In this document: positions 1 to 64,000 of the stretch, piece by piece
Layout of the letters: each line of letters begins with the position of its first letter
Numbering within the stretch: the first letter of the stretch is position 1
Origin: Paracoccus limosus
GTDB taxonomy: Bacteria; Pseudomonadota; Alphaproteobacteria; Rhodobacterales; Rhodobacteraceae
Direction: 5' to 3'
DNA: 64,000 bases
NCBI RefSeq assembly: GCF_009711185.1
Contig: NZ_WMIF01000001.1
Coordinates: 1-64,000, forward strand
Program-made: the position numbers and the translations under genes
The notes under the pieces: model-generated
Databases searched by the model: none
The model's input: only the letters and a program-made list of their open reading frames with translations
What the model was told of the DNA's origin: nothing

Positions 1-127
1 ACGGCTGAAAGACTGGCGGCGCGTCGCCACGCGATACGACCGGTGCCCGGAGACCTTCTTCTCCGCGATCATGCTCGCTGCGACCGTCCTCTTCTGGCTG
101 TGAAAATCAATGAGTCGGGAACCTAGC
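1..127 (+). mobile_element. right end of an IS5-family insertion sequence (cut by window edge)
   Basis: The first ~100 bases encode the C-terminal tail of an IS5-type transposase, followed by about 25 bases that should contain the element's terminal inverted repeat. The other end lies outside the window, so the exact boundary near 120-130 cannot be fixed. The element abuts the flagellar locus and may have interrupted whatever gene once followed flgD. Confidence 0.6.
2..103 (+). CDS. IS5-family transposase, C-terminal fragment (33 codons visible)
   Basis: This is the last part of a DDE transposase; the frame runs in from the left edge and stops at 101-103. The visible residues RLKDWRRVATRYDR, then FFSAIMLAATVLFWL, are the characteristic C-terminal ending of IS5-family (IS427-like) transposases: an R-x-K-x-W-R-R-V-A-T-R-Y-D block followed by a hydrophobic A-A-T-V-x-F-W-L tail. 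No judgement on whether the enzyme is intact is possible, since the catalytic domain is outside the window. Confidence 0.75.
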   Translation, partial: RLKDWRRVATRYDRCPETFFSAIMLAATVLFWL

Positions 128-400
128 GCCCATACGTGTCGGATTGCGGCTTTACGGCCCCGGCGGTGCGGGTGAATGCGCGGGTCTCGCGTTGGCGGGG
201 TGAGAGCGCACAAGGACGAGGAGGGGCCGCCCAATATGGCGAGCCAAAGCCGGAATCCCGGGCCACAAACTTGGTTCAAGGTTGCCAGATCAGAACCCGC
301 ATTCCTGCACGCCTCGTCCATCGGAAAATGCTTCTGCCGGACTGCTTGCATGCAGCCTCTGGCAACCCCACCGCTCTCGATCGCCTAGGCAGGTGCCGGG
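104..400. other. no recognisable gene between IS end and flgD
   Basis: About 300 bases between the transposase stop and the flgD stop. Short open frames exist on the + strand but have no ribosome-binding site, no family resemblance and arginine/proline-rich compositions typical of antisense frames. I see no promoter or terminator I can defend. It may be eroded DNA next to an insertion site. Confidence 0.5.
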
Positions 401-1063
401 TTATTGGCGCACCGCGCTGACCTCGGATGGCGCGATCTTGTTGTTGCCGGCAAGGACCAGCATCCCGCCCTTGTCGGTCAGCTCGGCTCCGGTCACTCGG
501 GAATAGGCCGGAACGTCCTGGGTAGAGATGACCTTGCCATCCTTCAGCGATTCCAGCCGGAAATGATACAACCCCTTGGCCAACGGCTTGTCGTCGGCGC
601 CACTGCCGCGCCAGTCGACCTCGCCTGAGCCCGTGCCGATGCTTTCGCGATAGACCTCCTTGCCCGCCTCGTCCAAGGCGACCAGATTGACGGCATCGGC
701 GCCCTTTTTCGGCTCGATTTGCAGCGTGATCGGATCGCCCGAGAACCAGACCGGCACCGTCGTGCGCACCTCGCGCCCGATCCAGTCCGAAAGCTGCCCC
801 AGCGTTCCGCCACTGGAGGTGGCCAGCATCTGCGCCAGCAGGTCGTTGGTCTGCACCTGCTGCTCGACCCCCGAAAAGGTCGCCAGCTGCACGGCGAATT
901 CGGTGCTTTCCATCGGTTTCAACGGGTCCTGATTCTGCAGCTGCGTGGTCAGCATCCGCAGAAAGGTCTCGAAATCGTCCTTGTTGGTAGCGCTGGGCGA
1001 AGCGGCCGCATTGGCGCGCGCCGTGGTATTTGTCGTCGTTGCGCCGGCGATGCTGGTAACCAT
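401..1063 (-). CDS. flgD: flagellar hook capping protein FlgD
   Basis: FlgD forms the cap on which hook subunits (FlgE) polymerise, outside the cell at the tip of the growing hook. The 220-residue product has a low-complexity Ala/Thr/Asn N-terminus, then the hallmark FlgD N-terminal block at about residues 28-75 (FLRMLTTQLQNQDPLKPM followed by STEFAVQLATFSGVEQQ). The remainder is a beta-rich Ig/FlgD-tudor-like region ending with the usual 'V..V' strands. It follows fliK with 12 bases between, so the two are one transcription unit read leftward. Length fits the family (about 220-240). Confidence 0.95.
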   Translation of the reverse strand: MVTSIAGATTTNTTARANAAASPSATNKDDFETFLRMLTTQLQNQDPLKPMESTEFAVQLATFSGVEQQVQTNDLLAQMLATSSGGTLGQLSDWIGREVRTTVPVWFSGDPITLQIEPKKGADAVNLVALDEAGKEVYRESIGTGSGEVDWRGSGADDKPLAKGLYHFRLESLKDGKVISTQDVPAYSRVTGAELTDKGGMLVLAGNNKIAPSEVSAVRQ

Positions 1064-1075
1064 GATATGTCCCTT

Positions 1076-2044
1076 TCAGATGCGAATATCGAGCCGCCGG
1101 TCGGAAACCGGCCGCGGTTGCGTGGTCATGTCCCTTGCCGGGGAATCGCCGGGGCCGTCGCGCGTCGTCGCCTGCTGATACGCGAAACCGCCGCGCTCGC
1201 CCCCTTCACCAAAGGACAGTGAGGCGCCGCCGAAGCCGGTATCGCTCAGCTCGCGCATCAGCATGTCGGCATTGCGTCGCAGCAGGTCCAGCGTCTGCTG
1301 ATTGTCGGCATAGACCATGACCGAAGGCGCCTCGCCGGGCGTCATGACAAGGCGCACGCGCCCCAGTTCCTCGGGGGTCAGGGTGATCTCGATGCGATCC
1401 TGATTCGCATGCATCTGCCGCGCGATCTGTCGTGAAATCTCGCGCGCCTCGGCCGTGCCATGCCTTGGCGCCACGACATGCGGCATGGCCGGTTCGGGCC
1501 GCGCCTCGCGCGCCTGATGCACGGTCACCTCGGCGGAAAGCAGCTGCGATGTCACCTCGGGCTTGGCGTCCTTGGTGGGCGGGCTGGGCAGGTCCGGGAT
1601 GCGATCTGGCTCGGGCGCAACCTCATCGGCGTGATTCTGGGAAGGTTCGGCGATCCGATCCGTGGGTTCTGCCGCGGCAAACATCTCTCCCCGGGGCAAC
1701 GGATGCGCGGGGCGGGGGGCGGCATCTGCCCCGGGCGCCACGCCCGCCTCTGCCACGGGCGGGGATTGCGGCACGGTTGCGCCCGCCTGAGCCGGCTCGG
1801 CAAGGGCGGGACCTGCGACGGTCAGGGCCCCAAGGATGGCGTCCTGTTTGCGGACGAATTGCTCCAGCGGCACGACATCGACCGGCACGGCCTCTTCGGC
1901 CAGCTCGGTCTTGTCCTCATCTTCGTCCGACGCATCGGTCGGTTCTTCGGTTAGGCTCGCCTCGAAATCGGCACCGTCGCGACTGGGCGCAGCCGGGCTG
2001 TTGATCACCACTGAAATGCCTGGGTCGGTCACATTCGGAATCAT
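1076..2044 (-). CDS. fliK: flagellar hook-length control protein FliK
   Basis: FliK is the secreted ruler that stops hook growth and switches export specificity from hook to filament proteins. The 322-residue product has a long acidic and Pro/Ala-rich N-terminal half (residues 20-200) and a conserved C-terminal domain at about 205-290. There the pattern IEITLTPEELGRVRLVM followed by VYADNQQTLDLLRRN matches the FliK C-terminal domain (L.P..LG.V.V...; Q..L......L). It is the first gene of the leftward fliK-flgD unit and is divergent from the flgJ-like gene. The weakly conserved N-terminus is normal for FliK. Confidence 0.9.
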   Translation of the reverse strand: MIPNVTDPGISVVINSPAAPSRDGADFEASLTEEPTDASDEDEDKTELAEEAVPVDVVPLEQFVRKQDAILGALTVAGPALAEPAQAGATVPQSPPVAEAGVAPGADAAPRPAHPLPRGEMFAAAEPTDRIAEPSQNHADEVAPEPDRIPDLPSPPTKDAKPEVTSQLLSAEVTVHQAREARPEPAMPHVVAPRHGTAEAREISRQIARQMHANQDRIEITLTPEELGRVRLVMTPGEAPSVMVYADNQQTLDLLRRNADMLMRELSDTGFGGASLSFGEGGERGGFAYQQATTRDGPGDSPARDMTTQPRPVSDRRLDIRI

Positions 2045-2111
2045 TGCGTGCTTTCCTGTTTGCCCCGTTCTAGCAGCGGCTGATTACCAAATATTTACCG
2101 CCTTGGATTAG

Positions 2112-2399
2112 ATGTCAGCCCATCGGGAAATTTTTATGCAGAAGGGCAAGATGATTATCTCCTCAATCACGCCGGGCGGACCGGTTCCAAAACGCAATGC
2201 CCAGGAAATATCGGATGGGCTGGAAAAAGCATTTTTGGGCGAGATGCTGAAATATGCCGGCCCGCAGCCGATGCAGGGCGCCTTTGGCGGCGGCATCGGA
2301 GAAGAACAGTTCAGCAGCATGATGACCGAAACCTATGCCGACGCGCTGGCCAAGCGCCTCGACCTGGGGCTGGCCGGCCGGATCGGCGGTGCAGCATGA
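2112..2399 (+). CDS. FlgJ-type rod-binding protein (muramidase domain absent)
   Basis: The 95-residue protein resembles the N-terminal rod-binding domain of FlgJ, which scaffolds rod assembly in the periplasm: LEKAFLGEMLKYAGP, a Gly-rich F-G-G-G-I-G-E-E-Q-F loop, then Y-A-D-A-L-A-K. The C-terminal glucosaminidase domain of enterobacterial FlgJ is missing, as is usual in alphaproteobacteria, so a separate lytic enzyme must open the wall. An internal ATG at 2136 is an alternative start. The stop overlaps the next ATG by 4 bp (ATGA), implying translational coupling. Confidence 0.8.
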   Translation: MSAHREIFMQKGKMIISSITPGGPVPKRNAQEISDGLEKAFLGEMLKYAGPQPMQGAFGGGIGEEQFSSMMTETYADALAKRLDLGLAGRIGGAA

Positions 2400-2707
2400 C
2401 GGTTCTGGATAAGCTGCGCGCCGCGCGCCGGGCGATCCAGCAGTTCGAACCCGCAGAGGCGACCGCTTTGCTGCAGCAGTTCGAGGCCGGTTTTTCCCAG
2501 GAAAGGCTGGATCCCGTACAGGCGCGCCTTGTCGAGGCGGAACTGCAGGCCATCGCCATTCTGGCTGAGGCGGCCCGCGACGGCGTGGCGCAGGCCCAGC
2601 AACAGGTCCGGCAGCTGGTGGCGCTGTCGCAAAGCCTGGGCACCTATGACAAGTCGGGCATGCGGCAGGTTCAGCAGACTGCCCAGCGACCGGTTCGGAA
2701 GTTTTAA
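2396..2707 (+). CDS. small flagellar protein, possibly a FlgN-type chaperone
   Basis: 103 residues, almost entirely helical and rich in Ala/Gln/Glu, with heptad-like spacing throughout; no signal peptide or membrane segment. It overlaps the flgJ-like gene by ATGA and sits just before flagellin. Size, composition and position are what would be expected of FlgN, the export chaperone for hook-filament junction proteins, and the C-terminal Y-D-K-S-G tail is reminiscent of it. Primary-sequence similarity is too weak to name it firmly; a generic flagellar helical protein is the alternative. Confidence 0.5.
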   Translation: MTVLDKLRAARRAIQQFEPAEATALLQQFEAGFSQERLDPVQARLVEAELQAIAILAEAARDGVAQAQQQVRQLVALSQSLGTYDKSGMRQVQQTAQRPVRKF

Positions 2708-2712
2708 TTAAA

Positions 2713-2760
2713 AACGTCCGGGCTAATTCTTTGAGTTCGTCCGGGCGTTCAGCTTTTATT
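2713..2760 (+). terminator. terminator after the flgJ-like operon
   Basis: An 11-bp inverted repeat with two G-U pairs (AACGTCCGGGC at 2713-2723, GTCCGGGCGTT at 2739-2749) is followed by a T-rich run at 2753-2761. It lies between the helical protein and flagellin and should separate the two transcripts, so flagellin is probably expressed from its own promoter at about 2750-2860. Confidence 0.65.
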
Positions 2761-2871
2761 TACGAGTGGCGGGTAAAACCGCTCATGTGCTTCAGAGGCA
2801 CCGGGGAAATCCCGCAGGTCAGAAGGCCGTTTCTTTAACAAGGCCAAAGCGCCTTTTTCATGGAGTAAAAC

Positions 2872-3711
2872 ATGTCCAGCATTCTGACCAACAGCTCGGC
2901 CGTCGTCGCCCTTCAGACCCTGAAGAGCATCAACTCGAACCTGTCGAAAACCCAGAACGAGATCTCGACCGGTAAGACCATCAACAGCGCCAAAGACAAC
3001 GCTGCGCTGTGGTCGATCGCCAAGACGATGGAATCCGACCAGGATGTCGCCAGCACGATCCAGAAAAACCTGAACGTCGCTGCTGAAACGGTCGCCACCG
3101 CCCGCACGGGCGCCGAAGATGTTCTCGACAAGCTGAGCAGCATCAAGAAACTGATGGCGTCGGCAAACCGCAGCGATGCGGATTTCGCGAAGATCCAGAC
3201 CGACATCAACGAGCTGAAGGACGGCATCACGGCCACGATCGCCGGCACCCAGGCCAATGGCGTCAACCTGCTCAGCACCAATGGTGTGAACGGCGCAGCG
3301 ACCTATACTGTGCTCGGCTCGCTGGATCGCTCGGGTACGACCGTGACCGCTTCGTCGATCACCGTCACCTCGGTCGATCTGGAGGCCAATCTTGACCTGG
3401 CCAGCCTGACCGCCATCACCGACCAGGCGACGGCAACGACCGCGCTGGGTGAAATCGATGCGCTGATCACGATCGCGCAGGACGGTGCCACGGCGCTTGG
3501 CGCCAAGGGTTCGCGCATCGAGGCCCAGTCGAAGTTCGTCGGCAAGCTGGCGGATTCGCTGAAACTGGGCGTCAGCGCCCTGGTCGATGCCGATATGGAA
3601 GAAAGCTCTGCCCGCCTGCAGGCGCTGCAGACCCAGCAGCAGCTCGGCATTCAGGCCCTGTCGATCGCCAACCAGGCGCCGTCGTCGATCCTGTCGCTGT
3701 TCCGCGGCTGA
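2872..3711 (+). CDS. fliC: flagellin
   Basis: Filament structural protein exported by the flagellar type III system. The 279-residue product has both conserved flagellin ends: N-terminal D0/D1 (TNSSAVVALQTLKSINSNL, then Q-N-E-I-S-T-G-K at about 26-33) and C-terminal D1/D0 (ESSARLQALQTQQQLGIQALS, ending S-I-L-S-L-F-R-G). The variable middle is short, typical of compact Rhodobacteraceae flagellins. The ATG is preceded by a GGAG motif. The gene is followed by a strong hairpin and then flaF and flbT, which in this group control flagellin export and flagellin mRNA. Confidence 0.96.
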   Translation: MSSILTNSSAVVALQTLKSINSNLSKTQNEISTGKTINSAKDNAALWSIAKTMESDQDVASTIQKNLNVAAETVATARTGAEDVLDKLSSIKKLMASANRSDADFAKIQTDINELKDGITATIAGTQANGVNLLSTNGVNGAATYTVLGSLDRSGTTVTASSITVTSVDLEANLDLASLTAITDQATATTALGEIDALITIAQDGATALGAKGSRIEAQSKFVGKLADSLKLGVSALVDADMEESSARLQALQTQQQLGIQALSIANQAPSSILSLFRG

Positions 3712-3719
3712 TGACAAAC

Positions 3720-3743
3720 CAGGGACGCCCACGGGCGTCCCTG
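3720..3743 (+). terminator. perfect hairpin after flagellin
   Basis: CAGGGACGCCC and GGGCGTCCCTG form an 11-bp perfect inverted repeat around a two-base centre, 8 bases after the flagellin stop. There is no T-tract, so it probably acts as an mRNA 3'-end stabiliser or partial terminator that keeps flagellin far more abundant than the downstream flaF-flbT message. Confidence 0.6.
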
Positions 3744-3782
3744 ACCCGCCAACAGAATGAAACCTGAATCGGGAAACACGAT

Positions 3783-4148
3783 TTGAACGCGGTCATGCCT
3801 TTCTCAGAACGTGCATATGGCAGTCCGGCGCTTCGCGGCGCGCGCGACACCGAATACGACATCTTTTCTCGCGTCACGCGGATGCTTCGGCAGGCTCCTG
3901 CCGAGTGCAAGACGGTCGCGACCATTGCGGCGGTGTCCAAGAACAACGAGCTCTGGACCCTGCTTGCAAGCGATCTCGGCCATCCTGACAATGCGCTTCC
4001 CGATGAGGTCAAGGCCGGCCTGCTATCCTTGGCTGCATTTTCCATCCGCCACGGCGCGGCTGTGCTTGCCGGGACGGCAACGACTGAGCCGCTGATCGAC
4101 ATCAACCTGTGCGTCATGCGCGGCCTGCGCGGCGAGGGAGCGCAATGA
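3783..4148 (+). CDS. flaF: flagellar biosynthesis regulator FlaF
   Basis: FlaF is needed for flagellin synthesis and secretion in alphaproteobacteria and acts opposite to FlbT. The 121-residue product has the family layout: an M-N-A start, A-Y-G, then TEYDIFSRVTRML at about residues 24-36, an NELWTLLASDL block near 58, and the C-terminal INLCVMRGL. I chose the TTG at 3783 because it gives the conserved M-N-A N-terminus and has GGGAAA about 8 bases upstream; an ATG at 3795 is the alternative. Its stop overlaps the flbT start (ATGA). Confidence 0.9.
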   Translation: MNAVMPFSERAYGSPALRGARDTEYDIFSRVTRMLRQAPAECKTVATIAAVSKNNELWTLLASDLGHPDNALPDEVKAGLLSLAAFSIRHGAAVLAGTATTEPLIDINLCVMRGLRGEGAQ

Positions 4149-4546
4149 GCGGCCTGGTCCTGAAGCTCGCCCCCAATGAGCGCGTGCTGATCAATGGCGC
4201 GGTAATCGAGAATGGCGACAAGCGCGCCAGGATCTCGATCAAGACGGCCAATGCGAATATCCTGCGCCTGCGCGACGCCATCCATCCTGACAATGCCAAT
4301 ACTCCGGTCAGCCGGGTCTGCTATATCTGCCAGCTGATCCTGACCGGCGATGCGGATGAGGCCGAAGGCAGGGAACAGGCTCTGACCGGGATCGAACATC
4401 TGTCCCGTGCCTTGAGCGACCGCGACAGCCACAGCATTCTAGATGCGGCCACGCATGCTGTCTTGCAGGGGAATTATTATCACGCGCTGAAACAGCTCCG
4501 CATGCTCCTGACCAGAGAGGCGCGCCTGCTGGCGGTAAAGACATGA
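4145..4546 (+). CDS. flbT: flagellin mRNA repressor FlbT
   Basis: FlbT binds the 5' region of flagellin mRNA and promotes its decay when the hook is incomplete (known from Caulobacter). The 133-residue product has the family's N-terminal L-K-L-A-P-N-E-R-V-L-I-N-G-A-V-I-E-N-G block and the central CYICQLILTGD (residues ~59-69) with a helical C-terminus ending near YYHALKQLRML. It overlaps flaF by 4 bp upstream and the DUF1217 gene by 4 bp downstream, so the three genes are translationally coupled. Confidence 0.93.
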   Translation: MSGLVLKLAPNERVLINGAVIENGDKRARISIKTANANILRLRDAIHPDNANTPVSRVCYICQLILTGDADEAEGREQALTGIEHLSRALSDRDSHSILDAATHAVLQGNYYHALKQLRMLLTREARLLAVKT

Positions 4547-5328
4547 CCTACAATGTTCAGCTTGGTTCGGGCGGCTATCTGGGTTGGAAGCTGCTTCAAC
4601 GCACCGCCGACCGCCAGCGCGCAGTCTTTGAGAAAGACCCGCAGATTCAGAACTCGCGCGACTATTTCGCGCAGAACATCGCCTCGGTCACCGAGGCCGA
4701 CGACCTTGTCTCGAACTACAAGCTGCTCAGCGTTGCGCTTCGCGCCTTTGGCCTTGATGACGACCTGAACAACCGGGCCTTCATCAAGAAAGTGCTCGAG
4801 GCGGATCCCAGCGATGGCAAGAGCATCGTTAACCGGCTGAGCGACAAGCGATACCTGAAACTCAACCAGGCATTCGGCTTTGGCTCGGGGGCGGCCGGTG
4901 ATCGCAAAAAGCTGAGCATCGCCAGTATCGCTGATCTTTACGTATCGCGCTCATTCGAAAAGAACATCGGCCAGCAGCACGAAGAGATCGAGCTGGCGCT
5001 GAATGCGCAACGAGAATTGCCGGGGATCATTGCGCGCAATTCCAGCGACAGTACGAAATGGTATCATATCGCGGCTTCGACTCCGCTGCGCAAGGTCTTT
5101 GAGGGGGCCTTCGGCTTCCCTGCCACTTTTGCCCGACTTCCTGTCGACCGGCAGGTGAGTGAGATGAAAACGGCGATGTCGCGGATGTTCGGCAGCCCGT
5201 CTCCCGCCGCGCTGTCCAAGCCGGAAAATATGGACAAGGTCATCAAAAGCTATCTGATCCGGTCGCAGATCAATGAAAGCGCTATTGCGACGCCCTATGC
5301 CGCAGCGCTGACGATCTTGCGGCGGTGA
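4543..5328 (+). CDS. DUF1217 flagellar-locus protein
   Basis: 261 residues, soluble and largely helical. The N-terminal part (LGWKLLQRTADRQRAVFEKD, then R-D-Y-F-A-Q-N-I) and the block ALRAFGLDDDLNNRAFIKKVLE (split here by its own context) are the signature of the DUF1217 family found in alphaproteobacterial flagellar loci. Its biochemical role is not established. It overlaps flbT by ATGA and ends the rightward flagellar unit. No catalytic motif is visible. Confidence 0.8.
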   Translation: MTYNVQLGSGGYLGWKLLQRTADRQRAVFEKDPQIQNSRDYFAQNIASVTEADDLVSNYKLLSVALRAFGLDDDLNNRAFIKKVLEADPSDGKSIVNRLSDKRYLKLNQAFGFGSGAAGDRKKLSIASIADLYVSRSFEKNIGQQHEEIELALNAQRELPGIIARNSSDSTKWYHIAASTPLRKVFEGAFGFPATFARLPVDRQVSEMKTAMSRMFGSPSPAALSKPENMDKVIKSYLIRSQINESAIATPYAAALTILRR

Positions 5329-5965
5329 AGATCACTGCGCTGCGGACGGCAATCCGAGGTTGGACGCGCCCTGCCTCTCAGCTCGGTTTGTTCGTGCAGG
5401 GCCGGTGGTCCGAGGACTGTTGCCTATCCTGAGCGCCAAAGGTTTTGCTGCGCGATTTGATGTGAGGAGGATCTGTGACGGTCGGTGGGGGTGCGTTTTC
5501 CCGGCGCCGCATTCAAGAATCGGATCACCATTCAGCTGCCAGGGGAGTGTTGATCGCCTGTTGAAGCCCTGAGGATTGGCTTGTCCAGCAGATTTAGCCG
5601 TCGGAGCTGTCGCCCGCGCTCAGATGATTGGCCATGAAACCTTTTGATCAGGTCACGCTCGGCATTTCCGGTACGGCTCGCCCATCGCGCCGCTCGTCCT
5701 TCGACCTTCGCCAGAGCTGATATCTACGAAAGCAACGCCCGCGGATAAAGCGATTGACCACCTGCTTGTCGACCAGACCAAGCTCGACACCCGCGGCGCG
5801 GCTTGTTGCCTCGGATCTCTAGGCTTTAGCAGTGGTTGCTGCTGATGCACACGGGATCGTCGCCAGTCGGTCAACTCCTCCCGTCCTCCCCCTGACCACG
5901 TCCCCCGAAACCCAAAAGGCTGGGACACCCCCCCGGCCTTTCCGACCTCTGCATTGCCGTGGTGC
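5329..5965. other. 637-bp intergenic stretch without a defensible gene
   Basis: Between the DUF1217 gene and the ftsK stop I see no start with a ribosome-binding site and no family resemblance. On the minus strand at about 5650-5830 the frames read arginine-rich and look like eroded coding DNA; I could not assign it. The ftsK terminator may lie at 5880-5950, where G/C-rich runs are present, but no clean hairpin stands out. Confidence 0.4.
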
Positions 5966-8551
5966 TTAAACCTCGGGGACCAGAACCTCGCGTTTGCCGA
6001 CGTGGTTGGCGGCGCTGACCACGCCTTGGTCCTCCATCTGCTCGACCAGCCGCGCGGCCTTGTTGTAGCCGATGGCGAGCTTGCGCTGGATATAGCTCGT
6101 CGAGCATTTGCGATCCTTGGCGACGATGGCCACGGCCATGTCGTAAAGCTCGGCATCGCCACCCTCGCCGGTGGACAGGCCCAGCACCTGGTCGATGCTG
6201 TCGGCCTTGTCCTCGTCCGGGCCCTCGACCACGCCCGACATATAGCTGGGCGGGCCAAAGCTTTTCAGATGCGTCACCACCTCCTCGACCTCCTCGTCGC
6301 TGACGAAGGGGCCGTGGACGCGGGTGATCTTGGAACCGCCGGCCATGTAGAGCATGTCGCCCTGACCCAGCAATTGCTCGGCGCCCTGTTCACCCAGAAT
6401 GGTGCGCGAGTCGATCTTGGAGGTGACCTGAAAGCTGATCCGCGTCGGGAAGTTCGCCTTGATCGTGCCGGTGATGACATCGACCGAAGGCCGCTGCGTC
6501 GCCATGATCAGGTGGATCCCCGAGGCACGCGCCATCTGCGCCAGCCGCTGGATACAGGCCTCGATTTCCTTGCCCGCGACCATCATCAGATCGGCCATCT
6601 CGTCGACGATGACGACGATATAGGGGAAGGTCTCGGGCTGAAATTCCTCGGTCTCGAAGACCGGCTCGCCGGTGTCCTCGTCGAACCCGGTCTGCACGGT
6701 GCGCTTGAACATCTCGTTCTTGTCCAGCGCCTCGCGCACGCGGCCATTGTAGCCCTCGATGTTGCGCACGCCCATCTTGGACATGCGGCGATAGCGTTCC
6801 TCCATCTCGCCCACGACCCATTTCAGCGCGACGACGGCTTTTTTCGGATCGGTGACGACCGGGGACAGCAGATGCGGGATGCCGTCATAGACCGACAGCT
6901 CCAGCATCTTCGGGTCGATCATGATCAGCCGGCATTCCTCGGGCGTCAGCTTGTAAAGCAGCGACAGGATCATGGTGTTGATCGCGACCGACTTGCCCGA
7001 GCCGGTGGTCCCCGCGATCAGCAGGTGCGGCATCTTGGCGAGGTTGGCCACGACCGGCCCACCGCCGATATCCTTGCCAAGCGCCAGCGGCAGCGGCTGG
7101 GTGCCATCGGTATAGGACGAGGCCGCCAGGATTTCGCGCAGCACCACCTTTTCGCGGCGGATGTTGGGCAGTTCGATGCCGATGACCGAACGGCCCGGCA
7201 CGGTCGAGACGCGCGCCGACAGCGCCGACATCGACCGCGCGATATCGTCGGCCAGCCCGATCACCCGGCTGGCCTTCAGGCCCGGCGCGGGTTCCAATTC
7301 GTAAAGCGTGACCACGGGGCCGGGACGGACCTCGGTGATCTGGCCCTTGACGCCATAATCGTCCAGCACGGCTTCCAGCATGCGGGCATTGTCGGTCAGC
7401 GCCTCGGGCGACAGCTGGTGGCGCTCGACGGTCGCCGGCGCGGTCAGCAGGTCCAGCGGCGGATGTTCGTAATGCTGCGGATGCGGCTCGCGGCTGCGCG
7501 GCGGCTCGGCCAGCGGCGCGGGATGGGGGCGCGGCATGATCTGCGGCACGGCGTGGTCGTAATCGCCGTCATCCTCGGGCTCAGTGGTGCGGCCCGCCAG
7601 CCGGGCGGTGACCGAGGACAGGACCGAGGACCGGGCCGGCGCCGGCTCGGCATGCTGGCGGATGGCATCGCCGATGCGGGCCGAGACCACCTCGGGCGCG
7701 GGCGGCGTCTCGTCGTCGTAATGCGGTTCGTGCTCGATCAGCTCGGCGGTGGTTTCGGTGGGTAGAGGCGGCACGGTGCGACGGGCCGGGGTTTCGGCCG
7801 GGTCGCGGGCTTGGGGCAGGGCGCTGCCCGAGGCGCGGGCGACGCGCTCGCGCCGGGCCTCGGCGCGGGCCTTCACGGTCTGCGCGGTTCCGGCCGAAAA
7901 GCGCGCGCCCCGGTCCACAGCATGCAGCAGCAGCAGGCGCGCGGTCGCAAGGCCGTCGCGCAGGTAGTGGCCGATCGCCGTTACCTCGCGGCGGTCAAAG
8001 CCCAGCACGAAGCCCAGAAAGGCCACGGCGCCAGCGGCGATCAGCAGCGCAAGGATCTTGATCGCGATTGAGGCCTTCATCGGCATGATCGACAGCATGG
8101 CGCCCATCAGCATGTCGCCCAGATGCCCGCCCAGACCAAAGCTTTGCGTCCAGCCCACCGGCGGCGCCATCGAGGTCGCATAGACCGAGACCAGCACCAT
8201 CGCGATGGGCAGGAAGATGCCGCGCAGGACGCGTTCCTCGCCCCGGTGCAGCATGAAGCGCAGCCCCCAGGCCATGGCACCCACGACCAGCACCCAGGTG
8301 CCATAGCCGGTGATCATGAACAGCGCCGAGGCGATATAGGCGCCCGGCCGGCCCAGATAGTTCTGCGCCGGCTGGTCGGTGGCCGACATGAAGCTGGGGT
8401 CATCGGGGGTATAGCTGATCAGCATCATCGCGATCAGCACGCCCAGCACGACCAGACCGGCACCCAGCAATTCCTTGCCGCGCCGTTCCAGCGCCGCTTG
8501 GGTCGATTGGTCGAACAGCGGATCGCGTTGTTTCGCCTGCCAACTCGCCAT
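5966..8551 (-). CDS. ftsK: DNA translocase FtsK
   Basis: Septal DNA pump that clears the chromosome terminus and activates XerCD recombination at dif. The 861-residue product has several N-terminal membrane segments (about residues 30-185), a Pro/Glu-rich linker (about 215-400), and the motor domain with Walker A G-T-T-G-S-G-K-S near residue 512 and Walker [11 protein letters not shown]. The C-terminal gamma winged-helix domain (about 790-861) contains the KOPS-reading part, [20 protein letters not shown]. Length is typical of alphaproteobacterial FtsK. It starts 3 bases after the aminotransferase stop, so it is co-transcribed with that gene. Confidence 0.97.
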
Positions 8552-8554
8552 GCC

Positions 8555-9748
8555 TCAGCCCCCTTGATACAAACAGGTCTTCAGACGGTTCAGCGCCGTC
8601 TCGGTCGGGCCGGCCGGATCGACCAGCGCGACGCGGATGTAATCGCGGCCCGGATTGCCTCCGGCCATGTCGCGCGACAGATAAGCGCCGGGCAGTACCT
8701 GAATGCCGACCTCGGTCCACAGCTTTTTTGCCGCATCCTCGCCGGTGCCGATGCTTTCGGGCACGCGCAGCCACAGGAAGAACCCGCCCTGCGGCGCCTG
8801 ATAGCCCGGCATATTGCCCAGAACCCGGTCGGCCACGGCATATTTCGCGTGATAGAGCGCGCGGTTTTCGTCGACATGTGCCTCATCGGCCCAAGCGGCG
8901 GCGCTGACGCGCTGCACCGGCAGGGGCAGGGGGGCGCCGGAATAGCTGCGCAGTCGGCGCAGGGCGGCGATCTGCTTGAGCCCGCCGGCGGCAAAGCCCG
9001 AGCGCAGCCCCGGCAGGTTCGAGCGTTTGGACAGCGAATTGAACATCACCACCCGGTCGGCCAGCCCCATGCGGGTGGCGACGGCCAAGGCGCCGGGGGG
9101 CGGGGTGTCGCGCCAGATCTCGGAATAGCATTCGTCGGAAAAGACCAGAAAATCATGGCGCTCGGCCAGAGCGATCAGCTCTTCGAGGTAATCCTCGGAC
9201 GCGACCGAACCCTGTGGGTTGGCTGGCGAGCACAGATAGGCGATGGCCACCCGGTCCAGCACCTCGGGCGCAAGATCGGCATAGCGCGGCAGAAAGCCGG
9301 TCTCGGGTCCGGCAGGCACAAAGACCGGCTCGGCGCCCACGGCGGCGGCGGCGACGGCATAGACCTGATAGAACGGGTTCGGGATCAGGATGGCGGCGCG
9401 CTGGCCGGCCTTTTCTTCCGGGCAAAGCGCAAGGGCCGCGTTGAACAGCCCCTCGCGCGTGCCGTTCAGCGCCATGATCCGCGCCGGCTCGACCGCGATG
9501 CCATGCCGGCGTTCGATCCAACCCGAGATCGCGGCCAGCAGCTCGGCGCTGCCCTCGTTCGGGGGGTATTTGCCGAACTCCGCGATGCTTTCGGCCATGA
9601 TCCGGCCGGTAAACTCCGGCACGGCATGGCGTGGCTCGCCGATCGTCATCACGATCGGCTCCATGCCGGGGGAAATACCGGACAAAAGTGCCCTCAGGCG
9701 CGGGAATGCGTATTCCGGCAGGTTCGAGAACCGCTCGGGTAGTGCCAT
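8555..9748 (-). CDS. dapC: PLP-dependent aminotransferase, DapC-like
   Basis: Fold-type I aminotransferase, 397 residues. The PLP lysine lies in SLSKRSNLPGLRSGF (Lys about residue 238), a sequence form typical of N-succinyldiaminopimelate aminotransferases (DapC) of the lysine/peptidoglycan pathway. Other family motifs are NPFYQVY, CSPANPQGS (PLP ring contact) and F-S-D-E-C-Y-S-E-I. The C-terminal substrate-binding arginine is in Y-I-R-V-A-L-V. The DapC assignment rests on motif style only; other class I aminotransferases are possible. The gene is immediately upstream of ftsK on the same strand. Confidence 0.7.
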   Translation of the reverse strand: MALPERFSNLPEYAFPRLRALLSGISPGMEPIVMTIGEPRHAVPEFTGRIMAESIAEFGKYPPNEGSAELLAAISGWIERRHGIAVEPARIMALNGTREGLFNAALALCPEEKAGQRAAILIPNPFYQVYAVAAAAVGAEPVFVPAGPETGFLPRYADLAPEVLDRVAIAYLCSPANPQGSVASEDYLEELIALAERHDFLVFSDECYSEIWRDTPPPGALAVATRMGLADRVVMFNSLSKRSNLPGLRSGFAAGGLKQIAALRRLRSYSGAPLPLPVQRVSAAAWADEAHVDENRALYHAKYAVADRVLGNMPGYQAPQGGFFLWLRVPESIGTGEDAAKKLWTEVGIQVLPGAYLSRDMAGGNPGRDYIRVALVDPAGPTETALNRLKTCLYQGG

Positions 9749-9826
9749 GGCTGCCTCTCAGTCGGGGTCGTTTCGCCCCGTTTGCGACAGGATACCGGCA
9801 AAGCCCCCATGCGTCCAGAGTTTCAG

Positions 9827-9868
9827 GGCAAAACCCCGGACAACATGCGGGTTTTCCGGGGTTTTGCC
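9827..9868 (-). terminator. 14-bp perfect inverted repeat between amidase and aminotransferase
   Basis: GGCAAAACCCCGGA (9827-9840) and TCCGGGGTTTTGCC (9855-9868) are perfectly complementary around a 14-base loop. It lies 28 bases beyond the amidase stop on the minus strand and upstream of the aminotransferase start, so it most likely terminates the amidase transcript and separates it from the aminotransferase-ftsK unit. A T-rich stretch on the + side would also allow function in the other direction. Confidence 0.65.
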
Positions 9869-9896
9869 GGGTTTTCGTTCGTGTTTCAGTCCGCCT

Positions 9897-11228
9897 TCAG
9901 TCCTGGCGCAGCGCGGCCTCGGCGGCGGCTGCGGCGACCAGCAGCGCGTGATCATCGCCGGCCCGGCCCATCAGCATGATGCCGCAGGCGGGCTGGCCGG
10001 TCGGCAGGGTGACGGCGGGCAGGCCCAGCAGATTCGCGATCCGGGTATTGCGCAGCGTCAGCAGGTTTTCCGAGGCAAAGAAATCGGGCTCGGTCAGCAG
10101 CCGGTTGGTGTCGGGCGGCAGGATCGGTGCGGTGGGCAGGATCACCGCGTCATGGCCGGCGACCAGCGCGGCCCAATCGGCGCGCAGCCGCGCGAGCCGC
10201 TGCCAGCCGGCGACGTAATCGGCGGCCAGGGTGTCCTTGCCGCCGCGAAAGCGTTCGAGGATCGGCGGATACATCAGATCGGGTGCGTCCTCGATCTGTT
10301 CGCGCCATGTGCCATAGGCCTCGGGCGCAAACAGGATGGGTGCCAGCGCCATGGCCTCGGCCACGCAGGCGGGTGCGATATGGCTGACGCGCGCGCCGGC
10401 GCGGCCCAGCCGGTCTACGGCCTCTTCAAAGGCTGCGACCGGCCCTTCGCGGGCGCCGTCAAAGGGCACGCCGTCCAGCACCAGCAGGCGCAGGCGCCCC
10501 GGTTCGGCGCCGGCCAGATCGGTGGCGGGCTCGCCGCGCAGCACGGCGAAAAGCTCGGCGCAATCCTCGACGGTGCGGGCGATGGGCCCGGCCACATCAA
10601 AGCTGCGGCACAGCGGCACCACCCCCTGGCCGTCGACCATGCCGGCCGTCGGCTTGAACCCCACCAGCCCGTTCCACGCCGCCGGCACCCGGATCGAGCC
10701 GCCGGTGTCCGAGCCGATGGCCGCCGCGGCCAGCCCCAGCGCGACCGAAACCGCCGCGCCCGAGCTGGAGCCGCCCGGCGCAAGGCTGGCGTCGATGCTG
10801 TTGGGCGGCGTCGCCGTCATCGGGTTCACGCCAAGCCCGGAAAAGGCCAGCTCGGTCATATGCGTCTTGCCAAGGCAGGCCAGCCCCTGCAGCGTCGCCC
10901 GATGCAGGATCGCCGCATCGCGGTCGGGCGTGCGACCGGCCAGCAGACGCGAGCCGGCCTCGGTCGCGGTGCCGGCGCTGTCGATATTGTCCTTCCAGCT
11001 GATCGCCACGCCGTCCAGCAGGCTGCGCCGCAGCCCGGCCTTGGCGCGGTCATGTGCGGCGATGGATTCGATGCGCGCGCGGTCGGCGGTCAGCCGGGCG
11101 TAGATGCGCGTGCCATAGCGGTGGCGCCGGGCGGCATCCAGATAGGCCTCGGTCTGCTCGACCGGGCTCAGCAGCCCCGCCAGAATCGCCCGGCCCTGTT
11201 CGGCCGCCGGTGCCTTCAGCCAATCCAT
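9897..11228 (-). CDS. amidase (amidase-signature family)
   Basis: Ser-Ser-Lys amidase hydrolysing a carboxamide; substrate unknown. The 443-residue product has the catalytic Lys in VAISWKDN (Lys79), the Gly/Ser-rich APGGSSSGAA loop near residue 150 containing the cis-serine, and the nucleophile region IGSDTGGSIRVPA near 175. I placed the start at 11228, where GGAGAG lies 7 bases upstream; the frame stays open further upstream to 11357 but without a ribosome site and into the divergent ubiH promoter. There is no sign of a gatCB context, so a GatA role is unlikely. Confidence 0.85.
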   Translation of the reverse strand: MDWLKAPAAEQGRAILAGLLSPVEQTEAYLDAARRHRYGTRIYARLTADRARIESIAAHDRAKAGLRRSLLDGVAISWKDNIDSAGTATEAGSRLLAGRTPDRDAAILHRATLQGLACLGKTHMTELAFSGLGVNPMTATPPNSIDASLAPGGSSSGAAVSVALGLAAAAIGSDTGGSIRVPAAWNGLVGFKPTAGMVDGQGVVPLCRSFDVAGPIARTVEDCAELFAVLRGEPATDLAGAEPGRLRLLVLDGVPFDGAREGPVAAFEEAVDRLGRAGARVSHIAPACVAEAMALAPILFAPEAYGTWREQIEDAPDLMYPPILERFRGGKDTLAADYVAGWQRLARLRADWAALVAGHDAVILPTAPILPPDTNRLLTEPDFFASENLLTLRNTRIANLLGLPAVTLPTGQPACGIMLMGRAGDDHALLVAAAAAEAALRQD

Positions 11229-11355
11229 CACATTGCTCTCCGAGGGATCCGTGGACCGCGCAAGGCTAGCCGGGCAGGGCAGCCGCCGCAATGCCGCATG
11301 ATCTGCGCGGCCAAGCCGCATGGACATCGCCGGGCGCTGCGGCATATTGCGGGGC

Positions 11356-12579
11356 ATGGACAGGGATTTCGATATCGTCGTCGCCGGGGGCGGGCTGAAC
11401 GGCCCGGCGCTGGCGCTTGCGCTGGCGCAATGCGGGCTGAGCGTGGCCGTGGTCGACAGCCGGCCGGCCGACAGCCGGGCGGGCGATGCCTTTGACGGGC
11501 GCGCCTATGCGCTGGCGCTGGCCTCGCAGCGGCTCTTGGCGGCGCTGGGGCTGTGGCGCGGACTGGCCGATCAGGCGCAGCCGATCCTGAAGGTCGAGGC
11601 GACGCAGGGCCATCCGGGCGAGGGCGCCGCGCCCTTTGGCCTGCATTTCGACGGCGCCGAGATCGAGGAAGGCCGTCTGGGCTATATGCTGGAGGACCGT
11701 TTCCTGTATCGGGCGCTGCTGGCGGCCATGCGCGCGCGGGTGACGCATCTGCCCGGCCTTTCCGTCGTCGGGCAAGAGCCGGGGCCGGGCGGCATCGCCG
11801 TGCTGCTGTCGGATGGCCGGCGGTTGCGGGCGCGTCTGCTGGTGGGCGCTGATGGCCGGCAGTCGGGCGTGGCGGCGCGGGCCGGCATCCGCCGGCTGGG
11901 CCATGACTATGGCCAGATCGCACTGGTTGCCGCCGTCGATCACGAGCTGCCGCATCAGGGCACCGCGCATCAGTTCTTCATGCCGACCGGGCCGCTGGCG
12001 ATCCTGCCCTTGCCGGGCAACCGCAGTTCCATCGTCTGGTCCGAAGAGGCCGTGCAGGCGCGCGCGCTGATCGCTCTGCCGGATGACGATTTCCTGGCCG
12101 CGCTGCGCCCGCGTTTCGGGGATTTTCTGGGCGCGATCCGGTTGGCCGGGCCGCGGTTTTCCTATCCGCTGAACCTGACGCTGGCGGAAAGCTATGTCGC
12201 GCCGCGGGTGGCGCTGATCGGCGATGCGGCGCATGGCGTGCATCCCATTGCCGGGCAGGGGCTGAACCTGGGTCTGCGCGACGTGGCGGCCCTGGCCGAG
12301 GTGCTGGTCGAATCGCGTAGGCGGGGCGAGGACATCGGCACCGAGCCGGTGCTGCAGCGCTATGAGCAATGGCGCCGGCCGGATGCGACGGCGCTGGCCC
12401 TTGGCATGGACGGGGTGAATGCACTGTTTTCCAACGGCAACCCGGTTCTGGGTGCGGCCCGCGCGCTGGGCATGGGGCTGATCGACCGCCTGCCGGCGTT
12501 GCGGCGCGGCTTCATGCGGCAGGCGGCCGGGCTGCGGCTGGACCCGATGCCGCGCCTGCTGGCCGGTCAGCCGATCTGA
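11356..12579 (+). CDS. UbiH/UbiF/VisC-family FAD monooxygenase
   Basis: Flavin hydroxylase of the family that hydroxylates the ubiquinone ring. The 407-residue product has the N-terminal FAD motif IVVAGGGLNGPALALAL, the second dinucleotide motif LLVGADGRQSGVA near residue 165, and the C-terminal G-D-A-A-H-G-V-H-P-I-A-G-Q-G-L-N-L-G-L-R-D motif near 290-310. The start is the ATG at 11356. It is divergent from the amidase and followed by lolA after about 105 bases. Which ring position it acts on cannot be told from sequence alone. Confidence 0.88.
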   Translation: MDRDFDIVVAGGGLNGPALALALAQCGLSVAVVDSRPADSRAGDAFDGRAYALALASQRLLAALGLWRGLADQAQPILKVEATQGHPGEGAAPFGLHFDGAEIEEGRLGYMLEDRFLYRALLAAMRARVTHLPGLSVVGQEPGPGGIAVLLSDGRRLRARLLVGADGRQSGVAARAGIRRLGHDYGQIALVAAVDHELPHQGTAHQFFMPTGPLAILPLPGNRSSIVWSEEAVQARALIALPDDDFLAALRPRFGDFLGAIRLAGPRFSYPLNLTLAESYVAPRVALIGDAAHGVHPIAGQGLNLGLRDVAALAEVLVESRRRGEDIGTEPVLQRYEQWRRPDATALALGMDGVNALFSNGNPVLGAARALGMGLIDRLPALRRGFMRQAAGLRLDPMPRLLAGQPI

Positions 12580-12684
12580 CCACCGGGCGCGGCTGGAACG
12601 GTCACGGCGGTGCGAGCGTTCCTGCGCCGCATCGCCTCGTGAACGTGATGTGCAAGTCCCTGACAAAAGGCTAATCTCGCTGCC

Positions 12685-13260
12685 ATGAAACTCAAAACGC
12701 TCGCCCTTGCGCCCGTCCTGTGCCTTGCCATGGCCTTTCCGGCTTTGGCCGAGAAAATCCCGCTGAACGAGATCTCGCGCTATCTCAACAGCCTCAAGAC
12801 CGCGCAGGCGGGCTTTACCCAGGTCAACAACGATGGCTCGATTTCGACCGGCACCGTCTATATCCAGCGCCCGAACCGCGTGCGTTTTGAATACAAGGGC
12901 AACAAGACGCTGGTGATGGCCTCGTCCGGGACGGTCTCGGTCTATGACGGCAAGTCGCGCAGCGGCCCGCAGCAATATCCGCTGTCCAAGACGCCGCTGT
13001 CGCTGATCCTTGCGCCCAACATCAATCTGGGTCAGGCCAAGATGGTCACCGGCTATGCCGAGAAAAAGAACGCGACCGTGGTGGTCGCGCAGGATCCCCA
13101 GCATCCCGAATATGGCAATATCCAGATGGTGTTCACCGCCAACCCGACACAGCTGCGGCAATGGGTGGTGACCGATGACGCCGGCAAGCGCACCACGGTC
13201 ATTCTGGGCGACATGACGACCGGCGTGCAGATCCCGCCGTCGAAATTCATCAACCCGTAA
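12685..13260 (+). CDS. lolA: outer-membrane lipoprotein carrier protein LolA
   Basis: Periplasmic shuttle carrying lipoproteins from the LolCDE exporter to the outer membrane. The 191-residue precursor has a signal peptide (about 1-22, ending A-L-A-E), then ISRYLNSLKTAQAGFTQVN, the hydrophobic-cavity strand V-Y-I-Q-R-P-N-R-V-R-F-E-Y, and V-S-V-Y-D-G-K-S, which follow the LolA pattern (F.Q, G...R.P...R..Y). It lies downstream of the ubiH-like gene and converges on the transglycosylase gene, with a strong hairpin between them. Confidence 0.92.
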   Translation: MKLKTLALAPVLCLAMAFPALAEKIPLNEISRYLNSLKTAQAGFTQVNNDGSISTGTVYIQRPNRVRFEYKGNKTLVMASSGTVSVYDGKSRSGPQQYPLSKTPLSLILAPNINLGQAKMVTGYAEKKNATVVVAQDPQHPEYGNIQMVFTANPTQLRQWVVTDDAGKRTTVILGDMTTGVQIPPSKFINP

Positions 13261-13278
13261 GGCGATCCCGTCGCGGCA

Positions 13279-13309
13279 GGGGCGGGCCGGCGGACCGGCC
13301 TCGCGCCCC
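13279..13309. terminator. bidirectional terminator between lolA and the transglycosylase gene
   Basis: Nested inverted repeat: outer GGGGCG/CGCCCC and inner GGCCGG-CGGA-CCGGCC. It sits between two convergent stop codons only 50 bases apart and should end both transcripts. Confidence 0.7.
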
Positions 13310-13310
13310 C

Positions 13311-13889
13311 TTAGCGGCAGCTTGCCAGTTGCACGCGGTAAAGCTCGGCCCGGGCGCCGACCCGGCCGGCTACCGTGTTCAGCCACGGCTTGCCGCGATG
13401 CGAGCCGTTGTTAAAGCCCGCGCGGCCTTCGTGATAGGCCAGATATTGCGAGGTGGCGTCCTGTTTCGAGATGCCAAGGATGCGCGTCGAATTGCTCATA
13501 TACCAGCCCATGAAATCGGTGGCGTCGCGGATGTTGTCGCGCCGCGCGCCGCGATTGCCGGTCGCCTTGCGGTAATCGTCCCAGGTGCCGTCGATGGCCT
13601 GACTATAGCCATAGGCCGAGCTTTGCCGCCCCATCGGGATGATCCCCAGCGCATAGCGGTGCGGGGTGCGGGCATTGCCGATGAATTTCGATTCCTGATG
13701 GATGGTCGCCATCTGGACATGGATCGGCACGCCCCAGCGTCGCTCGGTTTCCTTCATGGCGTTCAGATAGGCCGGGCGCTCGGCCACGATGGCGCAGGCG
13801 TTTTCCAGATTGCGCGGTGCGCCGTAATTGCCGCCGCCACCACAGGAGGCAACCAGCCCGACAATGGCGAGCTTGAGAAACCTGTTCAT
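13311..13889 (-). CDS. lytic transglycosylase lipoprotein (SLT-like)
   Basis: Cleaves peptidoglycan glycan strands non-hydrolytically. The 192-residue precursor begins with a lipoprotein signal (I-V-G-L-V-A-S-C, lipid Cys at residue 16), so it should be membrane anchored. The catalytic glutamate is in TIHQESKFIGNARTP near residue 68, followed by the family A-Y-G-Y-S-Q-A block and, near 150, YLAYHEGRAGFNNGSH. It is a compact member of the family. It is a possible partner for wall opening by flagella or secretion systems, but its genomic context does not show this. Confidence 0.85.
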   Translation of the reverse strand: MNRFLKLAIVGLVASCGGGGNYGAPRNLENACAIVAERPAYLNAMKETERRWGVPIHVQMATIHQESKFIGNARTPHRYALGIIPMGRQSSAYGYSQAIDGTWDDYRKATGNRGARRDNIRDATDFMGWYMSNSTRILGISKQDATSQYLAYHEGRAGFNNGSHRGKPWLNTVAGRVGARAELYRVQLASCR

Positions 13890-13992
13890 ACTGCCCTCGG
13901 AGTCATTCTTGCTTGCGAGTTTTGTGCCATTCTAGCGGATGGCAGTGGTTATGCGCAAATAACAAAGCCTCCAGAAGGCAGGCGTGCCCCGG

Positions 13993-15033
13993 TCAACTGG
14001 GCAGGACCGAGACCGATTTCACGATGGCGTGGCAGGCGGCTCCTGCTTTCAGATCAAGCATCTGCACGGATCTGGGCGTGATCTGGGCAAGCATCCGCTC
14101 ATCCCCCAGCGCCAGCTGCACCATGCCGTCGCGGATGTCGATGACGGTCGCTGGCAGCGCGTTCAGGGCCGACAGCCCCTGAGGTGCGGCGCGCGACAGG
14201 ATCACCTCATGGGCAAGGATTCGCAGCCGCAGCCGGGTGCCGGGCGGGCGATCCAGCGCCAGCCAGATCGGCCCGGCGGCGGTCATCACCCGGCTGAGCC
14301 CGTCGGCTTCGCGCGCGACAACGGTGCCTGCGATCAGCGCCCCGGCCTCGCGTGCGCCCATCAGCGGCGCCAGCGCCGGGTCGGCCAGCACCTCGGTCAG
14401 CGGGCCGGCGTGGCGCACCCGGCCCTGCTGCATCAGCACGACGCTGTTGGCCAGTCGCAGCACCTCGGGCACCGAATGGCTGACATAAAGCATCGGCAGC
14501 CGCACCTCGTCGCGCAGCCGTTCCAGCCAAGGCAGGATCTCGGTCTTGCGCGCTTCGTCGAGCGCTGCCAGCGGCTCGTCCATCACCAGCAGTTCGGGGG
14601 CCGACAGCAGCGCCCGGCCGATGGCGACGCGCTGGCGCTCGCCCCCCGACAGCGTCGCCGGGCGGCGATGCAGCAGCGGCCCAAGATCCAGCATGGCGGT
14701 GATGCGGTCGAAATCGGCATCCGCCCCCCGCCGCCAGCGCGCGGCAAAGCGCAGGTTGCGCGCCACGCTCAGATGCGGAAACAGCCGCGCATCCTGAAAC
14801 ACATAGCCGATGCGGCGCGCCTGCGGCGGCAGGTCGGTGCGGCCGTCGAACAGCACCCGGCCGTTCAGCACGATCCGCCCGCGATCCGGCCGCAACAGCC
14901 CGGCCACCGCATTGACCGTCGTGGTCTTGCCGCAACCCGAGGGGCCGAACAGCGCCGTGATCCCCGCCGGCGCCTGAAAGGCGACATCCAGAGACAGGCC
15001 CGGAAAGCCGCGTTGGAATTCGACCTCGATCAT
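13993..15033 (-). CDS. modC: molybdate ABC transporter ATP-binding protein ModC
   Basis: ATPase of the molybdate importer. The 346-residue protein has Walker A GPSGCGKTT (about 30-38), the ABC signature LSGGERQRVAIGRAL, Walker B LLVMDEPLAALD, and a C-terminal extension (about 280-346) with the TOBE/Mop-like molybdate-binding repeat (LSALNALPATVIDIRDG). It is last in modE-modA-modB-modC and overlaps modB by 4 bp. Confidence 0.95.
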   Translation of the reverse strand: MIEVEFQRGFPGLSLDVAFQAPAGITALFGPSGCGKTTTVNAVAGLLRPDRGRIVLNGRVLFDGRTDLPPQARRIGYVFQDARLFPHLSVARNLRFAARWRRGADADFDRITAMLDLGPLLHRRPATLSGGERQRVAIGRALLSAPELLVMDEPLAALDEARKTEILPWLERLRDEVRLPMLYVSHSVPEVLRLANSVVLMQQGRVRHAGPLTEVLADPALAPLMGAREAGALIAGTVVAREADGLSRVMTAAGPIWLALDRPPGTRLRLRILAHEVILSRAAPQGLSALNALPATVIDIRDGMVQLALGDERMLAQITPRSVQMLDLKAGAACHAIVKSVSVLPS

Positions 15034-15710
15034 CGCGCCATCCTGCGCGCCAGCGCCTCTGAGGCCAGCACCGCCCCGATCGAGATTGCGGCCGAGATCA
15101 GCACCAGCCGCATCGCCGGGCCTTCGCCGCTGGGCGTCGACAGCAGCGCATAGATGGCCGAGGGCAGGGTCTGGGTCTGGCCGGGGATGTTCGAGACGAA
15201 GGTGATGGTGGCGCCGAATTCGCCCATCGCCTTGGCAAAGCCCAGGGTGATCCCGGCCAGAATCGCCGGCAGCATGAGGGGCAGGGTCACGCTGAGAAAG
15301 ATCATCGCCCGCGGCGCGCCCAAGGTGGCGGCGGCCTGCTCCAGCCGGGGATCGACGTTTTCGAACCCCAGCCGGATCGCCCGCACCATCAGCGGAAAGG
15401 ACATGATCGCGGTGGCGAGCGCCGCGCCGGTCCAGCGAAAGGCCAGCACGATGCCCATCTGTTTCAGCAGACCGCCGACCGGCCCCTGCGTGCCAAAGGT
15501 AATCAGCAGCAGATAGCCTGTCACCACCGGCGGCATCACCAGCGGCAGATGCACCAGCGCGCTCAGCAGGTCATGGCCGGGAAAGCGCCGCCGTGCCAAC
15601 AACCACGCCACCGCAACCGCCAGCGGCAGGCTGGCGGCGGTGGCGACCAGCGCCACCTGCAGCGACAGCAGGACCGCCTGCCATTCCTGCGGTCCCAGCC
15701 AGTCGCTCAT
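15030..15710 (-). CDS. modB: molybdate ABC transporter permease ModB
   Basis: Inner-membrane channel subunit, 226 residues with about five to six hydrophobic segments. The cytoplasmic EAA loop that contacts ModC is at about 150-175 (GITLGFAKAMGEFGATI), and NIPGQTQTLPSAIY is a ModB-specific stretch. It overlaps modA and modC by ATGA at either side, so the three subunits are translationally coupled. Confidence 0.95.
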   Translation of the reverse strand: MSDWLGPQEWQAVLLSLQVALVATAASLPLAVAVAWLLARRRFPGHDLLSALVHLPLVMPPVVTGYLLLITFGTQGPVGGLLKQMGIVLAFRWTGAALATAIMSFPLMVRAIRLGFENVDPRLEQAAATLGAPRAMIFLSVTLPLMLPAILAGITLGFAKAMGEFGATITFVSNIPGQTQTLPSAIYALLSTPSGEGPAMRLVLISAAISIGAVLASEALARRMAR

Positions 15711-16453
15711 GGTGCGACGCTGAAGCCCTGCGCCTGAAAGATGCCGCGCGCCGGTTCGGATTTGAGCGATTTCAGAAAGGCGGCGGCCTCGGGCGTGTCG
15801 GCGGCCTTGGTCACGGCGGCGGGATAGGTGATCGGGGCATGACTGTCCTCGGGGAAGGTCGCGATCACGCCGACGCCCTTTTCGGCCACCGCATCCGAGC
15901 GATAGACGATGCCCAGCGGCGCCTCGCCGGTCGCCACCAGCTTCAGCGCGGCGCGCACATCATCGGCTTGCGCGACCTGACCTTGCAGCTTGTCCCAGAG
16001 CCCCAGCTTTTGCAGAGCCTCCTTGCCATATTGCCCGGCGGGGACGGAATCGACCAGCGCCATGGCCAGCTTGTCCTGACCCAGAAGTTGCGGCAATTGG
16101 GCGATTTCGCCTGCGGCCGGCGTGCCATGGCCGACCAGCACCAGCGTATTGCCCAAAAGATCCTCGCGCGTGGCCGGGTCGATGTCGCCCGATTTCTCGA
16201 CCGCATCCATCCAGTCGGTCGAGGCCGAGATGAACAGATCGGCCGGCGCGCCCTCCTGAATCTGCTTGGCCAGTTTCGAACTGCCGGCATAGGAGATCAC
16301 CACCTTGTCGCCATGCGATTGCTGCCAGTCGGCGGCGATCTGATCCAGCGCGGTCTTGAGGCTGGCGGCGGCAAAGACGGTGATCTCGTCGGCCTGTGCG
16401 GCGGGGGTGGTGGCGAGCGCGATCAGCGCGGCGGCAAGCAGGGGCAGGCGCAT
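15707..16453 (-). CDS. modA: molybdate-binding periplasmic protein ModA
   Basis: Captures molybdate (and usually tungstate) in the periplasm for ModBC. The 248-residue precursor has a signal peptide (about 1-21, ending A-A-Q-A), then E-I-T-V-F-A-A-A-S-L-K-T-A-L-D-Q-I, SYAGSSKLAKQIQEGAPAD (oxyanion-binding serines) and the conserved VPAGQYGKEAL. Two ATGs are adjacent (16456 and 16453); the second has GGAG at the better spacing. A candidate ModE operator lies just upstream. Confidence 0.94.
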   Translation of the reverse strand: MRLPLLAAALIALATTPAAQADEITVFAAASLKTALDQIAADWQQSHGDKVVISYAGSSKLAKQIQEGAPADLFISASTDWMDAVEKSGDIDPATREDLLGNTLVLVGHGTPAAGEIAQLPQLLGQDKLAMALVDSVPAGQYGKEALQKLGLWDKLQGQVAQADDVRAALKLVATGEAPLGIVYRSDAVAEKGVGVIATFPEDSHAPITYPAAVTKAADTPEAAAFLKSLKSEPARGIFQAQGFSVAP

Positions 16454-16462
16454 CATGGTCTC

Positions 16463-16485
16463 CGTTATGGTCGTGCCGACATAAC
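16463..16485 (-). promoter_or_regulatory. candidate ModE-binding site in front of modA
   Basis: On the minus strand a 23-bp element has arms GTTATG and CATAACG around a partly symmetric core (GTCG...CGAC). Its arms and total length match the E. coli modA operator as I remember it (GTTATAT...CATAACG, 23 bp). It overlaps the modA leader, 10 bases before the start, consistent with molybdate-dependent repression of modABC. The match is from memory and was not scored against a matrix. Confidence 0.65.
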
Positions 16486-16510
16486 CGCCGCCGCGCCGCC
16501 GGTTCAAGCG

Positions 16511-16849
16511 TTATTTCGGTCCAAGCATATCGCTCAGCCGCGCCAGTTGCGGCGCGCTGCGCAGCAGATCCTCAAGCCCGCGATATTCGGCCAGCGCCTG
16601 CGCGCCCAGCTCGGTCAGGCCGGCGCCGCCGCCACCGGCGCCCCCGCGGCTGCTTTCCACCAGTGGCGCGCGGAAATGTGCGTTCATTTCCTCGACCAGC
16701 GCCCATGCGCGGCGATAGCTCATCCCCAGCCGCCGCCCGGCGGCCGAGATCGAGCCCAGTTCGGCAATGCCCTGCAACAGATCGGCCTTGCCCCGACCAA
16801 AGGTCAGGGTATCGAAATGCAGCCGCAGGCTTAGTCTTGGTTCATCCAT
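16511..16849 (-). CDS. ModE-type regulator, DNA-binding domain only
   Basis: 112 residues matching the N-terminal winged-helix domain of ModE (LysR-like HTH): R-G-K-A-D-L-L-Q-G-I-A-E-L-G-S-I-S-A-A, then A-A-G-R-R-L-G-M-S-Y-R-R-A-W-A-L-V-E-E-M-N (recognition helix region), followed by a Gly-rich wing GGAGGGGAGLTELG. The C-terminal molybdate-binding (Mop/TOBE) domains of E. coli ModE are absent, so molybdate sensing must be indirect or done by another protein. I start it at 16849; the frame upstream has no ribosome site. It is the first gene of the mod cluster, 54 bases before modA. Confidence 0.85.
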   Translation of the reverse strand: MDEPRLSLRLHFDTLTFGRGKADLLQGIAELGSISAAGRRLGMSYRRAWALVEEMNAHFRAPLVESSRGGAGGGGAGLTELGAQALAEYRGLEDLLRSAPQLARLSDMLGPK

Positions 16850-16966
16850 ACCGGCGATCTTGGCGCGGTGGGGCGCGCAGGGCAAGCGGGTCGCGGGGCT
16901 TTCACCAGCCGTTGGCAGGCGGCTGCGGCGGGGATAGTCTTGCCCCCTGAACAGGAAAGCCGCGCC

Positions 16967-17683
16967 ATGTCCCAGACCGATCCCCACCCGCCCTATTGCG
17001 CCGTCTGCGGCCAGCCCTGCGGGGCCGAGGGCCTTGCGGTCGCCGGGCTGCGGCCGTCGCTGGCGGCGCTGATCCGCCGCGACCGACCAGACCTGCCTGC
17101 GGATGGCAGCATCTGTCAGGCCGATCTGGAACGTTATCGCCAGCTTTACCTGACCGAACTTCTGGCCGACGAAACCGGCGAGGTTGGCACGCTTGAGGCC
17201 GAGGTGGCCGCAGCGCTGTCGCGCGGTGCGCTGCTGACGCCGCAGACCGCGCCCGACGACTTCGAAATGCCGCCCGGATTCGGTGCCCGCATGGCGGATC
17301 GCGTTGCCGAATGGGGCGGGTCATGGGCCTTTATCCTGGCCTTCGTCGGGGTGCTGGTCGGCTGGGTGATCGTGAACACGCTGACCTATCTGGGCCGGCC
17401 TTTCGACCCCTATCCGTTCATCCTGCTGAATCTGATCCTGTCCTGCGTCGCGGCCCTGCAGGCGCCGATCATCATGATGAGCCAGCGCCGGCAAGAGGAC
17501 AAGGACCGCCGCCGCGCCGAAAACGACTACCGAATCAATCTGAAGGCCGAGCTGGAGCTGCGCCAGCTGCATGAAAAGCTGGACCATCAGCTGACGCATC
17601 AATGGCAGCGCCTGCTGGAGATCCAGCGCATCCAGATCGATCTGATCAACGAATTGCACCCTCGGGGCGGCGGCAAGGAGTGA
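16967..17683 (+). CDS. DUF1003 family membrane protein
   Basis: 238 residues. The N-terminus has a small CxxC-type motif (C-A-V-C-G-Q-P-C) and a soluble part to about residue 100. Two closely spaced membrane segments follow at about 120-142 (SWAFILAFVGVLVGWVIVN) and 152-172, then a charged helical tail (RRQEDKDRRRAENDY...). The pair of helices with W-x-F-I and N-x-x-x-Y-L-G-R-P-F-D-P-Y-P-F is diagnostic of DUF1003, whose function is unknown. The start ATG has AGGAAA upstream. It is divergent from the mod operon. Confidence 0.85.
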   Translation: MSQTDPHPPYCAVCGQPCGAEGLAVAGLRPSLAALIRRDRPDLPADGSICQADLERYRQLYLTELLADETGEVGTLEAEVAAALSRGALLTPQTAPDDFEMPPGFGARMADRVAEWGGSWAFILAFVGVLVGWVIVNTLTYLGRPFDPYPFILLNLILSCVAALQAPIIMMSQRRQEDKDRRRAENDYRINLKAELELRQLHEKLDHQLTHQWQRLLEIQRIQIDLINELHPRGGGKE

Positions 17684-17699
17684 GAGGGTAAGGGGGGGC

Positions 17700-18410
17700 G
17701 GGGCAAGCTGCGAAGCGTCGGCGGGGCGGGACGTGCCGTGACGCGGCTTGGGTCGGATCGGCGCGGGCCGCACAATCCAAGGCCCTGCAGCCCTGCATGA
17801 TAATTTCCCATCCGGTGGCGGTGAATTCAGATGTCCCTGGCCTTAGGTGCACGGCCCGGGCGCACAATCCGGCGACCGGGCGATTCAGGTGCCCCGTGCC
17901 CCGGACGTGCTGCCCAATACAGATGCCGCATGTTTCAGGCGCTCGACGTCTTGATCGAAGGGCCCACTGCGCGATCTAGCAGTCGGGCGCTTCAATCGCT
18001 CAGCGCCACAGAGGTTTGAGCGCGTCGCCCGATCCAGATGCGGGCGTTCAGAGGGCAATGTCTTGGACTAGCGAGCCGCCTTGCCCAATCCGGCGGTTCA
18101 GGAGCCCAATGCCCGCAGACCCCTTGCCCGATCCAGACGCGGGGCGTTTCAGTCGCTCGTCGCTCGTCGCTCGTCGCTCGTCGCTCGTCGCTCGTCGCTC
18201 TTCGCTCGTCGCTCGTCGCTCGTCGCTCGTCGCTCGACGCTCAAGGCGACAGCGCTCGATTGCTCGCTATCACGGTCGGATAACTCAGCCGCCCGGCGCC
18301 CCGACGCTTGGGCGCGGTCGCCAGACCAAGCGCCCGGCGATTCAGGCGCTCAGTCCCCCAGACACCCGCCACTCAGCACATCACGGCGCGCCGCCTCAGC
18401 CTGTCTGGAA
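17700..18410. repeat. gene-poor region with degenerate ~50-57 bp repeats
   Basis: No gene is supported here. Related units recur with a core TTCAGG/TTCAAT at 17884, 17934, 17991, 18047, 18097 and 18148 (spacing 50, 57, 56, 50 and 51) and again at 18341. Units tend to read GCCC(A/G)ATCC(A/G)G, then GCGGGCG, TTCAG and GCGCTC. Open frames crossing the block owe their existence to the high GC content and repeat. The heptamer array at 18153 grows out of the end of one unit. Confidence 0.7.
18153..18236 (+). repeat. tandem heptamer array, 12 copies of TCGCTCG
   Basis: Exactly 84 bases made of twelve 7-mers; copy 7 is TCGCTCT, the rest are identical, and a thirteenth degenerate copy (ACGCTCA) follows. 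The unit is also found once at the end of neighbouring degenerate repeats, so the array looks like a slippage expansion of that segment. It is not inside a credible gene. Confidence 0.95.
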
Positions 18411-18419
18411 ACGTAGGAA

Positions 18420-18444
18420 CGGGCCGCTTCGTGGAAACGGCCCG
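18420..18444 (-). terminator. strong hairpin closing the small-ORF element
   Basis: On the minus strand CGGGCCGTTTC, loop CAC, GAAGCGGCCCG form an 11-bp stem (one G-U pair), followed by TTCCTACGTTTCC. It lies about 76 bases past the stop of the 18-codon frame and looks like its transcription terminator. Confidence 0.6.
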
Positions 18445-18520
18445 CGAGATCCACGGAGATGGTCCGGTTAGGGTTGGTGCCCACCGTCCCAGTCAGGGTT
18501 CACGACCCTTGGGGCTGCCC

Positions 18521-18577
18521 TCAGGCCGCGGCCCCCCTGACTGTCCCGACACCTCTCTCCAATATCACTCTCGACAC
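18521..18577 (-). CDS. 18-residue small ORF with an extreme Shine-Dalgarno site
   Basis: GTG start at 18577 gives MSRVILERGVGTVRGAAA and a stop at 18521-18523. Upstream, GAAAGGAGGTGGTCCAG (18577 side to 18593) is complementary to the whole single-stranded 3' tail of 16S rRNA, with one G-U pair, and the AGGAGG core is 7 bases from the GTG. Between its stop and the closing hairpin at 18420 there is another small perfect stem (AGGGT/ACCCT at 18495-18509). I do not recognise the peptide; it may be a leader peptide, a small protein, or simply the visible part of a structured RNA. It lies just downstream of the queuosine-precursor transporter gene on the same strand. Confidence 0.5.
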   Translation of the reverse strand: MSRVILERGVGTVRGAAA

Positions 18578-18638
18578 TGGACCACCTCCTTTCAATGTGT
18601 TGCCGTATGCCCTCAGCCTGCCACAGAGACCTTAACAG

Positions 18639-19250
18639 TCAATGAATTTGCGCACGCTTGCGGATCAAATTTCCGACGACGATCCGGAAGGGGATCAGGG
18701 CCAGCACGGCCTGCGCCAGTTTGACCATCCAATCGGCAACTGCCAGCGAAACCCACAACGGCTGAACGGGGCCGCGACCCAGCAGCGGAACCAATTCATT
18801 TGCCCAAGAAACATCGTCATGCGGAAACAGCGGCACCAGCGTTGCCGAGAAGGCAATGGTGAAAAATACGGCGGTATCCAGCACCGAGCCGACCAGAGTT
18901 GACGCTAGGGGTGGTAACCACCAGTTGTATTTTCGCAACTGATTGAACACCGCGATGTCCATGAGCTGCGCCGCAAGGAAGGCCGCGCCCGAGGCGACGG
19001 CGATGCGCAGCGTGGTCTTGTCCATGCCGGCCGCGACGATGGAACAGATCACCCCGGTGACGAAACCGGCCAGCACCACCTTGCGCGCGGCCGCCGGGCC
19101 ATAGACGCGATTCATGATGTCGGTGACCAGAAAGGCGACGGGATAGGTCAGCGCCCCCCAGGTCAGCCAGTCGCCCAGCAGATGCTGGACAAGGATGTTC
19201 GAGGCCACCACGACGATGGCCATGGCGATCACGCCGGGAAGGATACGCAT
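18639..19250 (-). CDS. queuosine precursor transporter (YhhQ/VUT family)
   Basis: Inner-membrane importer of queuosine precursors (preQ0/preQ1) for tRNA modification. The 203-residue protein has about six hydrophobic helices. Family features are N-I-L-V-Q-H-L near the N-terminus, T-Y-P-V-A-F-L-V-T-D-I-M-N-R-V-Y-G (residues about 38-54, the diagnostic block), and VASGAAFLAAQLMDIAVF. I start it at the ATG at 19250 because the conserved membrane helix begins right there; an in-frame ATG at 19319 would add an unlikely Arg-rich stretch. A GC-rich hairpin lies in the leader, but I could not match it to a preQ1 riboswitch. Confidence 0.9.
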   Translation of the reverse strand: MRILPGVIAMAIVVVASNILVQHLLGDWLTWGALTYPVAFLVTDIMNRVYGPAAARKVVLAGFVTGVICSIVAAGMDKTTLRIAVASGAAFLAAQLMDIAVFNQLRKYNWWLPPLASTLVGSVLDTAVFFTIAFSATLVPLFPHDDVSWANELVPLLGRGPVQPLWVSLAVADWMVKLAQAVLALIPFRIVVGNLIRKRAQIH

Positions 19251-19335
19251 GTCGGATTCCGTTTTGACAAGGTAGCGGAGACTCGGTCGCAGGCGGCAGG
19301 CCCGCTTAGGCCCGCCCATGCCGTCCTGTCAAGCG

Positions 19336-20466
19336 TCAGGCCCCCAGTGCCGCCGTCATCTCGACGGCAAAGGCACCGTTCATGCCCTCGGTCGTGGTAT
19401 TGGTCATCGCCAGCAGCGTCAATGCGCGCGAGGGATCGACCACCCAACTGTGGCCGTAGATGCCGCCCCAGCTGAGGCTGCCCTGCGGCAGGCCGATGCC
19501 GACCAGTGCCGGATCGCAGACCACCGCGCCCATCCAGCTGTGACCCCAGCCGGGTCCGCGCATCGGATGCGGCCCGGTGATCCGGTTCTGCATCGCCATG
19601 CGGCGCAGCGGTTCAGAAATGAAGGGCCCGTCGCGCAGCGCATCCAGCACGGCAAGCGCCGCCGCAGGCTGACCCGACATGCCGCCCCCGCCCGAGGGAA
19701 AGGCTGCGGGGTCAAAGCCGCGTTCGGGCAGAAAGCTGAACACCAGCCCCTCGGCGCCCGGAATCGGCACTTGGGTCAGGCCGGACATGCGCCGGGGCTC
19801 GGGGCGGGCGTCGACGTAGTTGGCCGCCAGCTTGTGCGGATCGGCCAGAAACCCGGCCTCGACGCCCAAGGGGCCAGTGACCAGATCGGCCATGGCCTGC
19901 GGCAGAGGGCGGTCGCTTGCCGCCTCGATCACCGCGCCCAGCACATCGGTTGCGACTGAATAACGCCAGGCACTGCCGGGCGCGCGGTCCAGCGTCACGC
20001 CGGCGATGCGGCGCAGGTTCTCGGCCAGCGTGATGCCGCTGTCGCCGATCCCGTCCGAGACCCCGGCCTGCGCATAGGGCCCGCCCGGCGGCTGGGCAAA
20101 GCCATAATCCAGCCCGGCCATATGCGACATCAGCTGATTGACCGTGATCGGCGGCCGGCTGCCATCGGCCAGGGCCGGGGTAAAGCCGGGCAGATAGCGC
20201 GTCACCAGATCTTCGGGGGCAAGCCGGCCCTGATCCATCAGCCGCAGCGCCGCCAGCGTGGTAAAGGGCTTGGTGACCGAGGCATAGCGCAGCCAGCCAC
20301 CTTGCGTCATGGCGCGCCCCGCCTCGCGGTCGGCCATGCCTTCGGCGGCGGAAAACACCAGCTTGCCGTTTTGCGCCAGCATCACCGCGCAGCCGGTGAT
20401 CCGGCGGTCCTGCAAGGCCGAGGCAATGGCGCGCTCAAGCGCTTCGATGGTCTGGGACAGGCTCAT
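19336..20466 (-). CDS. serine hydrolase of the beta-lactamase / penicillin-binding family
   Basis: 376 residues, no signal peptide, so probably cytoplasmic: an esterase or peptidase rather than a resistance enzyme. The nucleophile motif S-x-x-K is in [16 protein letters not shown] (Ser about residue 64), the second motif is W-R-Y-S-V-A-T-D (about 157), and the third, in place of KTG, is Y-G-H-S-W. This pattern is typical of class C-like esterases. It overlaps the phytase-like gene upstream by 4 bp and closes the envelope operon. Confidence 0.85.
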
Positions 20467-21398
20467 GGTGCGGGATCCTCGACGCGGTATTCTACCAGCT
20501 CGGTGCGCTGGACAAAGTTGAAATTGTCGTCCGAAATCATCGTCAACCGGATGCCCTGCGCATCGCGCCAGACCGAGATGCCTTCCAGATTGTCATATTG
20601 CAGCGGCCCGCTGACCAGCAGCACCTGTTCATGGCTCAGCCCGTCCGGGCCCATGTCAAAGCGCCGCACCCGGCTGCGAAAACCCAGAAGCCCCAGAAAG
20701 TCGCGCTCCAGCAGATAGAAGCGGCCGTCGGGGCCGATATCGGCATCCACCGCCAGAAAATCGCCGCTGCGCGGGATCGACCACGGCTGATCCCAGGCGC
20801 CATAGCGATAGCGATAGACCGGAAAGGGCTGCGTCAGCGCGCCCGAGCGTTCCGGCACGGTCAGGATGTCGCCATTGGGCGCGATGGCAAGCGTCTCCAG
20901 CGAGGAATTGCGCTGCATCTGCCGGAAGGCGGCGGGCCGGGGCAGGGGGACGGCGGGGCTTTCGGGCGTGTCATAGCGCACCACCCGCGTCAGCCCCTCG
21001 AAGCTGACCCAAAGCCGGCCGTCGCGGTCGATCGCCAGCCCCTCGCTGTCGCCTTTCCAGCCCGGCGGCAGGTATCGGCCCTGACTGTCCTTGATCCGGG
21101 TGATGCCTTCGACCTGCAGGCCGTCGATCTTGCCCTTGGCGTCGCGCGCGACCTCGCCCCAGCGCAGGCTGGCGCGGTCCGACAGCACGGTAAAGCGCTG
21201 ACCGTCCGCGCTGAGCCGGATGCCGGAAAAGCCGCCGAACAGATCATCGTCCATCGACCAGACATAGGTGCCGATATGGCTGACCCGTGGCTGGCCGCCG
21301 GCCGGATCGGGCCGCGGCTCAGCGGCGCAGGAATAGGTCAGCGTGGCGAGGATGGCGATCAGGGCGGCGGCCGCCCCGCGCATGCAGGTCTTGCGCAT
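20463..21398 (-). CDS. phytase-like (esterase-like activity) lipoprotein
   Basis: 311 residues. A lipoprotein signal is present: a hydrophobic stretch, then L-T-Y-S-C with the lipid Cys near residue 24. The rest looks like the phytase-like beta-propeller family: [46 protein letters not shown] and N-L-E-G-I-S-V-W. The substrate is unknown; family names are by sequence only. It is 8 bases after mepA and overlaps the serine hydrolase, in an operon with envelope functions. Confidence 0.82.
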
Positions 21399-21406
21399 CG
21401 GTCAGG

Positions 21407-22270
21407 TCAGCGCGCCGTGGCCACGGCCTGGCATTGGCGCGGCATTTCGCTGAGCCGATAGCTGCGCGGGTGGCGATAGTTGGGATCGGGCGGCACCGGC
21501 TTGACCCGGCTGGGATCGATCCGGTTCTTGATCCATTCGGCGGCCTCGTTGCAGCCGTCGCCGGGCGGCGGCGCATCCTGCTGCTGACAGACCGAGCCGG
21601 CGGGGCAGGCCAGCCGCACGTGGAAATGGTAATTGTGGTTGTTGATCGGGCGGATCTTGCGCAGCCAACTGCGATCGCCGGTCGCCGTCTGGCACATCGC
21701 CACCTTGGCCACCGGATCGACAAAGACCCGCTCGACGCGCGGATCGCTGGCGGCGGCGCGCAGGATGGCCATATGGGCGTTGCTCCACAGCGCCGAGGGC
21801 GCGGTGCCGGCGGCATTCACCACCGATTGCGAGGACAGCTTTTCACGCTGCGCCACGCTCAGCCGCAGGCTGGTCGGCGGCAGCATCCAGATATCGGCGT
21901 CCAGCCCCATCTGGTGGCTGGCATGGCCGGTGACCATTGGGCCGCCGCGTGGCTGGCTCATGTCACCGATATAAAGCCCCGGCCAGCCGACCTGCTGTGC
22001 CGCCCGCGACAGGCCGACCAGAAAGCTGACCAATTGCGGATGGCCCCAGTTGCGGTGGCGCGACAGGCGCATCACCTGCCAACTGGGCCCGCTTTCGGGC
22101 AGTTGCACGGCGCCGGCGATACAGCCCTTGGAATAAAAGCCGATAGCGGTCGGCGGCCCGCCGGTCGAGCCGTTCGCCGCGCCAAAGACATCCTTTGCCA
22201 AAGGGTCGGCCGCAGCCGGCAGTGCGGCCGCCAGCACAAGTGCGGCGGTGGTCAGGAACTTGCGGATCAC
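21407..22270 (-). CDS. mepA: penicillin-insensitive murein endopeptidase MepA
   Basis: LAS-type zinc metallopeptidase that cuts D-Ala-mDAP cross-links in the periplasm. The 287-residue precursor has a signal peptide (about 1-21). Zinc-ligand regions are present: G-H-A-S-H-Q-M-G-L-D-A-D-I-W and, later, N-N-H-N-Y-H-F-H-V-R-L-A-C-P. The conserved G-F-Y-S-K-G-C-I-A-G-A and R-N-W-G-H-P fit MepA. The start is GTG at 22270, overlapping the MFS stop as GTGA. A much longer frame exists through the MFS gene but reads it out of frame. Confidence 0.92.
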   Translation of the reverse strand: MIRKFLTTAALVLAAALPAAADPLAKDVFGAANGSTGGPPTAIGFYSKGCIAGAVQLPESGPSWQVMRLSRHRNWGHPQLVSFLVGLSRAAQQVGWPGLYIGDMSQPRGGPMVTGHASHQMGLDADIWMLPPTSLRLSVAQREKLSSQSVVNAAGTAPSALWSNAHMAILRAAASDPRVERVFVDPVAKVAMCQTATGDRSWLRKIRPINNHNYHFHVRLACPAGSVCQQQDAPPPGDGCNEAAEWIKNRIDPSRVKPVPPDPNYRHPRSYRLSEMPRQCQAVATAR

Positions 22271-23625
22271 TGCTCGGATTCTCCTGTTGCTTTGACCCAA
22301 CTTAGCAAAACCAGCGACAGAAGGAACATCACGATCAGCGGCGAGATGCCCTGTTGCAGGCTTCCGCTGATCTGGGTGGCCAGCGCAATCAGAAGGGGCG
22401 CGAGGAAACTGGTCGCCTTGCCCGACAGCGCATAAAGGCCAAAGACCTCGGTGGCGCGCTCGGCCGAGGTATGCAGCACGACCAGCGTGCGCCCGGCCGA
22501 TTGCAGGACGCCCCCCGCGCCGCCGATCAGCGCGCCGCAGGCAAAGAACACCGCATCCGGCAGGCGCGAGCCGGCGGGCAGGGCGATCCCGAAAAAGTGA
22601 TCCCGATCCATGCCCACCACGACCACGCAGACCAGCATCAGGACCAGCGTGCAAAGGATCGTCACCGGCTTTGGCCCCCAGCGCCGATCGGCCCGCCCGC
22701 CGAGCCAGCTGATGATCGTGGCCGATATGGCCGAAACGATGCCGAACACCCCCGACAGGATCACCGGCCAGCCCAGCACGCCCGCCGCATAGATGCCGCC
22801 AAAGGCGTAAAGCCCGTTCAGCGCATCGCGCGACAGCATTGACGAGATCAGGAATGCCGCCAGTGAGCGTCGACGCCGCAGGCCGGCGATCAGCGCGCCC
22901 AGATCGCGCAGCGCCGAGCCGGGCCGCAGCCGGCGGCGCGGGCCGGGCGTTTCCGGCACCCACAGGAAAAACGGGATCATGAAGACCAGATACCAGATTG
23001 CGGTAAAGGGACCGGCGGCGCGGGTGCCTTCGCGCAGCGCCGGGTCCAGTCCAAGGATCGGGGCGATCCCGGCCAATGTGCGCCCTGTCGTGGCGCTTTC
23101 GGCCAAAAGCAGCAGCATCAGGAACAGCGACACCACGCCGCCCAGATAGCCAAAGGCAAAGCCCGAGCCCGAGATGCGGCCGATCTCGGAGCGGGGCGCC
23201 AGACCGGGCAGCAGGGCATTGGTAAAGATGGTGGTGAACTCGGCGCCGATCAGGCCGATGCCAAAGCAGATGACTGCCAGATGCAGGTTCGGCTGGTCGG
23301 GCATCAGGAACCACAGCCCCCATGCTCCGACGACATAAAGCACCGAGAAGAACCAGACCCAGACCATCCGCCGCCCGGAATTGTCGGCAACCACGCCCAG
23401 GACCGGCGCCAGCACTGCGATGATCATCCCCGAGATCGCAAGGCCGTAACCCCACAGCGATTGCGCCGCCGCCGCCGCCGCCTCGGGGGCCATGCCGGCC
23501 TGAAGGTAGTGGTTGCGCGCGACCTCGGCGTAATAGACCGGAAAGATGAAGGTGGTCAGCAGCGTGGCATAGGGCTGACTGGCCCAGTCGAAAAACCACC
23601 AGCCCCAGATCCGTTTGCGTTCCAT
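22267..23625 (-). CDS. MFS transporter, UMF1 (Atg22-like) family
   Basis: 452 residues with about 12 hydrophobic segments. The start G-W-W-F-F-D-W-A-S-Q-P-Y-A-T-L and the motif L-A-P-V-L-G-V-V-A-D-N-S-G-R-R (loop 2-3) are characteristic of the UMF1 family of bacterial Atg22-like exporters or amino-acid effluxers. The substrate is unknown. I use the ATG at 23625, which directly precedes the first helix; the upstream frame is Arg/Pro-rich. It is translationally coupled to mepA. Confidence 0.85.
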   Translation of the reverse strand: MERKRIWGWWFFDWASQPYATLLTTFIFPVYYAEVARNHYLQAGMAPEAAAAAAQSLWGYGLAISGMIIAVLAPVLGVVADNSGRRMVWVWFFSVLYVVGAWGLWFLMPDQPNLHLAVICFGIGLIGAEFTTIFTNALLPGLAPRSEIGRISGSGFAFGYLGGVVSLFLMLLLLAESATTGRTLAGIAPILGLDPALREGTRAAGPFTAIWYLVFMIPFFLWVPETPGPRRRLRPGSALRDLGALIAGLRRRRSLAAFLISSMLSRDALNGLYAFGGIYAAGVLGWPVILSGVFGIVSAISATIISWLGGRADRRWGPKPVTILCTLVLMLVCVVVVGMDRDHFFGIALPAGSRLPDAVFFACGALIGGAGGVLQSAGRTLVVLHTSAERATEVFGLYALSGKATSFLAPLLIALATQISGSLQQGISPLIVMFLLSLVLLSWVKATGESEQ

Positions 23626-23701
23626 GCCCTGCCTCTTGCCAGCCGGCCTTTTGCCGCCGCGCCGCGAGCCTAGTGCGCCGCCGGGGCCAAGGAAAGCCGC
23701 C

Positions 23702-24277
23702 TCAGCCCGGCAGATCGCCGCGCGCCACACCGGCGGGCAGTTCGGGCAACACCGGCGGCCACGGACGCTGGGCGTCGGCCGCGATCCAGGCCACAACCCA
23801 GCCGGGCAGGGGCGGGCTGTCCGGCGCGGCACCCACCGCCGCCATCAGCTCGGCCGGCGGCACGATGCCCTGCGGCCCGGTGATTGCTCCGCGCAGCAGC
23901 ATGTGGTTGCAGCATTCGCCAGCGCGCCAGATGCTTTGCTCCATGTAAAGAAACCGCGCGTCCCAGCCCAATGTGCGCGACACCATGGTAAAGCGGTCAA
24001 AGGCGCGGATGCGGCGGCGATAGCGCACCGAGTTGCCGGCCACCGTGATGCCCCAGCCGCGTGTGCGCAGCGTCGGCAGAATGCCGGTGCGCATCGCCAT
24101 CGGCACCCGGCCCAGATCGTAAAGCGTCAGGGTGCGGCCGTTGTTCAGCTCGATCCACGGGTCCAGATCCCAGGGCCAGCAGCGGTGGGTCGAGACATGC
24201 GCCTCCAGCATGCCAATGCGGGGCTGGCGGCGGTATTTCAGCATTTCCTTGGCAAAGCGCAGGATCGGATACATCAC
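23702..24277 (-). CDS. acyl-CoA thioesterase family protein (hotdog fold)
   Basis: 191 residues. The pattern V-S-T-H-R-C-W-P-W-D-L-D-P-W-I-E-L-N-N-G-R (split across about residues 28-48), with N-N-G-R-x-L-x-L-x-D at the start of the hotdog helix, then W-G-I-T-V-A-G-N-S-V-R-Y-R-R-R-I and S-R-T-L-G-W-D, resembles the 4-hydroxybenzoyl-CoA thioesterase-like / THEM6 group. The substrate is not predictable. A second ATG follows the first immediately. It lies about 75 bases upstream of the MFS gene on the same strand, so it may be in the same operon. Confidence 0.75.
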   Translation of the reverse strand: MMYPILRFAKEMLKYRRQPRIGMLEAHVSTHRCWPWDLDPWIELNNGRTLTLYDLGRVPMAMRTGILPTLRTRGWGITVAGNSVRYRRRIRAFDRFTMVSRTLGWDARFLYMEQSIWRAGECCNHMLLRGAITGPQGIVPPAELMAAVGAAPDSPPLPGWVVAWIAADAQRPWPPVLPELPAGVARGDLPG

Positions 24278-24407
24278 GGGCCCCTTTTGCCGGCGGGCTA
24301 GCCAAGGCGCGCGCGCGGGTCAATCGCGACGCTGCGGCCGGACTGCGGCGCCTTGCGAAACGGCGTCTGCTGCCTTACCTGTCGCCAGACTTGCGGATGA
24401 GGATGCG

Positions 24408-24701
24408 ATGGTCACGCTTTACCAAGCCTTGATGCTGATACTGGATGTGGTCTGGTTCGTGATGATCGCCCATATCATCATGTCCTGGCTGATCAATTTT
24501 CAGGTGCTGAACCTGCGCCAGCCCTTGGTCTGGCAGTTGTGGAACGGTCTTTCGCGCCTGCTTGAACCGCTTTACGCCCCGATCCGCTCGATCCTGCCCA
24601 ATACCGGCGGGCTGGATCTGGCGCCTCTGGTGGTCTTTATCATCATCATCATCGCGCAGCGTGCGCTGGCGAACAACGCTCCCTTCTTCTACGGTTACTG
24701 A
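24408..24701 (+). CDS. YggT family membrane protein
   Basis: 97 residues with two hydrophobic segments: about 6-28 (ALMLILDVVWFVMIAHIIMS) and about 68-88 (LAPLVVFIIIIIAQRAL). The loop L-L-E-P-L-Y-A-P-I-R-S-I-L-P-N-T-G-G-L-D is the YggT hallmark (EP.L.P.R...P..GG.D.SP). The function is not settled; members have been linked to osmotic tolerance and cell division. The ATG at 24408 begins at the first helix. recQ follows after 3 bases. Confidence 0.9.
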   Translation: MVTLYQALMLILDVVWFVMIAHIIMSWLINFQVLNLRQPLVWQLWNGLSRLLEPLYAPIRSILPNTGGLDLAPLVVFIIIIIAQRALANNAPFFYGY

Positions 24702-24704
24702 TCC

Positions 24705-26729
24705 ATGTCGGCCGCGCCCCTGCTGCGGCAGGTCTTTGGCTTTGACGGGTTCCGGCCCGGTCAGGAAGAGATCGTCAACGCGGTGGCCGAAGGGCGCGAC
24801 GTGCTGGCGATCATGCCGACGGGCGGGGGCAAGTCGCTGTGCTATCAGCTGCCGGCGTTGATGCGTGACGGGCTGACGGTGGTGATCTCGCCGCTGATCG
24901 CCCTGATGCGCGATCAGGTGCGGGCGCTGACCGAGGCGGGGGTGGCCGCCGCCGCGCTGACCTCCGGCAATACCGACGAAGAGAATACCGAGGTGCTGCG
25001 GGCGCTGGCCGCGCGCGAGTTGCGGCTGTTGTATATCGCGCCGGAACGGCTGGCCTCGGGGGCGACGGTGCCGATGCTGAAACGCGCCGGCGTTCAGGCC
25101 ATCGCCGTCGATGAGGCGCATTGCGTCAGCCAATGGGGCCATGATTTCCGCCCCGATTACCTGCGGGTGGGGGAACTGCGCCGGGCGCTTGACGTGCCTC
25201 TGGCCGCCTTTACCGCCACCGCCGATGCCGAGACCCGCGACGAGATCGTGCGCCGTCTGTTCGAGCCGGGCGCGCCGCAGGTGTTCCTGCGCGGCTTTGA
25301 CCGGCCGAACATCCATCTGGCCTTTCAGCCCAAGGACGGGCCGCGCCGACAGATCCTTGACTTTGCCTCGGCGCGGCGCGGCCAGTCGGGCATCGTCTAT
25401 TGCGGCACCCGCGCCAAGACCGAGGCGCTGGCCAAGGCCCTGAACGAGGCCGGCCTTGCCGCCGTCGCCTATCACGGCGGCATGGAGGCCGGCGAGCGTC
25501 GCGCCGTCGAGATCCGCTTTCAGCGCGAGGACGGGCTGATCGTCACCGCCACCGTCGCCTTTGGCATGGGCATCGACAAGCCCGATATCCGCTGGGTCGC
25601 CCATGCCGATCTGCCGAAATCCATCGAGTCATATTATCAGGAAATCGGCCGTGGTGGCCGCGACGGTGCGCCGGCCGAGACGCTGACCCTTTATGGCCCC
25701 GAGGACATCCGCCTGCGCCGGGGCCAGATCGACGAAGGGCTGGCCCCGCCGGAACGCAAAGCCGCCGATCACATGCGGCTGAACGCGCTGCTGGGGCTGG
25801 CGGAATCGCCCGGCTGCCGCCGCGTCGCCCTGCTGGGTTATTTCGGCGAGACGGCCACCCCCTGCGGCAATTGCGACATCTGCGACGACCCGCCCCAGAC
25901 CTTCGACGGCACCGAGGCGGCGCAAAAGGTGCTGTCTGCGGTGCTGCGCACCGGCGAAAGCTATGGCGCCGGCCATATCATCGACGTGCTCTTCGGCACC
26001 GAGACCGACCGCATCCGGGCGCGCGGCCATGACCGGCTGCCGACTTTTGGTGTCGGCCGTGACATTCCGCGCCCCGAGTGGCAGGCGATCATCCGCCAGA
26101 TGCTGGGCCGCGACCTGATCCGCCCCGATTCCGAACGGCACGGGGGCTTGGCGATCACCGCCACCGCCCATGCTGTCTTGCGCGGCGAAACCCGCGTCAC
26201 CCTGCGCCGTGACCTGATCAAGCGCGCCCGCCCCGCAGTCGTCGTGCGCACCCAGGTCGATGATGAGGATGCGCCGCTGCTCTCGGCGCTCAAGGCGCAG
26301 CGCCGGGCCTTGGCCGAGGCGCAGCGCGTGCCGGCCTATGTCATTTTTCCCGACCGCACCCTGATCGAAATGGCGCAATCGCGGCCGCAAACGCTGGATG
26401 AGATGGCGCGGGTGAACGGCGTCGGCGCAAAGAAACTGGAAAGCTATGGCGAGGCCTTTCTGCGCGTCATCGCAGGCGAGGTGGCGCCGATGCACCCTTC
26501 GCGCAAGGCGTTGGCGGGCCGGGCCTCGGGCGAATTGTTCGACCGGCTGGCCGAGGCGCAGCAGCGGCTGGCGCGCGGCGAGGATGGCACCGAAAAGCCG
26601 CTGTCGGTCGGCAATCCGGTGCTGCGCCGCATCGCCGAGGACCGTCCGCGTGATCTGGCCCGCTATCTGGACCCGGCGCGGCTGGACCGCTTTGGCGCCG
26701 CCTTCCGGGCCGAGATCGAGGCCGATTAG
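24705..26729 (+). CDS. recQ: ATP-dependent DNA helicase RecQ
   Basis: 3'-5' helicase of recombination repair and replication-fork maintenance. 674 residues: Walker A MPTGGGKS (37-44), DEAH-box V-D-E-A-H-C-V-S-Q-W-G-H-D-F-R, motif VI Q-E-I-G-R-G-G-R-D-G, zinc-binding C-R-R-V-A-L-L-G-Y-F-G-E with C-G-N-C-D-I-C near 390, an RQC region, and an HRDC domain near 545-620 (LIEMAQSRPQTLDEMARVNG). A C-terminal extension of about 60 residues follows. It is tail-to-tail with the HxlR gene, and the two stop codons overlap. Confidence 0.97.
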   Translation: MSAAPLLRQVFGFDGFRPGQEEIVNAVAEGRDVLAIMPTGGGKSLCYQLPALMRDGLTVVISPLIALMRDQVRALTEAGVAAAALTSGNTDEENTEVLRALAARELRLLYIAPERLASGATVPMLKRAGVQAIAVDEAHCVSQWGHDFRPDYLRVGELRRALDVPLAAFTATADAETRDEIVRRLFEPGAPQVFLRGFDRPNIHLAFQPKDGPRRQILDFASARRGQSGIVYCGTRAKTEALAKALNEAGLAAVAYHGGMEAGERRAVEIRFQREDGLIVTATVAFGMGIDKPDIRWVAHADLPKSIESYYQEIGRGGRDGAPAETLTLYGPEDIRLRRGQIDEGLAPPERKAADHMRLNALLGLAESPGCRRVALLGYFGETATPCGNCDICDDPPQTFDGTEAAQKVLSAVLRTGESYGAGHIIDVLFGTETDRIRARGHDRLPTFGVGRDIPRPEWQAIIRQMLGRDLIRPDSERHGGLAITATAHAVLRGETRVTLRRDLIKRARPAVVVRTQVDDEDAPLLSALKAQRRALAEAQRVPAYVIFPDRTLIEMAQSRPQTLDEMARVNGVGAKKLESYGEAFLRVIAGEVAPMHPSRKALAGRASGELFDRLAEAQQRLARGEDGTEKPLSVGNPVLRRIAEDRPRDLARYLDPARLDRFGAAFRAEIEAD

Positions 26730-27076
26730 GCCGCCGGTGCCTGCGGGGCCGCCGCCGCGCCCTCGGCATAGGCCTGCCCCCAGTCGCGCAGCGCCACCAG
26801 CACCGGCTGCAGTGACCGGCCCAGCGGCGTCAGCTCATATTCCACCCGTGGCGGCACCTCGGGATAGACGGTGCGGGTGACGATCCCCGCCGCCTCAAGT
26901 TCTCGCAGTTGCAGCGTCAGCATCCGCTGCGTGACCGAGGGGATGGCCCGGCCCAGCTCGCTGAACCGCATCCGGCCGCGCAGCAGGTGAAACAGGATGA
27001 TCGGCTTCCACGTGCCGCCCATCACCGACAGCGTGACCTCGACGGCGCAACCGCTCTTGCCGTTCAGTTTGCGCAT
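26726..27076 (-). CDS. HxlR-family transcriptional regulator
   Basis: 116 residues with a winged helix: C-A-V-E-V-T-L-S-V-M-G-G-T-W-K-P-I-I-L-F-H-L-L-R-G (split) and R-F-S-E-L-G-R-A-I-P-S-V-T-Q-R-M-L-T-L-Q-L-R-E-L, then G-I-V-T-R-T-V-Y-P-E-V-P-P-R-V-E-Y-E-L-T. This is the canonical HxlR order. The lone Cys near residue 10 could be a redox or electrophile sensor, as in quinone-responsive HxlR proteins. It is divergent from a quinone-oxidoreductase-type gene, which it likely represses through the repeats between them. Confidence 0.93.
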   Translation of the reverse strand: MRKLNGKSGCAVEVTLSVMGGTWKPIILFHLLRGRMRFSELGRAIPSVTQRMLTLQLRELEAAGIVTRTVYPEVPPRVEYELTPLGRSLQPVLVALRDWGQAYAEGAAAAPQAPAA

Positions 27077-27097
27077 CTGGACCTCTCAATGGTTACA

Positions 27098-27139
27098 TTC
27101 TTGTGGGTATCGGCAAAACATGTGCGTTCTTGTGATATC
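27098..27139. promoter_or_regulatory. direct repeats in the hxlR/oxidoreductase intergenic region
   Basis: TTCTTGTGGGTATC (27098-27111) and TTCTTGTGATATC (27127-27139) occur 29 bp apart, about three helical turns, in the 132-bp divergent promoter region. This is a plausible two-site operator for the HxlR dimer controlling both genes. Confidence 0.5.
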
Positions 27140-27208
27140 CGCGTCGCGCGCCTTAGTGAAGGGGCAGGGCCGGCGCGGATGCCGGCCGCAGCAATCGGAG
27201 CCGAGACC

Positions 27209-28213
27209 ATGAAAGCGATCCAACATGTCGCCCCCGGCGGGGTCGAGAACCTGCGCCTTGTCGATCTGCCGGCACCTGCCGCGCCGGCAGCGGGCGAGAT
27301 CACCGTGCGTCTGCACGCCAGCTCGCTGAATTATCACGACCTGCTGGTGGTCTCGGGGCCGCGGGCCGAGGGCGCGCTGATCCCGATGTCGGACGGCGCC
27401 GGCGTGGTGACGGCGGTGGGCGCGGGCGTCACCGAATTCGCCGAGGGCGATGCAGTGGTGTCGTGCTTTTTCCCGAAATGGCAGGCGGGCCGGCAGGTGC
27501 CGACCGATTTCCTGACCGTGCCCGGCGATGGCGTGGACGGCTTCGCGCGCGAGGCGGTGACGCTGCCCGCCACCGCCTTTACCCATGCGCCGCGCGGCTA
27601 CAGCCATGCCGAGGCCGCGACGCTGACCACGGCCGGGCTGACCGCATGGCGCGCGCTGGTGGTCGATGGCGGGATCAAGGCCGGGGACACGGTTCTGGTG
27701 CTGGGCAGCGGTGGCGTTTCGGTGCTGGCCTTGCAGATGGCGCGCGCGATGGGGGCGCGGGTGATCGCCACCAGCTCCAGCGCCGAAAAAGCCGAGCGGC
27801 TGCGTGCGCTGGGGGCCGATCTGGTGATCGACTACAAGGCGACGCCGGATTGGGGCGACGCGGTGCTGGCCGCGACCGGCGGGCAAGGCGCCGATATCGT
27901 GGTCGAGGTCGGCGGCCCCGGCACGCTGGCGCAATCCATCCGCGCGGTGGCGCCGGGCGGGCATATCGCGCTGATCGGCGTGCTGACCGGCTTTGCCGGC
28001 GAGGTGCCGACCGTCGCGCTGATGTCGAAACAGGCCAGCCTCAAGGGGCTGATCGTGGGCAGCCGCGAACAGCAGCAGGATATGGTGCGGGCGCTGTCGG
28101 GCTTTGACTGGCGCCCGGTGGTGGATCGCAGCTATCCGCTGGAGGGCATCGCCGAGGCCTTTGCATGGCAACGCGCGGGCAGCCATTTCGGCAAGATCTG
28201 CCTTGAATGGTAG
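27209..28213 (+). CDS. zinc-independent quinone oxidoreductase / alcohol dehydrogenase (MDR superfamily)
   Basis: 334 residues. N-terminal GroES-like domain (L-N-Y-H-D-L-L-V-V-S-G near 46-56, P-M-S-D-G-A-G-V-V), then a Rossmann fold with V-L-G-S-G-G-V-S-V-L-A-L-Q-M near 168-180 and a NADP-type stretch ATSSSAEKAERLRALGADL. The Cys/His ligands of zinc alcohol dehydrogenases are not present at the usual places, which favours a quinone/enone reductase. Its divergence from an HxlR regulator fits a role in electrophile or quinone detoxification; the substrate is inferred. Confidence 0.85.
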   Translation: MKAIQHVAPGGVENLRLVDLPAPAAPAAGEITVRLHASSLNYHDLLVVSGPRAEGALIPMSDGAGVVTAVGAGVTEFAEGDAVVSCFFPKWQAGRQVPTDFLTVPGDGVDGFAREAVTLPATAFTHAPRGYSHAEAATLTTAGLTAWRALVVDGGIKAGDTVLVLGSGGVSVLALQMARAMGARVIATSSSAEKAERLRALGADLVIDYKATPDWGDAVLAATGGQGADIVVEVGGPGTLAQSIRAVAPGGHIALIGVLTGFAGEVPTVALMSKQASLKGLIVGSREQQQDMVRALSGFDWRPVVDRSYPLEGIAEAFAWQRAGSHFGKICLEW

Positions 28214-28222
28214 GGGCTGCGC

Positions 28223-28243
28223 GGGCGGCCGGACGTGCCGCCC
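28223..28243. terminator. hairpin between convergent oxidoreductase and lysR genes
   Basis: GGGCGGC, loop of 7, GCCGCCC: a perfect 7-bp stem ten bases past the oxidoreductase stop and 25 bases before the lysR stop. It probably serves both genes. Confidence 0.6.
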
Positions 28244-28267
28244 GATCCCTGCCGGCGGCGGGCGGCC

Positions 28268-29191
28268 TTAAACCGGGTCGTCCCAGCCGTCGCGGGCGAC
28301 GGCGGCGGCCATTTCGCGGCGGAACCGCTCGATCGTCAGCTCGGCATAGCTCGACAGCGGCCGACCCTTGCGCGTCACCGCCCAGGCCGTGATCCCGCCC
28401 TGCTCCAGCAGCGGGCGGCGGACGATGCCGGGCATATAGACCTCGGCCACCGAAAACTCGTCGATCAGCGATACCCCCAGCCCGTGTCGGACCAGACTGA
28501 CCAGCGTTTGCGCGAACCGGCCGCGAATGGCGTAATGCGGCGTGATCCCGGCCTCGAAAAACGGCTGGGCGATGATCGCGCCATAGGGATCATCGGGGGC
28601 GATGCCGATGAAATCCTCTTCGGCCAGATCGTGGACCGAGATCGCCTCGCGGTTGGCCAGCCGATGGCCTTCGGGCACGATCACCACCAGCCGGCCCGTC
28701 GCCAGCGGCTCGCTGCTGAGGGCGGGGTTGGTGACGGGCGAGCTCATCACCACGAATTCGCCGCGATCCAGCAGCAGGTAATCCGCCGTTTCCTCGATCT
28801 TGAGGATGTTGAGGTCGATGAACAGATCGGGAAAGCGCGCCCGCACGCCGCGAATGGCCCGCGCGGCGATGAATTGCGCGATCGAGGGCGCCGAGGCAAA
28901 GCTTAGCGTCACATCGCGGCCCTTGCGCAGCGCCTGCACGGCGCCATTCAGGTTGGACATGTCGCGATGCACCTGATGGATCATTTCAAAGATCGAGGCC
29001 GCCTCGGGTGCCGGCACGAACAGCCCGCCCTTGCGGTCGAACAGCCGGATGCCCAGCGATTCCTCGGAATATTTCACCAGCCGCGACACGCCGGGGGCCG
29101 AGACGTTCAACAGCTCTGCCGCGCCCTGAATGGTGCCGGCCATCATCACGGCGCGGATGATTTCAACCTGACGGATGGTCAGCTGACTCAT
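28268..29191 (-). CDS. LysR-family transcriptional regulator
   Basis: 307 residues. N-terminal winged helix at about 1-65 (Q-V-E-I-I-R-A-V-M-M-A-G-T-I-Q-G-A-A-E-L-L-N, then V-S-A-P-G-V-S-R-L-V-K-Y) and a periplasmic-binding-like effector domain of about 220 residues. It is divergent from the shikimate-dehydrogenase-like gene, with a 190-bp intergenic region holding a perfect 13-bp palindrome, so that gene is its likely target. The inducer is unknown; a hydroaromatic acid would fit. Confidence 0.92.
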   Translation of the reverse strand: MSQLTIRQVEIIRAVMMAGTIQGAAELLNVSAPGVSRLVKYSEESLGIRLFDRKGGLFVPAPEAASIFEMIHQVHRDMSNLNGAVQALRKGRDVTLSFASAPSIAQFIAARAIRGVRARFPDLFIDLNILKIEETADYLLLDRGEFVVMSSPVTNPALSSEPLATGRLVVIVPEGHRLANREAISVHDLAEEDFIGIAPDDPYGAIIAQPFFEAGITPHYAIRGRFAQTLVSLVRHGLGVSLIDEFSVAEVYMPGIVRRPLLEQGGITAWAVTRKGRPLSSYAELTIERFRREMAAAVARDGWDDPV

Positions 29192-29216
29192 GATTCGTAT
29201 CCTCCGGCCTCTTGCT

Positions 29217-29229
29217 TAACATCATGTTA
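29217..29229. promoter_or_regulatory. palindrome in the lysR/aroE-like intergenic region
   Basis: TAACATCATGTTA is a perfect palindrome around a central C, 25 bases upstream of the lysR start. It is followed by a second short palindrome, TTACGTAA (29227-29234). LysR-type regulators bind T-N11-A elements of this kind, and this one could serve autoregulation and divergent activation. Confidence 0.55.
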
Positions 29230-29381
29230 CGTAATTCCCGCTCTGGATATTTGACCTTCCGGCCAACACCTGCGATCTCTCGGTCATGGTGCGGTCGGGG
29301 GGAGGCGCGGGCCATGCCGGATCCTTGGGTCCGGGGACTGTTTCGGCCCGGACCGCGTGTTCCTTTCAGCGAGGCAGGACA

Positions 29382-30215
29382 ATGATCCGCGGAAGCACGA
29401 AACTGATCGCCCATCTGGGTTACCCGACGACGACCTTCAAGGCGCCGATGATCTATAACCCCTGGTTCGCATTTCGCGGCATCGACGCCATCGTCGTGCC
29501 CATGGGCGTCAAGCCCGAGGACTACCCGGAGTTCTTCAAGCTTTTGTTCCGCTTGTCGAATATCCATGGCGCGCTGGTGACCATGCCCCACAAGATCGTC
29601 ACCACCCAATTGGCCGACCGCGTGTCGGTCACCGCGCAGATCGCGGGCTCGGCCAATGCGCTGCGGCTGGGCGCCGACGGGCTGGTCGAGGCCGACATGT
29701 TCGACGGTGAGGGCTTTACCGGCGGCCTGCTGGGCAAGGGGCAGCAGATCGCGGGCAAGTCGGTACTGGTGGTCGGCTGCGGTGGTGTCGGCTCGGCGAT
29801 TGCCGCCTCGCTGGCCAAGGCCGGTGCGGCGCGGCTGGCGCTGTTCGATCCCAATGACGCCAATGCGCAGGCGCTGGCCGGGCGGCTGACGGCGGCCTAT
29901 CCGCAGCTGGTGGTGCAGACCGGCTCGAACGATCCGGCCGGGTTCGACATCGTGGTGAATGCCTCGCCCCTGGGGATGAATGCCGGCGATCCGCTGCCGA
30001 TGGATGTGGAGCGCATCGACCCCTCGACCTTCGTTGGCGAGGTGGTGATGAAGGCCGAGATGACGCCTTTCCTGGCCGCTGCCGCCGCCAAGGGCTGCCG
30101 CTATCAGGTCGGCACCGACATGCTGTTCGAACAGATCCCGGCCTATCTGGAGTTCTTTGGTTTTGGCCGGCCGCCGGTGCAGGAACTGCGCGACCACGCC
30201 GCGATCAGCTACTGA
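29382..30215 (+). CDS. shikimate dehydrogenase family protein
   Basis: 277 residues. The catalytic-lysine region is G-A-L-V-T-M-P-H-K (AroE: VTxPxK), with an A-N-A-L-R block and the NAD(P) motif V-V-G-C-G-G-V-G-S-A-I-A-A-S-L-A near 130. In place of the usual shikimate-binding S-x-S the N-terminus reads H-L-G-Y-P-T-T-T-F-K-A-P, and D-M-F-D-G-E-G-F replaces N-T-D-x-x-G. It therefore belongs to an AroE-like side branch (quinate/shikimate or other hydroaromatic dehydrogenase) rather than core AroE. The ATG at 29382 has GAGGCAGG upstream. It is divergent from a LysR regulator, suggesting a catabolic, inducible role. Confidence 0.8.
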   Translation: MIRGSTKLIAHLGYPTTTFKAPMIYNPWFAFRGIDAIVVPMGVKPEDYPEFFKLLFRLSNIHGALVTMPHKIVTTQLADRVSVTAQIAGSANALRLGADGLVEADMFDGEGFTGGLLGKGQQIAGKSVLVVGCGGVGSAIAASLAKAGAARLALFDPNDANAQALAGRLTAAYPQLVVQTGSNDPAGFDIVVNASPLGMNAGDPLPMDVERIDPSTFVGEVVMKAEMTPFLAAAAAKGCRYQVGTDMLFEQIPAYLEFFGFGRPPVQELRDHAAISY

Positions 30216-30223
30216 CCGTCTTT

Positions 30224-30252
30224 GGGCCGGCGCGATCCTGTCGCGCCGGCCC
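30224..30252. terminator. 12-bp perfect hairpin after the aroE-like gene
   Basis: GGGCCGGCGCGA, loop TCCTG, TCGCGCCGGCCC. It is located between the aroE-like stop and the convergent 40-residue ORF stop, 8 and 11 bases away respectively, so it should terminate both. Confidence 0.75.
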
Positions 30253-30263
30253 GGCCTGCATTG

Positions 30264-30386
30264 CTAGCGCAGCAGCCATTCCAGCCCATAGGCGATGGCG
30301 GCAAAGCCGCCGCCCATCAGGCACCAGTTGCGCAGCACCGCCAGCCCGGACAGGCGCTGGCGCGGGGTCTCGTCGAATTCGCTCAT
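30264..30386 (-). CDS. 40-residue small membrane protein
   Basis: Short frame MSEFDETPRQRLSGLAVLRN followed by a hydrophobic stretch W-C-L-M-G-G-G-F-A-A-I-A-Y-G-L-E-W-L-L-R: one membrane segment preceded by a charged, soluble N-terminus. AAGGA lies 8 bases before the ATG. It resembles the many small single-pass proteins of Rhodobacteraceae that have no assigned function. Its neighbour upstream (30455-30823, same strand) also has a single membrane segment. Confidence 0.6.
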   Translation of the reverse strand: MSEFDETPRQRLSGLAVLRNWCLMGGGFAAIAYGLEWLLR

Positions 30387-30454
30387 CTGTTTTTCCTTGT
30401 CATTCCGGCGTCATGCGTCGCCATCCGCTGGTTCTGCGGCGGGACGCGTTTCGG

Positions 30455-30823
30455 TCAGAGGACAGGGGCGGGCGGTGCGCGCGCCCGGAACCGGATCGGA
30501 AACTGTCGCGCCGGAGTGGCGGTCAGTGCCTTGGCCTGCACCCATGTCCAGCGCTCGGGCCGCCGGGGTGTGGGCCCCTGCGGCGGCAGCACCGCCAGCG
30601 GCTGCGGCGCAAGCCCGGGCTGCCGCGCGGTTTCGCGGTGATGCAGCCCGGCGGCACCGCCCGGCGCGGCGGTCAGCCATGCGCGGCTCATGCCGCCGGC
30701 CGGGGTGATTTCGGGGGCGGCCTGGGCCACGAACAGGCCCAGCGACAGCGCCATCAGCACCCCCAGCAGCAGCCGGAGCACGCCCTGTGGCGCGGCGTCG
30801 GTTCTGAGGCGCGATGCGGTCAT
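30455..30823 (-). CDS. hypothetical protein with one N-terminal membrane segment
   Basis: 122 residues. A hydrophobic helix at about 15-35 (VLRLLLGVLMALSLGLFVAQ) is followed by a Pro/Ala/Arg-rich, probably disordered tail. I do not recognise the family. The start at 30823 puts the helix at the usual distance from the N-terminus. It is divergent from the MFS gene and 68 bases upstream of the 40-residue ORF. The tail composition is close to what high-GC antisense frames give, so confidence is limited. Confidence 0.45.
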   Translation of the reverse strand: MTASRLRTDAAPQGVLRLLLGVLMALSLGLFVAQAAPEITPAGGMSRAWLTAAPGGAAGLHHRETARQPGLAPQPLAVLPPQGPTPRRPERWTWVQAKALTATPARQFPIRFRARAPPAPVL

Positions 30824-30937
30824 GGCGGCATAATTCCCGCCTTGCGCGCCCCGGGCAAGGGGCGGGGCTGGATTTTCCCGCCGGCCTGTGGGCAGATGAC
30901 GGCAAGATGTCAGGCTGCTTTGGGGGATTTCGTGGCA

Positions 30938-32245
30938 ATGACCATTGACGAAGCCTTGGCGCAGGGGGGCGCGGGCCATTTCCAGAAGCGGCTTTTGGCG
31001 ATCTTTGGGTTGGTCTGGGCCGCCGATGCGATGCAGGTCATCGCCATCGGCTTTACCGCCGCCTCGATCGCCGGCAGTTTCGGCCTGACCGTGCCGCAGG
31101 CCTTGCAGACCGGCACGCTGTTCTTTCTGGGCATGTTCGTCGGCGCGACGCTGTTTGGCCGCATCGCCGACCGGATCGGGCGGCGCAATGTGCTGCTGCT
31201 GACGGTAAGCTGCGATGCGGTCTTTGGCCTCGCCTCGGCCTTTGCGCCGGGCTTTGGCGCGCTGCTGGCGCTGCGCTTTCTGACCGGTATGGCGGTCGGC
31301 GGCACCTTGCCCGTCGATTACGCGATGATGGCCGAGTTCCTGCCGCCGCGCAATCGCGGCCGCTGGCTGGTCTGGCTTGAGGGATTCTGGGCGCTGGGGA
31401 CGGTCATCATCGCGCTGATCGCATGGGGTGCGCATCTGGCCGGCACGGCCGAGCCGTGGCGCTGGATCTTTGCCGTGGCGGCGCTGCCGGCGGTCATTGG
31501 CATCGGGCTGCGGCTGTGGGTGCCGGAATCGCCGATGTATCTGTTGCGTCGGGGCGATGAGCCGGGGGCGCGCCGCGTCGTGGACCGGGTGCTGGTGGCC
31601 AACGGCTGCCGCTCGCTGGCGCCCGATGTGCGGCTGGCCGCGCCCGTGCAAGAGGGGGCGGGGCAGGGGTTGTTTGGCCCCGGCCTGCGTGAGCGCTCGG
31701 TTGCCATCTTTGCCACATGGTTTCTGGTGTCGCTATCCTATTACGGCGTCTTTGTCTGGCTGCCGGCGGAGCTGGCCAAGGGTGGTTTCGGCTTTGTGCG
31801 CGGCTATGGCTTTCTGGTTCTTCTGGCCCTGGCGCAGGTGCCGGGCTATGCGCTGGCCGCGCATGGGGTCGAGGCATGGGGCCGCAAGCTGACCCTGCAG
31901 ATATTCCTGCTGCTCAGTGCGGCGGGCTGCGCCCTGTTCACTGTGGCCGCCAGCCCCTGGCTGATCGCCGCCGCACTGCTGCTGATGAGCTTTGCGCTTC
32001 TGGGCACATGGGGCGCGCTTTACGCCTTTACGCCCGAGCTTTACCCGACCGGCCTGCGCGGCACCGGCATGGGCACCGCCAGCGCGGTCGCGCGGCTGGG
32101 CGGCCTGCTGGCGCCTTCGCTGCTGGGGGTGGTGGTGGCGCGGGGCTTTGGCATTGCCATCGGCGTCTTTGCCGCGCTGCTGCTGCTTGCGGCGCTGGCA
32201 ACGCTGGCGATCCGGGTCGAAACCCGCAATCAGGCCATCGGCTAG
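30938..32245 (+). CDS. MFS transporter (sugar/aromatic-acid type)
   Basis: 435 residues, about 12 membrane segments. Loop 2-3 has the MFS signature G-R-I-A-D-R-I-G-R-R-N-V; loop 4 has the substrate-family motif G-G-T-L-P-V-D-Y-A-M-M-A-E-F-L-P-P-R-N-R-G-R-W (split), similar to metabolite:H+ symporters, and P-E-S-P-M-Y-L closes the first half. The start at 30938 is directly in front of a charged N-terminus; the frame extends upstream without support. The substrate is not predictable; the aroE-like gene nearby hints at aromatic or hydroaromatic acids, but that is weak inference. Confidence 0.85.
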   Translation: MTIDEALAQGGAGHFQKRLLAIFGLVWAADAMQVIAIGFTAASIAGSFGLTVPQALQTGTLFFLGMFVGATLFGRIADRIGRRNVLLLTVSCDAVFGLASAFAPGFGALLALRFLTGMAVGGTLPVDYAMMAEFLPPRNRGRWLVWLEGFWALGTVIIALIAWGAHLAGTAEPWRWIFAVAALPAVIGIGLRLWVPESPMYLLRRGDEPGARRVVDRVLVANGCRSLAPDVRLAAPVQEGAGQGLFGPGLRERSVAIFATWFLVSLSYYGVFVWLPAELAKGGFGFVRGYGFLVLLALAQVPGYALAAHGVEAWGRKLTLQIFLLLSAAGCALFTVAASPWLIAAALLLMSFALLGTWGALYAFTPELYPTGLRGTGMGTASAVARLGGLLAPSLLGVVVARGFGIAIGVFAALLLLAALATLAIRVETRNQAIG

Positions 32246-32315
32246 GCGGCATCAGCGCCGCGCAAACTGCGCGCGCCGCCTTGCAGGGGCGGCGTATCTG
32301 TGGCTAACCCGCGCC

Positions 32316-33431
32316 ATGACCAAGCTTACCGAACTTTATGAAGCCCGTGTCCGCGCGGGCCGGCTGGAACCCGATCCGGCGCAGCGCGCCGTGCTGCCGG
32401 CGATGGACCGGCTGCTGCGCGATCTGGCGCATCAACCGCCCGCACCCGCGCCGGTCAAGTCCGGCTGGCTGGGCAAGCTGATGGGCGGGGGCGCGGCAGC
32501 GGCGCCTGCGCCCGCAGTCAAGGGGCTTTACCTTTGGGGCGGGGTCGGGCGCGGCAAATCGATGCTGATGGACCTGATCCTTGAGGCCGCGCCGCTGACG
32601 CAAAAGCGCCGGGTGCATTTCCACGAGTTCATGCAGGAAATTCAGACCGCGCTGGAGGGCGTGCGCAAAAGCGGCCAGCAGGACGCGGTGCGCCCGGTGG
32701 CGCTGGCCGTGGCCCAGCAGGTGCGGCTGCTGTGTTTCGACGAAATGCAGATCACCGACATCGCCGATGCCATGATCGTGGGCCGGCTGTTCCAGATCCT
32801 GTTCGAGCAGGGCGTGACCGTGGTCACCACCTCGAACCGGGTGCCCGAGGACCTTTACAAGAACGGGCTGAACCGGCAGCTGTTCCTGCCCTTCATCGCG
32901 CTGCTCCGCGAGCGGATGGATGTGGTGGAGCTGGCCAGCCAGACCGATCACCGTCAGGACCGGACCGAAGGCGGGCAGGTCTGGTTCTCGCCCGCCGATG
33001 CCTTGGCGCGCGAACAGATGGACCGGCTGTGGCAGGATGAAACCGCCGGGCAGACCCCGGTGCCGCTGGTCATGGAGATCAAGGGCCGCAAGGTCGAGCT
33101 GCCGCAGCATGTCGGCCGCGCGGCGCGGGCCAGTTTCTGGGATCTGTGCGGCAAGCCCTTGGGTCCGGCTGATTATCTGGCGCTGGCGCAGGCGGTCGAT
33201 GTGCTGTTTCTGGACGGCGTGCCGCGGCTGACGCAATCGAACTACAATGAGGCCAAACGCTTCGTCACCCTGATCGACGCGCTTTACGAGGCACATGTGC
33301 GGCTGATCGCCAGCGGCGCCGACGACCCGGAACGGCTTTATGCCGAGGGCGAGGGCGCCTTTGAGTTCGAGCGCACCGCAAGCCGGCTGCGCGAGATGCG
33401 CGATGCCGGCTGGGGCAAGCCCGCCACCTGA
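32316..33431 (+). CDS. zapE: cell division protein ZapE / AFG1-family ATPase
   Basis: P-loop ATPase of the AFG1 family; in E. coli ZapE affects Z-ring constriction. The 371-residue protein has Walker A GGVGRGKSMLMD (near 75-86), the R-V-H-F-H-E-F-M motif just after, Walker B L-L-C-F-D-E-M-Q-I-T-D-I-A-D-A-M-I and T-T-S-N-R-V-P-E-D-L-Y. The order and length match the family. The start is the ATG at 32316. Confidence 0.95.
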   Translation: MTKLTELYEARVRAGRLEPDPAQRAVLPAMDRLLRDLAHQPPAPAPVKSGWLGKLMGGGAAAAPAPAVKGLYLWGGVGRGKSMLMDLILEAAPLTQKRRVHFHEFMQEIQTALEGVRKSGQQDAVRPVALAVAQQVRLLCFDEMQITDIADAMIVGRLFQILFEQGVTVVTTSNRVPEDLYKNGLNRQLFLPFIALLRERMDVVELASQTDHRQDRTEGGQVWFSPADALAREQMDRLWQDETAGQTPVPLVMEIKGRKVELPQHVGRAARASFWDLCGKPLGPADYLALAQAVDVLFLDGVPRLTQSNYNEAKRFVTLIDALYEAHVRLIASGADDPERLYAEGEGAFEFERTASRLREMRDAGWGKPAT

Positions 33432-33466
33432 GCGGCGCCTTGCCCGCGCCGGGCTGCGGCGCGGCC

Positions 33467-34735
33467 CTAGCCGTTTTCGCGCAGCACCTGCCCGGCCAGA
33501 TAGAGCGAGCCGCAGATCAGGACGCGCGCACCGGGATGGGCGCTCGCAATGGCCCGCATCGCCTGCAGCGCATCGGGGGCAACACTGGCCGCGATCCCGA
33601 CGCTGACGGCGGCGGCTGCGGTTTCTTCTGCGGGCAGGGTGTTCGGCTCACCGGGGATCGCCACGGCGGTCAGGCTTTCGGCGATGCCGGCCAGCGGGCG
33701 CATGTAGCCCGCCACGTCCTTGGTGTTCAGCATGCCGCAGACCAGATGCGTCGGCCGCGCGGGCATTGCGGCCAGCGTCGCCGCGACCGCCTCGCCCCCG
33801 GCGGGGTTGTGCCCGCCGTCCAGCCACAGCTCGCACGCCCCCGCCGCCTCGACCAGAGGGCCGCGTTGCAGGCGCTGCATCCGCGCCGGCCATTCCGCGC
33901 GGGTGACGGCGGCGATGGCCTCGGCCTCGCCAAAACCCAGCTCGCGCAGGGCGGCGATGGCAGTGCCGGCGTTCTGGAACTGATGCGGCCCCGGCAGCAC
34001 CGGCGGCGGCAGGTCCATCAGCCCGCGCTGGTCGAAATAGACCAGACGGCCATGTTCGGCATAGGCGTCCCAATCTTGCCGCGCGACATGCAGGGGGGCT
34101 GCCAGCGCCTCGGCGCGGTCCTCGATCACCGCGCGTGCCTCGGGGGGCTGCGGGGCGACGATGACGGGCACGCCGCGCTTGATGATGCCGGCCTTTTCGC
34201 CGGCGATCTCGGGCAGGGTCTCGCCCAGATATTGCGTGTGGTCGATGCTGATCGGGGTGATGACGCTCAGGCGCGGCTGATCGACGACATTGGTGGCGTC
34301 CAGCCGCCCGCCCAGCCCCACTTCCAGCAGGGTGTAATCCGCCGGCACCCGCGAAAAGGCCAGAAAGGCCGCCGCCGTGGTGATCTCGAAGAAGGTGATC
34401 GGCTGGCCGCCATTGGCCGCCTCGCATTCCTCCAGCGCGGCGGCCAGGGCGGATTCCGAGATCAGTTCGCCCGCCAGCCGGATACGCTCATGGAACTGCG
34501 CCAGATGCGGCGAGGTATAGGCATGGACGCGCTTGCCCGCTGCCTCCAGCCCTGCGCGGATCATCGCCTGGGTCGAGCCCTTGCCATTGGTGCCGGCGAT
34601 GTGGATCACCGGGGGAATGACGCGCTCGGGGTGGCCAAGCGCGGCAAGGATGCGGTGCATGCGGTCCAGCGACAGGTCGATGACCTTCGGGTGCAGCGAC
34701 ATGAGCCGCGAAAGGATGGCGTCCGAGGTGGTCAT
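33467..34735 (-). CDS. folC: bifunctional dihydrofolate / folylpolyglutamate synthase
   Basis: Adds glutamate to dihydropteroate and folates (ATP-dependent). 422 residues; P-loop H-I-A-G-T-N-G-K-G-S (45-54), the omega-loop Y-T-S-P-H-L-A-Q-F-H-E-R-I-R, and T-L-L-E-V-G-L-G-G-R-L-D-A-T-N (near 140) are all canonical Mur-ligase-family FolC motifs. It follows accD by 20 bases in the accD-folC operon common in alphaproteobacteria. Confidence 0.96.
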   Translation of the reverse strand: MTTSDAILSRLMSLHPKVIDLSLDRMHRILAALGHPERVIPPVIHIAGTNGKGSTQAMIRAGLEAAGKRVHAYTSPHLAQFHERIRLAGELISESALAAALEECEAANGGQPITFFEITTAAAFLAFSRVPADYTLLEVGLGGRLDATNVVDQPRLSVITPISIDHTQYLGETLPEIAGEKAGIIKRGVPVIVAPQPPEARAVIEDRAEALAAPLHVARQDWDAYAEHGRLVYFDQRGLMDLPPPVLPGPHQFQNAGTAIAALRELGFGEAEAIAAVTRAEWPARMQRLQRGPLVEAAGACELWLDGGHNPAGGEAVAATLAAMPARPTHLVCGMLNTKDVAGYMRPLAGIAESLTAVAIPGEPNTLPAEETAAAAVSVGIAASVAPDALQAMRAIASAHPGARVLICGSLYLAGQVLRENG

Positions 34736-34755
34736 GGGGCTGGTCCTGTGGCCGG

Positions 34756-35685
34756 TCAGGCGGTGGTCTGTGGGGCGGCTTCGGGCAGGGCGGGCGCGAT
34801 GCTGCCCGGCGCGGGCAGATCGGCGGCCACCGGCGCGGGCTGGCGCATCGCCATGCGCAGGATCGAGATCAGCTCTTCGCGCAGCTTCTTGCGATGCGTC
34901 ACCCGGTCCAGCATGCCGTGATCCAGCAGGTATTCGGCACGCTGAAAGCCTTCGGGCAGCTTCTCGCGGATGGTCTGTTCGATGACGCGCGGCCCGGCAA
35001 AGCAGATCAGCGCATTCGGCTCGGCGATCTGGATGTCGCCCAGCATGGCGTAGCTTGCAGTGACGCCGCCGGTCGTCGGATGGGTCAGCACGACGATATA
35101 GGGCAGGCGCGCCTCTTTCAGCATCTCGACCGCGACGGTGGTGCGCGGCATTTGCATCAGCGACAGGATGCCTTCCTGCATCCGCGCGCCGCCGGCCGCG
35201 GAAAACAGCACCAGCGGGCGCTTCAGTTTCACGGCGCGTTCGGCGGCGGCGATGATGGCATTGCCGACATACATGCCCATCGAGCCGGCCATGAAGCTGA
35301 AGTCCTGCGCGGCGGCCACGATCGGGGTGCGGCCCATCTCGCCCTCGGCGACCAGCATCGCCTCTTTTTCGCCGGTGGATTTCTGCGCCGCCTTCATCCG
35401 CTCGGGATATTTCTTCTGGTCGCGGAATTGCAGCGGGTCGGCGATGGGTTCGGGAACCTTGACCTCATTGAAGACGCCGCCGTCGAACAGCGCCGCGAAA
35501 CGCGCGCGCGGGCTGATCGCCAGATGGTGGTCGCAATGCGTGCAGACGTTCAGGTTGTCCGACAGTTCCCGGTGAAACAACATATTTCCGCATTCGGGAC
35601 ATTTGGTCCACAGGTTCTCGGGCACCTCGCGGCGCGAGAACAGCGAATTGATGCGCGGACGCACGTAGTTGGTGATCCAGTTCAT
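34756..35685 (-). CDS. accD: acetyl-CoA carboxylase carboxyltransferase beta subunit
   Basis: Transfers carboxyl from biotin to acetyl-CoA, the first step of fatty-acid synthesis. 309 residues. N-terminal zinc ribbon with Cys29, Cys32, Cys48 and Cys51 (C-P-E-C...C-T-H-C), then the crotonase-like core with [11 protein letters not shown] and [10 protein letters not shown]. The start at 35685 gives the conserved [11 protein letters not shown]-terminus; longer in-frame upstream sequence is antisense to the cardiolipin synthase gene and not credible. Confidence 0.97.
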
Positions 35686-35775
35686 CCCAAGAGCCCCTTG
35701 CGCTGCAGTCACGCCGTGACTTAGGCAAAGCGGGGCGGAATTGCAATTCCGCGCGGGCCGGGCTTTGATATCCTC

Positions 35776-37203
35776 ATGTGGACCCAAGGCCTCGTGATCC
35801 TGCACTATGCCGTTGCCCTGGCCGTCTCGGTCAGGGTGCTGTTGCGGCCCCGGCTGGAGCCGACGGTGCGCCTGTCCTGGATCCTGGTGATCGAGCTGGT
35901 GCCGCTGATCGGCATCATCACCTATATCCTCTTTGGCGAGATCCGCATGCGCGGCGCCGAGGTCGAGACCATGGCCAACGTGCGTTCGCGCCTGTCGGGC
36001 CTGTGGAAACCCAGCCCCGAAACCGTGCGCACCCCCGGCGAGCCCGAGGCCCCGGTGATCGCGGCGAATCGCGCCACCACCGGCTTTTCCGCCGTGACCG
36101 GCAATTGCGCCACCCTGCTGCCCGAGGATGACAGCGCCATGGATGCGCTGGTCGCGGCCATCGACAGCGCGCAGCAGCATGTGCATCTGCTGTTCTACAT
36201 CTGGCTCGACGACACCAGCGGCCGCAAGGTGGCCGAGGCGGCGATTCGCGCCGCCGGGCGCGGCGTCAAGGTGCGCGCCATCATCGACGCCTATGGCTCG
36301 CGAGCCTTCGGCCGTTCGGATTGCTGGCACCGGCTGCGCCAGTCGGGCGCGGAATGCGTCGAGGCGCTGCCCTTGGGCCTGCCGGTCATCGGCGGGCTGT
36401 TCCAGCGCATGGACCTGCGCAACCATCGCAAGATCGTGGTCATCGACCATGTGCTGGGTTTCACCGGCAGCCGCAACTGTTCGGACAAGGCATTCGCGGT
36501 CAAGCCGCGTTTCGCGCCATGGATCGACATCCTTCTGCGCATTGAAGGCCCGGTGGTGCGCCAGATGCAGGCGGTCTTTTTGCAGGACTGGATGAGCTAT
36601 ACCGGCGAGGATCTGGGCGACATTCTGGTGATGGCGCCGCCGGTCTGCGAGCCGGGCGAGATCGCGCAGGTGGTGGCGACCGGACCCGACGACCGGCAGG
36701 GCTCGGTGGCCGATTGCATGGCCACGATGGTCTATGCCGCGCGGCGCAAGCTGGTGATCACCACGCCCTATTACGTGCCCGATGCCGCGCTGGACGTGGC
36801 GATCCGTTCGGCGGCGCGGCGCGGCGTGGACGTGACCATGATCCTGCCCGAACGCAATGACTCGCTGGTCGTGCAGGCCTCGTCCGAGGGCTATTACTAT
36901 GGGCTGGTCTCGGCGGGGGTAAAGCTCAAGCTGTTCCGCGGCGGGCTTTTGCATTCCAAGATCATCACCGCCGATGGCTGCATGGCGATGATCGGCAGCG
37001 CCAACATGGACCGGCGCAGCTTTGAGCTGAACTACGAGATGAACATGCTGTTCGTCGATCACGCGCTGACGCAGGCGCTGGACGCACGCCAACAGACCTA
37101 TATCGACCGCGCCGAGCGCATCACGCTGGGCGAGATCCGGGGCTGGTCGCTGTGGCGCCGGCTGCGCAACAACCTTCTGGCGCTGGCGACGCCGATCCTG
37201 TGA
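35776..37203 (+). CDS. cls: cardiolipin synthase
   Basis: Phospholipase-D-family enzyme that makes cardiolipin in the inner membrane. 475 residues: two N-terminal membrane helices (about 5-25 and 32-55), then two HKD motifs, N-H-R-K-I-V-V-I-D near residue 216 and [10 protein letters not shown] near 392, with G-S-A-N-M-D-R-R-S after the second. The layout matches ClsA. It is divergent from accD across 90 bp. Confidence 0.94.
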
Positions 37204-37236
37204 GGGGCGTGGCCCCCATGTCCAAGGAGTCTTGCG

Positions 37237-37563
37237 ATGAGCCTTGCCGATGAAACCATCCGCGACGGCGCGCCCGCGTTGGCGCCCGAAGATCTGGCCG
37301 CGCGGCTGGCCGAACTGCCCGGCTGGGCGCTGAGCGCCGATGGCCGGGCGATCCGGCGCGACTGGCAGTTCAAGAACTTCAGGCGCGCGGCGGAACTGGC
37401 CACGCTGGCGGCATGGCAGGCCGAGGCCGCCAACCACCATCCCGACATCGCCTTTGGCTGGGGGCAGGCCAGCGTCACCTATACCACCCATTCCGCCGGC
37501 GGCGTCACGCTGAACGACCTGATCATGGCGGCGCGGCTGGACCGGGCCACCGGCCAGCCCTGA
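37237..37563 (+). CDS. phhB: 4a-hydroxytetrahydrobiopterin dehydratase
   Basis: Pterin carbinolamine dehydratase, which recycles the pterin cofactor. 108 residues; the conserved pattern W-Q-F-K-N-F at 43-48, then A-N-H-H-P-D (His67, His68), and [13 protein letters not shown] (His85) supplies the catalytic histidines. AAGGAG is present before the ATG. In many bacteria without a phenylalanine hydroxylase this protein supports molybdopterin or folate-related pterin recycling; no hydroxylase is seen in the window. Confidence 0.93.
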
Positions 37564-37687
37564 GCCTGCCCGCAAGCCGGGTAAAAGGACAGCGAAGCTG
37601 CCGCTTTCCGGGTGGTTTTCGCGGGTTCGCCCCCTTGCTCCTTGCCCGGGCTGGGCATATCCAAGGCCGCAGCCAGAGGAACCCGCC

Positions 37688-39421
37688 ATGAAAAACACGC
37701 GCTTCGACAAGTCGAAACTTCCCAGCCGTCATGTGACCGAAGGTCCGGCCCGCGCGCCGCATCGGTCCTATTTCTACGCGATGGGGATTTCCGAAGAAGA
37801 GATCCATTCCCCCTGGGTGGGCGTGGCGACCTGCTGGAACGAGGCCGCGCCCTGCAACATCGCGCTGGCCCGTCAGGCGCAGTCGGTGAAACAGGGCGTC
37901 AAGAAGGGCGGCGGCTGTCCGCGCGAATTCACCACCATCACCGTGACCGACGGCATCGCCATGGGCCACGAGGGCATGCGCAGCTCGCTCGCCTCGCGCG
38001 ACTGGATCGCCGATACGGTCGAACTGACCATGCGCGGCCATTGCTACGATGCGCTGGTCGGTCTGGCCGGTTGCGACAAATCGCTGCCGGGCATGATGAT
38101 GGCCATGGTGCGGCTGAACGTGCCGTCGGTGTTCATCTATGGTGGCTCGATCCTGCCGGGCAAGCTGAACGGCAAGGATGTCGTCGTGCAGGACGTGTTC
38201 GAGGCCGTGGGCCAGCACGCCGCCGGCAATATGTCGGATGCCGAGCTGGAGATCCTTGAACGTGTGGCCTGCCCCTCGGCGGGTGCCTGTGGCGGTCAGT
38301 ATACCGCCAACACCATGGCCTGCGTCAGCGAGGCCATCGGCCTTGCGCTGATGAACAGCTCGGGCGCGCCGGCGCCCTACGAGTCGCGCGACCAGTATGG
38401 CCTGGCCTCGGGCGAGGCGGTCATGCAGCTGATCGAAAAGAACATCCGCGCCCGTGACGTGGTGACCCGCAAGGCGCTGGAAAACGCCGCCCGCGTGGTG
38501 GCCTGCACCGGCGGCTCGACCAATGCCGGCCTGCACCTGCCGGCCATCGCGCATGAGGCGGGCATCGACTTTGACCTGTTCGACGTCTGCGACATCTTCC
38601 GCGACACGCCCTATTTCGTGAACCTGCGTCCGGGCGGCGAATATGTCGCCAAGGATCTTTACGAGGCCGGCGGTGTCCCGGTCGTGATGCGCGAGCTGCG
38701 CCGCGCCGGTCTGATCCACGAGGATTGCATGACCGCCTCGGGCAAGACCATCGGTGAGGAAATCGATCTGGTCGAGCGCGAGATCGACGGCAAGGTGATC
38801 CATTCGGTCAGCACGCCGCTGTCGAAAACCGGCGGCGTGGTCGGGCTGAAGGGCAATCTCGCCCCCGATGGCGCCATCGTGAAGGTGGCGGGCATGGCCC
38901 CCGAGCAGCAGGTCTTTACCGGCCCGGCGCTGGTCTTTGAATGCGAGGAAGAGGCCTTCGACGCCGTCACCCATCGCCGCTACAACGAGGGCGACGTGTT
39001 CGTCATCCGCAACGAGGGCCCGGCAGGCGGTCCCGGCATGCGCGAAATGCTGGCGACCACGGCGGCGCTGTCGGGGCAGGGCATGGGCAAAAAGGTGGCG
39101 CTGATCACCGATGGCCGCTTCTCGGGCGCGACGCGCGGTTTCTGCGTGGGCCATGTCGGCCCCGAGGCGGCGCATGGCGGCCCCATCGCGCTGCTGAAAA
39201 ACGGCGACATGATCACCATCGACGCGATCAAGGGCGAAATCTCGGTCGCGCTCAGCGATGACGAGCTGGCGCAGCGCAAGTCCGAATGGGCCGGCCCGCG
39301 TGCCACCGATTATGCGTCGGGCGCATTGTGGAAATATGCGCGGCTGGTCGGCAAGGCGCGCTATGGTGCCGTGACCCATCCGGGCGCCGAGGCCGAAACC
39401 CACGTCTACATGGACCAATAA
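37688..39421 (+). CDS. ilvD: dihydroxy-acid dehydratase
   Basis: Fe-S dehydratase of isoleucine/valine synthesis, converting 2,3-dihydroxy-acids to 2-keto acids. 577 residues. Cluster cysteines are seen in [13 protein letters not shown] and in [16 protein letters not shown], plus the C-terminal G-R-F-S-G-A-T-R-G family motif (T-D-G-R-F-S-G). The length is typical of the IlvD subclass. A downstream DUF6478-type gene follows after 15 bases. Confidence 0.97.
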
Positions 39422-39436
39422 TCGAAAGGTTGCGGC

Positions 39437-40222
39437 ATGGCGGTGCGCCCGCGCAAATGGCTTGACCGGAAAGCGCGCGAACGGGCGCAGGCGCAATGGG
39501 CCAGCATGGCCGAAAGTGTCGAGTTCATGGGGCCGGGGCGCATCCGCACCCTGACCGACGAGGCGCTGGCCCTGCGGGCCAGCCTCAACCGTTTTCTGAT
39601 GCGCGGCGACCGCAAGGCCGCCGTGTCCCGCGCCGCGCTTGATGCGCTGCCCTTGCCCGGCGGCACCGACTGGCGCTGGCGTCCCGGCTTCATGGCCGGG
39701 CAGATCACCCCGCGCGGCATCTCGGCCCCCGAATCCGGCACCCGGCTGGGTGACCGCGCCGGCGTCTGGCACGATTGCCCCGAACGCGCGCTGATTCTGG
39801 AACAGGTGCAAAACCCGCGCGCCACCGACCTGTCGCCCTATGGCATGCGGCTGGAGGTCTTTGGCTTCAGCGGCTCGTTCCTGTCCATCTCGATCGACCT
39901 GCCGACCGAGGCGATGGAGGGGCTGACCCGCAGCCATATCCTGCGGCTGGAAACCACGCTGGTGCTGGAACGGCCGATGAATGTCTATGCCCGGCTGAAC
40001 ATCGGGCACGGTCCCAATGTCGATGAGCTGTTGCAGCTGTTGCGCGGCATGGAAAGCGGGCTGCAAAGCCAGCAGGTCGTCGAATTCGACCTTGCCTATA
40101 CCGAGATGAATGAAAAGCGGCTGGAAAAGATCTGGCTGGACCTGATCTTCGAGGCGCCGCGCATGAGCGCGGTCGAGATGCGCGAATTGTTCCTGTCGCG
40201 CCATCTGCGGGCGGATTTCTGA
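39437..40222 (+). CDS. conserved Rhodobacteraceae protein (DUF6478-like)
   Basis: 261 residues, no signal or membrane segment, Arg-rich N-terminus (R-P-R-K-W-L-D-R-K-A-R). A beta-rich central part (LILEQVQNPRATDLSPYGMRL and V-F-G-F-S-G-S-F-L-S-I-S-I-D-L) is characteristic of a family restricted to this order that I recall as DUF6478. The function is unknown. It is followed by a small coiled-coil gene 10 bases later, so the two likely work together. Confidence 0.6.
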   Translation: MAVRPRKWLDRKARERAQAQWASMAESVEFMGPGRIRTLTDEALALRASLNRFLMRGDRKAAVSRAALDALPLPGGTDWRWRPGFMAGQITPRGISAPESGTRLGDRAGVWHDCPERALILEQVQNPRATDLSPYGMRLEVFGFSGSFLSISIDLPTEAMEGLTRSHILRLETTLVLERPMNVYARLNIGHGPNVDELLQLLRGMESGLQSQQVVEFDLAYTEMNEKRLEKIWLDLIFEAPRMSAVEMRELFLSRHLRADF

Positions 40223-40232
40223 AAGGGCTGTG

Positions 40233-40613
40233 ATGGATCGCTTCGAATCACTGGGGCTGAAAAGCGGCATCTGGCAGGGCGTGTTGCATGGCGATGCGGC
40301 GCCGGGCCGGCTGCTGCTGGTGCATATGGGCGCGCGGGTCGGCGATGCCCGCGCCACCGCGCAGGACGATGGCAGCTGGCGCATCGCCGCTGCGATCCCG
40401 CCGCAGAAACTGTCGGATGGGGTGCAGACATTCCTGCTGCTTGAGGATCAGGGCGAAGGTGCCGAGCCGCCGCAGCCCGGTGCGCGCCATCTTTCCAGCC
40501 TTAGCATCGTCGCCGGCGAGCTTCTGGAAGAGGACATGCGCGCCGAGATGAACCTGATGCGCAGCGAGCTGGACCTGCTGAAGAAAGAACTGCGCCGGCT
40601 GGCGGCGGACTGA
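40233..40613 (+). CDS. hypothetical protein with C-terminal coiled coil
   Basis: 126 residues: a beta-rich N-terminal part (about 1-80) and a C-terminal heptad-patterned helix (about 90-126: MRAEMNLMRSELDLLKKELR), likely to oligomerise. A GTG directly precedes the ATG used as start. It is coupled to the DUF6478-like gene and converges on the GNAT gene. The family is not recognised. Confidence 0.6.
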   Translation: MDRFESLGLKSGIWQGVLHGDAAPGRLLLVHMGARVGDARATAQDDGSWRIAAAIPPQKLSDGVQTFLLLEDQGEGAEPPQPGARHLSSLSIVAGELLEEDMRAEMNLMRSELDLLKKELRRLAAD

Positions 40614-40624
40614 CGCGCGGCGGG

Positions 40625-41341
40625 CTAGTCCCGCGCCCAATAGCCGTAGCTGCCAACCTCGTGAAAGCCCAGCCGGTCATAGGTCGCGCGTGCGCCCGTA
40701 TTGGCGCGGCTGACCGCCAGTCCCAGCCGCGCGGCGCCCTGTTCGGTGGCCCATACGGCGGCGGTGCGGATCATCCAGCCGGCCAGCCCCCGCCTGCGAA
40801 ATTGCGGCGCCACCTCGATGGCATGGATCATCGCCACCGGCCCATCTGCGACGACAAAGGCCGAACCCGCCGCACGGTCATCCAGCCGGCCCAGCACTGT
40901 GGTATGCGGCGGCAGGACGCGCGGCATCACCGCCTGCCGCGCCGGGGTGATATTGCCCGCCGCCCAAAGGTCCGACTGGATCGCCAGCGGCGGCCAGATG
41001 GTAAAGGTGGTCATCGCCGGCACTTCGGCCTGCAGCGCCGCGCAATCGGCGGTCATGATCGCGGTCGGCGTCTCGGGCGCATAGCCGCGCACCAGCAACG
41101 CCTCGCGCAGCCGCAGGTCGCCATCCGCGACCCGGAACATTGGCCGCTGGCCCCAGTCGCGATGCACTGCCTCGACCGCCGGGATGTCGGCCGCGTCCCA
41201 ATCGGGCCGCAGCGCCCGGGTCGAGCTGACGCGCCCGCCGGCCCCCAGCCCCCGCCCGCTGCGAAAACCACCACTGTCGCGGGTCTCGGCCGCGGGCCAG
41301 CTGGTCTCGAAGATCTGGGCAAGGGCCGGATCGGGCGTCAC
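40625..41341 (-). CDS. GNAT family N-acetyltransferase
   Basis: 238 residues. The C-terminal half has the acetyl-CoA-binding pattern: E-V-A-P-Q-F-R-R-R-G-L-A-G-W-M-I (Q/R-x-x-G-x-A/G, about 185-200) and the following G-L-A-V-S-R-A-N-T-G-A-R-A-T-Y-D-R-L-G-F. The N-terminal half may be a degenerate second GNAT fold. The substrate is unknown. Overlaps the cinA-like gene by 4 bp. Confidence 0.85.
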   Translation of the reverse strand: MTPDPALAQIFETSWPAAETRDSGGFRSGRGLGAGGRVSSTRALRPDWDAADIPAVEAVHRDWGQRPMFRVADGDLRLREALLVRGYAPETPTAIMTADCAALQAEVPAMTTFTIWPPLAIQSDLWAAGNITPARQAVMPRVLPPHTTVLGRLDDRAAGSAFVVADGPVAMIHAIEVAPQFRRRGLAGWMIRTAAVWATEQGAARLGLAVSRANTGARATYDRLGFHEVGSYGYWARD

Positions 41342-42078
41342 AGGTCCAGCCTCTGCTTCAGCTCAATCATCGCCTCGCTGACGCGGGCGGCATCCAGCCC
41401 GCGCACGACCAGATTGGTGCCCCAGCCGGTCGGGTCCTGAAACGGGTAAGAGCCCAGCGACAGGTCGGGGAATTCCTCGGCCACGGCCTTCAGATCCTCG
41501 GCGACATCGCTTTCACCACGCCGCACCTCGACCGTCAGCGATTGCGTCGGGCGACCGCCGGGCAGGCGCGGCACCAGCCATGCCACCATGGCACGGAACA
41601 CCTCGGGGACGCCGGCCATGACATGGGTATTGCCGATGGAAAAGCCCGGCGCGCCCGAGAATGCGTTTTCGATCAGCGTCGCACCAACCGGGATGCGCGC
41701 CATGCGCAGCCGGTTCGGCGTCAGCTCGGTGCCCATGCGGTCGCAGCGCGCCTGCAGGATGGCGCGCGCCTCGGGGTGGATCTCGACCGTGGTGCCATGC
41801 GCATCGGCCACTGCATCGGCGGTGATGTCGTCATGGGTCGGGCCAATGCCGCCGCTGGTGAACAGCAGATCATAGGCCCCGCCCAGCGATTTGTCGAAGG
41901 CGCGGATCGCCGCCACGATCTGGGCATGGTCATCGGCCACGACGCGGATCTCTCGCAGGTCGAAACCGGTGGCGCTCAGCACGCCAGCCAGATGATGGGC
42001 ATTGCCCTCACGCGTGCGGCCGGACAGGATTTCGTCCCCGATGACTAGAATTGCGGCGGTGGGATTGTCGGATTGCAT
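41338..42078 (-). CDS. CinA-like molybdopterin-binding (MoCF) domain protein
   Basis: 246 residues. The MoCF_biosynth fold is shown by I-L-V-I-G-D-E-I-L-S-G-R-T at 10-22, D-L-L-F-T-S-G-G-I-G-P-T-H-D-D-I-T-A near 67-85 and N-R-L-R-M-A-R-I-P. This is the N-terminal COG1058 domain of CinA, without the nicotinamide-mononucleotide deamidase domain; COG1058 proteins are ADP-ribose pyrophosphatases. It is divergent from map and coupled to the GNAT gene. Confidence 0.88.
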   Translation of the reverse strand: MQSDNPTAAILVIGDEILSGRTREGNAHHLAGVLSATGFDLREIRVVADDHAQIVAAIRAFDKSLGGAYDLLFTSGGIGPTHDDITADAVADAHGTTVEIHPEARAILQARCDRMGTELTPNRLRMARIPVGATLIENAFSGAPGFSIGNTHVMAGVPEVFRAMVAWLVPRLPGGRPTQSLTVEVRRGESDVAEDLKAVAEEFPDLSLGSYPFQDPTGWGTNLVVRGLDAARVSEAMIELKQRLDL

Positions 42079-42191
42079 GGCACGCTCCTCGCGGTGCTCT
42101 CAGGATCGGGCAAAGGTATAGGCATGCGCGCGGGGCTGGAACAAGTGGCCTTGCGGGTCTATCTGTGGGTTCAAGCAAAGATGAGGACGCG

Positions 42192-42995
42192 ATGAACGAC
42201 GCACATCAGACCCGCGAGGGGATCCGTATCCATGACCCGCAGGACTATGAGGGCATGCGGGCGGCCGGACGTGCGGCCGCGCAGATCCTTGACGAGGTCG
42301 GCGCATTGGTCCAGCCCGGCGTTACCACCGGGGCGCTGGATGACTTCATCCGCGGCCGCGTGACCGAGCTTGGCACGATCAGCGCCACCATCGGTTACCG
42401 CGGCTACCAGCATGCCAGCTGCATCAGCGTGAACCATGTCGTCTGCCATGGCATCCCCGGCGACAAGATCCTGGCCGAGGGCGATATCCTCAACATCGAC
42501 GTGACGGTGATCCTCGATGGCTGGTATGGCGACAGCTCGCGCATGTATGTGGCCGGCAAGCCCAGCGTGAAATCGCGCCGCCTGATCCAAGTCACCCATG
42601 ACAGCCTGATGAAGGGGATCGAGGCCGTCCGCCCCGGCGCCACCTTCGGCGACATCGGCTGGGCGATCCAGTCTTATGTCGAGGCCAATCGCATGTCCGT
42701 GGTGCGCGACTTCTGCGGCCACGGCCTCGGTCGTACCTTCCACGCGCCGCCGAACGTGCTGCATTTCGGCCGCCCCGGCAAAGGCCCGGTGCTCGAAGAG
42801 GGCATGTTCTTCACCATCGAACCCATGGTGAACCTCGGCCGGCCGGAAACCAAGGTCCTCGCCGACGACTGGACCGCCGTCACCCGCGACAAGTCGCTTT
42901 CGGCCCAGTTCGAGCACTCGATCGGCGTCACCGCCGATGGCTGCGAGATCTTCACCCTGTCGCCGGCCGGGCGCTTCTATCCCGATCTGGACTGA
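42192..42995 (+). CDS. map: type I methionine aminopeptidase
   Basis: Removes N-terminal methionine from nascent proteins. 267 residues. The pita-bread metal ligands can be seen in I-D-V-T-V-I-L-D-G-W-Y-G-D-S-S-R (two Asp), G-H-G-L-G-R-T-F-H-A-P-P (His), F-F-T-I-E-P-M (Glu) and Q-F-E-H-S-I (Glu), with substrate His in S-V-N-H-V-V-C-H-G-I-P. The start at 42192 follows a GAGGA motif. Confidence 0.96.
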   Translation: MNDAHQTREGIRIHDPQDYEGMRAAGRAAAQILDEVGALVQPGVTTGALDDFIRGRVTELGTISATIGYRGYQHASCISVNHVVCHGIPGDKILAEGDILNIDVTVILDGWYGDSSRMYVAGKPSVKSRRLIQVTHDSLMKGIEAVRPGATFGDIGWAIQSYVEANRMSVVRDFCGHGLGRTFHAPPNVLHFGRPGKGPVLEEGMFFTIEPMVNLGRPETKVLADDWTAVTRDKSLSAQFEHSIGVTADGCEIFTLSPAGRFYPDLD

Positions 42996-43012
42996 CGCCT
43001 ACCGCCCGCAAG

Positions 43013-43037
43013 GCGCGCCCCGGTCGGGGCAGCGCGC
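43013..43037. terminator. GC-rich hairpin between map and the lacI-type gene
   Basis: GCCCC, loop GGTC, GGGGC flanked by further GCGC/GCGC pairing, 18 bases past the map stop and between two convergent genes. Confidence 0.55.
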
Positions 43038-43093
43038 GGGCGGCTTTCACCATTTTCCAAATACCCATGCGGGTTTTGCCGCTGGCGCTGCCC

Positions 43094-44113
43094 TCAGGCC
43101 TTGCGGATCGTATCGCCGGGCAGAAAGGTCGGCGCCAGCGCGACCATACCGTTTTCGGGCCGCGGCTCCTTGCTCGCCACGATGCGCGCCGCGCGCCGGC
43201 CGATGTCGATGCGCCGGGCATCGGTGGTGGTCAGCCGCATCGGCAACCCGTCCAGCAGCTCGACACCGTTGAACCCGGCAAGCCCCAGCTTGCCCGGAAT
43301 GTCATAGCCCTGCTCCAGACACCACAGCAGCCCGCCCGCGCCGATCATATCGTTGGAGTAATATAGAAAATCCAGATCTGGCTCGCGCGTCATGATGCGC
43401 TCGGTCAGCTCGCGTCCCTTCTGCAGCGACGAGCCGCCCTGATAATATTCTCGCGCCACCAGCTGCACGCCCGATTCGCCCAGCCGCTCCTCAAAGCCGG
43501 CCAGACGTTTGCGGGCGCGATGATCCTCGGGCATATGCGTGCCGATAAAGCCGATGCGGCGATAACCGGCGTTTAGGATCTCGGTGGCGATCTCGGCCCC
43601 GGCCCGGCGATGCGAGATGCCGACTGCCGTGTCGATGGGTGTGCCGTCCACATCCATGATCTCGACCACCGGCAGCCCGGCATTGTCCAGCATCGCTCGC
43701 GCCACCTTGCTGTGCTCGAGCCCGGCAAGGATCACCCCCGAGGGCCGCCAGCTCAGCATGTCGTAAAGCACCGTATCCTCACGCGAGGGGCTGTAATTCG
43801 TCACCCCCACCACCGGTTGCAGCCCGGTATCGTCCAGTTCCGCCGAGATCCCGCCCAGCACGTCGGGAAACACCATGTTCGACAGCGAGGGGATGATGAC
43901 CGCGACCAGATTGACCCGCTTGCTGGCCAGCCCGCCGGCGATCTTGTTGGGGACATAGCCCAGCGTGCGGGCGGCGGTCAGCACCTTCTCGCGTGTCGCG
44001 GCCGAGACATCGCCCCGGTTGCGCAAAACACGGCTGACCGTCATCTCGGACACGCCCGAGGCTTCCGAGACATCACGCAGGGTCAGGGGGCGGCGGGGCT
44101 TTTTGTTGTTCAT
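43094..44113 (-). CDS. LacI-family transcriptional regulator (GntR-like)
   Basis: 339 residues. N-terminal HTH and hinge (T-L-R-D-V-S-E-A-S-G-V-S-E-M-T-V-S-R-V-L at about 10-29), then a periplasmic-binding-like sugar domain (I-I-P-S-L-S-N-M-V-F-P-D-V-L, I-G-F-I-G-T-H). It resembles the gluconate-type GntR subgroup. No sugar gene is next to it; a candidate operator is just upstream, so it is at least autoregulated. The start at 44113 is chosen over the one 15 bases upstream because M-N-N-K-K-P gives the usual N-terminus. Confidence 0.92.
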   Translation of the reverse strand: MNNKKPRRPLTLRDVSEASGVSEMTVSRVLRNRGDVSAATREKVLTAARTLGYVPNKIAGGLASKRVNLVAVIIPSLSNMVFPDVLGGISAELDDTGLQPVVGVTNYSPSREDTVLYDMLSWRPSGVILAGLEHSKVARAMLDNAGLPVVEIMDVDGTPIDTAVGISHRRAGAEIATEILNAGYRRIGFIGTHMPEDHRARKRLAGFEERLGESGVQLVAREYYQGGSSLQKGRELTERIMTREPDLDFLYYSNDMIGAGGLLWCLEQGYDIPGKLGLAGFNGVELLDGLPMRLTTTDARRIDIGRRAARIVASKEPRPENGMVALAPTFLPGDTIRKA

Positions 44114-44123
44114 AAGGGCTACC

Positions 44124-44153
44124 GACACGAAATCATGTTACCGTTATCGTGTC
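44124..44153. promoter_or_regulatory. candidate LacI/GntR-type operator
   Basis: Inverted repeat GACACGA (44124-44130) and TCGTGTC (44147-44153) framing the sequence ATGTTACCGTTA, which matches one arm and the centre of the E. coli GntR operator (ATGTTACCGGTAACAT as remembered). It is 11 bases upstream of the regulator's start. Confidence 0.55.
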
Positions 44154-44209
44154 TCGCCCGCCACGGCAACCTTGCCATTCCCGTGCCGAGCGGGCAAAAG
44201 GTCAGCGGC

Positions 44210-44286
44210 GGCCCCGTGGCTCAACTGGATAGAGCAGCCCCCTCCTAAGGGGCAGGTTACAGGTTCAAGTCCTGTCGGGGTCACCA
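44210..44286 (+). tRNA. tRNA-Arg, anticodon CCT (decodes AGG)
   Basis: 77 bases including an encoded CCA. Acceptor GGCCCCG pairs with CGGGGTC (one G-U); the D-arm has GCTC...GAGC; the anticodon stem GCCCC/GGGGC (split) encloses the loop CTCCTAA with anticodon CCT; the T-arm is CAGG-TTCAAGT-CCTG. It is the integration site of the adjacent prophage: the integrase gene begins to the right and ends 25 bases from the CCA, so the 3' half of this tRNA is the likely attachment core. Confidence 0.95.
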
Positions 44287-44289
44287 CCT

Positions 44290-44306
44290 GGTAAAAATAC
44301 CTTTTT
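44290..44306. terminator. short hairpin with T-tract after the tRNA
   Basis: GGTA-AAAA-TACC followed by five T, 4 bases after the CCA of tRNA-Arg. It could terminate the tRNA and, on the other strand, the integrase transcript. Confidence 0.45.
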
Positions 44307-44310
44307 ATTT

Positions 44311-45429
44311 TCAAGCATTAGCTGACAGGTTTCCATTCTTGGTGCTGATGGTTTCCAAATTTTGTTCCTTGTTCGTGCTTGACAGGATGCGCTTGCGGTC
44401 AGCCGCCTTGCTGTATCTCTGCACCTCGGACAGGCTTTCATGACCAGTCCACGCGGCTATCTGGTGAGCTGTCGCGCCAGCTTCTGCCAGCGCCATTGCT
44501 CGGGACTTTCGCAGACCATGAGCAGATTTCCCTGCGATCCCGGCATCAGCGGCGGCCTCAGCAAACCAGCTGCTGAACGCCTTTTCCGAGCGAGGCTTTC
44601 CGCGTGCCGTGACCAGCCACGTCATGTGGCGAGGTGCATGGCTTATCGCCGCCATAAGCAGATCCAGATCAGCCTGCATGTCTAGCGCGAAATCGGGCAG
44701 GGCACGGTTGAATGGTATTGATACCTCACTCCCTGTCTTGCGCTGCCTGAAGCTCAGCCAGCCGTCCTTGGTCACCATTCCAGGGCCAATCCGCACTGAA
44801 TCTGATGCTCTGGCGGCGGTCCAATAGATCAACTCCATCGCGAGACGTTGCGGCTTGGTCACCGGCCAATGCTCACGGAATGCCGCTATTTCCTCATTTG
44901 TCCACGGCTTGAAGCCGTCGCTCTTCGCGGTCTTTGCCTTTTCGACTTCGGCAGACGGATCATTTGCGATTAGCCTGGACTTCTTGGCCCACACGCACAG
45001 GCTGCGCCACACTTTTCGCCGGTTGTTGGCGGGATGGGGTTGCAGCTTTGCGATATCAGCTTCGATGTGTGAGGCGCGCAGGTCGGAAAGACGTGCCGTG
45101 CCCCATGTGTCGGCTATCTTACTGAGGTGCCCACGCCGTTGCTGCCGGGTGGTGATAGCCATTCCGCAGAATTCAGCACTTAGCTGATAGCTGACTATCG
45201 CTGCTGCGATACTTCCTGTCGCGACCTTTCTCCCCTGCTTATCAGTCTTTGCTGCTGCGAGCGCAGCGGAATATGCCATCAGGAATTCCGCGCTGTCTTT
45301 GGGGGCGTCCGGCAATCTCACCAGCTTGTGGCCGGGCACTGCCAGATAGGTAAACCGGCGGCCATTCGGCTTGGTTATGATCTTGACGTGCTTGAGCCTC
45401 ACCGCATTGCCCGCATGATTTCGTCGCAT
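44311..45429 (-). CDS. int: tyrosine recombinase (phage integrase)
   Basis: Site-specific recombinase for prophage integration and excision. 372 residues. N-terminal DNA-binding part (to about 160) and a catalytic domain with Arg I in W-T-A-A-R-A-S-D-S-V near residue 205, H-G-L-R (His-x-x-Arg) near 305, W-T-G-H near 326 and the nucleophile Tyr in E-V-Q-R-Y-S-K near 336. It is transcribed toward the tRNA. Its start overlaps the excisionase-type gene by 31 bases. Confidence 0.95.
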   Translation of the reverse strand: MRRNHAGNAVRLKHVKIITKPNGRRFTYLAVPGHKLVRLPDAPKDSAEFLMAYSAALAAAKTDKQGRKVATGSIAAAIVSYQLSAEFCGMAITTRQQRRGHLSKIADTWGTARLSDLRASHIEADIAKLQPHPANNRRKVWRSLCVWAKKSRLIANDPSAEVEKAKTAKSDGFKPWTNEEIAAFREHWPVTKPQRLAMELIYWTAARASDSVRIGPGMVTKDGWLSFRQRKTGSEVSIPFNRALPDFALDMQADLDLLMAAISHAPRHMTWLVTARGKPRSEKAFSSWFAEAAADAGIAGKSAHGLRKSRAMALAEAGATAHQIAAWTGHESLSEVQRYSKAADRKRILSSTNKEQNLETISTKNGNLSANA

Positions 45430-45635
45430 GAGTTTGGCCCCTCGGCGCTCTGCCCGTCATCGGGCAGTCCCGAGGCATATTCGTCTAGGGTCAGGCGGTC
45501 GTAAAGGCGCTTCCCGCCCAGAACCTTCCGGGGCAGGCCCAGACCTCGAAGCGTCGTCTCGCTGACGCCAAGATAGTGCGCGGCTTGAGGGGCGGGCAGC
45601 AGCCTAGGCACAAAAGCAAGATCATGCGCTCCCAT
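45399..45635 (-). CDS. excisionase-type HTH protein
   Basis: 78 residues with a MerR-like helix-turn-helix (Q-A-A-H-Y-L-G-V-S-E-T-T-L-R-G-L near 14-29, then a basic segment P-R-K-V-L-G-G-K-R-L-Y). This is the usual layout of small phage excisionases, which set the direction of integrase. The start at 45635 has GGAGG 4 bases upstream (inside the preceding small ORF) and overlaps that ORF's stop (TGATG). An AlpA-type regulator is the alternative. Confidence 0.8.
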   Translation of the reverse strand: MGAHDLAFVPRLLPAPQAAHYLGVSETTLRGLGLPRKVLGGKRLYDRLTLDEYASGLPDDGQSAEGPNSCDEIMRAMR

Positions 45636-45724
45636 CACCACCTCCATCTCTTCATCACAACCGCGAACGCCTCGTTCAGCACGCGCTCCATCGCCTCTGC
45701 GTCCCATGCTGCGGGGTGGGTCAT
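45635..45724 (-). CDS. 29-residue phage small ORF
   Basis: Reads MTHPAAWDAEAMERVLNEAF and then a short Val/Met stretch ending K-R-W-R-W. It overlaps both neighbours by 3-4 bases (ATGA with the upstream gene, TGATG with the excisionase gene), which supports real translation, at least as a coupling device. Family not recognised. Confidence 0.55.
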   Translation of the reverse strand: MTHPAAWDAEAMERVLNEAFAVVMKRWRW

Positions 45725-45969
45725 TTTCTGGCCTCCCGATCAGCGTGTTTCAGCGGCAGGGCGAGGATAGCATCACGAGAAACCCATCCAGAGACCTGAT
45801 CATTGCGGTCGCAAACATCCGCCGCCCTCTGCCGCATGTCCCGCTCTGCGTTGGACAGCATGGATCGCGCCTCGTCCCGCTCGGCCTCGGCCTTCTCGGC
45901 GCGCTGGGTCAGGCGGGCGATCTCGGCTTGGGCGATGGCAAGCAGATCTACGGTTTCTGAATGTTTCAT
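45721..45969 (-). CDS. phage small coiled-coil protein
   Basis: 82 residues. Residues 8-50 form one strongly heptad-patterned, Glu/Ala/Arg-rich helix (LLAIAQAEIARLTQRAEKAE...), followed by a short globular end. No family is recognised. It overlaps the PAPS-reductase-like gene by ATGA upstream and the small ORF by ATGA downstream. Confidence 0.65.
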   Translation of the reverse strand: MKHSETVDLLAIAQAEIARLTQRAEKAEAERDEARSMLSNAERDMRQRAADVCDRNDQVSGWVSRDAILALPLKHADREARK

Positions 45970-46967
45970 TCGCACAGTCCATATTGAGATGAGCATGACA
46001 GCGCCTCGTCCTCGGCGAACGCGGCTTCGAGCAGGTTGAACTGGCGCCCGCCTCGATCCGTGCGCGCCCATTCTGCCACGTCGCGGGCGGTCGGCCATGC
46101 GACCTGCGCCGAGGCGGCGTCGCGCTCCTCACGATCATTGATCTTACTGATGCGGCGCGCGTGAGCAGCCCCCTCGGGCGTCACATCAGCGGCGAAGAAT
46201 GTAGCGCGCTGACGCTTGCTGGCTTCGGCGCAGATCGCCTCCCATTCTGAAATTCGCTCGAAAGCCTCGGGGAAGCGGATCGCAATGGCACGGATTTCGC
46301 CCTTGTTGGCGTTGATGCAGGGGAAGCAGCCGACGCGCCCCATGCCTTGAAGATAGAGCGGGTTCGGGTCGAGGCCGTGCGCGGCGGCATAGCCGAACAC
46401 GTTCTCGGCCGACCAGTGGATCAGCGGGCGATAGAACCGCATGGCGTGCTGGCCCGGCGTTCTGACCGTCTGCCACATCGGCGCATTGCGGCGGGCTAGG
46501 CTCTCCGCACGGCGCACGCCCAGCCATTGCGCCACGGGGCCGGCCTGTCGCGCGGGGTCGATCACCTGCTTGCCGATGGGTTCGGATTTCAGAAACTCGG
46601 TGCAGAACTGCACCCGGCGAGATGGGAACCTGCCTTTCCACAGATACAGGTCGAGAAACGGAATGCCGGTCGGCTGGAGCGCGGCGATTGCCCGATCCAC
46701 CCATGCCTGCGGCACGCCTTCCGCCGCCCAATGCTCGGCGATGTAAGCGCGCTTCTTGTCCATGCGCTCGGTGAAATCCGCGCGGTAAATCTCGACCTGC
46801 GGACCGCCGGTTCGGTCGCACAGACGCTCGGCATATTCAATGGTGATCGGATGCTCGTTTCCGGTGTCGGCCATGACGGCCCGGAACGGAACACCGCGCT
46901 GAAGCGCCAGCAGGTAGCAGGCCGTGCTGTCCTTGCCGCCGCTGATGTTAACGATGTGCTGGATCAT
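45966..46967 (-). CDS. phage PAPS-reductase-like (adenine nucleotide alpha-hydrolase) protein
   Basis: 333 residues. The PP-loop S-G-G-K-D-S is at 9-14; T-E-F-L-K-S-E-P and a C-F-P-C pair near residue 217 (with a further Cys in the region) suggest a metal or Fe-S site. This is the phosphoadenosine-phosphosulfate-reductase-like family frequently carried by phages, related in fold to DndC, which takes part in DNA phosphorothioation. Phage members are not known to act in sulfate assimilation; a role in nucleic-acid modification is my inference. Confidence 0.85.
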   Translation of the reverse strand: MIQHIVNISGGKDSTACYLLALQRGVPFRAVMADTGNEHPITIEYAERLCDRTGGPQVEIYRADFTERMDKKRAYIAEHWAAEGVPQAWVDRAIAALQPTGIPFLDLYLWKGRFPSRRVQFCTEFLKSEPIGKQVIDPARQAGPVAQWLGVRRAESLARRNAPMWQTVRTPGQHAMRFYRPLIHWSAENVFGYAAAHGLDPNPLYLQGMGRVGCFPCINANKGEIRAIAIRFPEAFERISEWEAICAEASKRQRATFFAADVTPEGAAHARRISKINDREERDAASAQVAWPTARDVAEWARTDRGGRQFNLLEAAFAEDEALSCSSQYGLCE

Positions 46968-47594
46968 TCACGCACCGCCTTTCAGGGCGCGCAGGGCGGC
47001 TACTGCGTCAGCCGCTAGACTCCATTTTGTGGTGTAGTCGATTGGATTGCGCCCCTTTGACCGCATTTCTGTTTCGTGCTGCTTTAGAAGCGCGTGGATT
47101 ACATCGTTATATCCCGCCTCCGAGACCGACACGCTGGGCTGGGGCGGGTGGGCGGTCAGCCTTGCCTCCCCGAACCCGGCGTTGAATCCGGATTTCCACG
47201 CCTCGTCCAATTCGTCCTCGGTCGGCACCACCTCTTGCGCGGTCGGGGTTGCTGGGGTCAGCGGCTCGATGAACGTCTTGTCATCAACCCAGCCGTCCAT
47301 GATCTGCCCCTCGGGCTGCGGGGCGCGCAGGGCGGCGAGATAATCTCTCGCCTCAGTCAGCCATTTGGGTTGATCGTCGCCAATACGCAGATGGCGTCTG
47401 GCGATAGGGGTGTCGATGTGACCCATGACGTTTTGCAGATGTTCCAGCGCCCGCACCTGCCCCGAGGCGCAGAGGTCGGCGCGGACGAATTCTACTTCAC
47501 AGTCTTTACGCGTCTCACCCGGACATTCCTCGACCCACGTGAGGTTGTCCATATCAGCCCAGATCCGATCCGGCTTTTGCGCATCAGTCGTCAT
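46968..47594 (-). CDS. hypothetical phage protein
   Basis: 208 residues, acidic, no membrane segment. The N-terminal stretch D-R-I-W-A-D and the following W-V-E-E-C-P-G resemble small phage proteins of unknown function; the middle has R-I-G-D-D-Q-P-K-W-L-T-E-A-R-D-Y-L and the end is helical. It abuts the PAPS-like gene with no gap (stop then ATG) and overlaps the upstream gene by 11 bases. Confidence 0.6.
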   Translation of the reverse strand: MTTDAQKPDRIWADMDNLTWVEECPGETRKDCEVEFVRADLCASGQVRALEHLQNVMGHIDTPIARRHLRIGDDQPKWLTEARDYLAALRAPQPEGQIMDGWVDDKTFIEPLTPATPTAQEVVPTEDELDEAWKSGFNAGFGEARLTAHPPQPSVSVSEAGYNDVIHALLKQHETEMRSKGRNPIDYTTKWSLAADAVAALRALKGGA

Positions 47595-48033
47595 GGCTGT
47601 CTCCTTCGTTGGTGGGGGGATAGAGCGTGGCCTTCACGCTGGCGATCCAGCCCTCGATTTCGCGGATCGCCTCGACGGTGTGGGCGTCTTCCGGTCCCGG
47701 CGACATGACACCGCCGATGCTGATGCCCTCCCGCAGGCACTCGCTCTCGATGGCCAGAAGATCGCAGCCCGCCAGCAGCAGGGCGCGCATGGCTTTGATT
47801 GTCGCGTCGTCCTCGATGGATTTGCGCAGCAGGTCGGGCACGAGGGCGATGGCGCGGGCGTTGGCGTCCTGCTGATCCTTTGGGGAATAGCAAAACTGGT
47901 CTGTGCAGATGGCGTCACGCTCACCGTCAATCTGATTGCAGAATGCATTTTCTGCATTACGCGACCACGGCCCCGGCGTGATCTGCTCCGCCAGCCGCTC
48001 CAGCTCGTCGGTCGGGATCTCGGGGTGGGTCAT
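47584..48033 (-). CDS. hypothetical phage protein (ead/Ea22-like N-terminus)
   Basis: 149 residues. The N-terminal E-L-E-R-L-A-E-Q-I-T-P-G-P-W-S resembles the start of a widespread group of phage early proteins (as in 'TPGPW' Ea22-like proteins); the central A-N-A-R-A-I-A-L-V-P-D-L-L-R-K fits the same group. Their function is unknown. I use the ATG at 48033, which overlaps the methylase-like gene's stop by ATGA. Confidence 0.65.
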   Translation of the reverse strand: MTHPEIPTDELERLAEQITPGPWSRNAENAFCNQIDGERDAICTDQFCYSPKDQQDANARAIALVPDLLRKSIEDDATIKAMRALLLAGCDLLAIESECLREGISIGGVMSPGPEDAHTVEAIREIEGWIASVKATLYPPTNEGDSHDD

Positions 48034-48713
48034 GCTGCAATCTCCTGTGCTGCGGCGTAATCGCCCCATTGCGCAAATGCCCTGGCGATGCCTGGGTAGG
48101 TTACGCTGCGCTCCAGCCAGCGGTCAGCCGAGGGCGAGAAACGGTTTTGGCCGCTGTCGGTCTGGTTGGACCACCGCTCCTTGCCATCAACTACACGGCC
48201 GCCGATACGAGCGGATGGGTCTTTGACCAGCAGCGGCAATCGGTCTAGCCACAGTCCGGTGGCCTTGCTGGCATCGTCCCCGAACTCGTATGGCTGGATC
48301 ACCTGATCCGGCGGGCGGATGGCCTTGTTGATGAAGCTCACCGCCGGGTTCTCCACCGCCTTCGGATACGGCAGGTCGAGGATGCGCCGAACGTCATCCA
48401 GAGCGCGCTCCCGCGCAGCGCGCCGCTCCGCCCCGGTCAGCGTGCCGGGCTTGACGCTCTGATGATAGCCGACGCCGGGGTAGCGCACAAAATCTGGGTC
48501 GCTGAACGCCCATGCCGCACTGCACGTCAGATAGGTACACATGGGGTGGAAAATGCCCCAATCCCATGATTGGGCAGTGACGCCCCAAATGTCACCCTGA
48601 ATATGCCACTGGTGATCCGCTGGCCGCAGATCGCAGGTCCAAGCCTCGATGCCGCGCTGACGCAACAGCGTGACGGTAATAGGGCAGCGAGAAAATCCGA
48701 TCAGGACTTTCAT
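48030..48713 (-). CDS. phage protein with DNA-cytosine-methylase-like motifs
   Basis: 227 residues. The start M-K-V-L-I-G-F-S-R (SAM-like first strand), L-R-P-A-D-H-Q-W-H-I-Q-G-D-I, I-F-H-P-M-C-T-Y-L (place of the P-C motif IV) and A-V-E-N-P-A-V-S (place of the E-N-V motif VI) follow the order seen in a phage family often annotated as DNA methylase. The protein is shorter than true C5 methyltransferases and lacks a clear target-recognition domain, so activity is uncertain. Confidence 0.7.
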   Translation of the reverse strand: MKVLIGFSRCPITVTLLRQRGIEAWTCDLRPADHQWHIQGDIWGVTAQSWDWGIFHPMCTYLTCSAAWAFSDPDFVRYPGVGYHQSVKPGTLTGAERRAARERALDDVRRILDLPYPKAVENPAVSFINKAIRPPDQVIQPYEFGDDASKATGLWLDRLPLLVKDPSARIGGRVVDGKERWSNQTDSGQNRFSPSADRWLERSVTYPGIARAFAQWGDYAAAQEIAA

Positions 48714-48793
48714 TTTGCCGCCCCCTTCCGCGCGACCCGCTCGATCATGTCGGCCCGGAACGCGGCGGCCCCGCCGTCTTTGGTCTGGGTCAT
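48710..48793 (-). CDS. 27-residue phage small ORF
   Basis: Reads M-T-Q-T-K-D-G-G-A-A-A-F-R-A-D-M-I-E-R-V-A-R-K-G-A. It is linked by 4-bp ATGA overlaps to both neighbours. Helical, basic; unknown function. Its start context (GCAGCATGACC) is the same as that of the gene at 48033. Confidence 0.5.
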   Translation of the reverse strand: MTQTKDGGAAAFRADMIERVARKGAAK

Positions 48794-49209
48794 GCTGCAC
48801 CGCCTTCCGCTGCCTTTGCCCAAGCTGCGATTTCCACCTCACCGCTGCTGCTGAACCGCCACGGCTGTGGTGAAAGCTGATGCGCGACCTGCCATTCATC
48901 GATGGCCTTGCGCACGCGCGTTTGCAGGTCGGCGTTCACCTCCGGTTTGAAGTCCAGAATCGGATCGCCGTCATCGTTGCATTGGTCGTAGAGGCTTTCT
49001 TCCGCAGCTTCGAAGAAAGCATCTTGATCGAAATAATCCGAAACGAGGATCGGGTATTTGGTGGCCTGCATGATCAGGCGGTGTTCTTCGGCCTCGGCCT
49101 CGGCTTCCGCCTCTTCGCGGCTCTCGAAGGGGCCGCCGGCCCAGACTTCCACGTCGTTCGATGTGTACCAAGCCGTTTGGCCGGCGGTCAGTTGATCGAT
49201 GGTTTTCAT
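48790..49209 (-). CDS. hypothetical acidic phage protein
   Basis: 139 residues, very acidic (E-S-R-E-E-A-E-A-E-A-E-A-E-E repeat near 30-43). The rest includes Y-F-D-Q-D-A-F-F-E-A-A-E-E-S-L-Y. No family recognised. Such acidic small proteins in phage early operons sometimes mimic DNA, but nothing in this sequence specifically shows that. Confidence 0.6.
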   Translation of the reverse strand: MKTIDQLTAGQTAWYTSNDVEVWAGGPFESREEAEAEAEAEEHRLIMQATKYPILVSDYFDQDAFFEAAEESLYDQCNDDGDPILDFKPEVNADLQTRVRKAIDEWQVAHQLSPQPWRFSSSGEVEIAAWAKAAEGGAA

Positions 49210-49267
49210 ATCGGGGTTCCTTTTCTGGGCCCGGCAGAGGGCACTACAACCGGCCGGGCAGGGGGGG

Positions 49268-50347
49268 TTAGCCGTCGTTGCCGGCGCGGAACGCGGCTTC
49301 GGCTGCGGCGAGCTCGGAGCGCTGCTCGGGGGTCAGGCCGTCGTCATCGGCGTCATTGGCGAACGGGTCATCTTCAACTGCGGCGCAATCGCGGTCGGCC
49401 GTCTCGGCCAGCGTCTTCAGTTCCTCGATGATGGTCCGGGCGATGGGCCGCGCAGCAACACCGTCATCCGACTGCCACCATTCGGTGAAGCGCTTTGTCC
49501 CTTCACGCGCCCGGTCCCGAGCACGGTCGAGGATTTCCTTCTGCTTTTGCGCATCGCCTTGGCCTTTGGCCCACTCGGCCATAGCGCGCCCGGTATCCAC
49601 CCCCATGGGGCGCCGCGGATCCAGCAGCGCCTTGAACTGGTCGGCGACCTTGATCTGGTGGACCGGGCAGCCGGGCGCCGACGGGTCGAGGATGACCATG
49701 GTCGTCATCTCGAAAAGGAGATCGCCGTCGCTGGCCGGATCCCATGGCACATCCTTGCGCCGAGTCTTGGTGTTCCGCGCGTTCTGGCGCGTCTTCAGGT
49801 CCTGCATGACCGGCTTTGCACGGGTGCAGATGATGATGTTCGTCTTCGCGCGCACGATGCGATCGATCAAGCGGCGATAGCGCGGCTTGACCTCGGCCCA
49901 GGCCAGCTGCGAACGGGCGTCCTTCTTGCTGTCGTCACCGCGCGTCAGCCGGTCCAGCGTCGTGGCGTGCAGGTCCAGCACCCCGCCGACGCCTTCCCAG
50001 GCGTGCGAGAAGCTGTCGAGGATCAGCACCGGCAGTTCGGCAGCCTCAGCCGCGTCGATCACGGAAATCCACCGCTCCGGCCCGAATCCAACCAGGTTCC
50101 CGGCATCGTCCAGCGCGGTGAAATCGTAATGGCACATCTCGGGGAAAGCCGCCTTGTAATGCAGCGCGCGCCGGTTCTCGGTGTCGACATAGCCGATCGG
50201 GGCGACAGCACGGCCAGTGACCGTCTCGGCGATGCCGCGCGCCATCAGCAGGGCGGTATAGGTCTTGCCGGTGCCAGAGCCACCGGAAAGCCCGATGGAC
50301 AGGGTGAGAGGGTCGTTCAGTTCGGCGACCGGGATAAAGCGGATCAT
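49268..50347 (-). CDS. RecA-fold phage ATPase (Sak4-like)
   Basis: 359 residues. Walker A G-G-S-G-T-G-K-T at 22-29, Walker B L-P-V-L-I-L-D-S-F-S near 103-112, and an early I-G-Y-V-D-T-E-N-R in between. The size and position next to a RecE-like nuclease are those of phage single-strand annealing or RecA-like recombination ATPases (Sak4 group, AAA_24). The acidic tail (about 325-350) resembles that of SSB-type partners. It overlaps the nuclease gene by ATGA. Confidence 0.75.
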   Translation of the reverse strand: MIRFIPVAELNDPLTLSIGLSGGSGTGKTYTALLMARGIAETVTGRAVAPIGYVDTENRRALHYKAAFPEMCHYDFTALDDAGNLVGFGPERWISVIDAAEAAELPVLILDSFSHAWEGVGGVLDLHATTLDRLTRGDDSKKDARSQLAWAEVKPRYRRLIDRIVRAKTNIIICTRAKPVMQDLKTRQNARNTKTRRKDVPWDPASDGDLLFEMTTMVILDPSAPGCPVHQIKVADQFKALLDPRRPMGVDTGRAMAEWAKGQGDAQKQKEILDRARDRAREGTKRFTEWWQSDDGVAARPIARTIIEELKTLAETADRDCAAVEDDPFANDADDDGLTPEQRSELAAAEAAFRAGNDG

Positions 50348-51309
50348 GCCCACGGGTTTTCTCCATGATTTTCGGGGGCCTGCCACATGTAGGCAGATGC
50401 AAGGATGTCTCGGCCGGTGGCTTGCTTCACCTCGGCCTCGAAGGTTTCTCGTTCCAGCCAGCGCGCCTGGTAGAACTCGGGCAGGTCCATCTGCACGATC
50501 TCTGCCGGATAGCCGGGCCACAGGCCCGTGGTCAGGCAATGCCGCCACATCTCGCGCGCCCGCGCGGTGCGCTTCCGTCCCATGACCATGCTGTCGCCGC
50601 CCAACTGGACGATGCAGCACTCATGCGGGGCTTCCTTCTCCACGAAAAGGAAGTTGAACTTCCTGTCCTCGCCGGTGGCTGCTTTCCACGTCTCGACATA
50701 GTGCGATGCTTGGAAATCAAGGCCGTAGGCCATGATCGCGCGCTGAACGGCCTGCGGGCTAGCGTCCACGGCGGTCTTCAGATCCCATAACGGCAGGCGC
50801 GGATCTTCGGGGGCGTGGTCAATGCGTGCACGGCACATCACCCCGTCGATCTCCGCCACCACAGTCAGTTCCGACCGGGCGGGCGGGAACGCCATGTCCA
50901 TGAATGCCAGGCGCCCCATGACCTCGGCGGCCATGTCGTGAACGGCATCAACCTCTGCCGCCTTGAGCGGCGTCATGCCGCGCGCGCGCATTTCTTGCGC
51001 CCATTCACGGGCGGCGTCGGTGCTGGCGGCGCCATTCTTCGCCAGCAGTTCTTCGGGATAGGCGACGTAATCTCCGCCTTTGCCCAAGACGCAGCGATGC
51101 GCGGCCCGGCCGATATCGAAGGTTTTTCTTTCGACCGGCTGGAAATCAGGGTTCAGTCGCGGAGAGGCGTGCCAAGCGTGGCGCGGACTGCGGTCCAGAA
51201 GGAGCCTGCCCACCCCGCTCGAAAGGCTGGGTCGCTCGCAGATCAGGTCGGCGTGGTAGGCTTCTTCGCTGATATTGGCGTGAACGCCTTGAGGAAGGAA
51301 ATCAAACAT
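50344..51309 (-). CDS. RecE/exonuclease VIII-like PD-(D/E)xK nuclease
   Basis: 321 residues. Typical features are an N-terminal P-S-L-S-S-G-V-G-R-L-L-L (29-40), T-F-D-I-G-R-A-A-H, E-I-D-G-V-M-C-R-A-R-I-D-H (first acidic residue), L-P-L-W-D-L-K-T-A (D and x-K of the motif, near 175), and Q-A-S-H-Y-V-E-T-W. Together with the neighbouring ATPase this is a phage 5'-3' recombination pair. I start at 51309; HNH gene and nuclease gene overlap by 8 bases. Confidence 0.85.
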   Translation of the reverse strand: MFDFLPQGVHANISEEAYHADLICERPSLSSGVGRLLLDRSPRHAWHASPRLNPDFQPVERKTFDIGRAAHRCVLGKGGDYVAYPEELLAKNGAASTDAAREWAQEMRARGMTPLKAAEVDAVHDMAAEVMGRLAFMDMAFPPARSELTVVAEIDGVMCRARIDHAPEDPRLPLWDLKTAVDASPQAVQRAIMAYGLDFQASHYVETWKAATGEDRKFNFLFVEKEAPHECCIVQLGGDSMVMGRKRTARAREMWRHCLTTGLWPGYPAEIVQMDLPEFYQARWLERETFEAEVKQATGRDILASAYMWQAPENHGENPWA

Positions 51310-51883
51310 GGCGGAGTTCCGGGAAATTAAGGCGCGCAAACTCGCCCTTGATGTCCTTGGCCAGCCTGTCTCTGGCTATGGCGGCGGTGGTTTCGCACGT
51401 GAAGCAGCCAGCCCTGCTGGTTGTGCCTGCATGGCCTACCTGGGCAATCCACTTCCGCTCTTTGCGCGACCAGCTGACACCGATGTATCTGCTCGATGGG
51501 TTCCTGAACCAACGCTTGCCAGCGTTTGCCTTGTTCTGGCCCTGATTGGCGGGCCTTAGGTTTTCGATGCGATTATTGCCGGGGTCGCCGTCAATGTGGT
51601 CGATCAAGTCCTCCGGCCAGCCGTAATGCATGGCCCATATGACCCTATGCTTCAGGAAGTTTTTGGCGAAGACAGCGCCTGTTTGGTGCCCACTTTTGCC
51701 GACAGCAGTGAATGCCTCACGGCCAGCCCAAACGGTATTCCATTTCTTGCAGGCCTTCTCCGCGCCCTGCCCGTCGCTCTTGAACCATTCCGGGCCGCGC
51801 TCGCGCCAGAACAGCTTGCCGGTTTCGGCATCGTAGCGCAGCAACTGGCGCAAGATATCAGGTGCAATCTGGTTCATCTTCAA
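51302..51883 (-). CDS. HNH endonuclease with AP2-like DNA-binding end
   Basis: 193 residues. The HNH core is H-R-V-I-W-A-M-H-Y-G, then D-H-I-D-G-D-P-G-N-N-R-I-E-N-L-R near 95-110; the C-terminal S-R-Y-I-G-V-S-W-S-R-K-E-R-K-W resembles AP2 domains fused to phage HNH enzymes. It may be a free-standing homing endonuclease lodged in the recombination operon. The gene's stop lies inside the start of the nuclease gene. Confidence 0.85.
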   Translation of the reverse strand: MKMNQIAPDILRQLLRYDAETGKLFWRERGPEWFKSDGQGAEKACKKWNTVWAGREAFTAVGKSGHQTGAVFAKNFLKHRVIWAMHYGWPEDLIDHIDGDPGNNRIENLRPANQGQNKANAGKRWFRNPSSRYIGVSWSRKERKWIAQVGHAGTTSRAGCFTCETTAAIARDRLAKDIKGEFARLNFPELRHV

Positions 51884-51901
51884 CCTCGTCGGTGAATGAT
51901 C

Positions 51902-51935
51902 GCCCCGCAGCCGTGGGAGGGAGGCGCTGCGGGGC
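51902..51935. terminator. 10-bp perfect hairpin upstream of the HNH gene
   Basis: GCCCCGCAGC, 14-base loop, GCTGCGGGGC, in the 89-bp gap between the HNH gene and the 106-residue gene. It may attenuate the leftward early transcript or mark the edge of an inserted HNH gene. Confidence 0.5.
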
Positions 51936-51972
51936 TGGCCGTCGTCGGGAGAACGCGCCGGCGGTTTGGGGA

Positions 51973-52293
51973 TTACTCGGCCGCCATGCCGTAGCGATAA
52001 TCGGCGTATTCATCGGCCTCGTTCTGGCTGGCCGTTTCGCGCCACTCGATCATGGCGAGGTTTTCCTGCCGCTCGATATCGAACTCGCCAGCCAAGGCGA
52101 CGGCGGTTGCGCGGGTCTGCTTGCGACCGTCAAAGACCCATTCGGACAGCTCGCAGCTGTTGATCCAGTCGAGGCCGCGATAACCGCCTGCGTTCCGGTG
52201 GCTGGACCATGCCGCGTCGATGGCGAAGGTGGCCTCGGCTTCGATCAAGCCCTCGGGACCTTCGATGACGAGGGTGGCGGTGTGGTAGTTCAT
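51973..52293 (-). CDS. hypothetical phage protein
   Basis: 106 residues, acidic, two predicted beta-hairpins at the N-terminus (TATLVIEGPEGLIEAEATF) and a helical end. No family known to me. It overlaps the upstream gene by 4 bp (ATGA). Confidence 0.6.
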   Translation of the reverse strand: MNYHTATLVIEGPEGLIEAEATFAIDAAWSSHRNAGGYRGLDWINSCELSEWVFDGRKQTRATAVALAGEFDIERQENLAMIEWRETASQNEADEYADYRYGMAAE

Positions 52294-52682
52294 CGCCGCG
52301 CCTCCCCGGGGAATGGGGGAATAGCGATTACATCAGGCGCATTGTACATGCGCTCAGGATGCCCTTCTTCTTTGCGGCGCATGTGAAGGCCAATCGCTTC
52401 AGCTTCACTGCTCGCAACGACAATAGCCATGTCGTAGCCAATCCAGCCGGTGCTTAGGTCTTGGAAACCCAGCCCAACAGCGTATTGCGCCAGAGGCCGA
52501 TCGCTCGTCCGCCTCACCTCCGACATGGGCGCCATCCGGTCAGCGAGATCGTCGGCCATCCGGGCAATCTGCAAGGCAAGTGCGAACTCGGGGTGATCTT
52601 TCCCCAGAACCCTGGTCGCTGAATGAGCCACGTCTTTCAGAACTTCCGCAGCCCGGCGGTCTCTCGACATGAACTCCATCAC
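52290..52682 (-). CDS. hypothetical phage protein
   Basis: 130 residues, mixed helical, with a beta segment near 90 (A-I-V-V-A-S-S-E-A-E-A-I) and no membrane segment. Unknown family. Overlaps the membrane-protein gene upstream by 4 bp and the 106-residue gene downstream by 4 bp. Confidence 0.6.
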   Translation of the reverse strand: MMEFMSRDRRAAEVLKDVAHSATRVLGKDHPEFALALQIARMADDLADRMAPMSEVRRTSDRPLAQYAVGLGFQDLSTGWIGYDMAIVVASSEAEAIGLHMRRKEEGHPERMYNAPDVIAIPPFPGEARR

Positions 52683-52873
52683 CAGCCCTCCTCAGCCCGC
52701 GCGGTGCACTCGCCCGGGGTCAGGCCCCGGCAATGCACCGGGCTGGCGGAGGCGTTGGCGAAAATCGGGGGCAGCGCGAAGGCGAACGCCACCGCCCAGA
52801 AGGCAAGAACGAACAGGATCAGCACGCGCCAGACGCAGGCGCGGACAAGGCGATCCTCGGGGGTGCGGTTCAT
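52679..52873 (-). CDS. small phage membrane protein, first gene of the leftward operon
   Basis: 64 residues. One hydrophobic segment at about 14-38 (VWRVLILFVLAFWAVAFAFA), with basic residues before it and a Cys-containing tail (C-R-G-L-T-P-G-E-C). It is about 60-65 bases downstream of the leftward promoter, so it is expressed first after induction. It could act in superinfection exclusion, but that is only a guess. Confidence 0.6.
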   Translation of the reverse strand: MNRTPEDRLVRACVWRVLILFVLAFWAVAFAFALPPIFANASASPVHCRGLTPGECTARAEEGW

Positions 52874-52931
52874 CGGTAGACCTCCATCTCGGTGTTGAAG
52901 GGCGGTTCGTGTGCCGCGCCCTGTTGAGATG

Positions 52932-52985
52932 AAGTTAAGTGTGAAATATCACACTGTCAAGAATAAAAGTGAGAAAGATCACACA
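52932..52985 (-). promoter_or_regulatory. leftward early promoter with two operators
   Basis: On the minus strand: -35 TTGACA (52960-52955), a 17-bp spacer and -10 TAACTT (52937-52932). The perfect palindrome AGTGTGA-AATA-TCACACT (52938-52955) fills the spacer. A second, imperfect copy (15 of 18 positions) lies at 52968-52985, 30 bp centre to centre. The sites match those near the repressor gene, so the repressor should silence this promoter. Confidence 0.8.
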
Positions 52986-53025
52986 TTGCGATTCGCCGGC
53001 TCTATACGCCCCTGTCGGCAGCAGC

Positions 53026-53050
53026 AAAAAGCCCGCCGGTTAGGGCGGGC
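53026..53050 (-). terminator. terminator insulating the leftward promoter
   Basis: On the minus strand GCCCGCC, loop of 6, GGCGGGC, then five T. It precedes the leftward promoter and would stop read-through from the toxin-antitoxin side. Confidence 0.75.
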
Positions 53051-53140
53051 GGAGAAACGATTTCGTGCGGTTGGCGCCGTTCTGTGCTACAAGGTGTCAT
53101 CCGGGCGATATCCTCGCCATGGTGCTATGGAGGACCTGCC

Positions 53141-53329
53141 ATGGTCCGAGAAAATAAGATCCCGCAAACCGAGGCCCAGATGCTGCAGACGGCAGTGGAT
53201 GGCATGGACAACGAGGGCGGCCCGGGCAACGCTACCGAAGTCAAACGCGACAAGGAAAAGGCGACGCAAGCGGCTCACGACGCCAAGGTCGATGCCTGGA
53301 ACAAGGGATACGAAGCCTTGGCCGACTAG
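53141..53329 (+). CDS. 62-residue hypothetical protein
   Basis: Helical, charged (E-V-K-R-D-K-E-K-A-T-Q-A-A-H-D-A-K), no membrane segment. GGAGG is 8 bases upstream of the ATG and a Rho-independent terminator follows the stop at 24 bases, so it is an isolated single-gene unit on the opposite strand from its neighbours, consistent with expression in the lysogen. Family not recognised. Confidence 0.65.
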   Translation: MVRENKIPQTEAQMLQTAVDGMDNEGGPGNATEVKRDKEKATQAAHDAKVDAWNKGYEALAD

Positions 53330-53352
53330 CGGCGCGTTCATGGGCAAGTCGG

Positions 53353-53377
53353 CGGCGGGGGAAACCTCGCCGTTTTT
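53353..53377 (+). terminator. Rho-independent terminator of the 62-residue gene
   Basis: CGGCGGGG, loop GAAA, CCTCGCCG, then TTTTT. Confidence 0.85.
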
Positions 53378-53536
53378 CGTTCACGGGATGAAGAAGTTCT
53401 GCGCGAGGCGGGGCTGTCTCGGGAAAGCCCCTGCCGCGAGTCGGGTGAAGCCTCGGGCAGAGGCTGCCGCGCAAGGTTACGATTATGCGAGGCAGGGAGG
53501 CACGCGCGGGGCGGCAGGCGGTTCCGAGCATGAAGA

Positions 53537-53556
53537 AGCCCCGCCGAAGCGGGGCT
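53537..53556 (-). terminator. hairpin after the antitoxin/toxin operon
   Basis: AGCCCCGC-TTCG-GCGGGGCT on the minus strand (TTCG tetraloop), 4 bases after the stop of the 118-residue gene, followed by TCTTC. Confidence 0.7.
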
Positions 53557-53559
53557 GGG

Positions 53560-53916
53560 TTATGCGAGAATCTGGTTCAAAGCTTCTTTGTCGCGCTTGG
53601 AGATGAACAGAGTGTTCATCTGCGCGGACAGTATGATCGGCCTGTATCTTCTATGGACGGTCCCGACAATACCATCGCGCCGGATGGCCTCATCGATCTC
53701 AAACTCATCCAAGACGAGAATACCGCATTCAATGTGGCTGTCGTGGTGGAGGAACGCGTTGTCGTCCCTTGCGATAGGCACGCATGGGCGCGGAGTATCC
53801 TTGGTGTTGATCCGCATGAACCAGCCCATCTCGTAGGATAAGCAGACATACATCTTGCGCTTCTGAGGGCGCGTGTTCAGATCGAACACCCAGATGACGT
53901 CCAGAAGCCCTAGCAA
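53560..53916 (-). CDS. unrecognised partner of the Panacea protein, candidate toxin
   Basis: 118 residues from a TTG start at 53916 (next to the antitoxin stop; no good ATG is available before residue 22). Features: R-K-M-Y-V-C-L-S-Y, G-W-F-M-R-I-N-T-K, P-C-V-P-I-A-R-D-D-N-A-F-L-H-H-D-S-H-I-E-C, and a C-terminal K-R-D-K-E-A-L-N. Beta-rich, with conserved-looking H-D-S-H and Cys positions; the pattern could be an SH3-barrel PemK/MazF-like fold, but I cannot confirm this. The position directly after a Panacea-domain antitoxin makes toxin the likely role. Confidence 0.55.
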   Translation of the reverse strand: MLGLLDVIWVFDLNTRPQKRKMYVCLSYEMGWFMRINTKDTPRPCVPIARDDNAFLHHDSHIECGILVLDEFEIDEAIRRDGIVGTVHRRYRPIILSAQMNTLFISKRDKEALNQILA

Positions 53917-53919
53917 CAG

Positions 53920-54480
53920 CTACAGCCTTACATGTCGCGCGGTTTCTTGGATGAAATTTATCGCCTCTTCCGTGTCAGGGCGGCCTTCAATCATATCCTC
54001 ATAGCTCATCGTTCCGCCATTGGCTGCCTGCCAGTCTCGGCCATGGGTGGCGGCGGTTCTCTCTGTAAACGACATCCCGACCGAGCGCCGAAACGCAACC
54101 TCAAGATGATCCATTTCGCTCTGAGCAAAGGCATCCATAACGACCGGCTCATTGCTAATCACGCGCAACTTATAGCCGTCCAGCTTCCAAGGCAGATCGT
54201 CGCGTCCAAGCTCCCACATTCGCAAGGCTTCACCCTTGATGATCTCGTATATTTCCAAGGGGACAGGGCCGAACTTCATGGCCCGGTAGGTAGCGCCAAA
54301 GATTGGCTGCAAATGCTCGTTAAGGTGGGACTTGTCAGCAAAATAGGCCGTTTTTAGTGCGGCGTGCAGATCCACAGGCACGCCTTGAGAGACCATCCAG
54401 TGGACGGCGTGCAAGGCCTTTTCTGCTGCGAAACGATAGCGCGCTTTCATGCCGTGAACATAGCTAGTTCGACTTGACAT
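53920..54480 (-). CDS. Panacea-domain (DUF4065) protein, likely antitoxin
   Basis: 186 residues. The DUF4065/Panacea (SocA-like) core is present: A-L-K-T-A-Y-F-A-D-K-S-H-L-N-E-H, then G-A-T-Y-R-A-M-K-F-G-P-V-P-L-E-I-Y (the hallmark 'Y-x-A-x-x-x-G-P-V'). Panacea domains neutralise a wide range of toxin types by direct binding. The ATG at 54480 is assumed; Met11 (54450) is an alternative start with an upstream promoter-like A/T stretch. The gene lies in a LexA-box-led operon, after the 70-residue gene. Confidence 0.8.
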   Translation of the reverse strand: MSSRTSYVHGMKARYRFAAEKALHAVHWMVSQGVPVDLHAALKTAYFADKSHLNEHLQPIFGATYRAMKFGPVPLEIYEIIKGEALRMWELGRDDLPWKLDGYKLRVISNEPVVMDAFAQSEMDHLEVAFRRSVGMSFTERTAATHGRDWQAANGGTMSYEDMIEGRPDTEEAINFIQETARHVRL

Positions 54481-54482
54481 TG

Positions 54483-54695
54483 CTAGTGGTCATATGCTTG
54501 GCCCACGCCCCTCAACCTCTCCGCCGCCTCCCTGACCACCTCAGCCACCGCCGGGTGCGATTTCATCGCCGCCGCCTCATACGCCTCCGCTATTCCAGCG
54601 CGCCCCTCTGGGGTCTTGAGCATCTCGGCAGGCATCTGCACCAGCAGATCCAGCAGCGCGGCGCGCAGGGCTTCCTCGGCGGTCTGGCTGGCCAT
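54483..54695 (-). CDS. 70-residue protein directly behind a LexA-type box
   Basis: Helical, Ala/Glu-rich (EALRAALLDLLVQMPAEML, then EVVREAAERLRG), no membrane segment. AAAGGG lies 7 bases upstream of the ATG. It is the first gene after the SOS-type box at 54733-54747, followed 2 bases later by the Panacea gene. Because the repressor in this phage has no self-cleavage domain, this protein is a good candidate for an SOS-induced antirepressor; no family is recognised. Confidence 0.55.
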   Translation of the reverse strand: MASQTAEEALRAALLDLLVQMPAEMLKTPEGRAGIAEAYEAAAMKSHPAVAEVVREAAERLRGVGQAYDH

Positions 54696-54732
54696 CACCT
54701 ATCCCTTTCGTCAGGTCGCGCGCCTACTAAAT

Positions 54733-54747
54733 GTTCCCTTAATGTTC
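54733..54747. promoter_or_regulatory. LexA (SOS) box, GTTC-N7-GTTC
   Basis: GTTC CCTTAAT GTTC, the exact direct-repeat LexA operator known from Rhodobacter and other alphaproteobacteria, 38-52 bases upstream of the 70-residue gene. The flanking A/T-rich DNA (minus strand GATAATAAAAG) suggests a promoter overlapping the box. Confidence 0.7.
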
Positions 54748-54827
54748 TTTTATTATCCGGGTGGATTCGGGAGGCGGCTTGGATCGGTTGGAATTATCAG
54801 CAAGCGAACATCAGATGCTGCTCGCCA

Positions 54828-55157
54828 TCATCGCGCTGACCCCGGAGCCCGGGGAAGGTTCAAGATTGCCTCTGCAAGACGCTCTTGCTCGTCTTGGTCG
54901 TATTGCGACAGAAGCTCACGAAGGCGTGGAACAATAGAGACCTGCGGCGCGTCGCCGGTCAGCTGATCTAAGGTTCTGTCGAGCGCTCGGGCCAGGGCGT
55001 GCGCCGTTGACAGCTTAGGGCTCTGCGACTGGCCGTCCAGAATGTCCTGCACGGCGCGGCGGTTCATATCAACCTTCTTCGACAAGCTCGCGGCGTTGAA
55101 GCCCTGAGCCTGCATCTCGGCTTTCAGCCGCATTCTGAACACGTCGCTCACATCCAT
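54828..55157 (-). CDS. phage repressor (XRE HTH, CI-like) without a cleavage domain
   Basis: 109 residues: HTH at about 22-45 (A-A-S-L-S-K-K-V-D-M-N-R-R-A-V-Q-D-I-L-D-G), then a short C-terminal helical part (L-R-E-L-L-S-Q-Y-D-Q-D-E-Q-E-R-L-A) probably for dimerisation. There is no S24 peptidase domain, so RecA-stimulated self-cleavage is not possible. The start ATG (55157) has no Shine-Dalgarno site and lies about 7 bases after a putative -10, suggesting a leaderless message as for lambda cI. Divergent from the Cro-like gene. Confidence 0.85.
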   Translation of the reverse strand: MDVSDVFRMRLKAEMQAQGFNAASLSKKVDMNRRAVQDILDGQSQSPKLSTAHALARALDRTLDQLTGDAPQVSIVPRLRELLSQYDQDEQERLAEAILNLPRAPGSAR

Positions 55158-55163
55158 GCCAAT

Positions 55164-55236
55164 GGTTTACCCGTGTGATGTTTCGCCGGCCAATGTGAAG
55201 TTTCCGCTTGAGATGTGTGAAGTATCACACTACCTT
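55164..55236. promoter_or_regulatory. lysogeny switch: two divergent promoters with three operators
   Basis: Rightward: -35 TTGAGA (55208-55213), 17-bp spacer holding TGTGTGAAGTATCACACT (55214-55231, 16 of 18 like the leftward operator), -10 TACCTT (55231-55236). Weaker copies start at 55172 and 55192, so the three sites are 20-22 bp apart on one helix face. Leftward (repressor) promoter: TTGGCC, about 17-18 bp, TAAACC, with the 55172 site in its spacer. This is the lambda OR arrangement in miniature. Confidence 0.75.
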
Positions 55237-55242
55237 GGGCGC

Positions 55243-55524
55243 ATGACTGAAACCCAAAATCTCCTTCACGAACTCGAAGCGGCGGCTGCTGATCTCGGCA
55301 TGGCCGCAAGCACCTTGGGCCGGCTGGTCGGGCAGGGCGGGAGGTTCCACGCCCGCCTCGCTGCCGGGAAGCGGGTTTGGCCCGAAACTGCCGAAAAGGT
55401 CCGCGAGAACATCGCGGCCCTGAAAGACAGGAAGGCAGAGCCCGATCAGGGAGAGCCCCTGTCGTCAGAAATTCCATCCCCTCACCCCTCGGTCAGCCCA
55501 CAACCTGACCATTCTGGAGCATAG
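55243..55524 (+). CDS. Cro-like / early rightward regulator
   Basis: 93 residues; the N-terminal two-thirds are helical with an HTH-like block (A-A-D-L-G-M-A-A-S-T-L-G-R-L-V near 15-29) and the C-terminal third is Pro/Ser-rich. Position opposite the repressor, starting right at the predicted start of the rightward transcript with no ribosome site, points to Cro. The HTH is atypical, so the call rests mostly on position. Confidence 0.65.
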   Translation: MTETQNLLHELEAAAADLGMAASTLGRLVGQGGRFHARLAAGKRVWPETAEKVRENIAALKDRKAEPDQGEPLSSEIPSPHPSVSPQPDHSGA

Positions 55525-55527
55525 CCT

Positions 55528-55782
55528 GTGAAAGATCTTGCCGGATCAAAGGACCACGCCAGCGCGTCGCGGCGGTGGTTCCGCAACCTGCTGTGGCGGG
55601 CATTCCCGGCGCAATCCGAGCACGAACTCGCCGAACGGGCATCGGCTGTGCTCAACGTCTCTCCCCGCCAAGTCAAGAACTGGCTGCGCGAAGAGAACGA
55701 CGCCTCGCTGCGCTACGTCACGGCGGTCCTCGTGATCGCCGGCGCCGAGGTCGTTTTCTCCAAAATCGAAGGAAAATCCTGA
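55528..55782 (+). CDS. small HTH-type phage protein
   Basis: 84 residues, GTG start at 55528. The stretch E-H-E-L-A-E-R-A-S-A-V-L-N-V-S-P-R-Q-V-K-N-W-L (near 31-53) looks like a helix-turn-helix, in the position of a CII-type activator. Its stop overlaps the next ATG. Family not certain. Confidence 0.6.
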   Translation: MKDLAGSKDHASASRRWFRNLLWRAFPAQSEHELAERASAVLNVSPRQVKNWLREENDASLRYVTAVLVIAGAEVVFSKIEGKS

Positions 55783-55910
55783 TGGCAGTGCTTTGGCACC
55801 TGATCGGGCGGCTTTACGAGGCGCGGGCCGTCCGCGCCCAGGCCGCCCATATTCGCCTGAAAGAGAAGGCGGAAAAATATTTCCTCAAAATCAAGGGGTG
55901 GCAGCAATGA
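55782..55910 (+). CDS. 42-residue phage protein
   Basis: Begins M-A-V-L-W-H-L-I-G-R-L-Y-E-A-R-A; helical and basic, amphipathic. Start overlaps the previous gene and its stop overlaps the next ATG, so translation is supported by coupling. No known family. Confidence 0.55.
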   Translation: MAVLWHLIGRLYEARAVRAQAAHIRLKEKAEKYFLKIKGWQQ

Positions 55911-56296
55911 CAAATGCCCTGTTCGATACCGCAGTCATCGACTGCTGCAACGCCGGCCTGACCATTACGCAGACAGCCCGAAAGCTGGGCTGCGGCCACC
56001 ATCGCATCGCGCGCGTCCGCAACCGGCTCGGGCTGGTGTTCTCAACCACGCCGGGGATTGATCGTGGCGCCTCGCTGGCTACCGGCGACAGGGCGGTGGT
56101 CGAGATCGACGGGCGGCGAATCAGCCTCGCACTGACGCCGTTCGACACCACCCCCGACGCGCGGGTCGAGACGGCGCCCCGGCGGCGCGGCCTGATCGGT
56201 GGCAGCGTCACGCGCGAGGAACTGGTGCTGGACGGCCCGGCGGATCGCGTCATCGGCGAGCTGCGCGGGGCTGTGGTGCGGGGGAGGGTGGTGTGA
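55907..56296 (+). CDS. phage protein with N-terminal HTH
   Basis: 129 residues. Residues 9-35 read C-N-A-G-L-T-I-T-Q-T-A-R-K-L-G-C-G-H-H-R-I-A-R-V-R, which fits a helix-turn-helix (GcrA/resolvase-type 'I..TA..LG....T') and a basic end. The rest is beta-rich with E-I-D-G-R-R-I. It could be a regulator of the rightward operon. Confidence 0.6.
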   Translation: MTNALFDTAVIDCCNAGLTITQTARKLGCGHHRIARVRNRLGLVFSTTPGIDRGASLATGDRAVVEIDGRRISLALTPFDTTPDARVETAPRRRGLIGGSVTREELVLDGPADRVIGELRGAVVRGRVV

Positions 56297-56592
56297 GCAT
56301 CCCTGCCACGTGCCATTTCCGCGAGCGTGTCGCGGCCCGCATCGGCGCGGACATTTGCGCCAACAGGCTTGCCGAGGAAATCGTTCAAGCCATCGCGCAG
56401 GGGAACGAGGATCTCGCCAGGTTCGCCTGCCGCAGCCATACAGGAGCGCCGGTCTACCGCATCGCCGTGGGTGATCGGGGCACGTTCTACGCCGTGGTTT
56501 CGCCGGAAAAAGACCGTGTCGTCACCCTGCTCGAGCCCGGCGGCCTGATCGGGCGCGGCGGCAAGAGAAAGCCGAAGAGGTTGCGGGGATGA
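56293..56592 (+). CDS. hypothetical phage protein
   Basis: 99 residues from a GTG start, soluble. The pattern F-R-E-R-V-A-A-R-I-G then Y-R-I-A-V-G-D-R-G-T-F-Y-A-V-V and V-V-T-L-L-E-P-G looks like a small alpha-beta RelE/DUF-type fold seen in phage early regions. The Arg/Lys-rich end suggests nucleic-acid contact. Overlaps neighbours by 4 bp. Confidence 0.55.
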   Translation: MSIPATCHFRERVAARIGADICANRLAEEIVQAIAQGNEDLARFACRSHTGAPVYRIAVGDRGTFYAVVSPEKDRVVTLLEPGGLIGRGGKRKPKRLRG

Positions 56593-56777
56593 GCGACGCC
56601 ATCTCACCCGGCGCCAGCGTGCGCGTCGAGGGCGGCATGGTGGTTATCCGCCTGCCGCTGACCGAGGCCCATGGGCCGCGCGTCGCGCTCGCAGAGTGCC
56701 CGTGCCGCGCGCCGAAATCCAACGAGACGATGAACATCAGGCAGCGGCTCGCGAAGGCGCTGGGGAGGCTGACGTGA
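56589..56777 (+). CDS. hypothetical phage protein
   Basis: 62 residues; beta-rich N-terminal part (S-V-R-V-E-G-G-M-V-V-I-R-L-P-L) and a Cys-x-Cys pair (C-P-C). Unknown family. Coupled to both neighbours by 4-bp overlaps. Confidence 0.5.
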   Translation: MSDAISPGASVRVEGGMVVIRLPLTEAHGPRVALAECPCRAPKSNETMNIRQRLAKALGRLT

Positions 56778-57151
56778 TCGCCGCCCGCGCCACATTCCCT
56801 TGGCCACCGTCTGGGCTGTCGCCCAACGGCTCGCAGGGCAATTTCCACGGCAAGGCTCGGCTCGCCAGCGCCTACAAGGCGCGCTGCTGGCTGCTGCTGC
56901 GCGAGAAGGGCAAGGCCATCCGTCCGCTGCCAGAGGGCGCCGCCGTGGCCCGCGTGATCGTGACCTACTGCCCGCCGCCGCGCGTGAGCCGCTACGACTT
57001 CGACAACATGGGCAAGCGCATGAAGCAGGCCTTCGACGCGCTGGCCGAGGCTATCGGCGTCGATGATGCGGAATGGCCCGTGATGGTGCTCCAGCGCGGT
57101 GAGAGGTGCAAGGCCGGCGCGGTGATCGTGGAAGTTGAGGTGGCGGGATGA
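56774..57151 (+). CDS. RusA-family Holliday-junction resolvase
   Basis: Endonuclease that resolves four-way junctions. 125 residues from a GTG start. Motifs: W-P-P-S-G-L-S-P-N near 10-18, then R-Y-D-F-D-N-M-G-K-R-M-K-Q-A-F-D-A-L and G-V-D-D-A-E-W-P-V, where the paired acidic residues form the RusA active site (D-x-D-N...D-D). Length is typical. It sits in the early rightward operon before the replication genes. Confidence 0.85.
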   Translation: MIAARATFPWPPSGLSPNGSQGNFHGKARLASAYKARCWLLLREKGKAIRPLPEGAAVARVIVTYCPPPRVSRYDFDNMGKRMKQAFDALAEAIGVDDAEWPVMVLQRGERCKAGAVIVEVEVAG

Positions 57152-57939
57152 GCGAACAGCCGTTCATGCAGCTCTATGTCGCGGACTATCTGGCCGACAC
57201 GCTGGACCTCTCTACGGTTGAGCACGGGGCCTATCTGCTCATCCTGATGACCATGTGGCGCCATGACGCACGGCTGCCAAATGACATGGCAAAACTGGCC
57301 CGGATCGCCCGCATGTCGGTGACGAAATTCAAGCCGGTCTGGGCCGAAATCAGCCGGTTTTTCGAGGTCGATGGGGACGCCATCACCAACCGCCGACTTT
57401 CAAAAGAGCACGAAAAAGCTCGCAAAAAAAGTGAGGTTCGCGCAACGGCTGGAAAGGCAGGCGGACATGCTAAAGCATTGAAGGATAAGGAAGCGGCATA
57501 TGGCAATTGCCATGCGGATGCCGTGGCATCTTCTTCAGAAGCCAGAGTCAGAAGTCAGAAAGAAGAAGATGATGATGATGATAGGCGCGCGGACGCAAGC
57601 GAGCCTGACGGGCTCATGTCCGACGCCTGCCGCGCCGCTGGGGTCGCGTTCGGCTCACTTACCGGATCGGGAGGCCGGTTCGGAATGTCGCCGAAGGAGG
57701 TCGATGCCCTGCGCCGCTGGCAGCAAGACCTAGGCCTGACGCCGGATCAGATCATCGCGTCCATCACCGATCAGGCCGTCCGCCTCCGGTCACCGCCAAG
57801 GTCGATGACCTATTTCACGCCCGGCTTGCAGCAGCTCGCGGCCGAGCTGACCGCCCCGCCGATTGCGGCAGCGCCCACCCCCCGACAGCATAGGCCAACC
57901 GGCCACGGCATCACGATCAACCCCGAGGATTTCCAATGA
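57148..57939 (+). CDS. DUF1376 phage replication protein
   Basis: 263 residues. The first 90 residues carry DUF1376 (F-M-Q-L-Y-V-A-D-Y-L-A-D-T-L-D-L-S-T-V-E-H-G-A-Y-L-L-I-L is the start; then W-R-H-D-A-R-L-P-N-D-M-A-K-L-A-R), a domain common in phage replication-initiator or helicase-loader regions. A Lys/Asp-rich linker follows (about 90-150) and then a helical C-terminal part. Role in replication is from family context, not proven. Confidence 0.85.
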   Translation: MSEQPFMQLYVADYLADTLDLSTVEHGAYLLILMTMWRHDARLPNDMAKLARIARMSVTKFKPVWAEISRFFEVDGDAITNRRLSKEHEKARKKSEVRATAGKAGGHAKALKDKEAAYGNCHADAVASSSEARVRSQKEEDDDDDRRADASEPDGLMSDACRAAGVAFGSLTGSGGRFGMSPKEVDALRRWQQDLGLTPDQIIASITDQAVRLRSPPRSMTYFTPGLQQLAAELTAPPIAAAPTPRQHRPTGHGITINPEDFQ

Positions 57940-58592
57940 GCGCCGCAAAAACCGCCGATCTGTCCCAGCGCTTCAACCGTTGGCTGCAACGGTTCAGCCC
58001 ACCCCGGCAGATCGCCGACAAGCCCGAGGTGATGGCCGATGAAGCCAAGGCGCTGTTCGGAATCTTCTTGGATCATGCCCCAGATCACGACTGGCAGGTC
58101 TGGTGGGACAAGGCGATCCGCGCCCTAGAAGCCAGCATGACCACGCGCAGCTGGCCGGCCCCGGGTGAGGTGGTTCGGGCCTGCCGTGGGGCGCAGGCAG
58201 TGACGCCCGCCAGCGATGCGGCGATTAACCAGCGCGGAGAAAGCGCGGCAATCGAAATGCTGTCCGACTGGTTTGGCAAATTCAAATCCCAGATGCCCGG
58301 CATGGGCAGATCCGACCGAACCGACGCGATGATTCGTCGCGGTGTCCTGCGCAATGAGCGCGAAGCCCGGTTCTATGGCTTTGCACTGTCGCCGGCGGCG
58401 ATGGAGCGGATCCGCGAACAGGAGCCCAGCCGGTCCGAGTGGGATCATCACGTTGAGGTCATGGCACGCTTGTCGCGTCGAGATCCAGACGCTGTTGATT
58501 TCGAGTTGCAGGATGACCAGCGCCGGAATGCCGGGACGTTCCGCTCTGCGGCAGACGTGTTGAGCGCCAGCCGGCCAGAGGCGGCAGAATGA
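57936..58592 (+). CDS. hypothetical phage protein behind DUF1376
   Basis: 218 residues, mostly helical. The first part (R-F-N-R-W-L-Q-R-F-S-P-P near 11-22) with D-W-Q-V-W-W-D-K-A-I-R-A-L-E and R-S-W-P-A-P-G-E-V-V-R-A-C resembles small phage proteins that accompany a replication initiator and may load a helicase. No ATPase motif is visible. Overlaps both neighbours by 4 bp. Confidence 0.6.
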   Translation: MSAAKTADLSQRFNRWLQRFSPPRQIADKPEVMADEAKALFGIFLDHAPDHDWQVWWDKAIRALEASMTTRSWPAPGEVVRACRGAQAVTPASDAAINQRGESAAIEMLSDWFGKFKSQMPGMGRSDRTDAMIRRGVLRNEREARFYGFALSPAAMERIREQEPSRSEWDHHVEVMARLSRRDPDAVDFELQDDQRRNAGTFRSAADVLSASRPEAAE

Positions 58593-59200
58593 GCAGGATT
58601 GATCGTCTCGTTGGTCAGGTCATCGCCTCTGGCGCGCTGAGCAAGGCCGAGAAGGCCAAGCGGCGCAAGGACACGGCCGAGGGCCAGAAGAAGCTGAAGC
58701 ACGCCGAGCGCGACCGCCTGCGCCTCGCAGCTGCTGCCGAGATCTGGGAGGACCGCGAGGGCAAGGCCCGGCCCACGCCGCAGCGCAAGCTCAAGGGCGT
58801 GTTCAGCTTGCGAGATGGCGATGAGGCTGGCGTAGCTGTGGCGACCGACAGCGCATCCTGCACGCTCGACGCGCTGGCCACTCGGGGCGTCATCACGGCA
58901 CGGCAGCGCGAGGCCGGGCAGGAGTTCGAGAGCGCGGCTCGTGGCGTCATGGGCTCGCCCGCTGGCCGGTCCTGCGTAGATTTCTCGCCCGCTGGCCATG
59001 ACGGGGATGACGACGAGGACGCGGCAATCACGGCCAAGCGCCGGTGGGACAGCCTGCGCCGCATGATCCGGCCCGACGATCGGCGCGAGCTGCTGGCGGT
59101 CTGCTGGGAGGGTGCCGCGCCGCGCAGCATGGATCGGTTGCGCCGTGGTCTGGATGCCGTGGCCGATTGGGCCGGTCTGGAGCCTGAGCGAAAGATCTAG
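58589..59200 (+). CDS. last early gene, candidate late-gene regulator
   Basis: 203 residues. A basic coiled region (about 18-50), a middle rich in Ala/Asp, and a conserved-looking C-terminal part R-W-D-S-L-R-R-M-I-R-P-D-D-R-R, L-L-A-V-C-W-E, R-R-G-L-D-A-V-A-D-W. The end resembles DUF6456-type regions of alphaproteobacterial phage proteins. Its place, the last gene before a terminator that precedes packaging genes, is that of Q-like antiterminators or late activators; this is inference. Confidence 0.55.
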   Translation: MSRIDRLVGQVIASGALSKAEKAKRRKDTAEGQKKLKHAERDRLRLAAAAEIWEDREGKARPTPQRKLKGVFSLRDGDEAGVAVATDSASCTLDALATRGVITARQREAGQEFESAARGVMGSPAGRSCVDFSPAGHDGDDDEDAAITAKRRWDSLRRMIRPDDRRELLAVCWEGAAPRSMDRLRRGLDAVADWAGLEPERKI

Positions 59201-59258
59201 TTGCGCGACCGTTTTGCGCGTGCTACTTCTGCGGGTGACGGATTATGTCCAGTTGTAT

Positions 59259-59284
59259 GGCCCTGCGAAAACGCGGGGCCTTTT
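59259..59284 (+). terminator. Rho-independent terminator between early and late genes
   Basis: GGCCCTGCG, loop AAAA, CGCGGGGCC, then TTTT. It is located about 60 bases past the last early gene and about 175 bases before the terminase region, the position where lambda-type phages place the site for late antitermination. Confidence 0.85.
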
Positions 59285-59458
59285 GCATTTCCCCGGCCCG
59301 CTTCCCGCAGGCAAAGCCGCTAGCCTGAAATCACCGACCTGCGCGCGAGCGTGAACTGATCCGGGCCGGGCGCTTCGGCGTCATAGTTGTGGATCGGAGG
59401 CGGGAAGCGGTAACCACCACGACAGCAGAGGCGCCGACCTGGAGGTCAGCGGGACGCT
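59285..59458 (+). other. leader between the terminator and the packaging genes
   Basis: 174 bases with no frame I would support. A short perfect stem, GACCT-GG-AGGTC, lies just before the next start. A pac or cos site may be near here, but none can be recognised by eye. Confidence 0.4.
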
Positions 59459-59755
59459 ATGGACAGTAAACAAGTGGCCCCTGCTGCAAAGCGCCGGCCG
59501 CCGAGCGCCGGAAAGGGTCGCCCGAAGGGGTCGCAGAACAAGACCACGGCGCTGCTCAAGGACGCGATCTTGCAGGCAGCGGAACAGGCCGGCGGCGGCT
59601 CGGGGCTCGTGGGTTATCTCACTGCTCAGGCCATGGCCAACCCGGGGCCGTTCATGTCGTTGCTGGGCAAGGTTCTGCCCATGCAGATCCAGGGCGATCC
59701 CGACGCCCCTATCGTCGCCGTGATTGAGCGCCGCATTGTCAAAGCTGGTGATTGA
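59459..59755 (+). CDS. candidate small terminase subunit
   Basis: 98 residues. N-terminal A-G-K-G-R-P-K-G-S-Q-N-K-T-T-A is an AT-hook-like, basic DNA-binding motif frequently seen in proteins encoded immediately before the large terminase; the C-terminus is helical then beta (P-I-V-A-V-I-E-R-R-I-V). It overlaps the large-subunit gene. The identity is by position and DNA-binding motif only. Confidence 0.55.
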   Translation: MDSKQVAPAAKRRPPSAGKGRPKGSQNKTTALLKDAILQAAEQAGGGSGLVGYLTAQAMANPGPFMSLLGKVLPMQIQGDPDAPIVAVIERRIVKAGD

Positions 59756-61055
59756 CACCGCCGAGGTGTTTCTGCCGCTGCTGGAGCCAGCGCGATACAA
59801 GGGCGCCCACGGCGGGCGAGGTTCGGGCAAATCGCAGTTCTTCGCCGGCCTTCTGGTCGAAGACAGCATGGCCGCGCCCGGCGAAATGGGCGAGGGCCTC
59901 AAGTCGGTCTGCATCCGGGAGGTGCAGAAGTCGCTCAAGCACTCGGCCAAGAGCCTGATCGAATCCACGCTGCGCCGGCACGGGCTTGGCGAGCGCGACG
60001 GGTTCAAGATTTTCAACGAGGTCATCAAGACCCCCGGCGATGGTCTGGTAATCTTTCAGGGGATGCAGGATCACACCGCCGACAGCATCAAGTCGCTGGA
60101 AGGCTTCCACCGAGCATGGACCGAGGAAGCGCAAAGCCTGTCGAAGTTCTCGCTCGACCTGCTCCGCCCCACGATCCGCTGGGAGGACGCTCAGCGCGGG
60201 CTGGCATCGCAGCTGTGGTTCAGCTGGAACCCCCGCCGCAAGACTGATGCGATTGAGTTCCTGCGGGGCGCATCCGCTCCACCCGATGCATGCGTGGTCC
60301 GGGCAAACTGGTCTGACAACCCTTGGTTCCCCGGCGTGCTGGACGCGGAGCGCGCATCAACGCTGGCCGCCGACCCGGACGGATACGACCATATCTGGGA
60401 GGGTGGCTTTGCCACCGCCACGACGGGCGCCTATTTCGCGCGCCACCTTGCCGAGGCGAAGGCGCAGCGCAGAATCGGAAATGTCGCGGCAGATCCGCTG
60501 ATGGAGGTCCGGGCCTACTTCGATATCGGCGGCACCGGCGCCAAGGCAGATGCGACCGCGATCTGGCTGGTGCAGTTCGTCGGGCCGGAAATCCGCGTGC
60601 TGGATTATTACGAGGCGTCGGGCCAGCCGCTCGCAACGCATGTGAAATGGCTGCGTGAGCGCGGGATCAGATCGGTTGTGCTGCCCCACGACGGTGGCAC
60701 GCACGACAAGGTTTTCTCAGTCAGCTACGAAAGCGCGCTGTCCGAGGCCGGGTTCAACGTCATCGTGGTGCCGAACCAAGGCCGGGGCGCAGCGGCGGCC
60801 CGCATTGAGGCGGTGCGCAGGCTGTTCCCGCAGATCTGGTTCAACGCCGCCACTACCGAGGCCGGGCGCGATGCTCTCGGCTGGTATCACGAGAAGCGGG
60901 ACGAGGCGCGCAACATCGGCCTCGGACCGGACCACGACTGGTCCAGCCATGGGGCCGATGCCTTTGGCCTGATGGCCGTCGCGCATGCTGACCACGGGCC
61001 GGCGCCCGACGTGTCGAAATACATGAAACTGACAGGCGGGCATTGGCTGGCATGA
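59724..61055 (+). CDS. terL: terminase large subunit
   Basis: DNA-packaging motor and nuclease. 443 residues from the TTG at 59724; a GTG at 59748 is an alternative start, and both lack a good ribosome site, so coupling with the upstream gene is likely. Walker A G-G-R-G-S-G-K-S at 30-37, Walker B F-H-R-A-W-T-E-E-A-Q (about 128-137), R-I-coupling S-W-N-P and the nuclease D in Y-F-D-I-G-G-T-G-A-K-A-D-A-T. PBSX-type family. Confidence 0.92.
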   Translation: MSAALSKLVIDTAEVFLPLLEPARYKGAHGGRGSGKSQFFAGLLVEDSMAAPGEMGEGLKSVCIREVQKSLKHSAKSLIESTLRRHGLGERDGFKIFNEVIKTPGDGLVIFQGMQDHTADSIKSLEGFHRAWTEEAQSLSKFSLDLLRPTIRWEDAQRGLASQLWFSWNPRRKTDAIEFLRGASAPPDACVVRANWSDNPWFPGVLDAERASTLAADPDGYDHIWEGGFATATTGAYFARHLAEAKAQRRIGNVAADPLMEVRAYFDIGGTGAKADATAIWLVQFVGPEIRVLDYYEASGQPLATHVKWLRERGIRSVVLPHDGGTHDKVFSVSYESALSEAGFNVIVVPNQGRGAAAARIEAVRRLFPQIWFNAATTEAGRDALGWYHEKRDEARNIGLGPDHDWSSHGADAFGLMAVAHADHGPAPDVSKYMKLTGGHWLA

Positions 61056-62992
61056 CTGACGATGAAAAAATCATCGCCTTGGCCCGTCGCCGCATGGACG
61101 ATGCCGCCTCGGCCGATGCGCTGAACCGCGAGGAAGCGCAGGACGACCTTCGCTTTCTGATCGGCGATCAGTGGCCGGAGGAAGTTCGCGCGCAGCGCGA
61201 GCTGGAAGGCAAGCCCTGCCTGACGTTCAACGGTCTGTCGCAGTTCGTGCGCCGGGTGACGGGCCAGATCCGCGCCATGAACCCGGCCATCCGGGTGATC
61301 CCGGCAGACGGCAGCGCATCGCCCGATGTGGCCGAGATCATGGCCGGGATGATCCGGCAGATCGAATACGAGTGCGACGGCACCAGCGTCTATGAGCGGG
61401 CGGGCGAATTGGCGGCGGCTTGCGGCATCGGGAACTTCCGCATCCGGGCGGATTACGCCGATCCCATGTCGTTCGATCAGGAGTGCCTGATTGAGCGAAT
61501 CCACAACCCGTTCGCGGTGTTCTGGGATCCGATGGCCAAGCAGCCCGACCGCAGCGATGCGCGTTTTTGCTTTATCGCAGACGACATGCTGGTCGAGGAT
61601 TTCAAGGAGCAATTCCCCGACGCGCGCGTGATGGACGCGACCACCGACCACCACATGCTGGGGCTCGCGCACTGGCTGCATGGTGAGCGGATCACCGTCG
61701 CCGAATACTACTGGATCGAGGATCGCGAGGTCACCATCGGGCTGATGGCCGACGGCAGCGTGGTGGAAAGCCCAGCCGCGCCGCTCGCCCCGATCAAGAC
61801 GCGCAAGACCAAGGTGCCGGCGGTCAAATGGGCCAAGATCAGCGGCGCCGAGGTACTGGAAGGCCCGCTAGACGTGCCGACGCGCTACATGCCTGTGGTC
61901 GCGGTCACCGGCGAGGAATGGCCAGTCGGCGAGGCTCTGTATCGGTCGAGCGTGATCCGGTTCGCGAAGGACGCGCAGCAGCTCTACAACATGAGCCGCA
62001 CCGAAAACGCCGAGGTGATCCGGCTGCAATCCAAGGCGCCCTATATCGGTACGCTCAAGCAGTTTCAGGGGCTGGAGTCGGTCTGGGCCAAGGCCAACAG
62101 CACGACCGCGCCGTTCATCCCCTACAACCCCGACCCGGCGGCGCCGGGTCGACCCCAGCGCGAACAGCCGCCGGTGCCATCGCAGGCTTTCCTGAGCGAG
62201 ATCCAGCTGGCCGCCGAGGACATGAAGCGCACCACGGGCATTTACGATGCCAGCCTCGGGGCTAAATCGAATGAGACGAGCGGCGTTGCCATCCAGCAGC
62301 GCCAGCAGGAGGCTGAGCAGGCGAATAGCGTCTACGCCGACAACGTGGCCAAGGCAGTGGCGCGCGCTGGCCGCATCTTGGTCGACATGATCCCCCGGGT
62401 CTATGACACGCAGCGCATGGTCCGCATCCTCGGTGAGGACGACGAGGAAAAGCTGGTCACGATCAACAGCGTCGCTCTGACGCAAACCGGGGTGCAGCCG
62501 GTCAATGACGTGACCATCGGCAAATACGATGTGCGCCTGTCGGTCGGCCCGAACTACCAGACCAAGCGAGAGCAGGCCGCCGAGGGCATGGCCGCATTCG
62601 TGCAGGCTTACCCGGCCGCCGCGCCGCTGATCGGCGACCTTTACGTCAAAGCGCAGGAGTGGCCCGAAGCCGACCGCATCGCCGAGCGCCTGAAACGCGC
62701 CGTGCCACCGAACGTGCTGGGCGAGGACGATCAGGACCAGTCACCAGAGGCGCAGGCGCAGCGTCAGCAGGCGATGCAGCAGCAGGCCCAGCAGGCGCAG
62801 ATGCAGCAAGGCGCCGCGCAGATCGACTTGGCAGAAAAGCAGGCGCGGGCGCGCAAGGCCGACGCCGATGCCGTCAAAGCTGAGGCCGAGGCCGAAAAGG
62901 CCCAGCTTGAGCTGATGCAGATGAGGGCCGCCATGGCCATCGGAATGCCGGTGAACCCGGTTCTAGCCCCGCAGGGCATCCCCACCAACTGA
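61052..62992 (+). CDS. phage portal protein, P22-like
   Basis: Forms the dodecameric DNA entry port of the head. 646 residues from 61052 (ATGA overlap with terL). P22 gp1-like features: D-D-L-R-F-L-I-G-D-Q-W near 30-40, L-T-F-N-G-L-S-Q-F-V-R-R-V-T-G, and R-F-A-K-D-A-Q-Q-L-Y-N-M-S-R-T-E (the conserved portal core). The last 100 residues are Gln/Ala-rich and coiled coil, like the P22 barrel. Confidence 0.93.
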   Translation: MTDDEKIIALARRRMDDAASADALNREEAQDDLRFLIGDQWPEEVRAQRELEGKPCLTFNGLSQFVRRVTGQIRAMNPAIRVIPADGSASPDVAEIMAGMIRQIEYECDGTSVYERAGELAAACGIGNFRIRADYADPMSFDQECLIERIHNPFAVFWDPMAKQPDRSDARFCFIADDMLVEDFKEQFPDARVMDATTDHHMLGLAHWLHGERITVAEYYWIEDREVTIGLMADGSVVESPAAPLAPIKTRKTKVPAVKWAKISGAEVLEGPLDVPTRYMPVVAVTGEEWPVGEALYRSSVIRFAKDAQQLYNMSRTENAEVIRLQSKAPYIGTLKQFQGLESVWAKANSTTAPFIPYNPDPAAPGRPQREQPPVPSQAFLSEIQLAAEDMKRTTGIYDASLGAKSNETSGVAIQQRQQEAEQANSVYADNVAKAVARAGRILVDMIPRVYDTQRMVRILGEDDEEKLVTINSVALTQTGVQPVNDVTIGKYDVRLSVGPNYQTKREQAAEGMAAFVQAYPAAAPLIGDLYVKAQEWPEADRIAERLKRAVPPNVLGEDDQDQSPEAQAQRQQAMQQQAQQAQMQQGAAQIDLAEKQARARKADADAVKAEAEAEKAQLELMQMRAAMAIGMPVNPVLAPQGIPTN

Positions 62993-63003
62993 CAGAGGAC
63001 GCT

Positions 63004-63840
63004 ATGAGCGACGAGCAAGAGCTGGCCCCAGAGGCCGGCCAAGAAGTCGTGGCCGATGCCCAAGCGGCAGAAGGTCAGGTGAAAGACCAGACCGCCGAGG
63101 ATCAGACGGACGGCGAGCAGCCGGACGAAGAATCCGAGGATGAGAAGCGGCGCAAGGAAAGCGCCAAAGAGCGGCGAGATCGCGACAAGGCGTATAAGCA
63201 GCGCCTGCGTGACGAGGCAGACAGCGCGCGGAAGCGGGCAGACGAAGCCGAAAGCCGCCGTGAATCCATCATTCGCGCTGGACAACAGGGGGAAGCCCCT
63301 CGGCGCGAGCAATTCAGCGACCCCGCAGAATATGTGGCAGCCCAAGCCATCTGGAAGTGGCAACAGTCGGCAGCCCAGCACGCAGCGGGTGAGGCAAACA
63401 GCGCAGCAGAGCGCGAGCGCCAGCAGGCCGAACAGTTCGAGTTGGCAGAACGGCAAATTGCGCAGCAGCAGTGGACCGAGCAGCTGGTCGAAGCACGCAT
63501 GAAGTATGCGGATTTCGATGCGGTGGCGCTCGCGCCCGACGTGCCCATCACCGAGGGCATTGCCGACATCATCCGCAGCTCCGACGCTGCGGCTGATCTG
63601 GCGTATTACCTCGGCCAGAACCGCGCAGAGGCCATGCGCATCGCGCAGATGCCGCCCATGTCGGCGGCCCGCGAGCTTGGCCGCATCGAAGCGTCGCTGA
63701 CTGCCCCGAAACCCCGCACCGCAAGCACGGCTCCGCCGCCCATAACGCCCGGGAAGGCCTCGGGATCTGGCGCGAAGTCCCCCGACAAAATGTCCGCTGA
63801 GGAATACCGCGCATGGCGCGAGTCCGGCGGCAAATTCTGA
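63004..63840 (+). CDS. scaffold-like protein
   Basis: 278 residues, strongly charged: an acidic N-terminus (residues 1-45), a Lys/Arg/Glu coiled coil (about 45-85), and a helical rest with Gln/Ala-rich segments. Its position between portal and coat and its composition fit a P22-type scaffolding protein. The end R-A-W-R-E-S-G-G-K-F may be a coat-binding tail. Confidence 0.75.
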   Translation: MSDEQELAPEAGQEVVADAQAAEGQVKDQTAEDQTDGEQPDEESEDEKRRKESAKERRDRDKAYKQRLRDEADSARKRADEAESRRESIIRAGQQGEAPRREQFSDPAEYVAAQAIWKWQQSAAQHAAGEANSAAERERQQAEQFELAERQIAQQQWTEQLVEARMKYADFDAVALAPDVPITEGIADIIRSSDAAADLAYYLGQNRAEAMRIAQMPPMSAARELGRIEASLTAPKPRTASTAPPPITPGKASGSGAKSPDKMSAEEYRAWRESGGKF

Positions 63841-63851
63841 GGAAATAGGCC

Positions 63852-64000
63852 ATGGCCAACACGTTTCTAACCCCGAGCGTTTTCGCTCAAGAAGGGCTGA
63901 TGCACCTCGAAAACGAGCTGGTGCTGGGGAATGTCGTTCACACCGACTATTCCGCCGAGTTCAGCCACAAGGGCGACACGATCAGCATCCGCCGCCCGAC
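63852..64000 (+). CDS. major coat protein, P22-like (N-terminal 49 residues visible)
   Basis: Starts at ATG 63852 with GAGGAAA upstream: M-A-N-T-F-L-T-P-S-V-F-A-Q-E-G-L-M-H-L-E-N-E-L-V-L-G-N, then G-D-T-I-S-I-R-R-P. This N-terminus is that of the P22-type coat family, where A-N-T-x-L-T-P-x-x-I/V-x-x-E-A/G-L-x-x-L-E-N is standard. The gene runs off the window. Confidence 0.9.
   Translation, partial: MANTFLTPSVFAQEGLMHLENELVLGNVVHTDYSAEFSHKGDTISIRRP

Follow-up and report, generated by a model that had tools for sequence, protein, structure and literature searches.

Temperate phages whose short repressors cannot be cleaved through RecA need another sensor of DNA damage, and that sensor is often unknown. 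The question is raised by a prophage in a 64,000-nt stretch of Paracoccus limosus DNA (contig NZ_WMIF01000001.1, positions 1 to 64,000; hereafter the window), which carries exonuclease VIII and HNH genes between its integrase and terminase genes (Table 1). Its repressor gives Pfam matches above the cut-off to HTH families only and none to a peptidase domain, so self-cleavage is not expected; the description given in the earlier note, of an HTH with a short tail unable to cleave itself, thus holds. A phosphoadenosine phosphosulfate reductase-like gene, a common phage passenger, lies near the integrase (45966-46967; phrog_424, 2.5e-63).

Table 1. Features of the prophage and its immunity region (window coordinates)
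Feature	Position	Strand	Details
Integrase	44311-45429	-	phrog_1, 7.2e-28; the prophage's left end is presumably close by
PanT candidate, MazF/PemK fold	53560-53916	-	118 aa, TTG start; AF2 pLDDT 95.9
PanA, SocA/Panacea-domain antitoxin with GPV motif	53920-54480	-	PF13274, 40.7 bits (cut-off 25.7)
70-aa ORF, taken as variable cargo	54483-54695	-	37 nt from box; no relatives found
Predicted rightward promoter	54716-54745	+	-35 TCGCGC 54716-54721 (weak); -10 TAATGT 54740-54745, inside box
LexA-type SOS box GTTC-N7-GTTC	54733-54747	.	exact direct repeat GTTCCCTTAATGTTC; leftward reading GAACATTAAGGGAAC
Shine-Dalgarno-like GGGAGG of small ORF	54769-54774	+	
Small ORF, unannotated	54779-54937	+	52 codons, TTG start; candidate SOS-induced antirepressor, frame-specific conservation
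Short CI-type repressor, HTH and tail	54828-55157	-	109 aa; Pfam HTH_3 3.8e-6, HTH_26 2.8e-5
Terminase large subunit	59724-61055	+	phrog_3717, 1e-43
Portal	61043-62992		after terminase; phrog_156, 1.2e-150

The SOS box and the short repressors

An SOS operator had been claimed beside the repressor gene, and an exact GTTC-N7-GTTC repeat is present there, nearly matches the box of the host lexA gene and recurs in related prophages. By count alone the motif is not significant: the window holds two bare copies against 1.05 expected, at least two occur in 30 of 100 shuffles, and the whole genome has 109 against 86 for the reversed control. The box is convincing because of its position and its relatives, not its count. 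The second exact copy in the window (42819-42833), within an ORF adjoining the prophage (42051-42995), is probably due to chance.

The host lexA box, GAACATTAGCGGAAC, lies 47 nt upstream of the lexA start and is identical to the window box in its leftward reading at 13 of 15 bases, the other two differing. A lexA match was obtained in 37 of 41 genomes, and in all 30 same-family loci examined one or two GAAC-N7-GAAC boxes precede it by 35-131 nt, GAAC-first towards the gene in every case. GAAC-first boxes also occur at the host recA, at a uvrD-like gene and at two imuA-like genes (names assigned by eye except for lexA and recA). Judged by the lexA loci, the orientation of the window box suits the leftward genes. 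Two further kinds of evidence were tried and rejected. A weight matrix from 41 lexA-box spacers placed the window 23rd among the 100 genome sites listed, scored the recA box spacer below the median random spacer and was dropped because it did not discriminate. The leader motif CCTGMCGARA beside the box failed as a common promoter: it matches 102 IMG/VR stretches and 8 of 295 genomes, and among 61 sites inspected by eye the same promoter could be recognised in no others than the window, L001 and L002.

Two IMG/VR prophages, L001 and L002 (L002 being locus L121 of Paracoccus homiensis), encode PanA proteins 95% and 75% identical to that of the window. In both, a short repressor is followed by the box, by other small genes and then by PanA and its partner; the gene directly after the box is thus exchangeable while box and repressor are retained. 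By eye, the repressors of the window, L001 and L002 have no likeness beyond the HTH. In IMG/VR the window-type repressor matched L202 (71% identical), where the box lies some 60 nt beyond the repressor stop, and L203 (65% identical), where no exact box occurs. Scans with repressors of the L001 and L002 types led to L218 and L222-L227, each of which has its box 30-90 nt beyond the stop. L267, distantly related to the window repressor, has a box identical to that of the window together with an antisense ORF. Agrobacterium phage Atu_ph08 encodes a 101-aa protein, gp72, taken as a repressor from its 38% match to the L001 repressor; a box stands 105 nt past the gp72 stop, with an unannotated ORF in the same layout. 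The Atu_ph08 paper names gp1 and gp65, not gp72, and reports that attempts at UV induction of lysogens failed (PMC6630229).

Counting the window, 20 loci have a box behind the repressor stop. The L002-type family, widened to 20 IMG/VR and eight genome loci, has the box in 14 of 28 and in none of the eight genome loci. Over the 28 loci L228-L255, 16 boxes fall in the 3,360 nt directly after repressor stops versus five in 87,608 nt elsewhere. Seven repressors with a C-terminal half of the cleavage type, as judged by eye, have no box near the stop (L209, L210, L215, L216, L219, Pyei1 and RcapNL); the short repressor of L220 has none either. No L001-type repressor was matched in 230 genomes of the class, no window repressor in plasmids, and neither the L002-type repressor of L230 nor its small protein in phage records. 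Three or four repressor types (including L001/L218, L267 and Atu_ph08) have the arrangement of box and antisense ORF in common.

The small antisense reading frame

The ORF on the plus strand beside the box had been missed in the earlier note. It starts 31 nt from the box (a GTG start at 54761 is also possible) and shares 110 nt (54828-54937), tail to tail, with the 3' end of the repressor gene. All 20 box loci, the window included, have an antisense ORF of 38 codons or more whose start lies 13-36 nt from the box, the start codons in 14 of the 20 having been picked by a rule favouring a Shine-Dalgarno (SD) sequence, ATG and a given spacing to the motif; at random positions such an ORF is met with a loose SD in 7.6% and with a strict SD in 1.0%. 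The readout for SD-like sequences, available for 13 of the 20 loci, shows one in 12 (the window, L001, L202, L218, L228, L230, L231, L232, L234, L236, L258 and L267) and none at L229. L232 has two boxes, of which one served for measuring the gap and the other for scoring the promoter. Among L002-type loci, 26 of 28 have a small ORF with a motif like LG-x-x-LN-x-x-FD, which is absent from L250 and L254. The ORF also occurs in the boxless loci L203, L205 and L206 and, less clearly, L207 and L265; that of L220 is of doubtful kinship.

Coding was assessed on codons outside the repressor gene only, by mean pairwise BLOSUM62 score per frame. Over 25 loci the ORF frame scores 1.28 and has no stop in 266 codons, which is partly built in, since an open frame containing the motif was required for a locus to be included. 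Scores in the remaining five frames range from -0.68 to 0.68, with 2-21 stops. Since the loci had been anchored on the motif, the test was repeated on the codons before it (24 loci), and the ORF frame again stands apart (1.13, no stop in 225 codons, versus -0.84 to 0.54 and 2-17 stops), with codon-position differences of 0.602/0.477/0.695, a pattern that coding sequence should show. Five hand-anchored loci of the window type give 1.10 in the ORF frame versus -0.34 to 0.00 in the others, and addition of the distant L207, left out of the main window-type test, gives 0.47 versus -0.64 to -0.30. The coding tests leave out L250 and L254, which lack the motif; the 25-locus test leaves out L239, whose small protein is identical to that of L249, and both the 24-locus test and the promoter test leave out L241, a near copy of L240.

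Promoters were scored with hand-set -35/-10 weights based on an E. coli-type consensus in 19 of the 20 box loci. The mean rightward score is 18.5 versus 14.3 (sd 1.9) at random positions, a value reached in none of 5,000 resamplings, and the mean leftward score of 14.8 (P 0.15) is no better than random. The rightward score of the window itself, 16.8, is weak; as a group of 19 loci, the predicted promoter points to the small ORF.

The small protein of the window is modelled by AF2 as two helices and a connecting loop (mean pLDDT 81, six sequences). Six of the small proteins found no match in PHROGs, 25 plus seven sequences found no Pfam match of weight, and by eye those of different repressor types are not alike. 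Mimicry of the repressor, with an hhalign probability of 1.5% (E 0.033), is no more than an idea; by eye, the helical hairpins resemble the repressor tail and LGVDLNWLF resembles the end of an HTH domain.

A comparison of operator-like repeats in 14 loci, 11 of them boxless, brought out three boxless loci, L245 (1990-2006, ATCCGAAATTTTCGGAT), L247 and L251, with such repeats before both the small ORF and the repressor gene, as if the repressor controlled the gene of its own putative antagonist. Fels-1 FsoA is a known repressor-controlled case (PMC3121763).

The candidate switch and its rivals

The small ORF at the repressor tail is probably the gene of a LexA-controlled antirepressor, encoded antisense over the 3' end of its target's gene, with a possible antisense RNA in addition. 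The box would be the LexA operator of a rightward promoter serving this gene, which LexA would silence in the lysogen. Cleavage of LexA upon DNA damage would allow the protein of about 52 residues to be made, and this protein would disarm the peptidase-less repressor and induce the prophage without repressor cleavage; the transcript, being antisense to the repressor message, could reinforce the switch. The sequences themselves show the box and that it recurs behind short repressors, as well as the conserved frame and the promoter direction of the group; from these we infer LexA binding, SOS induction, binding of the small protein to the repressor and the resulting induction of the prophage. 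Against this reading stand the orientation of the box, the weak -35 of the window, the TTG start and the presence of the box in only 14 of 28 L002-type loci.

LexA-controlled antirepressors of short repressors are known (Gifsy GfoA/GftA, Tum of phage 186 and AntC of N15; PMC3121763), and, as proposed here, each is a small protein whose gene, under a LexA box, couples induction to the SOS response. The Gifsy repressor is likewise short and without a cleavage domain; the Gifsy gene lies outside the immunity region (PMC3121763), whereas here the ORF abuts the repressor gene and lies across its 3' end on the opposite strand. No match of the small proteins to the Gifsy, Tum or AntC antirepressors was obtained via PHROGs and Pfam. 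The lambda OOP transcript, which likewise has a LexA site and runs antisense over the 3' end of a gene for a phage regulator, is a small RNA directed against cII (PMC5869508), in contrast to the lysogenic repressor as target and the conserved protein frame here. The TF-smORF modules of Silpe et al. resemble the candidate in that sequence-unrelated small proteins inactivate their own cI, but a phage transcription factor drives them, independently of SOS (PMC10432266). In Pseudomonas phage Fc02, olg1 and gene 10 are also small opposite-strand overlapping genes of the lysis-lysogeny region; they differ in that the two overlap one another, upstream of the repressor gene, and act in superinfection exclusion, and the account in PMC9936078 describes no LexA control of them. 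No antisense-encoded or overlapping LexA-controlled antirepressor was found among the titles and abstract openings listed from the open-access literature. The best reading of the proposed switch is a LexA-antirepressor switch in a new form, with an element of lambda OOP.

If this is true, the place to find the answer for a set of alphaproteobacterial phages would be the opposite strand at the repressor tail, where two genes would overlap tail to tail with the product of one antagonising that of the other, an arrangement that would explain why annotation missed the small gene. A more tentative extension, to which we lean somewhat less than to its contrary, is a general alphaproteobacterial class of unannotated prophage SOS switches in which each non-cleavable repressor would be backed by a private antisense antirepressor under LexA control; one transcript would both encode the inhibitor and run antisense, the layout would be common to several repressor types, and some members would use the repressor operator instead.

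In the reading above, the conserved gene and the promoter are weighed above the box orientation, and divergent control is possible. Joint control of the small antisense gene and the leftward cargo from a single LexA box is unlikely on balance, yet it is the best placed of the alternatives. In 5 of 14 loci the first leftward ORF (at least 40 aa) begins 25-64 nt from the box, the distance in the window being 37 nt, and the host genome provides a case (L158, C23:12955-12969) in which a LexA box stands between an imuA-like gene and an opposite ORF; in the remaining 9 of 14 loci, however, the distance is 125-325 nt, and the group of loci lacks a leftward promoter signal. The divergent ORF of L158 contains MCNLYN, by eye like SRAP/YedK proteins, and the two genes possibly have an SOS promoter in common.

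Less probable still is an SOS product that acts as RNA, through convergent transcription or antisense pairing over the repressor 3' end, the ORF having little or no role. The 110-nt overlap in the window would allow it, and lambda OOP, which overlaps the end of cII by 52 bases and has a LexA site, can abolish CII activity (PMC5869508). The frame, however, is conserved outside the overlap while nucleotides vary; in five loci with a shorter repressor (L245, L247, L251, L253 and L255) the whole conserved motif lies outside the repressor gene; and repressor protein already made would persist.

The earlier note had read the box as the control of a leftward three-gene unit 38-52 bp downstream of it, with the 70-residue protein as antirepressor and the PanA-PanT pair under the same SOS control. 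The ORFs and the distance (37 nt between) are as described, and the outline of a LexA-controlled antirepressor beside a peptidase-less repressor is upheld; its assignment to the 70-residue protein is most likely wrong. The orientation of the box, as at lexA, the good SD of this ORF 37 nt from the box and comparable close leftward genes in L001 and L121 speak for such a unit. The 70-residue protein, however, found no relative but itself in IMG/VR, phage records and 294 other genomes of the family (a weak DnaJ match, E 0.012, is below the cut-off), and in related prophages its place is taken by other genes. An all-against-all comparison of ORFs in 11 loci, up to 3.3 kb after the repressor or as far as the sequence reached, revealed no leftward ORF common to the seven L002-type loci (L121 and six with repressors 65-82% identical to its own), which speaks against a conserved leftward antirepressor; the widest sharing of any leftward ORF is 3 of 11 loci, and the leftward promoter score points the same way. 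This leftward reading is improbable, and the 70-aa, PanA and PanT genes are taken as exchangeable cargo.

The first leftward gene of L222 has a relative 0.8-1.7 kb downstream in L225 and L227. L202 (4540-5088) and L001 (4659-4892) encode by BLAST a common 'DWAD' protein after the box despite their different repressors, each gene preceded by a membrane-like ORF, alike by eye. Downstream of the window-type repressor of L203, a 90-aa protein (4649-4921) resembles Cas2 by eye.

The Panacea pair

The pair consists of a real PanA and a MazF-fold partner. The GPV motif of PanA (G71-P72-V73) is invariant in eight sequences, and the model of the PanT candidate has MazF-mt3 (5hk0) as best Foldseek match (E 0.016, probability 1.00; VIA Z 11.3, rmsd 2.5, 96 residues aligned). 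The candidate has no Pfam match; among 22 members of its family no match is common to two. A partner gene accompanies 21 of 29 PanA relatives, directly downstream in 19. The Panacea-type pair named in the earlier note stands. In the 2.5 kb upstream, or as far as the sequence reached, a box is present in 4 of the 29 relatives and absent in 25, so SOS control is not a rule for PanA-PanT. In the window the pair could be transcribed by read-through from the repressor gene or the box region. Beside immunity genes it is most likely, by prediction, a toxin-antitoxin pair carried as an addiction or defence passenger; no PanA was found in plasmids.

A Panacea domain with GPV and a small MazF-fold partner are common to PanAT/SocAB and the window (PMC8832971), and the PanTs of P. 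moraviensis and B. ruminantium are predicted to be MazF-like (Kurata et al., PMC8832971); the partner family of the window differs in having no Pfam match of weight, and its function is predicted. A CI-like repressor gene with a toxin-antitoxin pair behind it, in the same orientation and inside the immunity region, also occurs as paaR2-paaA2-parE2 in CP-933P (PMC8630535), where the proteins are different and the main text mentions neither LexA nor antisense. That the pair is itself the inducer, with PanA acting on the repressor in the manner of SocA, a ClpXP adaptor, is very improbable: the Panacea domain is present and SocA is a proteolytic adaptor (PMC8832971), but the pair occurs in 3 of 11 box loci (within 3.3 kb, the flanks of most others being too short to tell), the 25 boxless relatives count against it, and ClpXP and Lon are not needed for PanA neutralisation as described in PMC8832971.

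Some PanA loci show other arrangements. GTTC-N7-GTTC lies about 65 nt before panA in Roseomonas nepalensis (L132, 5901-5915) and in a Hyphomicrobiales MAG (L148, 2685-2699). In prophage L003, panA (2898-3653) stands directly behind lysis genes (endolysin, holin-like and spanin-like by eye), with the partner gene disrupted after about 10 residues. The usual order differs in the gammaproteobacterium AqS3 (L143), with the partner upstream of panA, and in L137, with the partner 2.6 kb distant.
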